Origin: an uncultured Prevotellaceae bacterium
Lineage (GTDB): Bacteria > Bacteroidota > Bacteroidia > Bacteroidales > Bacteroidaceae
DNA: 38,131 bases
Assembly: GCA_902779455.1 (NCBI GenBank)
Contig: CACZBS010000033.1
Coordinates: 1-38,131 of the forward strand
Reading direction: 5' to 3'
Of this stretch, positions 1-38,131 are shown in pieces. The notes under the pieces were generated by a model. That model saw only the letters and a program-made list of their open reading frames with translations. It was not told the DNA's origin and made no database searches. Numbering within the stretch: position 1 is the stretch's first letter; each line of letters begins with the position of its first letter. The position numbers were made by a program, and so were the translations under genes.

Positions 1-52
1 TCCGTCGAGGCTATGGAAGATAGAATTATATAAAGGTATAAAACATAAAGGT

Positions 53-730
53 ATGATGAAGAGATATAAAGATGCGAAAAACCTGTTCGACAATGAGGAG
101 GAACAGGTCGCAAAGGAAATGATGGCAGCAGCTGGTACGACTCATAATGAGAACGTGCCAGCTCCTGCCGGGAGTGAATCAACGCTTAGTGCTGACTATC
201 TGGAGAAGATTCTGCAGATACAGCGGAACTTTAGCAGTCAGCAAGAGCAGAGTGAAAAAAAAGTGAGAAGCCTAAATGGACTGGTGAGGCGTTTGGAAGG
301 CAGCAAGGATATAAAAGTAAGTCTTTCTGAAGATGACAAGAATATGTTGTCTGCCCTTCCTGTAACCATCAACAAGCATGTTGCCACTACGGTAGGGCAG
401 GCAGGGCAGAAGGTGAAAGAGGATATAGATAAGCACACTGAATCCACTATGAACTCTATCACTAAAGCATGTGATACCAAGTCAGAGGAAGTCATGAGGG
501 TGCTTAACAACGGCAAGGGTATCTATCTTTCTTGGTGGAACTTCTGGATAATGATTATCATGACCATTGCCAGTACATCCTATGCCACCTATGCAGCCGC
601 AGGGCATTGCCTTTGGGATCAGCTATGGGAGCGTCTGTGGGTACCATTCCTTTTCCTCGTACTTATCTGTGGCGGTACTGCTCTCATCTTTTGGCTCAAC
701 TATAGGGAATATAAAATGCCGAAGTTCTGA
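53..730 (+). CDS. coiled-coil membrane protein of unknown function
   Basis: I do not recognise this 225-residue protein. The first ~165 residues are hydrophilic, charged and helix-prone (stretches rich in Glu, Lys and Gln, with a likely coiled coil around residues 45-90). Two hydrophobic segments follow at about 160-182 (WWNFWIMIIMTIAS) and 193-214 (VPFLFLVLICGG), so the bulk should lie on one side of the inner membrane. There is no signal peptide. The start has two adjacent ATG codons and either could be used. Ten sense codons ending in TAA at 31-33 may be the tail of an upstream gene cut by the window edge. Proteins with this layout are common in Bacteroidales integrative and mobilizable elements, and the repeat doublet just downstream fits that. 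This placement is inference; the function is unknown. Confidence 0.6.
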   Translation: MMKRYKDAKNLFDNEEEQVAKEMMAAAGTTHNENVPAPAGSESTLSADYLEKILQIQRNFSSQQEQSEKKVRSLNGLVRRLEGSKDIKVSLSEDDKNMLSALPVTINKHVATTVGQAGQKVKEDIDKHTESTMNSITKACDTKSEEVMRVLNNGKGIYLSWWNFWIMIIMTIASTSYATYAAAGHCLWDQLWERLWVPFLFLVLICGGTALIFWLNYREYKMPKF

Positions 731-756
731 TAATCCCTGGGTTTCTTTTATATCCC

Positions 757-779
757 AAATTGGCGTATTTTTGGCGTGA
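757..779 (-). repeat. 11-bp tandem doublet, att/arm-site-like
   Basis: Read on the minus strand this is TCACGCCAAAA followed directly by ATACGCCAATT, two 11-bp units sharing ACGCCAA. It closely matches the doublet at 17538-17559, in the opposite orientation, and follows the same design as those at 37850 and 38069. I infer a tyrosine-recombinase arm or attachment site. Confidence 0.45.
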
Positions 780-789
780 TACAATTTGT

Positions 790-1227
790 TATGAGTGACT
801 ATCAAAATGTTTTTGCTGTTGTCAATTTCTATTCTACCAAGCCTGCCTAATACGCTCTGCCCAAGAAGGAGAGGCGCTTTCTAGTTGCGCACGACAGATG
901 CCCGCACATTATTCAAGTCTAACCCACCGAAATTTACGTTCTTCAAGTTGATGATTGTACCGACACTCATATCCCCGTTGGCATCCATATACCTCAGACT
1001 ACCCACCACGTCATTTGCATTCAAGTAGCCGTTTTTATTATAAACGTTGCCTCTACCATCGAAATGGTCACGTCGCTGGGACCAGTGTCGAAAACAAAGT
1101 GCAAGGGCAAGCCATTGATGTCGAATTTCACCTTACAAACACCACTCTCCTTTGTAAAAGGAACTTCCGTAGTAACCATCTCACTTTCTGAAGAGCCCGA
1201 CTTTTTTAAAATTTTGAGTATTCTCAC
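790..1227 (-). pseudogene. retropepsin-like aspartic protease, frameshifted and nonsense-broken
   Basis: The minus strand encodes a clan AA (retropepsin-like) protease: a TEVPFTK strand, NGLPLHFVFDTG with the catalytic Asp, then, after a frame change near 1030, NGYLNANDVVGSLRYMDANG, GTIINLKNVNFGGLDLNNV and, past a TAG at about 887-889, APLLLGQSVLGRLGRIEIDN. Loss of one A in an A-run near 1030 explains the frameshift, and a CAG-to-TAG change explains the stop. The residue after DTG is Pro, where the family usually has Ala or Ser. The N-terminal signal or membrane segment is missing: the frame begins at a GTG overlapping the stop of the regulator gene. The open frame has no proper stop and runs on into neighbouring DNA near 780. 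It is almost certainly non-functional. Confidence 0.7.
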
Positions 1228-3080
1228 ACCGTCTTGCTGAAATTGGTGGGCGCCGCGCCGAACATAGCCCGGAAACAGCGGCTGAAATAGCTGACAGACG
1301 AGAAGCCCGTGGCATAACTCACCTCGGTGACGGTCATGCGGCCCTCGCGCAGCAGCTCAGCGGCCCGGCGCAGACGGATGGTGCGGATGAACTCGGTAGG
1401 TTTCTGGCCAGTGGCCGACTGTATCTTCCGGTAGAAAGTCATGCGGCTCATGCAGAGGTCGCTGGCCAGTTGTTCAACGCTGTAGCCGTCGTCGCCGAGA
1501 TGGGCTTCAACCTGCGCAATGGCTTGCTGCAGCCACGGGGTCTCGCTCTCAGGCAGAGGCGTGTCGCTGCCGTTGCTCTCAGAGCTTTCTGTGGCAGGAC
1601 CATCCACTCCCCTCTCCATGCGAGATGGGGCAGGTGAGAGGCTCTTCATTGAAGCAAGGAACCGCTCGCGCTGGCGGTGCAGCTGCCAGATGTATGCTAC
1701 GAGAGCAGTAAGAACCAGCATGAGCACACCCAGCAGGCACCATACCCACAGCGGCATGCGCTCCTCCACCTCAGCCTCGGGCTGGCTCCAGCGGCTGCCG
1801 GGCTGTGTCTCCTCGAGCTCGATGCTGTAGACGCCGTCCTCCTCGCGGCTCTGCTGCCTCAGTGTGCGGCGCACGGGGTCGTAGAGGCGGATGTAGCGGT
1901 CGCTGACCAGCAGAAGGCGCCCAAGACTGTCGACGTCAAGCTGAGTGACTCCGTCGCCAAATTCGTTCGAGGCGTACTCGTCGGTTGCCAGCTGTCCGTC
2001 CTTATAGGTCATCAGGGTGCCGAAGATGGTGGCGAGCCACAAGGTGCCGTCGGCGGTGAAGGCCATTGCCGAGACGTCCTTCGTGTCGGCCAGTGCCACC
2101 TCTTCGCTGCCCTGATTCATGTGCCGGATGTCTCTGCCGGTGCTGAACCAGAGGTCGCCTGACTGGCTGACGGCCAATGCCGTCGGTCGTGCTGAAAGAT
2201 GATAAGCTGCGCTTACGGAGTCGGCAACAGCCCTCGTGAGTACGGCTCCCTTATACCAGGCTTGCGGCTTGGAGTGGCAAAGTGCATAGCAGTTGCCCAG
2301 TCCGTCGGCCACCAGCAAGCGGCCCTGCAGGTCGGTGCTGACACGGCTCATGCAGATGCTGTCGCTGGGCACGGTTTGTTCGATGGTGCCGTCGGCAGGC
2401 TGATAGCGTACCACGCCCCTGCCAATGGTGCCGATGAGCAGGTCTCCGCCCGTGGCGTCGTCGCTGATGTCGGTCGGCGCTGCATCTACTGGCCATGGTG
2501 CATCGACAAACTTGCCGCCGTCGAACTTGAGTAGCCCCCCATTCCACTGCGAGGCCCACATTTGTTGATGGCAGTCCTCATGCAACCTGTTAATATATTT
2601 GTCACCGGCGGCATACGTGTTCAGCAACCGCCCGCCGCTGTCATATTCATAAATCTTCTTGTTGGCCGTCAGCCACCAGTGCCCGTCGGAAGAAACGACG
2701 ATGTCATCCACCCGCTTGTCATCGACCTCTGCCAATCGGCTGATGCCGTAGTCCTGCTTGTTCAGGAGGTATGCCCCATGAAAAGAGCCAATGATGATTT
2801 TTTGTCCTGCCTCGGCCAAACAGGCAATATCATTACCACCCAGCAGGTCAGGGTGGTCAGCGTCGCTGCGGAACACCAGTACCTGCCGCCCGTCGTCGCG
2901 ACAGAGTCCGCCGCCCTCGGTGGCATACCATAGGAATCCTTCCGAATCCTGCATCACGTGCAATATCCGCTCAGCCGACAGTTGTTCGCGGTTGGGCAGC
3001 GAGAGCCTTTGTCTCTCCTGTGCCTCACCGACACGTGGCAGCAGGAATAGAAACAACAACAAAAGTATATGGCACTTCAT
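1224..3080 (-). CDS. membrane-bound beta-propeller AraC-family regulator
   Basis: This 618-residue protein starts with a signal peptide (MKCHILLLLFLFLLPRVGEA). About 400 residues of repeated propeller blades follow, with motifs such as GFLWYATEGGGL, QMWASQWNGGLLKF, GDLWFSTG and GTLWLATIFG, giving roughly eight or nine blades. A single membrane helix lies at ~445-467 (WVWCLLGVLMLVLTALVAYIW), and an AraC helix-turn-helix at ~525-618 (MSRMTFYRKI, TGFSSVSYFSRCFRAMFG). It resembles a hybrid two-component sensor with the second propeller, Y_Y_Y domain, histidine kinase and receiver all absent, so the periplasmic sensor is coupled directly to the DNA-binding domain, closer to SusR in plan. It is divergent from the galactan genes and most likely senses an arabinogalactan oligosaccharide and activates them. 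The DNA-binding domain would have to act from the membrane. Confidence 0.85.
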   Translation of the reverse strand: MKCHILLLLFLFLLPRVGEAQERQRLSLPNREQLSAERILHVMQDSEGFLWYATEGGGLCRDDGRQVLVFRSDADHPDLLGGNDIACLAEAGQKIIIGSFHGAYLLNKQDYGISRLAEVDDKRVDDIVVSSDGHWWLTANKKIYEYDSGGRLLNTYAAGDKYINRLHEDCHQQMWASQWNGGLLKFDGGKFVDAPWPVDAAPTDISDDATGGDLLIGTIGRGVVRYQPADGTIEQTVPSDSICMSRVSTDLQGRLLVADGLGNCYALCHSKPQAWYKGAVLTRAVADSVSAAYHLSARPTALAVSQSGDLWFSTGRDIRHMNQGSEEVALADTKDVSAMAFTADGTLWLATIFGTLMTYKDGQLATDEYASNEFGDGVTQLDVDSLGRLLLVSDRYIRLYDPVRRTLRQQSREEDGVYSIELEETQPGSRWSQPEAEVEERMPLWVWCLLGVLMLVLTALVAYIWQLHRQRERFLASMKSLSPAPSRMERGVDGPATESSESNGSDTPLPESETPWLQQAIAQVEAHLGDDGYSVEQLASDLCMSRMTFYRKIQSATGQKPTEFIRTIRLRRAAELLREGRMTVTEVSYATGFSSVSYFSRCFRAMFGAAPTNFSKTV

Positions 3081-3106
3081 CTTTGTTCAGTTCTTTAATA
3101 GCGGCA

Positions 3107-3135
3107 CAAAGATACACATTTTCGCTGAAAGCCAA
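3107..3135 (-). promoter_or_regulatory. promoter of the propeller-AraC regulator
   Basis: The minus strand has TATCTTTG at 3107-3114, a good Bacteroidetes -7 element, with TTGG at 3132-3135 across a 17-bp spacer. The start codon is about 25 bp downstream. Confidence 0.6.
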
Positions 3136-3232
3136 GTCTATGCAACAGCCTTTTAAGACTTTTTCGTACCTATACATCATACTTCTTCCTTTAAAAGTTA
3201 CATAAGTGCAATGTTTTGGGATAATAGTTCAA

Positions 3233-3261
3233 TTGGAAACTACCGTTTCTCCGTACCTTTG
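3233..3261 (+). promoter_or_regulatory. promoter of the galactan-utilisation genes
   Basis: TACCTTTG at 3254-3261 is a clear -7 element. A weak TTGG lies at 3233-3236 with 17 bp between. The leader to the first gene is about 80 nt and begins with an inverted repeat, CTGTT-TT-AACAG, at 3265-3276. The weak -33 element fits dependence on an activator, presumably the divergent regulator. Confidence 0.6.
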
Positions 3262-3347
3262 CAGCTGTTTTAACAGGCTACTGGAAATCATTTGAGAAGA
3301 ACGAATACCGAGACCCTTTTTGACAGATTTTACAACGAGAACCGATT

Positions 3348-5213
3348 ATGAGGAAACAGCTTTTATTGATGTTAACGATGGCGTGGGCAGCCATGAGCGT
3401 CGAGGCCATCACAGTGACTGACACTATTTTCAACCGCTCTGCTCACGAGGACTTTGCCTTCGGTGCCGACGTGAGTTTCGTGCCGCAGATGGAGAGCTGG
3501 GGCACGAAGTGGCTCGACAAGGACGGTAAGCAGAAGGACATCCTGCAAATCCTGAAAGAGCAAGGCATCAACAACATCCGTCTGCGCGTCTGGACGGTAG
3601 GCAGCGGGGCAAGCAGCAAGCAGGAGGTGGTGGCTATGTGCAAGCGTGCCAAGGCCAAGGGGCTGGGTGTGATGATTGACTTCCACTACAGCGACACGTG
3701 GGCCGATCCGGGCAGCCAGACCATCCCCTCGGCTTGGACCGACCATAGCGTGGAGGCTCTGGCGAAGCATGTCTACGACCACACCTACGATGTGCTCGCG
3801 GCCATCAAGGCGGCTGGCGTCGTCCCCAAATGGGTGCAGGTGGGCAACGAGACGAAGCGCGGCATGCTCTACCCCGTGGGGCAGACCAACAAAGGCGGAA
3901 GCGTGGCCTTCGCCAAGTTCGTGCTCAACGGATACAATGCTGTGAAGGCTGTCGACTCTACGATGCAGGTCATCGTACACCTGCCCGACGGACACGACAA
4001 CTCACTCTATCGCGGCATCTTCGACGGTCTGAAGAAGAACGGCGCGAAGTGGGACATCATCGGACTCTCGGCCTATCCGCGATGGTCGCACTTAGACGGC
4101 CCGACGATGATCACGAAGGTGATGGCCAACATCAACGACCTGAAGAACCGCTACGGCAAACCCTGCATGGTGGTCGAGACGGGCCACTACCCCCGCGAGG
4201 CCGTCGCTGGCAACCAATACCTCGTGGGCGTGATGGACCGCATGATAAAGAATGGCGACCTGGGCTGCTTCTACTGGGAGCCGGAGTCGATGGGCGGCTA
4301 CGACATGGGTGCCTGGGATGAGGCCACCCGCAAGCCCACCGTCATGATGGATGCCTTCCTCGGCGTGAAGCATACGGAGGTGTCGTGGCTGATGAAGGCG
4401 GCAATAGCCTCGCCGAAACAGGAGCAGGCCTTAGAGCCGGGCCAACTGGAGCTGCAGGCACGTGTGCAGCACCAGCGCAAGAGTCGCATCCAGTCGGTGG
4501 AGTTCCATTTCGACAAGACTACGGCAGGAACCTACAGAGTGGAAAACCTGGCCAATATGGGAACGACGGCCGTCATTCCTTTCACTGTGAACGATGCCGC
4601 TATCGGGGTGCATACCGTCTGGGCGAAAGCTACTGACACGTCGAAATACACACAAACCACCGACACCGTGACATTCTTTGTGGGCCAGTCGTCGCTCTTT
4701 GACGGCGGCATAGTGGAGAACGCCGACCAAAAGGGCGGCATCGCGAGCTGGGGCGTAGCTTTCGAAGAGGCGGGCAAGTATCGGCTGACATTCAAATACA
4801 CCAGTACCACACTCCGCGGAACAACAATTCATATTGACAGCGACAGCATCGGCAGGAGCTTTTTCATGAAAAACACCGATGCCTACCAAACGTTCGACGT
4901 CGGAATAGACCAGCCGGGCTACCATACGCTCCAACTCAAGGCAACTGGCGTCAACGGTCTGCCCTCCATCACCGCATTGCGCATATTCCCGCTGGAAGGG
5001 CAGGCCCTGCCCTCGCACAACGAACATACGGGCATCAGTGACCGGCAAAACGCCGTCGGCGATGGAATGGTGGATGTCTATAGCCTCTCAGGTGTGTTCG
5101 TCCGTAGCATGCCCCAGTCGCTACTGAGCTTCCCGCTGGGCAACAGACAGTCAGCAGTCGTCGCTTTGCCAAATAGCACAGGGCGGACGCCATACATCGT
5201 GCGAAAACGATAA
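3348..5213 (+). CDS. GH53 endo-beta-1,4-galactanase with C-terminal binding module
   Basis: This secreted enzyme cuts beta-1,4-galactan, the backbone of type I arabinogalactan and of rhamnogalacturonan I side chains. A signal peptide covers residues 1-20. The GH53 barrel spans ~35-345, with the hallmark IRLRVW, DFHYSDTWADP, acid/base Glu168 in WVQVGNET, nucleophile Glu277 in VVETGHYP, and FYWEPE. After ~370 come two beta-sandwich stretches; the second (~445-555, with the hydrophobic pattern GKYRLTFKY...YHTLQLKATG) looks like a CBM6/35-type module. The last ~50 residues (VDVYSLSGVFV...TPYIVRKR) resemble a diverged C-terminal sorting tail. It is the first gene of the run and its stop lies 40 bp before the AraC-domain gene. 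Its length of 621 residues is about 250 more than a bare GH53. The GH53 call is secure; the accessory modules are less certain. Confidence 0.92.
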   Translation: MRKQLLLMLTMAWAAMSVEAITVTDTIFNRSAHEDFAFGADVSFVPQMESWGTKWLDKDGKQKDILQILKEQGINNIRLRVWTVGSGASSKQEVVAMCKRAKAKGLGVMIDFHYSDTWADPGSQTIPSAWTDHSVEALAKHVYDHTYDVLAAIKAAGVVPKWVQVGNETKRGMLYPVGQTNKGGSVAFAKFVLNGYNAVKAVDSTMQVIVHLPDGHDNSLYRGIFDGLKKNGAKWDIIGLSAYPRWSHLDGPTMITKVMANINDLKNRYGKPCMVVETGHYPREAVAGNQYLVGVMDRMIKNGDLGCFYWEPESMGGYDMGAWDEATRKPTVMMDAFLGVKHTEVSWLMKAAIASPKQEQALEPGQLELQARVQHQRKSRIQSVEFHFDKTTAGTYRVENLANMGTTAVIPFTVNDAAIGVHTVWAKATDTSKYTQTTDTVTFFVGQSSLFDGGIVENADQKGGIASWGVAFEEAGKYRLTFKYTSTTLRGTTIHIDSDSIGRSFFMKNTDAYQTFDVGIDQPGYHTLQLKATGVNGLPSITALRIFPLEGQALPSHNEHTGISDRQNAVGDGMVDVYSLSGVFVRSMPQSLLSFPLGNRQSAVVALPNSTGRTPYIVRKR

Positions 5214-5253
5214 TAACGCAAGTGAAAGTGCAAGTAACCCAAAAAGTAGCAAA

Positions 5254-5865
5254 ATGACGCATATCAACTACACGCTGGCCGACCGGCAGTTCCTCGCCGA
5301 GGTCACTGCCTATATTGAGCGGTATGCCTCGAAACAGGTCATCACCCTGGCCATGATTGGCGACAGCCTCCAGATGAGCCATGACGCTATCCACCACAAG
5401 ATCAGGCTCCTGACAGGTCTCTCCGGCAGCGAGTATATCCTCAAGGTGCGTCTCCAGCACAGCCTTCACCAAATGCTTCACGAACACCGCAATGTGTCAG
5501 AGGCAGCCAGCGAAAACGGCTTCAAAGACGTATCCTATTTCCGTAACTGTTTCAAGGACGAGTTTGGCATGACACCTGCGGAATACTTAGACAGACAGCA
5601 GCATAGAGGCATCACGAATCTAAAGAAAACAATAAAGACGATGAAACAGAGATTGATTGCAATGTTGCTGTCGCTACCGCTGGCAGTGTCAGTCGTTCAG
5701 GCACAGCCTATTACGGCAGGGCATCCGCCAATGCAAAGGCTATGGGCCACAGGCACCCTACAACGAGTAGACCGGCATCACTATGATTCTCGACAACAAG
5801 TGCGAGCCACGAAAGCATCACGACCTCGAACTGATGCAGATGAGCCGCAGCATTTGGTAAATTAA
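5254..5865 (+). CDS. stand-alone AraC DNA-binding domain, run-on with a signal-peptide remnant
   Basis: Residues ~8-115 form a complete AraC helix-turn-helix domain (LAMIGDSLQMSHDAIHHKI, SGSEYILKVRLQHSL, ASENGFKDVSYFRNCFKDEFG). There is no sensor, receiver or ligand domain. The sequence looks like the C-terminal end of a hybrid two-component regulator. The same frame stays open upstream of the ATG and reads as a Ser/Asn/Lys-rich linker, so this may be a decapitated regulator. No stop follows the domain. Instead the frame enters, at codon 130, a second ATG followed by a perfect signal peptide (MKQRLIAMLLSLPLAV) and ~50 residues of low plausibility. It may still make a DNA-binding protein that competes with or supports the main regulator, but the C-terminal ~75 residues look accidental. 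Confidence 0.6.
   Translation: MTHINYTLADRQFLAEVTAYIERYASKQVITLAMIGDSLQMSHDAIHHKIRLLTGLSGSEYILKVRLQHSLHQMLHEHRNVSEAASENGFKDVSYFRNCFKDEFGMTPAEYLDRQQHRGITNLKKTIKTMKQRLIAMLLSLPLAVSVVQAQPITAGHPPMQRLWATGTLQRVDRHHYDSRQQVRATKASRPRTDADEPQHLVN
5641..5865 (+). pseudogene. orphan signal peptide and remnant of a lost secreted enzyme gene
   Basis: An ATG at 5641 begins a signal peptide whose first 16 codons give the same residues as the second GH53 gene at 10803, with only a few silent changes and then a 3-nt indel. Downstream of the QAQ cleavage site the frame has no recognisable domain and ends at 5865. Other frames also hold short plausible stretches broken by stops. I read it as what remains of a deleted paralogous secreted gene whose 5' end was duplicated with, or shares ancestry with, the GH53 gene. 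Confidence 0.55.
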
Positions 5866-5871
5866 AACTTA

Positions 5872-8226
5872 TTGAAGATGACAAGGATTTCTATTTTCAC
5901 ACTAATCTTGCTGACGCTGACAGCCCTCAGCATGAAGAGTCAGACTGTCCTGGAACCAATGGAGCAGGTGGTGGAGCGCGGACTGCAGCGAGCCACTATC
6001 CAGTCGTTCCTGTTAGCCAATGCACTCAAAGAAAGAAAAGATGCCCTGCCAAGGACGTTTGAGAAAGGAGCGGTGCAGACCATCCGCTACGACCATTGGG
6101 TGTCGGGGTTCTTTCCGGGTGTGCTTTGGATGCTGTATGAAAACACTGGCAATCAGCAGTTGCGCCAGTATGCCGAGATGTACACCGACCGCGTGGAGCC
6201 CGCCAAGCGGGTGACGAATACCCACGACCTGGGCTTCATGCTATACTGCAGCTTTGGGCAGGGCTACCGGCTGACCGGCAACAGGCACTATCTCGATGTC
6301 ATCAAGGAAGGCACGCAGAGCCTGCTTACCCGCTGGAACGACCGTCTGGGGGTCATCAAGTCGTGGGAATCGGGGCCGAAGTGGCAATATCCCGTCATCA
6401 TCGACAACATGATGAACCTGGAAATGCTCTGCTTCATGACCCGCGAGACGGGCGACCGCCACTACGAGCGCATAGCCGAGCGTCATGCCAACACAACGAT
6501 GAAGAACCACTTCCGCGAGGACTATTCCACGTTCCACGTCGTCAGCTACGACACCATCACCGGCCAGCCCCATGCCAAGAACACCCATCAGGGCTACGCT
6601 GACGGCAGCTCGTGGTCGAGAGGTCAGGCGTGGGGACTTTACGGCTACACGATGATGTATCGCGAGACGCTGAACCCCCGCTATCTGCGTCAGGCGCAGC
6701 AAATCGGCAAGTTCCTGATGAACCATCCTCGACTGCCTGAGGACAAGGTGCCCTATTGGGACTATGATGCGCCCGACATACCCAATGCCAAGCGCGACGC
6801 TTCGGCGGCAGCCATCATGGCCTCGGCACTCATCGAGCTGAGCCAGCTCGACCCTTCGGAGCTGGCACCTCAGTGGCTTGCGCTGGCCAAGAAGCAACTG
6901 CGCACGCTCTCGGCCCCAGAGTATCTGGCCAAGGAAGGCGAGCAGGGCGGCTTCATCATCAAGCACGGCGTAGGATTCCATCGCGCCGGTGCCGAGGTGG
7001 ACGTTCCGCTGACCTACGGCGACTATTATTACGTGGAGGCACTGATGCGCATGAAGCAGCTGCTGGCCAAGCCCACAGGCATGGACGACCGCCGCTTATG
7101 GGTGGAGACACTCGACCGCATTGCCCGTCCTGTGCTGGAGAATCTGGCTGCCGGGACGCTGAAGCAGAACATGCCTTTCGAGTCACTCTCAAGCGAGCCG
7201 CTGCGCCGCGAGGTGTCCTACCTGGAGGCTGTGGGGCGCACCATTTGCGGCATCGCCCCATGGCTGGAACTGGGTCCCGATGACACAGAGGAGGGACGGT
7301 TGCGCGCGCAATATATAAATATGGTGGTGAAGGGGCTGAAGAACGGCGTCAACCCGCAGTCGCCCGACCACCTGATGTTCGACCGCCGCCACTCGCAGCC
7401 CCTCGTCGATGCGGCGTTCCTGGCCGAGGGCATCCTGCGTGCCCCTACGCAGATATGGGGCCGGCTCGACCAACAGACCCGCGACTGGCTTGTGAGTGAA
7501 TGGAAGACGTCGCGAGGCATCAAGCCCTACGAGTGCAACTGGCTGCTCTTCGCCTCCATTGTAGAGTGCGCTCTGCTGGAGTTTACGGGCGAGTGCGACA
7601 TGCAGCGGCTGATGTATGGCGTGAACCGCTTCCGCAACGAGTGGTACAAGGGCGATGGATGGTATGGCGACGGCCCCGACTTCCACCTCGACTACTATAA
7701 CTCGCTGGTCATCCATCCCATGTTCACCGAGACGCTGCAGGTGCTGAAGAAGCACGGTCTGGACGGAGCCGACTTCCTGCCGACGCAGACCGAGCGTCAC
7801 GCTCGGTTGGCTGCCCAACTGGAGCGCATGATTTCGCCCGAGGGCACTTATCCCGTCACGGGCCGCAGCATCGTTTATCGCTTCGGCTCGTTCCACGCCC
7901 TGGCCGATGCCGCCCTGCTGCACATCCTGCCGGCCAGCGTCAGTCCGGCCCAGGTGCGCTGCGGCCTGACGGCTGTCATCCGGCACCAGCTTTCACAGCC
8001 TCGCACCTTCGACCCTGACGGCTGGCTCCGCATTGGCTATACCGGCAGTCAGATTCGCATGTCGGAGGACTACATCAACACCGGCAGCCTCTACCTCTGC
8101 ACCGCCGCCCTGCTACCCCTCGGCCTGCCCGCCGCCGACCCATTCTGGGCCGCTCCCGCCCGCGACTGGACGGCCAAGAAAGCCTGGAACGGCGAGGACG
8201 TGGGAGCCGATCACGCCATACGATGA
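5872..8226 (+). CDS. GH88 unsaturated glucuronyl hydrolase fused to GH154 (DUF2264)
   Basis: A signal peptide (residues 1-23) is followed by a GH88 alpha/alpha-barrel at ~28-400. The motifs include WVSGFFPGVLW, NTHDLGF with Asp119, VIIDNMMNLE with Asp178 (the catalytic Asp pair of the family), YADGSSWSRGQAWGLYGY and DASAAAIMASAL. Residues ~408-784 form a complete DUF2264 domain, the family named GH154, in which a beta-glucuronidase acting on arabinogalactan has been reported. Both halves are full length, so this is a true bifunctional fusion, not a read-through. GH88 removes 4,5-unsaturated uronic acids left by lyases; the GH154 half should remove intact glucuronic acid. One polypeptide could therefore clear both forms of the acidic caps of arabinogalactan. 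It lies 40 bp before the GH2 gene. GH105 is an alternative for the first half, but the motifs favour GH88. Confidence 0.87.
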   Translation: MKMTRISIFTLILLTLTALSMKSQTVLEPMEQVVERGLQRATIQSFLLANALKERKDALPRTFEKGAVQTIRYDHWVSGFFPGVLWMLYENTGNQQLRQYAEMYTDRVEPAKRVTNTHDLGFMLYCSFGQGYRLTGNRHYLDVIKEGTQSLLTRWNDRLGVIKSWESGPKWQYPVIIDNMMNLEMLCFMTRETGDRHYERIAERHANTTMKNHFREDYSTFHVVSYDTITGQPHAKNTHQGYADGSSWSRGQAWGLYGYTMMYRETLNPRYLRQAQQIGKFLMNHPRLPEDKVPYWDYDAPDIPNAKRDASAAAIMASALIELSQLDPSELAPQWLALAKKQLRTLSAPEYLAKEGEQGGFIIKHGVGFHRAGAEVDVPLTYGDYYYVEALMRMKQLLAKPTGMDDRRLWVETLDRIARPVLENLAAGTLKQNMPFESLSSEPLRREVSYLEAVGRTICGIAPWLELGPDDTEEGRLRAQYINMVVKGLKNGVNPQSPDHLMFDRRHSQPLVDAAFLAEGILRAPTQIWGRLDQQTRDWLVSEWKTSRGIKPYECNWLLFASIVECALLEFTGECDMQRLMYGVNRFRNEWYKGDGWYGDGPDFHLDYYNSLVIHPMFTETLQVLKKHGLDGADFLPTQTERHARLAAQLERMISPEGTYPVTGRSIVYRFGSFHALADAALLHILPASVSPAQVRCGLTAVIRHQLSQPRTFDPDGWLRIGYTGSQIRMSEDYINTGSLYLCTAALLPLGLPAADPFWAAPARDWTAKKAWNGEDVGADHAIR

Positions 8227-8266
8227 AAAGTTAAGATATGCTGAACACCTAAAACGATAACGACAG

Positions 8267-10753
8267 ATGAGAAAGATTTTGCTTGCGGCACTACTGCTCG
8301 TTTTTACATCCGCCGTGGGACAGCCCCGCAGAGTGACTAACATGGACGCCGGTTGGCGGTTTCATCAGGGTGATGTCATGGGTGCTGAGGCTGCCACTTA
8401 CGATGATATGGACTGGCGAAGGCTTGACGTGCCCCATGACTGGAGTATAGAAGGCGATAACTTGCGCGAAAACCCTGGCGGTGGAAGCATTGGCTTCTTC
8501 CCGACGGGCATGGGCTGGTACCGGAAGACCTTCGACGTGAAAGCCTTCGACAAGAATAAGCTGTACAGCATAGAGTTCGATGGCATCTATATGCTCAGCA
8601 CCGTGTGGCTCAACGGCCACGAACTGGGCACCTGGCCTTACGGCTACTCCAGCTTCTCCTACGACCTGACGCCCTACCTGCGTGCGAAGGGCAACGTGCT
8701 TGCCGTGCGCGTGGACAACTCGCGGCATGGCAACTCGCGATGGTACACTGGCTCGGGCATCTACCGCCATGTTCGGCTGGTGGAGACGGCGCGCACGCAC
8801 TTTGCCAAGTGGGGCGTGTTCAACAGCACCATGCATTTGACGGAAAAAGAGGCTGCCATACGTGTAAAATCGGAGTTGGAGAATGACGATAACCGAGACA
8901 AGCAACTGACATTGAGCCACACCATCATTGATGCTGATGGCAATGTCGTGGCACGAGCGGAGCAACGCGTCGGTATTGCTGCTGGCAGTAGGGGCACTGA
9001 CGAACAGACCATCAGCGTGCCCGATCCTGTGCTATGGAATCTGGATCATCCATATCTGTACACGCTGCGCTCAACATTGACCGAGGGCAAGCGCCTTGTT
9101 GATGAGGTTGACAACGTGCTGGGCATCCGTACCATCGAGTACCCACTGGACAAGGGTTTCCTGCTCAATGGGCAGCAAGTGAAGATGAAGGGCGTGAACC
9201 TGCACCACGATGGCGGTGCCGTGGGTGCTGCCGTACCCGAGCGTGTGTGGGAGCGCCGACTGGAGATTCTGAAAAGCGGCGGCTGCAATGCCATCCGCAC
9301 AGCGCACAACCCGCCAGCACCGGAGTTTCTCGACCTCTGCGACCGTATGGGCTTCCTCGTTATGGACGAGGCTTTCGATCAATGGATCAACGCCAAGAAC
9401 AAAGAGGACTATCACCTGTATTTCCGTGAGTGGCACGAACGCGACCTCACAGCCATGGTGGCCCGTGATCGCAATCATCCCTCAGTGGTGATGTGGAGTA
9501 TTGGCAACGAGATTCGCGACCAACGCTCGGCTGAAGGTCCCGGTGCCGCCGCTGAGATGATTGCCATTTGCCATCGGTTGGACGACACACGGCTTGTGAC
9601 CAGCGGCAACGATGAGATAGCATCCAACAGTCCCACGTCGCCCGAATTTCTCGCTGCCTTTGAGAACGACATCATCGGCTACAACTATCCCGACCGCTGG
9701 CGTACCCGCCGCGAGGTGGTCTATGCCATCGACAAGGCCGCCTATCCCAATCGCCGCGTGGTGGCTACGGAATCGACCGGACTGGGTGGCCCGCGCCGGC
9801 AATACCAGTGGCCGGGCACCACGCCTCCGCCACAGCTTGGCGCCGGAGCCGACGGCTTCAGTCCACAGCAACAGCAGCAGCCTCACTTCCGCCGTCGCAA
9901 CCGTGGATTGATAAGCAGCGAGATGATCGACGTGGAGCAGCGCTGGCGCTTCACCACGGCCTACGACTACGTCATCGGCGATTTCATGTGGACGGGCATC
10001 GACTACTATGGCGAGTCGGGTTGGCCTTCGCGTGGCAGTATGTCGGGTTATCTCGACAACTGCGGCTTCCCGAAAGACGGCTACTGGTTCTTCAAGAGCA
10101 TCTGGAGCCAGGAGCCGGTGCTCCACCTGCTACCCCATTGGAACTGGGAGGGGCACGAAGGGCAAATCATGCAGGTGGCCTGTTTCACTAACTGTGAGGA
10201 GGTAGAGCTATTCGTCAATGGCAAGTCCTACGGCAAGAAAGCCACCGAGTTTCCCCGTCGTGGCGTTAACCCCAGCTGGGCATCCTACGACCCCGGCAAG
10301 CATTTTGCCACTACTGCCGACCTGCACCTGACTTGGGATGTAGAATACCAGCCAGGCGAAATCAAAGTAGTAGGCAAGCGCGACGGCCAGACCTACGAGG
10401 ACGTCATCCGTACGGCCAGTGCACCAGCCCGGCTGCGGGCTACTGTTGACAGACCTTCGTTCCGTGCCATCCCATCCGACGTAGCCCATGTCACCATTGA
10501 GGTGCTCGACAAGGATGGCAACCTCTGCCCCCTTGCCGACAATCAGGTTCGCTTCAGCGTGAAGGGCGGTCGCCTCATCGGCGTGGAGAGCGGCAACATG
10601 ACCGACCTCAGTTCCGTGCTTGCCTCTGAGCGTAAGGCATGGTCGGGCAAATGTCTGGCCATCGTCGCTGCCGACCATCCGGGTCCTGTCATCGTCACTG
10701 CTCAGGCTGTTGGCATGCCCGCAAGCACTGTCACGTTCATGGCTACCAAATGA
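8267..10753 (+). CDS. GH2 beta-galactosidase
   Basis: This 828-residue secreted glycoside hydrolase has a signal peptide (residues 1-18), a jelly-roll sugar-binding domain (~25-175, VPHDWSIEG, GWYRKTF, GSGIYRHVRLV), an immunoglobulin-like domain (~178-290) and the catalytic barrel from ~292. The acid/base is Glu415 in VVMWSIGNE and the nucleophile Glu502 in VVATEST. C-terminal Ig-like modules of the DUF4982 and GH2_C5 types occupy ~630-828. Between the nucleophile and SSEMIDVEQRW there is a loop carrying PPPQLGAGADG and five consecutive Gln, unusual for the family. The likely role is to release galactose from galacto-oligosaccharides made by the flanking GH53 enzymes. GH2 also includes glucuronidases and mannosidases; the context and overall pattern favour galactosidase. 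Confidence 0.88.
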   Translation: MRKILLAALLLVFTSAVGQPRRVTNMDAGWRFHQGDVMGAEAATYDDMDWRRLDVPHDWSIEGDNLRENPGGGSIGFFPTGMGWYRKTFDVKAFDKNKLYSIEFDGIYMLSTVWLNGHELGTWPYGYSSFSYDLTPYLRAKGNVLAVRVDNSRHGNSRWYTGSGIYRHVRLVETARTHFAKWGVFNSTMHLTEKEAAIRVKSELENDDNRDKQLTLSHTIIDADGNVVARAEQRVGIAAGSRGTDEQTISVPDPVLWNLDHPYLYTLRSTLTEGKRLVDEVDNVLGIRTIEYPLDKGFLLNGQQVKMKGVNLHHDGGAVGAAVPERVWERRLEILKSGGCNAIRTAHNPPAPEFLDLCDRMGFLVMDEAFDQWINAKNKEDYHLYFREWHERDLTAMVARDRNHPSVVMWSIGNEIRDQRSAEGPGAAAEMIAICHRLDDTRLVTSGNDEIASNSPTSPEFLAAFENDIIGYNYPDRWRTRREVVYAIDKAAYPNRRVVATESTGLGGPRRQYQWPGTTPPPQLGAGADGFSPQQQQQPHFRRRNRGLISSEMIDVEQRWRFTTAYDYVIGDFMWTGIDYYGESGWPSRGSMSGYLDNCGFPKDGYWFFKSIWSQEPVLHLLPHWNWEGHEGQIMQVACFTNCEEVELFVNGKSYGKKATEFPRRGVNPSWASYDPGKHFATTADLHLTWDVEYQPGEIKVVGKRDGQTYEDVIRTASAPARLRATVDRPSFRAIPSDVAHVTIEVLDKDGNLCPLADNQVRFSVKGGRLIGVESGNMTDLSSVLASERKAWSGKCLAIVAADHPGPVIVTAQAVGMPASTVTFMATK

Positions 10754-10796
10754 TTGAAGAATGACAAACTACAATACAACGATCAATATGCAGAAG

Positions 10797-11918
10797 ATGA
10801 AGATGAAACAGAGATTGATAGCAATGTTACTGTCGTTACCGCTGGCAGTAGTCGTTCTGGCGCAGCCCGCAACAGCCCAAGCCGACTTCGTAAAAGGTGC
10901 TGACGTGGGTTTCCTGCAAGGCCAGGAGCGGCGGGGTGTAAAGTTCCACGACCGCAACGGGAAGGAGCGCGAGTGCCTCGAACTGTTGAAGAACGACTAC
11001 CAACTGTCTGCCATCCGCATGCGGGTCTGGGTAAACCCCCGTGGCGGTGACTGCGACAAGTTTGCATTGTTGGCCATGGCGAAGCGCGTCAAGGCGCTGG
11101 GCATGGAACTGATGGTTGATTTCCACTACAGCGACTCGTGGGCCGACCCTGCCAAGCAGCCCATACCGAAAGCATGGCTCGGACACTCATTCGAAGAAAT
11201 GAAGCAAGACGTGCGAAACCACACCATAGAAGTGTTGTCGCTGCTAAAAGCAAACGGCATCCAGCCCCGTTGGGTGCAGGTGGGCAACGAGACCACCAAC
11301 GGCATGCTGTGGAGCGTGAAGACCAACGAGCGCGGCTGGGAGGTCAAGGACTCGCTGGGGAATACCATCATCACGCACAGCATGGGTCATATCAAGACCG
11401 AGCCTCGGCAGTATGCAGGGTTCATCCGTGCCGGTTACGATGCTGTGAAGGAGGTTTTCCCCGATGCCATTGTCATTGTACACCTGGACCGGGGGCATCG
11501 TCAAAGTCTCTATGACTACAACCTTGACACAATCCTGAAATACGGTGGCAAGTTCGACATGGTAGGCATGTCGCTCTATCCCTATTGGGCCATGGAGGGG
11601 CATCCGGAACTCAATGCCGACGACATCATCTCCGACTGCATTAAGAATATACGCCATGTGAGTGAGAAGTACAAGTGCGACGTGATGATTGTCGAGACTG
11701 GTTACGAGGTAGACGAGCAGCATCCCGAGAAAATGGAAGAGGGGCGCCGCCAGTTGGCTCGTGTCGTCCGCGAATCCCGCAACGAGACTGGTGGCCACTG
11801 CCGAGGCGTGTTCTACTGGGAGCCTCAGTGCCTGCCTGGTGGCTATAAGCTCGGCGCCTTCGATGGTAAGGCCACACCCACCGCCATCATGGACGGATTC
11901 ATTGAGAAAAATGACTAA
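10797..11918 (+). CDS. GH53 endo-beta-1,4-galactanase, single domain
   Basis: This is a second GH53 enzyme of about 373 residues without accessory modules. I chose the ATG at 10797 (MKMKQRLIAM) because it gives a compact basic signal peptide; the frame stays open to an ATG at 10761 that would add a polar extension. Motifs are GADVGFL, IRMRVWVNP, DFHYSDSWADP, acid/base Glu165 in WVQVGNET, nucleophile Glu300 in MIVETGYE, and FYWEPQC. It is clearly diverged from the GH53 at 3348, so the two probably differ in chain-length or substituent preference, or act at different cellular sites. The signal peptide is nearly identical to the orphan one at 5641. It starts 43 bp after the GH2 stop. Confidence 0.92.
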   Translation: MKMKQRLIAMLLSLPLAVVVLAQPATAQADFVKGADVGFLQGQERRGVKFHDRNGKERECLELLKNDYQLSAIRMRVWVNPRGGDCDKFALLAMAKRVKALGMELMVDFHYSDSWADPAKQPIPKAWLGHSFEEMKQDVRNHTIEVLSLLKANGIQPRWVQVGNETTNGMLWSVKTNERGWEVKDSLGNTIITHSMGHIKTEPRQYAGFIRAGYDAVKEVFPDAIVIVHLDRGHRQSLYDYNLDTILKYGGKFDMVGMSLYPYWAMEGHPELNADDIISDCIKNIRHVSEKYKCDVMIVETGYEVDEQHPEKMEEGRRQLARVVRESRNETGGHCRGVFYWEPQCLPGGYKLGAFDGKATPTAIMDGFIEKND

Positions 11919-11936
11919 AGAACAACAAATAAACTT

Positions 11937-13553
11937 ATGAAGCATTTACTAACTACTACAACACTTCTGCTCCTGCTGACACTCCCGGTGGCAACCCAGA
12001 CGCAAGAGAAGCAGATTACCGTGACTGAGAACGTGGCCTATCGCACCGACGTAGGCCCAAGTACTGTACTCGACGTGGCGCAGCCGATGTTCGGACCGCA
12101 GACCAACCGGCCCGCCATCCTGATTATCCACGGCGGCGGATGGAGCGCCGGGTCGAAGAACGACATGGTGTACCGCACGCTGATGATAGACTATGCCATG
12201 AAGGGCTACGTGGTCTGCAACATGAACTACCGACTGGTGCAGGAGGCTCCGCTGCCCGCCTGCATCGAGGACGTGCAGGCCGCCGTACGATGGATAAAGA
12301 GTAACGCCCAGAAACTGGGCATCGACCCGCAGCGCATCGGCACCTACGGCCATTCGGCAGGCGGCCACCTGTCGCTGATGGCTGGCTTGACGGCTGGCGT
12401 GGCCTGTGCCGCCGGCGGTGCGCCTCCCACGGAGATTGGCCGTGCCGGCGAGTGGGCCGACCACAAGGAGTGGTGGCCCATCGGCTACATCGGCAAGACC
12501 GCGACACCGTTCCTCGTGTTGCAGGGTGGAGAAGACCCCACCGTCCGTCCCAACCTGACGGAGGACTGGGTGGTGAAGATGCAGCGGGCAGGCACGTCGG
12601 TAGACTATGTTAAGGTGCATGGCAATCATGGCGTGGCCTTCGACCAGCAGCTGGAGTTTACCCGCCCCGCCATGGATGCCTTCTATGCGCGTCATCTGAA
12701 GCATGATGACCCAACTGTCAGCTTTGAACAGCTGAAAGTACCCGACTACGGCGGCAGTGGACGCCATAAGGCAGTGGCCGTGCGCGAGAAGTCGCTGCCC
12801 GACTTCGTGGTCTATCGCCCGATGAACATCGACGCAGCCATGACCGTGGGCCGACCCGGCATGTTTGCCACCGGCCAGCCTAAAAAAGAAAAGCTGCCCG
12901 TGCTCATCTTCTGCAACGGCGGCTGCATGGACACCAGCATCGGCTATGAAAACATGCTCACTGACATTGCCTCCTACGGCTACGTGGTGGTGGCCATCGG
13001 CGAGCTGCAGATGCTGGCTCAGCACGAGAAAGACCAGCACACACCGTCGTCGATGGTCAAGCTGGCGCTCGACTGGATTTGCGACCCCGCCTCACCTTAT
13101 TATAACTATATCGACACCGAGAAGATTGCTGCCGCCGGACACTCCTGCGGCGGGGCACAGGTGCTGGCCAACGCCGCCGACCCACGGCTGAAGACCTACC
13201 TCATCCTCAATGCCGGCATGGGTAAGATGACGATGGCCGACGCCAGCGCGAAGTCGCTGAAGAATCTGCACGGTCCCATCCTCTACCTCGTGGGCGGCAC
13301 CTCGGATGTTGCGTGGCAGAACGCCCAACAGGACTACAAGGCCATCAAGCGGGTGCCCGTGGTGCTGGCCGACAACACGCAGAGTGGTCACGGCGGCACC
13401 TACGAGCAGCCCAACGGCGGTGCCAATGCCCGCATGGTGCGCGCCTGGCTCGACTGGCAACTGAAGGGCAGGCAGGAGAACGAACGGCTCTTCACCGGCG
13501 GCGACCTCACCGGTTACGACGGCTTTACCATTCAACATAAAAACTACAAATAA
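11937..13553 (+). CDS. secreted tandem alpha/beta-hydrolase, probable carbohydrate esterase
   Basis: A signal peptide (residues 1-20) precedes two alpha/beta-hydrolase units in one chain of 538 residues. Unit one (~30-255) has the oxyanion motif IIHGGGWSAGS, nucleophile Ser140 in YGHSAGG, Asp200 in QGGED and a His near 229-231 (HGNHG), as in BD-FAE/esterase-lipase type acetyl esterases. Unit two (~285-535) has LPVLIFCNGG, nucleophile Ser403 in AGHSCGG, and the ILYLVGGTSD and GHGGTY segments, resembling the dienelactone-hydrolase/PET-hydrolase-like branch. Unit one is compact, with only a short stretch between the nucleophile and LVLQGGED. The likely job is removing acetyl or other esters that block the glycosidases. 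The substrate cannot be read from the sequence. It lies 18 bp after GH53 and 12 bp before the next gene. Confidence 0.8.
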   Translation: MKHLLTTTTLLLLLTLPVATQTQEKQITVTENVAYRTDVGPSTVLDVAQPMFGPQTNRPAILIIHGGGWSAGSKNDMVYRTLMIDYAMKGYVVCNMNYRLVQEAPLPACIEDVQAAVRWIKSNAQKLGIDPQRIGTYGHSAGGHLSLMAGLTAGVACAAGGAPPTEIGRAGEWADHKEWWPIGYIGKTATPFLVLQGGEDPTVRPNLTEDWVVKMQRAGTSVDYVKVHGNHGVAFDQQLEFTRPAMDAFYARHLKHDDPTVSFEQLKVPDYGGSGRHKAVAVREKSLPDFVVYRPMNIDAAMTVGRPGMFATGQPKKEKLPVLIFCNGGCMDTSIGYENMLTDIASYGYVVVAIGELQMLAQHEKDQHTPSSMVKLALDWICDPASPYYNYIDTEKIAAAGHSCGGAQVLANAADPRLKTYLILNAGMGKMTMADASAKSLKNLHGPILYLVGGTSDVAWQNAQQDYKAIKRVPVVLADNTQSGHGGTYEQPNGGANARMVRAWLDWQLKGRQENERLFTGGDLTGYDGFTIQHKNYK

Positions 13554-13565
13554 AACTATATCGAC

Positions 13566-16500
13566 ATGAAACATCTTTTTGCCCCGGCAGTACTGCTGCT
13601 GACAGTTGCCCTCACCGCGACGGCACAGACGGAACCCATCCGCATTGACCTCGGCCAGAAAGGAGCCGTGGTGTCACCCAATCTCTATGGCATCTTCTTC
13701 GAGGAAATCAGCCACGCCGGCGACGGCGGCCTCTACGCCGAGCTGGTACAGAACCGAGGCTTCGAGGAGCACGTGCTGCCCTCGGGCATGACCTACAAGG
13801 ACGGCAAGGCCTTCGCCCCCGATGCCATGAACTACGAGCACCGCAACAACCGCAACTGGAACATCCCCTGGAATCTGGAGGAGAAGAAAATGACGGGCTG
13901 GCGCGTGACCGGTGAGAAAGCCACTGTCAACGGCGAGGTCATCGAGACTCCCCATCCGCTTCACAAGAATACGCCCCACGCCATGCAGCTCACCATCAAG
14001 AAGGTGCAGAAGGGCGGCAAGGCCGTGCTCACCAACACCGGCTACTGGGGCATCGGACTGAAGCAGGGCGAGAAGTACGACCTGCGCTGCTATGTCAGGT
14101 CGGCTGGTTACAAGGGCACCATCACCGCCCGACTGGTGGATGGCACGACGGGCAGATCGCTTGGCACAACGACCTTTGCTAACAAGCAGCTGAGGGACTG
14201 GACCGAGCTCACCGCCACGCTGACCGCTGACGGTACGGCAGCCAAGGGCGAGCTGGCATTAGAGTTCGACAAGCCGGGCACCGTGCTCGTCGACTACGTG
14301 TCGCTCTTCCCGCAGGCCACCTTCAAGGGACGCAAGAACGGACAGCGCGCCGACGTGGCGCAGATGCTCGTCGACCTGCACCCACGGTTCATGCGCTGGC
14401 CGGGCGGCTGCATCGTCGAGGGCGCCACATACGAGAACCGCGTGAAGTGGAAGGAGACACTGGGCGACCCGATGACCCGCCGCGGCGAGTGGGACCTCTG
14501 GGGCTATCGCGCCACCTGGGGCATGGGCTACCATGAGTTCCTGCAGTTCTGCGAGGACCTCGGCATGGATGCCATGTTCGTCAACAACGCCGGCATGTCG
14601 TGCTCCGTGCGCAACGGCGACTTCGTGAGCAGCGATGCCGACATGGATGCCGTCGTCCAGGACTTCCGCGATGCCATCGACTACGCCCTGGCCGACCCCG
14701 CCCGCAACAAGTGGGCCAAGATGCGCGCCGAGGCCGGACACCCCAGACCCTTCCCGCTGAAGTATGTCGAGATAGGCAACGAGAACGTAGGGCCGGAGTA
14801 CGTCACCCACTTCAACTACATCTTCAAGCGACTGAAGGCTGAGTATCCGCAGATCACGTTCATCAACACCCTCGGACATACCGACCGCCTCTTGGAGCAG
14901 ATTCCCGGCCAGTACATGGTTGACCCCCACTGGTACCGCGACCCCAACTTCTTCTTTGCCAACAACCACCTGTTCGACGATGCGCCCCGCACCCACGACA
15001 TCTACGTCGGTGAGTATGCCTGCAACGGCGGCGTGGGAGCCGGCAATCTGCTGGCCGCACTCAGCGAGGCCGCCTTCATCATGGGCATGGAGCGCAACAG
15101 CGACGTGGTGAAGATGTCGTCGTATGCGCCGCTCTTCGAGAACGAGAACCGCCGCGACTGGCCCTGCAACCTCATCCACATCAATAGCAGCGAGGTTTAT
15201 GGCCGTGCCTCCTACTACGTCCAGCAGATGGCTGCCGAGCATCGCCCGACGTATAATGTGTTCGTCAGCGAGACAACGACCGCCGGCGAGACCGCGCCTT
15301 TCGCTGCCGGCACCGTCGGACTGGGCAGCTACGCCACGCAATGCGAGTACCGCCATGTCAAGGTGACAACAGCCGACGGCAAGACAACGACATTCAGTCC
15401 GGCGCAGTTCCAGAAGCAGCGCGGCGAGTGGACCGTCAGCGGCGATGCCCTGGCCCAGACCGGCAACGAGCAGCTCACGCTGTCGCTGCTCCCCTCGTTC
15501 AGCAGCAACGCCTACACACTGGAGCTGCAGGCCCGCAAGACGGGTGGCAGCGAGGGCTTCTTCATCTACTACGGCATGGACGAGCGCGGTCGCAACGGCT
15601 ATGCGGTGAACATCGGCGGCTGGAACAACCGCACGTCGGCCATCCAGCCCATCCGCCGCGGACGTACCAGCGACGTGCTGGGCCGACAGGTGCCGCAGAC
15701 CGTTGAGACCGGCAAATGGTACGACGTGAAAATCACGGTCACGCCCCAGCTCGTCACCCTCTTCATGGACGGCAAGGAGATACTCTCGGCCAAACCGGCC
15801 AGCCTGACCCGCCACATCTGTCAGACAGGCTACGACGAGCAGACCGGCGAACTCATCATCAAGGTCGTCAACGGCACCGAGCAGACGTACCGCCGCTCGT
15901 TCACCATCGACGGTACCAGCAACGTGATGCCCACGGGCCGCGTTATCACCCTCAGCGGCAATGCCCAGGACGAGAATACCTTCGAGCAGCCCACGAAGCT
16001 TGCACCGCAAACCACCCTCTACGGCAAGTTCGGCAAGCAGTTCAGCTACGAGTTCGCCCCCATGTCGTTCACCATCATGCGCGTGAAGGTGGAGGGTCTT
16101 TCTGCCTCTGTTCAGCCTACCGGCCAGCAGGATCGTCGCCGTGGCTTCCAACGCGATAACTACGCTACTGAGACGCCTATGGTCCACGACCCCGTGATGG
16201 CCCGTGATGGCGACACATATTACATCTATGCCACGGGTATGGGTATCCAGCAGATGACCTCCAAGGACCGCAAGACGTGGACCGTCTCACGCCAGCCCGT
16301 GATGAGCGTCATACCGAGCTGGGCCGCCGACTCTGTGCCGGGTTTCGGCAACCACGTCTGGGCACCCGACGTTATCCAGTGGCACGGACAGTGGTGGATG
16401 GCCTATAGCTGCTCGACGTTCGGCAAGAACGGCTCGGCCATCGGACTGCTGAGTAGCCGCTCACTGCGCTCTAATATGTGGAAGGACGAGGGCTGTATCG

Positions 16501-17117
16501 TCACTTCGCACGAGCGGAAACGCGATGCCGACGGCAAGTGGACGGGCGACAACTGGAACGCCATCGACCCTAACTTCGTCATCGACGACCAGGATACGCC
16601 CTGGCTCGTCTGGGGCTCATTCTGGGACGGCATCCAGCTGGCGCGGCTCGTCTCTACGATGCACATCGCCAAAGGAGAGGTGCCACGCACCATTGCCCGC
16701 CGCTACGACACAAGCTTCAAACCCACGGAGCCTAATCCCACGTCGCGTTTTGCCGGTACCAATGCCATTGAGGCCCCGTTCATCTTCAAGCACGGCGGCT
16801 ACTACTATCTCTTTGTGTCGTGGGACTACTGCTGTCGCGGTGCCAAGAGCAACTACCGTGTAGCCGTCGGACGCAGCAAGAACGTCAGCGGCCCCTACCT
16901 CGACCGCACGGGCAAGGACATGGCCAACGGCGGCGGCACACTCTTCTTGGAGGGTGACAAGAAGCAGTGGGAGGCAGCCGGTCATTGTGCCGCCTACACA
17001 TTCGACGGCGAGGACATCTTCGTCTGCCATGGCTATAGCGCCACCCAAAACGGAGCCGCGATGCTCATTCAGCGTCCCATCTCGTGGACGGCTGACGGGT
17101 GGCCGGAGCTGAAATAG
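13566..17117 (+). CDS. GH51 alpha-L-arabinofuranosidase fused to GH43 arabinanase-like domain
   Basis: This secreted 1183-residue protein has a signal peptide (1-20) and a GH51 half starting with SPNLYGIFFEEISHAGDGGLYAEL, which is the family signature. A CBM4_9-like jelly roll is inserted at ~95-255. Acid/base Glu406 lies in EIGNENVGPEY and nucleophile Glu483 in VGEYACNGG. A concanavalin-like segment (~615-740, TLELQARKTGGSEGFFIYYG) sits within the C-terminal GH51 region. The GH43 five-bladed domain fills ~865-1183, with Asp875 in VHDPVM, Asp1001 in AIDPNF and Glu1069 in IEAPFIF as the expected triad; WAPDVI and the WGSFWDGIQL loop point to the alpha-1,5-arabinanase branch. The fusion can cut arabinan chains and remove single arabinofuranosyl branches that shield galactan. 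It is the last gene before a strong hairpin. Confidence 0.92.
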   Translation: MKHLFAPAVLLLTVALTATAQTEPIRIDLGQKGAVVSPNLYGIFFEEISHAGDGGLYAELVQNRGFEEHVLPSGMTYKDGKAFAPDAMNYEHRNNRNWNIPWNLEEKKMTGWRVTGEKATVNGEVIETPHPLHKNTPHAMQLTIKKVQKGGKAVLTNTGYWGIGLKQGEKYDLRCYVRSAGYKGTITARLVDGTTGRSLGTTTFANKQLRDWTELTATLTADGTAAKGELALEFDKPGTVLVDYVSLFPQATFKGRKNGQRADVAQMLVDLHPRFMRWPGGCIVEGATYENRVKWKETLGDPMTRRGEWDLWGYRATWGMGYHEFLQFCEDLGMDAMFVNNAGMSCSVRNGDFVSSDADMDAVVQDFRDAIDYALADPARNKWAKMRAEAGHPRPFPLKYVEIGNENVGPEYVTHFNYIFKRLKAEYPQITFINTLGHTDRLLEQIPGQYMVDPHWYRDPNFFFANNHLFDDAPRTHDIYVGEYACNGGVGAGNLLAALSEAAFIMGMERNSDVVKMSSYAPLFENENRRDWPCNLIHINSSEVYGRASYYVQQMAAEHRPTYNVFVSETTTAGETAPFAAGTVGLGSYATQCEYRHVKVTTADGKTTTFSPAQFQKQRGEWTVSGDALAQTGNEQLTLSLLPSFSSNAYTLELQARKTGGSEGFFIYYGMDERGRNGYAVNIGGWNNRTSAIQPIRRGRTSDVLGRQVPQTVETGKWYDVKITVTPQLVTLFMDGKEILSAKPASLTRHICQTGYDEQTGELIIKVVNGTEQTYRRSFTIDGTSNVMPTGRVITLSGNAQDENTFEQPTKLAPQTTLYGKFGKQFSYEFAPMSFTIMRVKVEGLSASVQPTGQQDRRRGFQRDNYATETPMVHDPVMARDGDTYYIYATGMGIQQMTSKDRKTWTVSRQPVMSVIPSWAADSVPGFGNHVWAPDVIQWHGQWWMAYSCSTFGKNGSAIGLLSSRSLRSNMWKDEGCIVTSHERKRDADGKWTGDNWNAIDPNFVIDDQDTPWLVWGSFWDGIQLARLVSTMHIAKGEVPRTIARRYDTSFKPTEPNPTSRFAGTNAIEAPFIFKHGGYYYLFVSWDYCCRGAKSNYRVAVGRSKNVSGPYLDRTGKDMANGGGTLFLEGDKKQWEAAGHCAAYTFDGEDIFVCHGYSATQNGAAMLIQRPISWTADGWPELK

Positions 17118-17157
17118 TATAATGATCTGTAAAACAACAACACATGTATATCATGTG

Positions 17158-17215
17158 AAAAGGCGGTGGGCTTCGTTCAAAACCCGCCACGTTTCAGCCG
17201 AAACCCACCGCCTTT
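17158..17215 (+). terminator. terminator of the galactan-utilisation operon
   Basis: AAAGGCGGTGGG (17158-17170 region) pairs with CCCACCGCCTTT at 17204-17215 around a ~33-nt loop that itself contains a smaller GTGGG/CCCGCCAC pairing. It lies 40 bp after the last stop codon. Confidence 0.7.
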
Positions 17216-17537
17216 CTCGTCCGTGCAATCCGAATCATCCGCGTTCAACGATAATCATTTAGGTGTCGGTTCAAGCGAAGGTTCCTGTCTCTCTATCCAG
17301 ACACCATTCTCTGACATGCTTATGAAGGTCTTTGATGGGGTGGCAAATAGTTCTACCCCACCAATGCCAGGAAACGCTCTATGTGAAGTCACGCTGTCTG
17401 GCCAGGCTCGGACGCTACGAGTGAATTTAATTTGGTTTAATGGATTTTAATAGAAGTAGGGCAGTAATCCCTCCATTTGTAAACCCTGAGATTGCAAACT
17501 TCAAAAATAGGGTCTAAGGAGCGCCAAAAACCTATAA
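17216..17537. other. gene-poor stretch with a possible coding remnant
   Basis: No convincing gene is present. On the minus strand, from about 17430 to 17263, about 55 codons read openly to a stop with ordinary protein texture (for example FATPSKTFISMSENGVW), but there is no family I recognise and no start. Given the doublet that follows, this may be debris from an old integration downstream of the tRNA genes. Confidence 0.35.
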
Positions 17538-17559
17538 TCACGCCAAAATGACGCCAAAA
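17538..17559 (+). repeat. 11-bp tandem doublet downstream of tRNA-Val
   Basis: TCACGCCAAAA is followed immediately by TGACGCCAAAA. It matches the doublet at 757-779 and lies just past the terminator hairpin of the tRNA genes, the same arrangement as at 37850-37958. It is likely an attachment or arm site, or its scar. Confidence 0.5.
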
Positions 17560-17570
17560 CAGGAAAAGAA

Positions 17571-17609
17571 AAATCTCCAAGTTGTTGATTTTCAACGACT
17601 TGGAGATTT
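17571..17609 (-). terminator. terminator of the tRNA transcript
   Basis: An 18-bp stem with one mismatch (AAATCTCCAAG at 17571 pairing with CTTGGAGATTT ending at 17609) encloses a 3-nt loop. On the minus strand it is followed by a T-rich run, right after the tRNA-Val 3' end. Confidence 0.75.
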
Positions 17610-17615
17610 GTTTTG

Positions 17616-17689
17616 TGTCGACACTTGGACTCGAACCAAGGACCCCCACCATGTCAAGGTGATACTCTAACCAGCTGAGCTATGCCGAC
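17616..17689 (-). tRNA. tRNA-Val (GAC)
   Basis: The minus strand folds as a cloverleaf: acceptor GTCGGCA with TGTCGAC (one G-T pair), T8-A9, D-arm GCTC...GAGT, anticodon stem TCACC/GGTGG with loop TTGACAT (anticodon GAC, valine), T-arm CTTGG-TTCGAGT-CCAAG, and discriminator A. CCA is not encoded. It is cotranscribed with the tRNA-Leu 17 bp upstream. Confidence 0.93.
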
Positions 17690-17706
17690 AATGTAATTTT
17701 TGTGCG

Positions 17707-17788
17707 TGCGCCTGACAGGACTCGAACCTGCACTTCGGGAGAAACCAGATCCTAAGTCTGGCGCGTCTACCAATTCCGCCACAGGCGC
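17707..17788 (-). tRNA. tRNA-Leu (TAG)
   Basis: The acceptor GCGCCTG pairs with CAGGCGC. The anticodon stem CCAGA/TCTGG holds loop CTTAGGA (anticodon TAG, leucine). A class II variable arm is present (CTCCCGAAG region), and the T-arm is CAGG-TTCGAGT-CCTG. The length of 82 nt fits a leucine tRNA with a short extra arm. CCA is not encoded. Confidence 0.92.
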
Positions 17789-17808
17789 CTGATGAGCGAT
17801 TGCGGGTG

Positions 17809-17840
17809 CAAAAGTACGCATTTTTCCTGAAACCACCAAA
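17809..17840 (-). promoter_or_regulatory. promoter of tRNA-Leu and tRNA-Val
   Basis: On the minus strand, TTTG (17837-17840) and TACTTTTG (17809-17816) are separated by 20 bp, an almost ideal Bacteroidetes promoter. It lies 20 bp upstream of tRNA-Leu. Confidence 0.8.
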
Positions 17841-17879
17841 TTTATTTGAAGAAAAGTTCATATTTTTCTAAAATATTTG

Positions 17880-17887
17880 TACCTTTG
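17880..17887 (+). promoter_or_regulatory. -7 element of the cobalamin operon
   Basis: TACCTTTG lies 23 bp before the first start codon. No good TTTG is seen 19-21 bp upstream. The leader is too short to hold a cobalamin riboswitch, so B12 control, if any, is not by that route here. Confidence 0.55.
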
Positions 17888-17910
17888 CACTGTTATTACC
17901 TATATTATAT

Positions 17911-18441
17911 ATGGAAATCATACTTATCAGACATACCAGCGTCGACGTTCCCCCAGGCACTTGCTACGGGCAGAGCGACGTCGACGTGGCCCCGACCTTC
18001 GAGCAGGAGGCGGCCATGACGAAGGCTGCACTGGCGCCCTATGAACCCTTCGACGCCGTCTTTGCCTCGCCGCTGAGGCGAGCCCGCCTGCTGGCTGAAT
18101 ATTGCGGTCATGGCGACGCCCAGCCCGACGACCGACTGAAGGAGATGTCGATGGGGGAGTGGGAGATGCGCCCCTATGCCGAGCTGACGGACGACTACGC
18201 GCGCCGGTGGTTCGACGACTACCTGCGGCTGCCGACGCCTGGCGGCGAGAGCTTCCCCATGCTGCGCCGGCGGGTCGGCGACTTCCTCGACGAGCTCCGT
18301 CAGCAGGACTATCGCCGGGTGGCCGTCTTTGCCCACGGCGGGGTGCTCGTCTGTGCGGGCCTCTACGGCGGATTGTTCCAACTGGCCGACGCCTATCAGA
18401 ATCAGGTGGGCTATGGCGGCATAGAGCGCATCGAGATATGA
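17911..18441 (+). CDS. cobC: alpha-ribazole phosphatase (histidine phosphatase family)
   Basis: This 176-residue cytoplasmic histidine phosphatase removes the phosphate from alpha-ribazole 5'-phosphate or from adenosylcobalamin phosphate, late in B12 assembly. It has the catalytic LIRHTSVD (His8), the FASPLRRARLLAEY segment, the acid residue region LKEMSMGEWE, and the second histidine in VFAHGGV. Phosphoglycerate mutase-like proteins share the fold, but the operon with cobU, cobT and cobS fixes the role. Its stop overlaps the cobU start by 4 bp (ATGA), which implies translational coupling. Confidence 0.88.
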   Translation: MEIILIRHTSVDVPPGTCYGQSDVDVAPTFEQEAAMTKAALAPYEPFDAVFASPLRRARLLAEYCGHGDAQPDDRLKEMSMGEWEMRPYAELTDDYARRWFDDYLRLPTPGGESFPMLRRRVGDFLDELRQQDYRRVAVFAHGGVLVCAGLYGGLFQLADAYQNQVGYGGIERIEI

Positions 18442-18959
18442 AGGAGAGCCGCGTCATACTCATCACGGGCGGACAGCGCTCAGGCAAGAGCGAATATGCC
18501 GAGCAGATGGCCTTGGGGCTGGCTGCCGACCCCGTCTACATGGCCACGGCCCGCGTCTGGGACGACGAGTTCCGCGAGCGGGTGAGGCGCCATCAGGAGC
18601 GCCGCGGCCCCCAGTGGACCAACATCGAGGAGCCCATGTGGCTCAGCCAGCACGACGTCGCGGGGCGTGTGGTGGTCGTCGACTGCATCACGCTCTGGCT
18701 GACCAACTTCTTCTTCTTTGAAGACGACAACGACGTCGCCCGGGCCCTGCAGCAAGCCAAGGACGAGTTCGACCGCCTGGTCAGCCAGCCCGGCGCGACG
18801 TTCATCTTCGTGACCAACGAGATCGGCCTTGGCGGCGTCAGCGAGAATGCCCTGCAGCGGCGTTTCACCGACCTGCAGGGATGGATGAACCAGTATGTCG
18901 CGCGTCGGGCCGACGAGGTCGTGCTCATGGTGAGCGGCATCAGTATCAAAGTGAAATAG
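18438..18959 (+). CDS. cobU: adenosylcobinamide kinase / adenosylcobinamide-phosphate guanylyltransferase
   Basis: This 173-residue bifunctional enzyme phosphorylates adenosylcobinamide and then converts it to the GDP form. The P-loop GGQRSGKSEYAE is at residues 11-22. YMATARVWDDEFRERVRRHQERR carries the guanylylated-histidine helix, followed by VVVDCITLWLTN and FVTNEIGLGGV, all standard for CobU. A run of Phe after LTN (FFFFEDDND) is slightly unusual. The length is normal. It overlaps cobC and lies 16 bp before cobT. Confidence 0.94.
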   Translation: MKESRVILITGGQRSGKSEYAEQMALGLAADPVYMATARVWDDEFRERVRRHQERRGPQWTNIEEPMWLSQHDVAGRVVVVDCITLWLTNFFFFEDDNDVARALQQAKDEFDRLVSQPGATFIFVTNEIGLGGVSENALQRRFTDLQGWMNQYVARRADEVVLMVSGISIKVK

Positions 18960-18975
18960 AAACATTTACGTGAAA

Positions 18976-20019
18976 ATGAACTTCAATATCGAACGCCCTG
19001 ACAGGCGGCTGGCAGCTGACATCCAGCGCCATATCGACAACCTGAACAAACCCAAGGGCTCGCTCGGACGACTCGAGGAGCTGGCCCTGCAGATATGCCT
19101 CGTCCAGCAGACGCTCAGCCCCACGCTGCAGCACCCCTGCCACCTGCTGCTGGGAGGCGACCACGGCATCGAGCGCGAGGGCGTCAGCCTGTCGCCCCGT
19201 GAGGTCACGTGGCAGCAGATGATCAACTTCACGCGTGGGGGTGGCGGCTGCAACATGTTCTGCCGTCAGCACGGCTTCCACCTGCGCATCGTCGACGTGG
19301 GCGTCGACCATGACCTCTCGGGCGTGGAGGGCATCACAGACCGCAAGGTGAGGCGCGGCACCCGCAACTTCCTCTATGAGCCCGCCATGACGGAGGCCGA
19401 ATATGAGCAGACGCTCGCCATCGGCGCCGCGCTCGTCGACGACTGCGCCGCTGAGGGCTGTAATGTCGTCAGCATCGGTGAGATGGGCATCGCCAACACG
19501 TCGCCGTCGAGCATCTGGATGAGCCTCTTCGGAGGCATCCCCCTGAGCGAGTGCATAGGGGCCGGCTCAGGGCTCGACGAGGCCGGCATCCGCCATAAGC
19601 AGGACGTGCTGACGAGGGCCGTGGCCACCTATCCGATGTTCAGCTTCGGCTTCACGGCGGCCGACGCCATACGCACCTTTGGCGGCTATGAGATGGTGGC
19701 GGCCGTCGGGGCCATGCTGCGAGCCGCTGAGCGCCGCATGCTCGTGCTCGTCGACGGATTCATCATGACGGCCTGCGCGCTGGCTGCCGTGCGACTCTGT
19801 CCTGCCGCACAGGACTACATGATCTTCACCCACTGCGGCGACGAGAGTGGCCATCAGCGCCTGCTCGACGTGCTTGGCGCCCGTCCGCTGCTCCGCCTGG
19901 GCCTGCGGCTGGGTGAGGGCACGGGTGCCCTCTGCGCCTATCCGCTGGTCGACTCGGCCGTGCGCATGGTGAACGAGATGAACACCTTCGACAAGGCGGC
20001 CATCACGAAATACTTTTGA
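18976..20019 (+). CDS. cobT: nicotinate-nucleotide--dimethylbenzimidazole phosphoribosyltransferase
   Basis: CobT activates the lower-ligand base by making alpha-ribazole phosphate from nicotinate mononucleotide. I chose the ATG at 18976; an in-frame GTG six bases upstream is possible. Motifs include NKPKGSLGRLEELA near the N-terminus, LLGGDHGIEREGVS, SIGEMGIANTS, GAGSGLDEAGI, THCGDESGHQ and LRLGEGTGA near the C-terminus with the catalytic Glu. The 347-residue length is typical. An array of heptamers starts one base after its stop, and cobS follows that array. Confidence 0.95.
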   Translation: MNFNIERPDRRLAADIQRHIDNLNKPKGSLGRLEELALQICLVQQTLSPTLQHPCHLLLGGDHGIEREGVSLSPREVTWQQMINFTRGGGGCNMFCRQHGFHLRIVDVGVDHDLSGVEGITDRKVRRGTRNFLYEPAMTEAEYEQTLAIGAALVDDCAAEGCNVVSIGEMGIANTSPSSIWMSLFGGIPLSECIGAGSGLDEAGIRHKQDVLTRAVATYPMFSFGFTAADAIRTFGGYEMVAAVGAMLRAAERRMLVLVDGFIMTACALAAVRLCPAAQDYMIFTHCGDESGHQRLLDVLGARPLLRLGLRLGEGTGALCAYPLVDSAVRMVNEMNTFDKAAITKYF

Positions 20020-20020
20020 T

Positions 20021-20265
20021 AATGTACAATGGATAATGTACAATGTACAATGGATAATGTACAATGTACAATGTACAATGGATAATGTACAATGTACAAT
20101 GAATAATGTACAATGTACAATGAATAATGTACAATGTACAATGAATAATGTACAATGAACAATGAATAATGTACAATGAACAATGAATAATGTACAATGA
20201 ACAATGAACAATGAACAATGAATAATGTACAATGAACTATTAACTATAAACTATGAACTATAAAC
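20021..20265 (+). repeat. heptamer array (31 AATGnnn units, then 4 TATnAAC units)
   Basis: From 20021 to 20237 there are exactly 31 contiguous 7-bp units, each AATG plus TAC, GAT, AAT or AAC, with no break in phase. Four more 7-bp units of the form TATnAAC follow to 20265. The last two carry the cobS start codon and its first codons. The array fills the whole cobT-cobS gap. Because 7 is not a multiple of 3, all three minus-strand frames are open through it and give spurious repeat peptides. Confidence 0.95.
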
Positions 20266-21011
20266 TGATCGACCGCCCCTGGGCCGCATTTATCTATTTC
20301 ACACGCCTGCCACTATGGCGCATCCACCAGCCCTCACGCGAGAGCTACGACAGCGTCGTCGAGTGGTGGCCGCTCGTAGGATGGCTCACGGGCGGACTCA
20401 TGGCCGCTACGCTCTACTTCGGCTCGATGGTCTTCCCAACGGCCGTGGCCGTCGTGCTGGCCATTGTCGTGCGCATGCTCACCACGGGTGCCCTCCACGA
20501 GGACGGACTGGCCGACTTCGTCGACGGATTCGGTGGCGGAGGCAACAACCGCCAGCGCATCCTCGACATCATGAAGGACTCTCACATCGGCACCTACGGC
20601 GTGCTGGCGCTCGTCGTCTACGTCCTGCTGCTCTTCTGCTGCCTCTATGCCATGCCGACGCGACTGGCTGCCCTGTGCATCCTCGCCGCCGACCCCTACA
20701 GCAAGATGGCCACCAGCCAGCTGGTCATGATGATGCCCTATGCGCGGACGGCCGAACAGGCTAAGTCGAAGATCGTCTACCGTCGTCCCTCCACGACGGC
20801 CGGCATCCTGCTGGCCCTGCAGGGGCTGCTGCCGATGGCCCTGCTCATCTGGCAGACTGACGTCGCCTGGGAGCTCGTCATCTTCATCCCCGCCCTCGTC
20901 ATGTATTTCCTCTACATGCTCATATGGCGACGGCTGGGCGGATACACAGGCGACTGCTGCGGCGCCGTCTGCCTGCTTGTCGAGCTGACGGTTTATCTCA
21001 TGGCATGCTAA
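20253..21011 (+). CDS. cobS: adenosylcobinamide-GDP ribazoletransferase (cobalamin synthase)
   Basis: CobS is an integral membrane enzyme that joins GDP-cobinamide to alpha-ribazole, the last joining step of B12 synthesis. Family motifs are FIYFTRLP near the start, WWPLVGWLTGG, LHEDGLADFVDGFGGG (the conserved acidic, metal-binding motif), RILDIMKDSHIGTYGV and GGYTGDCCGA near the end. Several hydrophobic helices are visible and the length of 252 residues is typical. The first codons (Met-Asn-Tyr-Lys) come from the repeat array upstream. The start at 20253 is right for family length, and no better one lies downstream. Confidence 0.93.
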   Translation: MNYKLIDRPWAAFIYFTRLPLWRIHQPSRESYDSVVEWWPLVGWLTGGLMAATLYFGSMVFPTAVAVVLAIVVRMLTTGALHEDGLADFVDGFGGGGNNRQRILDIMKDSHIGTYGVLALVVYVLLLFCCLYAMPTRLAALCILAADPYSKMATSQLVMMMPYARTAEQAKSKIVYRRPSTTAGILLALQGLLPMALLIWQTDVAWELVIFIPALVMYFLYMLIWRRLGGYTGDCCGAVCLLVELTVYLMAC

Positions 21012-21044
21012 ACACACGCCCTCACTCTTCACTATCAATACACT

Positions 21045-21836
21045 ATGTTAACAGACGGAAAATACAGACACACTTACACAGCGACGGCATCCGACATCAC
21101 GCCAACGTACAGGCTTACGCCAAATGCCCTGCTGATGTACTTTCAGGACAGCTTCGCGCGGCTGATGACCATCCATCATGTCGCAGCGTTCGACATCGTC
21201 AAACAGCGGCGGATGTGGGTCATCACGGAGGTGCAGATGGATGTCCAGCCGACAGTGACCTACTGGTCGGAGGACTTCACCGTGGAGCTATGGGTGAGCG
21301 AACTGACATCGCTCCGCATCTACTGCGACTTCCGCATCGTCCGCAAGCGCGATGAGCAGCTGATAGCCTCGGGCACCAGCCAGTGGAACATCCTGAACCT
21401 CGACACCAAGCGGCTGGAGCCGACGGATTTCCTGGTGGGTCAGCTGACGGTGGTGCCGCAGCTGATGACGGCCAGCCACAAGAAGATACGGTTCCCCAAT
21501 CCGCAGACGACGGACATGACGATGGACCATCGCGCCACACACCTCGACCTCGACTTCAACTTCCACGTCAGCAACCGCAGCTACGTCAGCATCGCCCTGC
21601 TGACGATGCCCGACGAGGTGCTGGCCTCGCAGACGCTCTCGTCGCTCGTGGTCCACTGGCTGCACGAGACCTATCTTGACGACAACCTGACGTGCCGCAT
21701 GTCGCGCACTGCCGACGGCGGCTACCTCCACAGGCTGACCAATGCCGCGGGCGTGGTGGTCTGCGAACTGATGAGTCGCTGGCAGCCGCAGCCTGAAGGG
21801 GCCGATGTCAGCGAAATGCTGGACAGGGCATTGTAA
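21045..21836 (+). CDS. acyl-ACP thioesterase
   Basis: This 263-residue cytoplasmic protein has the double hot-dog fold of the plant FatA/FatB-like bacterial thioesterases, which release fatty acids from acyl carrier protein. The N-terminal half reads YRLTPNALLMYFQDSFARL and RRMWVITEVQMDV. The second hot-dog has DLDFNFHVSNRSY, matching the family D-x-N-x-H catalytic pattern. It begins 33 bp after cobS and appears to share its transcript, with no obvious metabolic link to cobalamin. A hairpin follows its stop. Confidence 0.85.
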   Translation: MLTDGKYRHTYTATASDITPTYRLTPNALLMYFQDSFARLMTIHHVAAFDIVKQRRMWVITEVQMDVQPTVTYWSEDFTVELWVSELTSLRIYCDFRIVRKRDEQLIASGTSQWNILNLDTKRLEPTDFLVGQLTVVPQLMTASHKKIRFPNPQTTDMTMDHRATHLDLDFNFHVSNRSYVSIALLTMPDEVLASQTLSSLVVHWLHETYLDDNLTCRMSRTADGGYLHRLTNAAGVVVCELMSRWQPQPEGADVSEMLDRAL

Positions 21837-21872
21837 ACCCTTAGGTTTGTTTCATCTGTCACTCATAAACCG

Positions 21873-21927
21873 CAAGGGCTGGATAGGCATCATAGCCATC
21901 CAGCCCTTGTCGTCTATTCTTTTTTCT
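21873..21927 (+). terminator. terminator of the cobalamin-thioesterase transcript
   Basis: CAAGGGCTGGAT (21873-21884) pairs perfectly with ATCCAGCCCTTG (21898-21909), and a T-rich run follows to about 21927. The remaining ~95 bp before the next hairpin hold nothing I can assign. Confidence 0.85.
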
Positions 21928-22024
21928 AAACCAACCTGAATTCGTCGGACTCACGTTAATTAGCAACTGTTTTGCAGGAATTAAGCTAAACTTAACCTAA
22001 GATGCTATGTAGGAAAGTAAACAA

Positions 22025-22058
22025 AAAGAGGATGTGCCTATTTTGACACACCCTCTTT
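22025..22058 (-). terminator. terminator of the giant-protein operon
   Basis: AAAGAGG-TGTG and CACACCCTCTTT pair with one bulged base, and on the minus strand a CTTTTTGTTT run follows. It lies just past the stop of the last gene of the leftward operon. Confidence 0.75.
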
Positions 22059-22091
22059 CACTATGAGGTCTGTCTGTCCTTCATTATGGAC

Positions 22092-22280
22092 TTAGTACCA
22101 GTCTTCTTCTTCATCCTCTTCTTCTTCATCCTCTTCGTCGTCCCAGATTTTTCTGTTACGATATCGGCTGAAGTTCTCATCAGTGTATTGTGTGGGGTCT
22201 GCACTGATAACCTCTAGTAAGCTGGTGGCTGTGCGCAGGGTGACGATGTCCATTCTGGGTCTTATATAGTTCTTTTTCAT
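22092..22280 (-). CDS. small protein with acidic C-terminal tail
   Basis: This 62-residue protein begins MKKNYIRPRMDIVTLRTA, a start shared in style by many short Bacteroidales proteins found beside surface or secreted proteins. It ends in a run of Asp and Glu (about 15 acidic residues of the last 18) closed by Trp-Tyr. The tail is encoded by an imperfect trinucleotide-like GAA/GAG/GAT repeat that could slip. There is no clear signal peptide or membrane segment. It is the last gene of the operon, 46 bp after the secreted 317-residue protein. Function unknown; a role in binding cations or a basic partner is only a guess. Confidence 0.6.
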   Translation of the reverse strand: MKKNYIRPRMDIVTLRTATSLLEVISADPTQYTDENFSRYRNRKIWDDEEDEEEEDEEEDWY

Positions 22281-22293
22281 GACTTTACTTTTT

Positions 22294-22328
22294 AATGGTC
22301 AATATTCAATGGTCAATGATAAATGACT
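22294..22328 (+). repeat. short heptamer array (5 units)
   Basis: Five contiguous 7-bp units, AATGGTC, AATATTC, AATGGTC, AATGATA and AATGACT, fill the gap between two genes. The last overlaps the stop codon of the upstream gene by 2 bp. They follow the AATGnnn rule of the large array at 20021, but the neighbouring genes run in the opposite direction. Confidence 0.75.
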
Positions 22329-23280
22329 ATCTGACTATGTATTTCCTGCCGTTACGGATGTAGAGGCCGGGCTTGAGCGTGTTGACTCGCCGTCCCTGCA
22401 GGTCGTATACGACGGCATCCGTGGCATCCGTTCCTTTCACCTCAGCGACAGCCGTCAGCGTGACGTAGTCGAATGTCACACCGCGTGCCCCGGCCGTGAA
22501 GTCGGCGATGTAGGCCCTGTTGGCGGCGATGGTGGTACCCGTGTAGCACCAGAATCCCAGCTTCTTCTCCCCGTCCTTTGTGGTGTAACCCAGGGTGAGC
22601 ACACTTTTTTCGGTCACCTCCTTCGGTTCTAGTGTTCCTGTGAACTTGTTGGCACTGACATCAGCTGTAGGCTTGGCAACGGTAGTGCCCCATGTGATGC
22701 TCTCACCGCTTCCTTTGACGAGTACACCCGTCTCCTTGGGAATCACACCGCCTGTGATCTTCTCCAGCTCAAGCTTGTCGTCTACGAGTCCCTTTGCACA
22801 GAATGCTGAGACACCGTCGGGGATCCTAGTGTTGAAGGGCAGGCATGTGGTAGCATAGCCCTCTTCTGTGAGCTTGCTGGTGATGGGGGCGGTCAGGTTG
22901 ATGGCATAGGGGGTGTTAGGATATCCCTGCACACCGTCGACCGTATAGGTAAGCCCTTGGTCCACCTCGATGACGCCACCGCGGACAAAGACTCTGAAAT
23001 GAAGTGCCTCGCCGCCATTGCCCCACGCAGTGATGATGGCAAGGTGCTTATCACTTTTAATCGGTGCCTTTCCCCTTATCTCGTCGGCGGCATAGACTGC
23101 CACGATGCCTTCCTCCTGGAGCGTACCGTCGATGAATACCTGTGCACATACGGTCATGTTTGTTGAGCTCTGCTCTGATGCGGGCTCCGGGAACGGGTCG
23201 TTGTTCTGCTGTGCCTTCAGGCTGGTGCTCCCCATGATGAGGAGCGCCAGCAACCAGTTGAATTTCTTCATTGCTTTCAT
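22327..23280 (-). CDS. secreted protein with C-terminal sorting-type tail
   Basis: The protein has 317 residues with a signal peptide (FNWLLALLIMGSTSLKAQ). Residues ~35-130 (VCAQVFIDGTLQEEGIVAVYAADEIRG) form a beta domain like one near the C-terminus of its giant neighbour (VVAQVLVNGVPAAGIEVGVFDKEECR). A middle beta-rich region (~135-275) contains ATTCLPFNTRIPDGVSAFCA and GVLVKGSG. The end reads VVYDLQGRRVNTLKPGLYIRNGRKYIVR, the tail typical of secreted Prevotella proteins and possibly a type IX secretion signal. It starts 18 bp after the giant gene, so the two are made together and probably meet at the cell surface. The function is not known. Confidence 0.8.
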   Translation of the reverse strand: MKAMKKFNWLLALLIMGSTSLKAQQNNDPFPEPASEQSSTNMTVCAQVFIDGTLQEEGIVAVYAADEIRGKAPIKSDKHLAIITAWGNGGEALHFRVFVRGGVIEVDQGLTYTVDGVQGYPNTPYAINLTAPITSKLTEEGYATTCLPFNTRIPDGVSAFCAKGLVDDKLELEKITGGVIPKETGVLVKGSGESITWGTTVAKPTADVSANKFTGTLEPKEVTEKSVLTLGYTTKDGEKKLGFWCYTGTTIAANRAYIADFTAGARGVTFDYVTLTAVAEVKGTDATDAVVYDLQGRRVNTLKPGLYIRNGRKYIVR

Positions 23281-23298
23281 TTTCGTATTTTTATGTGA

Positions 23299-26200
23299 TT
23301 ACTTCTTTACTCTCTTCTGGCCGTCCTCGATATAGACACCCTTCTTCAGCGTAGAGCGCTGTACGCCTTCCGTCTGTCGGTATACTCGGCGGCCCTGGAG
23401 GTCATAGAGCATGCTGTCGCTGTCTTGCTGTGTAAGGGTCTCTATGCCGGTCGGCGAGACGCCGACGACGAACGGACTGCGTCGTGAGCCTTGGATGGCA
23501 TCGTTCTCGTAGGGGAGCGTCTCGTTGCATGCTGCAGTCTGGCTGCCGTCATAGACACGGAACGTCATTGTGGCGTGACCGTCGCCGGGGATGGTCAGCA
23601 CTGCAAGCCCGTCTGCATCGGTGACGGCTGCAGCCCTGCACTCCTCCTTGTCGAACACTCCAACCTCGATGCCGGCGGCAGGGACTCCATTGACGAGCAC
23701 CTGTGCCACGACAGTCATATTGCTGGGATAGAGGTGGCAGTCGACAGGCGCGAAGTGGCTTGGAGCCTCATCGTAGCTGGTCATCATTCGTGCACCCGCT
23801 GCAGAGACTGCCTTCGGATAGCGGAACGTACGTGCGTCAGTGGTCTGAATCATGTATCCCTGGCCGGGGACAAGCGACTTGAGGCCGCCGAACCACTCGT
23901 AGCCGTCGTACATGGCCGTGCCACGCTGTCCCTTCACCACGTCGCCGTCGCGAGGATCCATGTCGGCCATTGCGTCAGTGATGCTGATGGTCTGCGATCC
24001 GTTGTATGCCACCCAGTTCCACCCAGGGATGAGCGTGATGGGCGTTGCCTGAGGATCGACCTTCTTGCCCATGATATGGAGGTTGTCGGCCTGGCTCATC
24101 TGCACCTTGTACATCTCCGAGTTGTTGAGTCCGATGGACTGACCATACCAGGTGCCGTCGTAGTTCATCATGGAGATCTTCTTGCTCTTCACCAGTGAAG
24201 TGCTGGCTGAGAGGTCCTTGAACACGACAGGAACGGTCATCTCGTCGAGGGTGACGTTCAGCGAGAGCCAGTTCCATCCCTTGGCGAGCGCCGTGAACTG
24301 CTCCTGGATGTCGACAGCTGAGAGTATCACGGGAACGGCAGGCTTGCCGTACATTCTGTCGACTTGGAAGTTCACATCCTCGCTGGTGACGATCACGGGA
24401 TAGGTGACACCCGTGGAGGCATCGTATGCCTTGAAGGTCACATCCTTGTTCAGTTCGTCGTTATTGCCGTAGATGTCCATAGAGAGCAGGTGGCGGTCGT
24501 AGCGCTGGTTGTATTCCGGACGTGCCAGGCCTCGGCACTCGCCGTCTACGAATGCAGCCACGATGTCGTCGCTGTCCTCACTGGGCACACCCAGAATCTC
24601 AAGGGTACCGATGAGGATCATAGAGCCTTCAAAATCGTTCTCGTTCACTGCCCAGTCAGGCTCCTTACCCTTGACTGTGACGCGGATTGTCAGCGGCACT
24701 TCGATGCCGTCGGTGCCGGTTAGGTAGATGGTCTCCTCGTACTTGCCGATGGGTGTCGACTCGGTGACGGTGAAGGTCACCTTCGTCTCGGCCAGCGGAT
24801 TGGTGGTGCCACTCTCGGCGCTTGCCTGTAGCCATGCCGGCATGCCACTTAGCGTCCACATCTGCATGCTGCCGCCCTTGTTGACGATGGTAGCGCTCAT
24901 TGTACTGGATGTGTTAGCTGGCTGTTCTACGGCCAGTTCGTCATCCTTCCAGACAAGCTGCTTGCAGTTGACGAAGGCACTCCATGTCGTTGGTAGCGAG
25001 TAGTTGCCGTTGAGGTCGCTGACATCGCGTACTGTGAAGTTCAGTGTACAGCCTTCGATGGTGGCAGGGTCCTCGTCGACGGTGATGACGATCTTGTTGT
25101 CAGAAGCCGTGAAGGAGAATCCTACATTGGTCTCGACAGGCTTGGTGCGCAGGGCGGGAGCGTCGGGTGAGTAGGTCGGGGTAACATCTCCTCCGGCTGC
25201 CGAGGGAGCTACGATAGTAAGGGGGATGAGCTGTGCCTTGATACCAGTTCCCGTGAGGTCTTCGTCGTTGCCGTCGGTGACGATCTGGCTGTAGCTGTCA
25301 ATGGTTTTCTTCTCGAAGGGGAAGTAGGCCATCAGTCCGTCCTCTGTTCCCGTGAGGCGCATCTTCCGCTGTTTAGCGAGGAGGTCGGCATTCATGGATG
25401 CACTCCAGAGCCGCAGCTCGTCGATGGTGCCCTTGAAGGGCCGTTCGAAGGCGTATTGGCCGATCTCGTCGGACATGACTGAGGTGCGCTTAGCGCCTAC
25501 GATGAGCTGGTTGGTGTTGATGGTTCCAACGTTAGCGGCGTTGGTAGTGAGCACGCGCTTGCCATCGACATAGACGGCGGCGGCACCTTGGCGGAGCACA
25601 CTGAGAGCGATGTGGTGCCAGGCGTTGTCGAGGATGTTTCCGGCAGAGGTGGTCATGGCTGTGGCGTCAGCGTCGGGCGCGTAGGCGTTCTTGCCGTTGA
25701 GCTGCAGCTGTCCGTCGGTATTGACCCATAGTGCGACGTCGCCCATCTGCAGGAGCTGTGCCTCGGCTTGCTGCTTTTCGCCGCGCATCCAGAATTCGAG
25801 TGCGTAGTCGTCGTTAGGCAGGAGCTGCAGGGCGGAGGCTTCGATGCTGATGCGATGCTCTCCGTCGAGCGTTACGCCGATGTTCTCGTTGTTGAGATAC
25901 CAGTTCTCTGTGGGCATGGTCATGTGTCGGTTGCGTGCGTAGTCGCGGATGGTGGTTCCTTCGCCCTCGTTCATCTTCCAGTATCCGATGAGGTGGCGCG
26001 TGGAGGGACTCTTGGTGACGGAGCGGTCGGCCAAGGCGGTGGTGAGGTCGTGTGCCTCGTCCCAGAGCAGGAGCTCGTGGATGGCACCGTTGAGGCCCTT
26101 GCCTACGGCAAGCGGTCCGTCTCCATCGTACTTAGCGACGGGCTTGTCGTTGAAGAAGTGTATGGTCTCGCTGTCGGAGGCTACGGCAGCGGAGAGCTTT

Positions 26201-29200
26201 CCGCCGTCGTCGGCCTGCTGGTAGCTGACGGTGAGGAATACCCATTTGTCGGTGGGTATGGTCGGTGCCGGTGATTGCCCATCACCTTGAGCGGTGTAGG
26301 TGTCGTTGCCGAGTGTGACAATGAGATGGGCCTGGTCGTCGGTGGCGATAGTCATCTTCGACGTGCCGATTCCGTGGCTGAGCAGTGTGCCTGCCCCCTG
26401 GACATTGACCCACATATCGAAGGCAAAGTCCTTACCTGACAGGGTGACACCAGCCTCCGTCTGTGCTGTCGGACTCTCGCCGCCGGTAGCGCGCAGTGCT
26501 GTCTCGTGGGCTACTGGTGAGCCGTTGAGTATACCTGTCAGCTTGAAGTTGGCGGTCTTGGTGAGTGCGCCTTTCACGACGTTTTCGTTGAAGGTGATGC
26601 TGACATCCTCGCCGGCCTCGAGTATGCCGTCGGAAGGCTCGGGCAGTCCGAGCGGCGTGGGCCGCTGCATGTCCTTGGTCAGGGCTATCTCGTCGCTGTA
26701 GCAATAGACCTCGCTGGTGCCGTAGGTGCTGGCTGAGACGACTCGGAAGAGATAGCTGCCGTCGTTGAACTGAGCCATGGGCAGTGTGTAGCTGACGGAG
26801 GCCCCTGTTGCGGGCAGTATCTCGTTGTTGGTTGTCACGTCAGCAGTATTGACCACGTATTCGTGGAACTGTATCCAGTCGGCAGCTCCCTGCGGCATGT
26901 ACTGCAGTCGGAAGGCTTTCAGTCCTCGGTAATTGCGGTTGAAGCCGGAGAATGTCAGGGTGAGGTCGGAGCCCGTCTCGGTGTTCATCAGCGTGTTGGA
27001 TAGTGCGAGATCCACCTCCGACGATGATGGCACGAAGTGGGCCGAGATCTTGACGGTGTCGGCGATGACGTCCCAGGTGCTGGTCGGGTCGAATTGGCAC
27101 TGCGATGCGAGCACGAGCGCGATGTCCTCGTAGTCGAGGATGCTGGTGTTGGTCTGCTTGAGCTGTAGCGCCTTGGTGACCGTCTGTCCTGCGGGAATCT
27201 TGATGACGCGGCTGTCGGTGACGGGCTTTCCGTCAATCGTCAGGTTGGCGCCGTCGGGGTTGGACTCGTCGTCGACGAGCAGCCGGTAGTAGACGTCCTC
27301 GTCGATATCGGATGCGTTGGAGAGCCGCAGCGTGTAGTCGGCCGTGCCGCCAGTGGGTATGTCGCTGAGGATGGGCACGTCGACGTTGATCTGTGGCACT
27401 TCAATCTGCATCGTAGCCTCCATGATGACGGGATGATTTCCCTTGTCGTCTACGTAGTACTTGGTACGTTCCTCTCCCTCATACGGACAGCAGGTCTGTC
27501 CACCGCGGGTGTGGAAAATAGGTCCGAAGCCGTCGTATCCCAGCACGTCCACCGACAATGCGTCGTCGTCGCCGTCCTCTGCCAGGGTGTAGCTGAACGT
27601 CGTTGTTTCGGTGGTGCCGTCGGAGTGTACCTCGTGTCGTCCGCCCATGGTCTCGTCTTGCAGATGCACCTCGAGTCCGAAGCCCTTGATGTTTAATCCG
27701 AAGGTGTTATCGACGACCAGTCCTGCTTTGACGCTCCATTCGCGCGTGGTGGTGTTTTCGTCCGCCACCTCTACTTCGTAGCTGTAGGAGGTTCCGCTGT
27801 CAAATGAGATATTGTCGCCTATGAGGTAGTCTTTCCTTTTATCGAAGGACTTCACCTTGGCCTCTTCGTTGCCAGCGATGAATTCGTGCCAGTTTTCGAT
27901 TTCGGTGTTGTAGGTGAGCACGTTGTCGTTGGCCGTTCCACTGACATTCATGGGGTCGGGCTCGAAGGTCTTGAATGTCCCGGTCTCGCCGAAGTGCGGG
28001 TCGTCCTTGCCGAGTGTGGTGAGATAGACGTAGTGGTCGGTGGTGTTGGTATAGCTGTCGATGGTAGCCTGGTCGGTAGTGGTGATGAGGCTGTTGCGCA
28101 GCAGCTCATAATTGGGTATGAGAACGTTTTCAATGTAGTTCTGCGTGTACATGAACATGGTGCCGAAGTCCATGCTGGTGGTGGTGATGTCCTCCAGGCC
28201 TATCTTCATGCTGTTGTCCGACTGGCGCTGGAAACCTACGTTGCGAGCCTTGCCGAAGACGAGGTTGGTGGAGCGTCCCACGTAGACGTCGCCCTGTGCA
28301 CCAACGTACTCGGGTGCTGCCGATGTGCTGATGGTCTGTGTGACGGTGGTGGTGGACACGTAGGTCTTGCTGTCCTCGAGTTCCGACTCCATCTTGGCGC
28401 CTACCTCAAGGTCGTCCTTCGACTCGATTTCCTCGAGCGTACCTGCTGCAGGTGTGCCGATGATGATGTTCTGCTTGAATCCGAACCTGTGCTTGACGCC
28501 TGCCGAGAAGTTCTCCACCATGGTGTTGCCCAGCACCGTAGTACTGGTGGTGGCGCTGCCCTTCTTCCATTCTGCGAACGAGTTGGTGCCTGGCGGGTCG
28601 CGCAGGATCATTTCCAGTTTCTGCGGTCCGGTGGTTACGAAGTTGTTGCCTGTTCCCAGCTCGCCCAGTACGATGCCTTCCATGCCGTTGCCGACCCACT
28701 CGTGGGTACGTCCGTCGATGTCGTAGGTCATGGAGATGGTGCGGGTGTATGGCTCTGCGATGTTGGGCAGTCCGGCCTTCCACTTGTAGGTGGCCTTGCC
28801 CTCGTCATCGAGCTGCAGCTGGTTGCTCTTCAAGTCGACCACCTGTCCGGGTTCGACGTTCTCGCCGTTGACTGTTCCCGACTCAACATATACGCTCTGT
28901 GCCGACGAGAGTGCGTTGCTGATGGTGACGATGCTGCCAGCCAGTGGCACGTTGTCGGCCTGGCCGTTGTCGGCATTGACGTACTCCTCGTAGCCTTCGA
29001 GCAGGAAGGTGTAGTTATCCTTCATCACGAACAGGGGTGCCTTGTGGCCGTCGACGCCGTAGTTGTAGGTCACCAGTCCGTTCTCGGCCGTGTAGATGTC
29101 GTCGATGGTCTGTTCGCTGACTTCGTCGGAGTACTTATAGCTGCTGATGCCGAACGAGCCGTCGGTGCGGCCCTGCTGCCGCACGCTGAACGTGGGCAGG

Positions 29201-32200
29201 CTGTGGTAGGTCTGCTTCAGGCAGGTGTTGTACTCGTACAGCTGGTAGTTCTCGCGGCTCTCGTCGTAGAGCGTGTCGGCTAAGACGATGTTCGGGTTGG
29301 AGAGGTCGACTTCCTGCTGGTCGCCGAAATCGATGGCGGAGTTTTTCATTACCGTCATGCTGCTGATATTGTATTTGATGGGTGGCAGCATGGCAGAGAA
29401 CTCGCCCGTCTCGGGGTCGGTCTGTATGACGATCTTCTGACAGTCGGCGATTGTTTCGCCTCCTTTGCGGACCGAGTTACTGTTGATGCGTTCGGTGGCC
29501 GATGCTACGGGGACGTCGTTCTTGTTGTTCTGGATGTCGATCACGCCCTCTTTCTTTTGCACGTCCACGTTCATGCGGTAGTTGCCCGGTGGTGTGAGCA
29601 CCAACTGGGTCACGCCGATGTTGTTGTTGCTCAGCCCGAAGCCTACGGGCTTGTCGCCCTGGATGCTGCCGCCCACAATGCGTCCGGTGAAGTTGACCAG
29701 CGTCTCGTCGGAGAACTCCAGATTGGTGACTTTGCCATTGAACGGCTCTTTATTTTCGTTCAGTCCGCTGGGGTCTTCAGGGAAGCGTCCGCCTTTGGCA
29801 AACACATGTCCGCTCTTGGCTACGGTGATGAAGTGGTCGCCGATGGGCACGTTGATTTCGAAAGCACCGTTGGCGTCGGTCTGGATGATTTCGCCACTGC
29901 GCGAGCACACGCTGCCGTCGACGTAGAGGGTGACGCCCTCCACGGGGAAGTCGGTGCCGGCGTAATAGACGTATCCGCTGACGGGGAACGACGAGATGTC
30001 CTCGAAGTTGGTGTTGTTGTGTACCAGCGAGTTGCTGCTCACGTAGCGCAGTTGCTGTGTGGGGTTGAACTTGTGGATGCCCAGCTGCGGAATGACGGCG
30101 TAGGTAGTGCCTTCGCCTGAGAAGGGCACGCCCTGGATGATGTAGTTGCCGTCCACGTCAGTCTTGGCTTTCAGTGCCAGGCGCTCGGGAGTGCGGGTGT
30201 CGGGCTTGGCGTTGCTGCCTATCTTGCCGTGGTGGTTGTTATAAACGGTACCGTCGCGTGAGTAGTCGAAGAACTGTGTTTTCAGACCCTCGTCGAAGGT
30301 CCAGTAGGTCTCCAGGCTCTTCTCGTTGCCCACAAGCAGGTGGTCGTAGTTGTTCTGCACCTCGTCCTTCGTCAGGCTTTTTGTCCAGAGGCGGAACTCG
30401 TCGACATAGCCCTTGAAGTAGCCGAGCTCGAACCTGCTGGTCTCGCCCAGGTTCATGTCGCCGTCCAGCTGCAGCGTGTCGGCCGTGAGCTGCGGGTTGC
30501 CGTCGGCATCGGTCTGGATGAGGTAGCAGGCCAGGTCGTTGCCGTTGCGCGTCAGCGTCACGTGGTTGTACTCGCCCTTATGCAGTCTGAGGTCGAATTC
30601 GTAGTTCTTGCTGCCGTCGTTGAAGAGCAACTGTCCGCTGTTGTACATGGCGAGGCCCATGCCGTTGCGCAGGCGTGCGAACCATACGCTGCGGAATTCC
30701 TCGGGCATCATCCACAGCTGAATGGAGAAGTTGCCTTTGTCGAACTTGTCCTTGGCATAGCTGGCAGAGGGATACTCCCATGCCACGGTGCCGTTGTCGG
30801 CCGTGAAGTGCATAGCCTGATACTGTGCCTGGTCGGCGCTCGACTCGCCCGTTTTCTTGGCAACGACGTCGACGTCAGCCACTGCCACGCCCGATGTTCC
30901 GAAGGTGATGCGTCCGCTCACGGTGCCTGTGGTCTGTGCAAAGCCGATGTTGTACGTCTCGGTCTTGATCTCCTGTCCGTTGTCACACTTGTCAACTAGC
31001 GTCAGGCGATAGTCGTAATAGACGCCCGGGAGGGGTGTCTCGTCGGTGAAGAACACATATTCGTCGGCGCTGTTCATGCGTTGGAGTGTGGTCCAAGTCT
31101 CGTTTTCCTTCTCTGCATGGCGCCGTTCGATGATGTAGGTCTTTGACCCGGAGACACTGAGCGCATCCACATGCCACGACAACTTCACGATACCGGCATA
31201 GCTGCCCTTGCTGGCCTCGAACTCGTAGATACGCGTCCCGTTGCCTACGCCCTTATTGCTTACCGACGCCTCGTTGAGTGTCTTCTCTCCGATGACGCCT
31301 TCTATGCGGTAATTGTGTGGCGAACAGGCGCTCAGGGGCTCCTCCACAAAGTGAACGCCCGTCACGGCATCCACCTTCGTCTGCCGGTCGGCGTGCTGGT
31401 CGGTGGAGCGGTGCTCCCACTGGAAGTTCGTCTGTTTGTCGCCTGGTGTGATGGTGGCTATGGGTTCGGTCTCATTGTCCACGTAGATGTTGAACACGTT
31501 GCCCCAGCCTTCGGGATAGGCGTCGGACGTCCAGGTGAACACGATGCGGTCGTCCTGACTCTCGGCATTCAGGTTGGTGACGGGCACCGTGCGGGTGGTG
31601 CTTATCGTTTTCGTCTGTGCCTTACATTCGTCCTTCTTTGTGTCCTCGTTCCAGGTGTTCGAGACGTAATAGACGTAGTAGGTAAACGACGATTCGTTCT
31701 CGAAGCTGGTGTCAGTGTATGTGAATGGTCGGGCTGCATTCGACGTTACCGTGCCCAGTTTTTCGTCGCCGCGATACACCACCCACTTGTAGTCGGTATA
31801 GTTGCCGGGAATGTTGGCAACGTTCCAGGTCAGCACCACGTTGCGTGCCTCTTGGTTGAACACGCCTTCGAGGCTTGAGGCCATCACGGTAGGCGGGCTG
31901 ATGGTCACTGTCTTGCTCGACTCGGCGCTGTTGTTGGCATATGAGCCGCCGTTGAGGCGGTATTTCACCGTGTGGCTGCCAACGGTTTCCGCCGTGGGGC
32001 TGGTGGTCCACGAGCCGCCGTCGACGCTGTATTCCATCGTTCCGTAGTTCGAGGGCGTTGTCTTCAGCAGCCCCTGAGCCTTGCCGTTATAGACGAGGTC
32101 TTCATAGAACTCAGGATGATTCTTGATCGACAGCGTCTGTTCTTTGAAGTAGAGCCTGAGGTAGATGAATTTGCCACCGGCACCTTTGTTCAGGTCACAG

Positions 32201-32832
32201 GGCCCGCTGAAGGTTTCAATCCAGTACATAGGGCCATAGTTGTCTGTGCCGTTTCCGTCGCTGCTGTTGGTGTTGTCCGAGGTGGTAAGTTTGCTCAGGA
32301 CGCGCTTCGTACCGTAATGATTATTCAGGTTTGCACGTTCGCGCGTGTAGTAAATGTATATGAATTCGCCCTCGGCACCCTGGTTCAGGTCGCCGTTACC
32401 GCCGTCATGGGGAACTTGATACCACGTCTTTCCCGCTTTGACGAAAGAACTCTTGTTGTTTGTCGAGGCTTGGATGTCGGTGATGTAGCCCGTTTCCGGG
32501 TTGGCCGAATCGCTCGTCTTGTATGCCAAGAGTATCCATTGACCTCCGGCATCTTGGTTCAAATCCTGTGAAAGAACTGTCCAACCTTGGTTCTGATAAG
32601 ATTCCTTTACTTTCTTGATGTCGCCTTCGGAGCCTCTTGATAGAATTTTCAGTTCGGTGATATAGCTTTCAGCCTTCACCGATGGCAGAGCCGCGAAGAA
32701 CATGACGAGCAGAAGCAAGAGCCTGTTCCTCACGCCAACATTGTCCCTAAGCAGCCTCAGCAATCTGCTGCGCTGCCTACACACTAATCCTGCGTTTGCA
32801 GGAGGTGAGTCGTTGTGTCTTGTAGTTTCCAT
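23299..32832 (-). CDS. giant secreted multidomain surface protein (3177 residues)
   Basis: I chose the ATG at 32832, close to the signal peptide (RLLLLLVMFFAALPSVKA); an in-frame ATG at 32874 would add 14 residues. Order: three-fold repeat with DLNQDAGGQWILLAY, DLNQGAEGEFIYIYY and DLNKGAGGKFIYLRLY (~60-230, MABP/beta-prism-like); fibronectin-like domains (~240-630); carboxypeptidase-regulatory-like domains near 636 and 950; a LamG-like domain (~670-850); a long unassigned centre (~1000-2050) rich in Thr/Ser/Glu; two further LamG-like domains (~2118-2260, ~2318-2500); a BACON-like domain (~2640-2725); two similar GWNW-containing units (~2848 and ~2938); a regulatory-like beta domain; and the tail DLQGRRV...KKGVYIEDGQ. 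No enzyme active site is evident. It is probably a surface adhesin or glycan-binding scaffold, but this is inference. Confidence 0.88.
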   Translation of the reverse strand: METTRHNDSPPANAGLVCRQRSRLLRLLRDNVGVRNRLLLLLVMFFAALPSVKAESYITELKILSRGSEGDIKKVKESYQNQGWTVLSQDLNQDAGGQWILLAYKTSDSANPETGYITDIQASTNNKSSFVKAGKTWYQVPHDGGNGDLNQGAEGEFIYIYYTRERANLNNHYGTKRVLSKLTTSDNTNSSDGNGTDNYGPMYWIETFSGPCDLNKGAGGKFIYLRLYFKEQTLSIKNHPEFYEDLVYNGKAQGLLKTTPSNYGTMEYSVDGGSWTTSPTAETVGSHTVKYRLNGGSYANNSAESSKTVTISPPTVMASSLEGVFNQEARNVVLTWNVANIPGNYTDYKWVVYRGDEKLGTVTSNAARPFTYTDTSFENESSFTYYVYYVSNTWNEDTKKDECKAQTKTISTTRTVPVTNLNAESQDDRIVFTWTSDAYPEGWGNVFNIYVDNETEPIATITPGDKQTNFQWEHRSTDQHADRQTKVDAVTGVHFVEEPLSACSPHNYRIEGVIGEKTLNEASVSNKGVGNGTRIYEFEASKGSYAGIVKLSWHVDALSVSGSKTYIIERRHAEKENETWTTLQRMNSADEYVFFTDETPLPGVYYDYRLTLVDKCDNGQEIKTETYNIGFAQTTGTVSGRITFGTSGVAVADVDVVAKKTGESSADQAQYQAMHFTADNGTVAWEYPSASYAKDKFDKGNFSIQLWMMPEEFRSVWFARLRNGMGLAMYNSGQLLFNDGSKNYEFDLRLHKGEYNHVTLTRNGNDLACYLIQTDADGNPQLTADTLQLDGDMNLGETSRFELGYFKGYVDEFRLWTKSLTKDEVQNNYDHLLVGNEKSLETYWTFDEGLKTQFFDYSRDGTVYNNHHGKIGSNAKPDTRTPERLALKAKTDVDGNYIIQGVPFSGEGTTYAVIPQLGIHKFNPTQQLRYVSSNSLVHNNTNFEDISSFPVSGYVYYAGTDFPVEGVTLYVDGSVCSRSGEIIQTDANGAFEINVPIGDHFITVAKSGHVFAKGGRFPEDPSGLNENKEPFNGKVTNLEFSDETLVNFTGRIVGGSIQGDKPVGFGLSNNNIGVTQLVLTPPGNYRMNVDVQKKEGVIDIQNNKNDVPVASATERINSNSVRKGGETIADCQKIVIQTDPETGEFSAMLPPIKYNISSMTVMKNSAIDFGDQQEVDLSNPNIVLADTLYDESRENYQLYEYNTCLKQTYHSLPTFSVRQQGRTDGSFGISSYKYSDEVSEQTIDDIYTAENGLVTYNYGVDGHKAPLFVMKDNYTFLLEGYEEYVNADNGQADNVPLAGSIVTISNALSSAQSVYVESGTVNGENVEPGQVVDLKSNQLQLDDEGKATYKWKAGLPNIAEPYTRTISMTYDIDGRTHEWVGNGMEGIVLGELGTGNNFVTTGPQKLEMILRDPPGTNSFAEWKKGSATTSTTVLGNTMVENFSAGVKHRFGFKQNIIIGTPAAGTLEEIESKDDLEVGAKMESELEDSKTYVSTTTVTQTISTSAAPEYVGAQGDVYVGRSTNLVFGKARNVGFQRQSDNSMKIGLEDITTTSMDFGTMFMYTQNYIENVLIPNYELLRNSLITTTDQATIDSYTNTTDHYVYLTTLGKDDPHFGETGTFKTFEPDPMNVSGTANDNVLTYNTEIENWHEFIAGNEEAKVKSFDKRKDYLIGDNISFDSGTSYSYEVEVADENTTTREWSVKAGLVVDNTFGLNIKGFGLEVHLQDETMGGRHEVHSDGTTETTTFSYTLAEDGDDDALSVDVLGYDGFGPIFHTRGGQTCCPYEGEERTKYYVDDKGNHPVIMEATMQIEVPQINVDVPILSDIPTGGTADYTLRLSNASDIDEDVYYRLLVDDESNPDGANLTIDGKPVTDSRVIKIPAGQTVTKALQLKQTNTSILDYEDIALVLASQCQFDPTSTWDVIADTVKISAHFVPSSSEVDLALSNTLMNTETGSDLTLTFSGFNRNYRGLKAFRLQYMPQGAADWIQFHEYVVNTADVTTNNEILPATGASVSYTLPMAQFNDGSYLFRVVSASTYGTSEVYCYSDEIALTKDMQRPTPLGLPEPSDGILEAGEDVSITFNENVVKGALTKTANFKLTGILNGSPVAHETALRATGGESPTAQTEAGVTLSGKDFAFDMWVNVQGAGTLLSHGIGTSKMTIATDDQAHLIVTLGNDTYTAQGDGQSPAPTIPTDKWVFLTVSYQQADDGGKLSAAVASDSETIHFFNDKPVAKYDGDGPLAVGKGLNGAIHELLLWDEAHDLTTALADRSVTKSPSTRHLIGYWKMNEGEGTTIRDYARNRHMTMPTENWYLNNENIGVTLDGEHRISIEASALQLLPNDDYALEFWMRGEKQQAEAQLLQMGDVALWVNTDGQLQLNGKNAYAPDADATAMTTSAGNILDNAWHHIALSVLRQGAAAVYVDGKRVLTTNAANVGTINTNQLIVGAKRTSVMSDEIGQYAFERPFKGTIDELRLWSASMNADLLAKQRKMRLTGTEDGLMAYFPFEKKTIDSYSQIVTDGNDEDLTGTGIKAQLIPLTIVAPSAAGGDVTPTYSPDAPALRTKPVETNVGFSFTASDNKIVITVDEDPATIEGCTLNFTVRDVSDLNGNYSLPTTWSAFVNCKQLVWKDDELAVEQPANTSSTMSATIVNKGGSMQMWTLSGMPAWLQASAESGTTNPLAETKVTFTVTESTPIGKYEETIYLTGTDGIEVPLTIRVTVKGKEPDWAVNENDFEGSMILIGTLEILGVPSEDSDDIVAAFVDGECRGLARPEYNQRYDRHLLSMDIYGNNDELNKDVTFKAYDASTGVTYPVIVTSEDVNFQVDRMYGKPAVPVILSAVDIQEQFTALAKGWNWLSLNVTLDEMTVPVVFKDLSASTSLVKSKKISMMNYDGTWYGQSIGLNNSEMYKVQMSQADNLHIMGKKVDPQATPITLIPGWNWVAYNGSQTISITDAMADMDPRDGDVVKGQRGTAMYDGYEWFGGLKSLVPGQGYMIQTTDARTFRYPKAVSAAGARMMTSYDEAPSHFAPVDCHLYPSNMTVVAQVLVNGVPAAGIEVGVFDKEECRAAAVTDADGLAVLTIPGDGHATMTFRVYDGSQTAACNETLPYENDAIQGSRRSPFVVGVSPTGIETLTQQDSDSMLYDLQGRRVYRQTEGVQRSTLKKGVYIEDGQKRVKK

Positions 32833-32902
32833 AACGTTTTTATTTAGTGAGTTGATAATAGGTTTTATTGTCAATAGTGTATGTTTGTGGATTGCTAATT
32901 CG

Positions 32903-33091
32903 TCAATTTATAATCAGCCGGCGCCGAAGCTCGTCGCGGAGCTCGACATTCTCACGGATCTCGCGGATGATGGCATCGTTCTTGTCGCGTAGCTCCTGCT
33001 GGTTGCGCATATTGCGCCACAGCAGCACGCAGACGAGGACGACGAGCGCTGCGATGATACCGATGAGTAGGATGGCTGTCTCTGATGGCAT
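32903..33091 (-). CDS. small single-pass membrane protein with coiled coil
   Basis: The 62 residues comprise a membrane helix at ~6-26 (AILLIGIIAALVVLVCVLLW) and a charged helical tail (NQQELRDKNDAIIREIREN...) likely to form a coiled coil. It is the first gene after the promoter at 33113 and 70 bp before the giant gene. The plan resembles many small unclassified membrane proteins. A role in the membrane step of export or anchoring of the giant protein is possible but only suggested by position. Confidence 0.65.
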   Translation of the reverse strand: MPSETAILLIGIIAALVVLVCVLLWRNMRNQQELRDKNDAIIREIRENVELRDELRRRLIIN

Positions 33092-33112
33092 ACGTACGTA
33101 GTTTTAATGGTG

Positions 33113-33142
33113 CAAAGATAGGTATTTTTTTAATGCGCGCAA
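33113..33142 (-). promoter_or_regulatory. promoter of the giant-protein operon
   Basis: On the minus strand, TTG (33140-33142) and TATCTTTG (33113-33120) are separated by 19 bp. The first start codon is 21 bp downstream. The phased repeats at 33149-33227 lie directly upstream of the -33 element. Confidence 0.75.
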
Positions 33143-33148
33143 TAGTTT

Positions 33149-33227
33149 AGACGAATAATCGGACATTTTCAGACGAATTCACGGATGAAAAGACGAATTC
33201 ACGGATGTCTCAGACGAATTCGCGGAA
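33149..33227. promoter_or_regulatory. phased operator-like direct repeats upstream of the operon promoter
   Basis: Four copies start at 33149 (AGACGAATAATCGGA), 33171 (AGACGAATTCACGGATG), 33191 (the same 17-mer) and 33212 (AGACGAATTCGCGGAAG). The steps are 22, 20 and 21 bp, about two helical turns, and the nearest copy lies 7 bp from the -33 element. This is the geometry expected for an AraC-family activator. The TPR-AraC regulator encoded immediately upstream is the obvious candidate to bind it. Confidence 0.7.
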
Positions 33228-33399
33228 GGAAATCAAGGCGATGAGACATCAAGAAAACAAGATGGAGGATATCAAGACAACAAGACGATGGGACATCAAG
33301 ACTAACAAGACAACAAAATAAGCAAGACATCAAGACGGTCTGTTTCGTGTCCTGATGTCTTGTTGTCAACTCTTATTGTCTTGATGTCTTGATGTCAAG
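33228..33399. repeat. low-complexity TCAAGACA-type repeats with a 14-bp inverted repeat
   Basis: The segment is built from variants of CATCAAGACA and ACAACAAGAC, followed by their complements. CAAGACATCAAGAC (33323-33336) and GTCTTGATGTCTTG (33378-33391) are a perfect inverted repeat with a 41-nt loop. It lies just past the stop of the regulator gene and may help terminate that transcript, though no clear T-run follows. Confidence 0.6.
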
Positions 33400-35262
33400 T
33401 TATGTGGTCTTGATGTCAACTTGCTCCCGGAACTGAGTGGGGGTGAGGGCGTACTTCTGCTTGAAGTTGCGGCCGAAGGTGTCAGCACTGGAGAATCCGC
33501 TCTGACGAGCTACGTCGGCAATGGGTAGATCGGGCTGGTCGGTGAGGAGCTTGGCTGCGTAGGGCAGGCGGCAGTCGGTGAGGAAGTCGATGAGCGACTT
33601 GAACGGGCTGCCTTTGCTGAAGGCTGCGCCGATGCGCTCCTTGGGCAGGTTGAAGCGCTCCACGAGTGCCTGACGGCCGAGCATCGGGTCAAGGTAGAGC
33701 TGCTCACGCAGGATGACTTCACGGAGCTTCTGGTAGAGGACGGAGTCGGAATCTTCTTCGTCCTCGGGAGCTACTTCTGCTGCTTGCGAGAGAACCTGAC
33801 CAGTGCCAGGAGTATCCCCATCGGGGGGTGACAGAGTGACTCTGTTGGCATTTGCGCTCTCCCACATCTCTTTATATTTGATGGTTTCGGCTATCTCGCG
33901 TGCCAGCACATGGTTCTTCTTGTTGGTCTCGCGCCGCTTGTAGAAGATATACACGGAGAAGGCGATGGCTGCCAGCAGTCCTGCAATGATGGCTATAGTC
34001 AGCAGGCGGAGGAAACGGGCGTCAGCCTCAGCTTCCTTGCGTGCGAGCTGCTCTTCCTGCAGGTGATAGACGGTGGCCAGCTCATTAAGCTGCTCACGCT
34101 GGTTGCGAGCATCCAGGCTGTCGCGCACGATACTGGCTCGCTCCAGGTATTCGATGGCTTCGCTGAGGCGACCGCGCATCTTTGCTGCCACGCAACATGA
34201 GGTGAGACGAATGAAATTGTTGACGTTGATAGTATCATTTCCCATCTTGGCAGCAATGAGGTCCATAGCTTTATCAAACCGTTCGAACTCTCCCATAAAG
34301 TGGTATACACCGCTCATCATGCGTTCGCAGTCGAGGGTTTTACTCCAAGGTAGGCGTTGCAAGTTGGCTTCAGTAGCCCGGGCTTTTGCCAAATACTGTG
34401 GTCCCATACCGTCGCCGGCAGAATTTGCCAGCCGTGCGTAGGCAGCAGCAAGGAAGACAAGTGCCTGACCTTCAGCCATATCAGTGAATTCCGATGTGTC
34501 GAAACCCTCGGCGATGCCGCTGAAACGGTCGGGATGGTCGCGCAGCTCTCTGACGCGCTTGAGCATAGCTTCGCACACGGGTATCATCTTGGTCAGCCGA
34601 TTATTCTCTACCAGGATGTGAAGTAGGTGCTTCGCAGTGTTCGTGTAGACAACGACTCCTTGGAATGAGTCTTCCTCTTGCAGCTCTTCAAGGATGGCAT
34701 CCAGACGGTCGATGCCTTCGTCTGTCCTGCCGGTATGAGCCATAGCCTTAGCTATAGAACTTTCGGAAGAAGCGATGTCGCTGAAATCTCCACTGCTATG
34801 TGCAAGTCGCGATGCCTCTGTGGCATAGCGTATGGCAGCGGGATAGTTGCCTGAGGAGTGTTCAATGGTTGTCAGAAGCTGGTAGACACGTAACAAGGTG
34901 ACGGAGTCGACTTCTGTTTTTTTTCGACTCGGCGTTTTGCTGTTGGCTTTCTGGTCGATGTCGTCCAGCAGTTGGAGGCATGTCTGTCGTGCCAAGGGAT
35001 AATTGTCTAATCCGCCATATTGAGTGATAGCCTTCAGGTATTCACCACGCATCGGAGTGATGTTGCCCACGATGACAGCCGAATCAATTATCACCAATGC
35101 CCGTTCCGGATTATTGCGATGAATGCTCATGGCCTTTGGCTCGGTGTAGACGATGTCGGCGCCATCAGGACGGCTGCTGTCGTCTGCGGACTGCTGGCAG
35201 CAGGTCAGCAGCATCGCCATGAAGCTGCATAAAATAGATAATGTGAGCTTCCGCTGTTTCAT
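33400..35262 (-). CDS. TPR-transmembrane AraC-family regulator
   Basis: I chose the ATG at 35262, which begins a signal sequence (MKQRKLTLSILCSFMAMLLTCC); an ATG 24 bp upstream is also open. The LLTCC segment resembles a lipobox. Residues ~40-410 are helical repeats of the TPR type, ending in a long helix (EQLNELATVYHLQEEQLARKE). A membrane helix lies at ~417-441 (LTIAIIAGLLAAIAFSVYIFY), and an AraC domain in the last ~75 residues (LPIADVARQSGFSSADTFGRNFKQKY). This family senses an extracytoplasmic cue and binds DNA from the membrane. It precedes the giant operon in the same direction, with operator-like repeats between the two, so that operon is its likely target. The poly-A run near the K-K-K codons at ~34915 is prone to slippage. 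Confidence 0.87.
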   Translation of the reverse strand: MKQRKLTLSILCSFMAMLLTCCQQSADDSSRPDGADIVYTEPKAMSIHRNNPERALVIIDSAVIVGNITPMRGEYLKAITQYGGLDNYPLARQTCLQLLDDIDQKANSKTPSRKKTEVDSVTLLRVYQLLTTIEHSSGNYPAAIRYATEASRLAHSSGDFSDIASSESSIAKAMAHTGRTDEGIDRLDAILEELQEEDSFQGVVVYTNTAKHLLHILVENNRLTKMIPVCEAMLKRVRELRDHPDRFSGIAEGFDTSEFTDMAEGQALVFLAAAYARLANSAGDGMGPQYLAKARATEANLQRLPWSKTLDCERMMSGVYHFMGEFERFDKAMDLIAAKMGNDTINVNNFIRLTSCCVAAKMRGRLSEAIEYLERASIVRDSLDARNQREQLNELATVYHLQEEQLARKEAEADARFLRLLTIAIIAGLLAAIAFSVYIFYKRRETNKKNHVLAREIAETIKYKEMWESANANRVTLSPPDGDTPGTGQVLSQAAEVAPEDEEDSDSVLYQKLREVILREQLYLDPMLGRQALVERFNLPKERIGAAFSKGSPFKSLIDFLTDCRLPYAAKLLTDQPDLPIADVARQSGFSSADTFGRNFKQKYALTPTQFREQVDIKTT

Positions 35263-35340
35263 TGGTCGAACGGTTTTTGGACGCATGTATATTTGGACTT
35301 TTCGGTAGTAGCCCTTTCAGACTTTTTCTCTAGTTGGGTG

Positions 35341-35372
35341 CAAAGATACAAAAATTCAATCTTTCTGCCAAA
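35341..35372 (-). promoter_or_regulatory. promoter of the TPR-AraC regulator
   Basis: On the minus strand, TTTG (35369-35372), a 20-bp spacer and TATCTTTG (35341-35348) give a near-ideal Bacteroidetes promoter. The leader to the start codon is about 78 nt. Confidence 0.8.
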
Positions 35373-35449
35373 CAATTCTGAACTTTTCTATCGGGGAGAC
35401 CTTCTCTTTGAGCCGTTGTGCTACCCCGTATGGCTAGGGCAAGGTGGAT

Positions 35450-35551
35450 GTTCCTCCCCATGGAACGAAATAGTCCTCCCCACGGAACAAAACGTTCCAC
35501 CCCATGGAACAGTTGTTGTGAACGGTTCAAGCGCCCGATGAGTACGGTTCA
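35450..35551. promoter_or_regulatory. 22-bp-phased repeat array upstream of the regulator promoter
   Basis: CCCCATGGAAC, CCCCACGGAAC and CCCCATGGAAC start at 35456, 35478 and 35500, exactly 22 bp apart. ACGGTTCA at 35522 and 35544 keeps the same 22-bp phase. Units one and three are dyads, GTTCC-7 nt-GGAAC, and the stretch GGAAC-AAAAC-GTTCC at 35484-35498 is a further palindrome. It probably binds a regulator. No gene is visible between 35552 and 35655. Confidence 0.6.
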
Positions 35552-35655
35552 CTTCGGTGCCATCTTCCGTTCTGCTGGACTTTGTCACCTTTATCACAAG
35601 AATGCCACGCTTAACATTCTGATTATCAGTCAGTGTTCCGGCGGCCGTCTGCTTC

Positions 35656-35865
35656 CTATAGAAGCCCCTTGATGATGGTCACGGCGTCGGCGATGGTGAT
35701 GTTGCCATCTTTGTTTACGTCGGCAGCGGTCTTGACGAAGGTTGCTGGTGGCCTGCCTACGATGTAGTTTGCAATGGCTACCGCATCGGCGGCGTCCACC
35801 TTGCCATCACCATTGACATCACCGAGAATAACTGGATCCTTCAGTTTGATGACATAGGGATAGGG
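35656..35865 (-). pseudogene. C-terminal dockerin-like fragment of a lost secreted protein
   Basis: The minus strand encodes a dockerin type I pair: LGDVNGDGKVDAADAVAIAN and then AADVNKDGNITIADAVTIIKGLL before a TAG stop. Both calcium-binding loops (DVNGDGKVD, DVNKDGNIT) are intact. Upstream the frame meets a stop almost at once, near 35870, where sequence of a different kind begins, so the body of the protein has been removed. Such domains end many secreted Bacteroidales glycan enzymes and adhesins. Confidence 0.75.
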
Positions 35866-35866
35866 T

Positions 35867-37762
35867 GTACAAGACTATTTCATAGCAAAAACTGGTGATG
35901 TTGTAGAGGTCTGGGATGTCGATAATTCATACGTATATATTCAGCTGACGAATTCTAAGGGTGAAACAGTCACACTAAGAAGAATCATCACGAAGCCAGG
36001 AGTTGTAAACGAAGATGGAGTCATGATGGTTTACAACAAGCCCCTGTCTGATATTAAGAAAGGTGAAAAGAAAATTGAATACTTCATTCATACCGCAGGA
36101 AACCATGAGGCCAATAATGGATACTTCAAATTTTTATCTGAGTTTTTGCAATTGCCAATTGTGCAGGTCGAGGCCAATAGTCAGACAGGTTACAATCCTT
36201 TATATTTGCAGATGGTCTTTTCTGCCAGTTTTATTGAACAGAAAAGAGGATGGGCAAGTTTTCTTGCGACAGTAAGAAGCTTTAATATCTACAATTATAA
36301 GCGGAGGGTCATTGAATATCTTTTAGAAATAAGCCCAGAAACCAATTATGACAGCATACGGGTTCTTTCGGAAAGAAATAGAGTGCTTGGTCAGAGTTGA
36401 ACTGAAAATGTGGTAAAAAATAATGCTCTCTTGTCATATAATAATCTTTTCATCAACTATCTAGAACACCAAATCACAGACCAGGATACAGATATAAATG
36501 ATTTGACTGTAGTTAGCCGGGATGGGCAGAAGGGACTTGACGAATATCTTGAAGAACTTGCTGCCCAAATCAATCAGCTTCAGGAGCAAAATGCTATTAT
36601 AAAACCAGTTAATGCAGCCCCTATAGTTGTTGAGACAAAGGAAAAATTGAAAAGAACGGAAGAAGAAAGAAACCGATTCCTTTTGTCGATGCAAAGTGAA
36701 AGCAGAAAGATCAAGTCGGTGAGAAAACAGTTGGAAACTATATCCAAAGAGATAAAAGATATAGACTATCAACTGAAAACCAATAATATAGTTACTGGAT
36801 TTGATTTAACGGAATGTCCTACTTGCCATCAGCCTTTAGGCATTGGGCAAGCAATGAACAATGTGTTCAGCGCTAAAGAGTTAGAGCAATCTCAGAAAAC
36901 CAGAAAGGACCAAAAGAAGTTCCTTGAGGCGGTATTGGCAAGACTTGAAGAATCGGTAGCCAAAAAGGAGATGTACAAGCTCTACTTTGAGAAACTTGTC
37001 AAAGAGGCTGAGTATGAATTGAAACTGGTGGGTGGGCAAGAAACGGATGTAGAAGCAAGAGTAGTTGGAAATGTATATCAATTGTCCTCTTTATCTAACA
37101 AAAAGGCTCAGTTGGGAGAGGTGAACCGACAAATTAAAGAAATCATCGAAGAATTGAAACTAATCAAGAAGGAGTTTGATGATAATAAAAATAAAATCAA
37201 GGAATTGAGAGACAATGATGTAAAGACTGATAATTCTGTGATAACTTTCCAGAGCCAATTCAGGAAAGAGTTGGATAATTTTGGCTATACGAGTCAGACA
37301 GACATAACACAGGTGTTCATAGAGACAGATGACAAATCAAGTCAGCAACTATTTCCTGTTGTAGATGAAGGGAGGAACATAGAACCGATAATATCTGCCT
37401 CATCTGCCTCGGATTTTATCAGAGCATTGTGGGCATACTATCTTTCGCTTTTGGTTAAAGGTACGCGCCATCCGGGATTTTTGATTATGGATGAACCTGC
37501 ACAACAGGCAGTGAAAGAAGAAGATTTTAAAACAATGTTGGATTTTGCATCTAACTGTCAACGGCAAGTTATTCTTTTTTGCTCTACGCATACAATCACT
37601 GAAGAATATTTATTGGCTAAACAGAAAGTAGAAGTAGAGGGCAAAGAACAGATAGTGCAGATTGAGAAAAATTTAGTGAAGGATATAGTAGAGAGCCTAA
37701 ATTTACAAAATAGGAATGTGTTTATAAATGAAATAAAGTTTAAATCACTCGAGAAGTTATAA
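35867..37762 (+). pseudogene. headless zinc-hook SMC/Rad50-like ATPase with an in-frame stop
   Basis: The frame is open from the junction at about 35867 (YFIAKTGDVVEVWDVDNS) without a start, passes an ATG at 36023, meets TGA at 36398-36400, and continues in the same frame through VVKNNALLSYN to 37762. The rest shows long coiled coils (~36540-37290) around a CPTC zinc hook at ~36814, an ABC-signature-like SSASDFIRALWAYYLSLL (~37395), and Walker B FLIMDEPAQQ (~37478) with a downstream H-loop region STHT. The N-terminal Walker A is missing. The sequence is clearly more AT-rich than its neighbours, a sign of foreign origin. It was probably part of a defence or DNA-repair-like module; which one cannot be told. 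The part after 36410 could still be translated, but could not form a working ATPase head. Confidence 0.7.
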
Positions 37763-37849
37763 TAAAGGTGCCGAAAGGTATGAGTTTGCCAAAATATCGT
37801 AGGTTCTGTTAGGGTGTTGCGAAACGTTAATTGAGGTGTCTTTTAAAAG

Positions 37850-37871
37850 TGTGCCTACAATGTGCCTACAA
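37850..37871 (+). repeat. 11-bp tandem doublet beside a tRNA fragment
   Basis: TGTGCCTACAA occurs twice with no gap. It lies just beyond the hairpin that follows the tRNA 3' fragment, the same layout as the doublet beside tRNA-Val at 17538. It is likely a recombinase arm site. Confidence 0.55.
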
Positions 37872-37892
37872 CTTTGAAAGGTTTGGATATAA

Positions 37893-37925
37893 AAAGTCCT
37901 GTAAGTTGTTTACTTACAGGACTTT
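37893..37925 (-). terminator. hairpin downstream of the tRNA fragment
   Basis: AAAGTCCTGTAAG (37893-37905) pairs perfectly with CTTACAGGACTTT (37913-37925), with a T-run following on the minus strand. It was probably the terminator of the original tRNA gene. Confidence 0.75.
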
Positions 37926-37933
37926 AACTTTTG

Positions 37934-37958
37934 GGTGCCCGGACGGACTCGAACCGTC
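37934..37958 (-). other. 3' fragment of a tRNA gene (attachment-site scar)
   Basis: The minus strand reads GACGG-TTCGAGT-CCGTC, a perfect T-arm, then CGGGCAC of an acceptor stem and a short 3' end. No D-arm, anticodon arm or matching 5' acceptor strand lies in the ~70 bp upstream on that strand. This is the displaced 3' end left when an element integrates into a tRNA gene. The element would extend to higher coordinates, beyond the window. The tRNA species cannot be assigned. Confidence 0.65.
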
Positions 37959-38068
37959 ATTATGAATTTCTAAGATTTTAAAAAACACGCATAGAACGCT
38001 GTATATCAGCATGTTATAAAGATTATTAAAATTTTGAGTGTTCAAAAGAATTCATAAAAACTTAAAAA

Positions 38069-38090
38069 TGTTCCATCAATGTTCCATCAA
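38069..38090 (+). repeat. 11-bp tandem doublet near the window end
   Basis: TGTTCCATCAA occurs twice with no gap, of the same design as the doublet at 37850 but different sequence. It precedes an outward promoter, as expected upstream of an integrase gene, but that gene lies outside the window. Confidence 0.55.
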
Positions 38091-38106
38091 TTTAAAAACT
38101 TTTTTG

Positions 38107-38114
38107 TACCTTTG
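38107..38114 (+). promoter_or_regulatory. outward-facing -7 element at the window end
   Basis: TACCTTTG followed by CACCC is a typical Bacteroidetes -7 and start region. No clear -33 element is visible. It would drive a gene beginning past 38131, perhaps an integrase. Confidence 0.5.
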
Positions 38115-38131
38115 CACCCGATAATCAAAAC

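Follow-up and report, generated by a model that had tools for sequence, protein, structure and literature searches.

Direct-repeat half-sites about 21 bp apart that end at the -35/-33 element are used by AraC at I1-I2 and by XylS at Pm, both of which are soluble cytoplasmic proteins sensing small molecules, and a position upstream of the -33/-35 element without overlap is the usual place for an AraC-type activator. In Bacteroides thetaiotaomicron, the accessible part of a previous report describes predicted direct-repeat operators for AraC-type hybrid two-component (HTCS) regulators whose tandem sites are on average 21 bp apart, with examples of 12-16-bp sites and a motif similarity that follows the similarity of the DNA-binding domains, and gives predicted SusR-like sites as 67 or 77 bp apart (PMC3878776). 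Here, we examined a stretch of 38,131 nucleotides from an uncultured Prevotellaceae bacterium (assembly GCA_902779455.1, contig CACZBS010000033.1; hereafter the window), in which a regulator gene is followed by an array of direct repeats and by an operon that includes a giant gene.

The window locus shares features with each of these systems. Like the HTCS, its regulator has a predicted membrane-spanning sensor and a C-terminal AraC-type domain, and its direct repeats are 20-22 bp apart compared with the average of 21 bp given in the part of the report cited (PMC3878776). The earlier note on this DNA had held that AraC-type proteins often bind direct repeats of about this spacing. The published HTCS average, together with the correlated domains described there, makes the DNA geometry one of a known kind. 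However, a Pfam search at E 0.001 recognized in the regulator only TPR_12 (sub-threshold), HTH_18 and HTH_AraC, and no histidine kinase or CheY-like receiver domain; thus the regulator, whose sensor is of the TPR type, is not an HTCS, and its targets are small membrane, giant and secreted proteins rather than susC/susD-type genes. The half-sites resemble those of AraC/XylS activators both in spacing and in lying next to the -35/-33 element, whereas a membrane anchor and a TPR sensor are predicted for the regulator. As with SusR-like proteins, this is a Bacteroidetes regulator with tandem operator sites, but the spacing of 20-22 bp is not that of 67 or 77 bp, and the NCBIfam SusR-like match was weak (residues 142-204; E 1.9e-4; score 20.8 bits, cut-off 480). 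There was a similarly weak match to HK_Porph_FimS (residues 371-461; E 2e-4; score 19.8 bits, cut-off 600); FimS is a sensor histidine kinase, whereas the window regulator has a DNA-binding domain of its own. In the open-licence part of PubMed Central we found no description of a TPR-membrane-AraC family, its operator, a small membrane partner or giant targets, and the regulator family, the partner and the targets look undescribed.

All genes of the locus are on the minus strand, in the order regulator, repeat-rich 173-bp spacer, array, promoter, 62-aa gene, giant gene and 317-aa gene. The regulator gene (33400..35286) encodes 628 aa, with an N-terminal hydrophobic helix, a TPR superhelix, a long helix through the membrane and an AraC-type DNA-binding domain. 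HTH_18 (PF12833) was found at the C-terminus (3.3e-13, 50.1 bits against a cut-off of 33.6), and the corresponding region of an AlphaFold2 model is an all-helical domain (514-627), which places the protein in the AraC/XylS family with regard to DNA binding. In this model, for which the window protein was combined with 20 relatives (mean pLDDT 80, pTM 0.55), an N-terminal helix (13-30) is followed by TPR-like helices (49-370), a continuous helix that includes the membrane segment (374-479) and a low-confidence linker before the DNA-binding domain. Among the Foldseek matches listed, the best solved structures were TPR superhelices including LGN, KLC and Rap (E 1e-5 to 8e-4, modest TM-scores); as these three are peptide- or protein-binding, the ligand of the modelled TPR domain is probably a protein or peptide. 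The domain itself is probably periplasmic. A TPR-membrane-AraC regulator gene just upstream had also been named in the earlier note. Some other TPR-membrane-AraC genes are followed by a second AraC domain 0.8-0.9 kb further on (L019, L025, G248:C20, G107:C13, G367:C49).

Directly after the regulator stop codon there is a long imperfect hairpin (33292..33396, minus strand) made of GACATCAAGACAACAAG-type repeats, and the 173-nt spacer has a folding energy of -56.7 kcal/mol (z -5.5); this hairpin is a possible terminator for the regulator gene. Upstream of this gene, direct reading gave a -7-like element TATCTTTG of its own promoter (35341..35348, minus strand), a region in which our promoter model had no match. 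Further repeats in the window are a 21-bp (3 x 7) tandem array with the consensus ATGTACAATGAACAATGAATA, between two reading frames at 20021-20234, and a 22-bp direct repeat, TCCTCCCCATGGAACAAAACAG, present in 2.7 copies at 35452-35511, upstream of the regulator gene itself.

The operator array consists of three exact copies of GAATTCGTCT and one 8/10 copy on the minus (operon) strand, with spacings of 22, 20 and 21 bp. On the plus strand the copies start at 33149 (AGACGAATAA, 2 mismatches), 33171, 33191 and 33212 (the last three exact) and span 33149-33221; Tandem Repeats Finder reported a repeat of period 20 at 33169-33226. The four positions and the phasing of about 21 bp are those claimed earlier, with the correction that the copy nearest to the promoter (33149) is the degenerate one. 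Described as 15-bp units on the minus strand, half-site 1 is the promoter-proximal TCCGATTATTCGTCT (33149..33163), half-sites 2 (33171..33185) and 3 (33191..33205) are both TCCGTGAATTCGTCT, at 22 bp from half-site 1 and 20 bp from half-site 2, respectively, and half-site 4 is TCCGCGAATTCGTCT (33212..33226), at 21 bp from half-site 3. Six bp separate the proximal half-site from the -33 element TTG (33140..33142) of a Bacteroidetes-type promoter, whose -7 element TATCTTTG (33113..33120) resembles the sigma-ABfr consensus, given in the available part of its source as TTTG at about -33 and TAnnTTTG at -7 (PMC7366714). The placement of the array just upstream of a well-formed promoter was therefore correctly recognized in the earlier note.

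None of 300 order-1 Markov versions of the window contained any 10-mer three times within 60 bp without overlap, and in the real window only the array word and a microsatellite-like array (about 20.0-20.2 kb) did so. The word with up to 2 mismatches was only mildly enriched in the window (41 observed, 28.4 expected), which means that the clustering is the signal and not the count. In the 3.7-Mb genome, AGACGAATTC occurs seven times: three in the window array, one in the promoter of a paralogous cassette, two within long reading frames and one as a lone copy. No Rfam family was found at the gathering threshold in 32.6-33.7 kb of the window. It might be argued that the array is a neutral minisatellite whose period is roughly three units of 7 bp, given that the array at 20,021-20,234 is a real 21-bp/7-bp one in a spacer of this very genome and that the repeat at 35,452-35,511 has a 22-bp period. 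However, the spacings of 22, 20 and 21 bp with diverged spacers, the conservation of place and register in a paralog and in other species, and the agreement within promoters of half-sites but not of spacers all differ from copies that lack conserved position or function, and we consider this explanation extremely improbable.

The first gene of the operon (32903..33091, minus strand) encodes a 62-aa membrane/coiled-coil protein; in correction of the earlier note, it is this gene and not the giant that comes first after the promoter. The giant protein, with a signal-peptide-like start and Laminin_G_3 domains, is encoded at 23299..32832 on the same strand; its frame is open from a TTG at 32874, with ATG 32832 as the likely start. 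A 317-aa protein that also has a signal-peptide-like start is encoded 18 bp past the giant's stop codon (22327..23280, minus strand) and is likely to be the last gene of the operon.

In many modules, though not in all, the first gene after the promoter encodes a short protein in which a single membrane helix precedes a charged helix. The charged helix has a KN(D/E)xIIRE(I/V)-like signature (28 sequences, some near-identical; 18 aligned). By a strict motif count the small membrane protein was present in 16 of 37 modules, a count that missed members seen otherwise, and a few modules had none. In four comparisons with the window small gene, pN/pS was 0.37-0.46, differences being mostly synonymous per site, and the 62-aa gene is thus probably real. 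The family profile matched the membrane/juxtamembrane helix of the regulator (KNRVLAREIAE) with an hhalign probability of 96% and E 2.6e-9; the score of 45 compared with at most 26 for reversed and 200 block-shuffled profiles, and none of the 200 shuffled profiles reached it. The relation is seen by family profiles only, as small protein and regulator matched weakly in pairwise BLAST (E 6.6 in the window and 0.011 on contig 41). We suggest that the 62-aa protein may give feedback on, or partner, the regulator. In L241 and L255, the small-type protein is the front part of a longer protein, and the second AraC domain of L019 lies on a short membrane protein that looks like a longer version of it.

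A second cassette is present on contig 41 of the same assembly, with a regulator 57% identical to that of the window, ATTCGTCT twice at a distance of 22 bp in the same place, a promoter of the same type, and genes for a small membrane protein of 67 aa and a giant of 3,197 aa. The genome (assembly 93% complete) holds two DNA-binding domains of the window's class, both scoring at least 213 bits, and the next scored 62.9; the promoter model gave two matches above 32 bits, at the same two loci, and these cassettes have the only strong arrays in the genome. One further candidate, C25 (31.4 bits), was rejected: its distal half-site is missing, and the gene that follows, of 1,087 aa, is one that we take to be carB. 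The nearest named record, the uncultured Prevotellaceae isolate RUG424 (L257), has an identical DNA-binding domain.

Among 398 genomes of the genus, 91 had matches to a 1,601-residue stretch of the giant; the family of about 3,200 aa (L027-L056, L057-L136) is secreted-looking and often has two matches per genome, sometimes in tandem on one contig. Upstream regions were taken for 80 of the listed giant matches, a few being too short for the start codon, and ten further stretches were added, four of which (L167-L170) were chosen through matches of an exact-pattern scan. Fifteen array promoters, 11 beside a regulator gene and 4 not, were aligned, leaving out the near-identical L057 and L080. In all 15, a distance of exactly 22 bp separates the last two repeats, and TTGC follows the repeats at a fixed distance, which also fixes the -33 element relative to half-site 1; the -7 element is largely conserved, and the spacer between the repeats is variable. 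These promoters therefore have the form of AraC/XylS operators, namely direct-repeat half-sites two helical turns apart upstream of -33.

In the eight genomes with this DNA-binding domain class (at least 198 bits), the array was found upstream of 12 of the 15 giants identified by protein similarity and was absent from L066, L085 and L115; the four additional array promoters (L167-L170) came from the pattern scan and not from protein similarity. Only two of the other 67 among the 80 regions (L098, L084) had a promoter-model match of at least 33 bits. The exact pattern TTCGTCTN{13,15}TTCGTCT matched in 73 of 398 genomes, and as a reversed control pattern was also common, the bare pattern is not specific and the promoter-anchored model is better. 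Exact-pattern places outside giant loci were looked at in G369, G130 and G407; dispersed or tandem repeats of about 22 bp with TTCGTCT and a shared spacer occur in G407, G262, G002 and G117 (one G407 place viewed). Distant TPR-AraC homologues of 26-40% identity (8 of 60 relatives) were not taken as orthologues, as no giant was present in the stretches fetched for them.

For the whole genus, two scans covered the same 398 genomes, one with a sequence-only model made from the 15 promoters and the other with a profile derived from nine DNA-binding domains; each scored only 10-11 candidates per genome. Weak promoter-model matches (E 0.05) were present in all 398 genomes, those listed lying largely on the promoter core. 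We compared the 60 promoter matches of at least 33 bits, a line set after the list was seen, with the 100 best domain matches; the training promoters score in this model by construction, and the 43 matches outside the training contigs are considered here. Most of these (31/43) start on the same strand as a regulator-domain match, 7-388 bp beyond its end. Three are about 2 kb away, on the other side of the domain and on the opposite strand, and are probably divergent promoters, and nine have no listed domain on the right side, one of them (G336:C118:47172) being upstream of a giant (L084). Viewed from the regulator, 43 of the 100 best domain matches had a promoter match of at least 33 bits downstream and 57 did not; some of the latter carry another 22-bp repeat and others showed none.

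In named genomes, whose record titles refer to ruminant gut samples or to RUG/RUI/UBA metagenome isolates, 22 of 24 regulator loci had a strong promoter match downstream (E 3e-9 or better). Training promoters or their near copies account for ten of the 24; of the remaining 14, 12 were positive. The two negatives are L266, where the contig ends with 177 bp left, and L279, which keeps the regulator but has a single half-site and is an exception to the conserved register. Loci that keep regulator and operon and lose the repeats, which the earlier note had named as evidence against its proposal, are thus not the rule, and nearly all same-domain cassettes keep the 22-bp register. The idea of a complete regulator-operator-operon set is supported by this recurring linkage, although it had missed both the small membrane protein and the recurrence throughout the genus.

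To compare half-sites with each other, 82 distinct DNA-binding domains were reduced to 37 non-redundant modules having a pair of ATTYGTCY-like words 22 bp apart, most of them beside recognizable promoter elements; arrays that start within 14 bp of the stop codon were skipped, and those of L263, L278 and L280 were read by eye. In this set the spacing and the word were selected, and the seven bases before the word were unselected. At these seven bases, the two half-sites of one promoter agree in 68-100% of cases per position and half-sites of different promoters in 32-51% (permutation P=0.0002, the floor of the test, at each position; shared ancestry is not corrected for). Outside -7 to +7, bases mostly do not agree beyond chance, with the exception of +12 (P 0.005), and the agreement within promoters over -7 to +7 thus gives a recognized unit of about 15 bp. 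The 5' part of the unit varies between modules (TCCGTGA, TCCGACC, GGGTCCA, CTTTAGC, CCCTGCA), and both half-sites of a promoter vary in concert, as would be the case if they were read by a single protein. Operator distance was correlated with DNA-binding-domain distance (Mantel r 0.59 for the variable box and 0.63 with the second helix-turn-helix half, versus 0.27 for the spacer control), and as the spacer control is also above zero, shared ancestry contributes to this correlation.

Apparent domain swapping among paralogous regulators separates the DNA-binding domain from the rest of the locus, and is the nearest that these data come to an experiment. In L060, L066 and L069 the TPR part is 40-52% identical to that of the window and the AraC domain is of another class (31%), and the array is absent downstream of all three regulators, with the caveats that in L069 the next gene begins after only 38 bp and that the gene after L066's regulator is not a giant. 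In contrast, L059 (TPR 42%, domain 80%) and L062 (TPR 40%, domain 73%) carry the window's domain class together with the array. Thus, a diverged TPR part with the window's domain goes with the array, and a swapped domain goes without it.

These data also bear on whether the array might be the operator of another DNA-binding protein, for instance an unlinked HTCS, the linkage to the regulator being incidental. Four of the 15 training promoters (L058, L061, L167, L170) indeed have no regulator gene directly beside them. However, all four genomes hold this regulator class, most strong promoter-model matches elsewhere in the genus adjoin this regulator family, and the half-site sequence follows the DNA-binding domain of the neighbour, so that we regard a different binder as very unlikely. 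Array promoters without an adjoining regulator in regulator-holding genomes rather suggest that the regulator may control a small regulon.

Some modules have an additional element, a terminator-like hairpin over the promoter (L238, L239, L242-L250, L252-L255; e.g. GTCCGTACCC-TTGT-GGGTACGGAC-TTTTT), in which the 5' arm is the end of the proximal half-site, the loop holds the -33 TTG and the T-run falls in the -33/-7 spacer. At least eight of ten hairpin pairs are kept in 12 of 19 ATTTGTCT-type modules, some pairs having changed on both sides, and this is not so in the other seven; the window promoter has no promoter-overlapping hairpin. By such a hairpin, transcription of the regulator gene may be terminated right at the promoter of the target.

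It is most likely (a probability of about 0.8, judged from sequence) that the array consists of half-sites of the adjacent regulator, an inner-membrane one-component activator that would bind them as a head-to-tail pair upstream of -33 and activate the operon. The TPR domain, probably in the periplasm, would sense a ligand and be joined to the AraC domain by one long helix crossing the membrane. Upon the signal, the AraC domain would bind half-sites 1 and 2, two 15-bp direct repeats 22 bp or two helical turns apart, so that a head-to-tail pair lies on one DNA face, and the bound regulator, 6 bp upstream of -33, could then contact RNA polymerase. This would switch on the genes for the 62-aa membrane protein, the 3,200-aa secreted protein and the second secreted protein. 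Half-sites 3 and 4, which are kept in some relatives, probably load more dimers or add occupancy.

The same regulator could instead use the array to repress the operon, or to both repress and activate it, as up to four half-sites could load a filament and a DNA sequence by itself is compatible with either sign of regulation. In the 15 aligned promoters, however, the proximal half-site lies 6 bp upstream of -33 and does not overlap the region from -33 to -7, and on the ground of this position we infer activation rather than repression, the latter being unlikely. With regard to the activator and its operon, a more tentative proposal, to which we give somewhat less than even odds, is that each cassette is self-contained and evolvable: the 62-aa protein, as a stand-alone copy of the regulator helix, might pair with it in the membrane and tune it, shut it off or aid its dimerizing, and the DNA-binding domain and half-sites might drift together such that paralogous cassettes stay insulated from each other.

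The analysis provides a DNA-level rule for membrane-anchored TPR-AraC regulators, namely 15-bp half-sites that are 22 bp apart and fixed to -33, and the arrangement recurs in related gut bacteria with different DNA words. This rule lets targets be read off in rumen-type Prevotella, which are known mostly from assembled metagenomes and have giant secreted proteins to which no function is assigned. With the small membrane protein there is a definite and testable candidate for feedback, and the many paralogous modules with drifting half-sites form a natural data set for the co-evolution of AraC domains and their operators.
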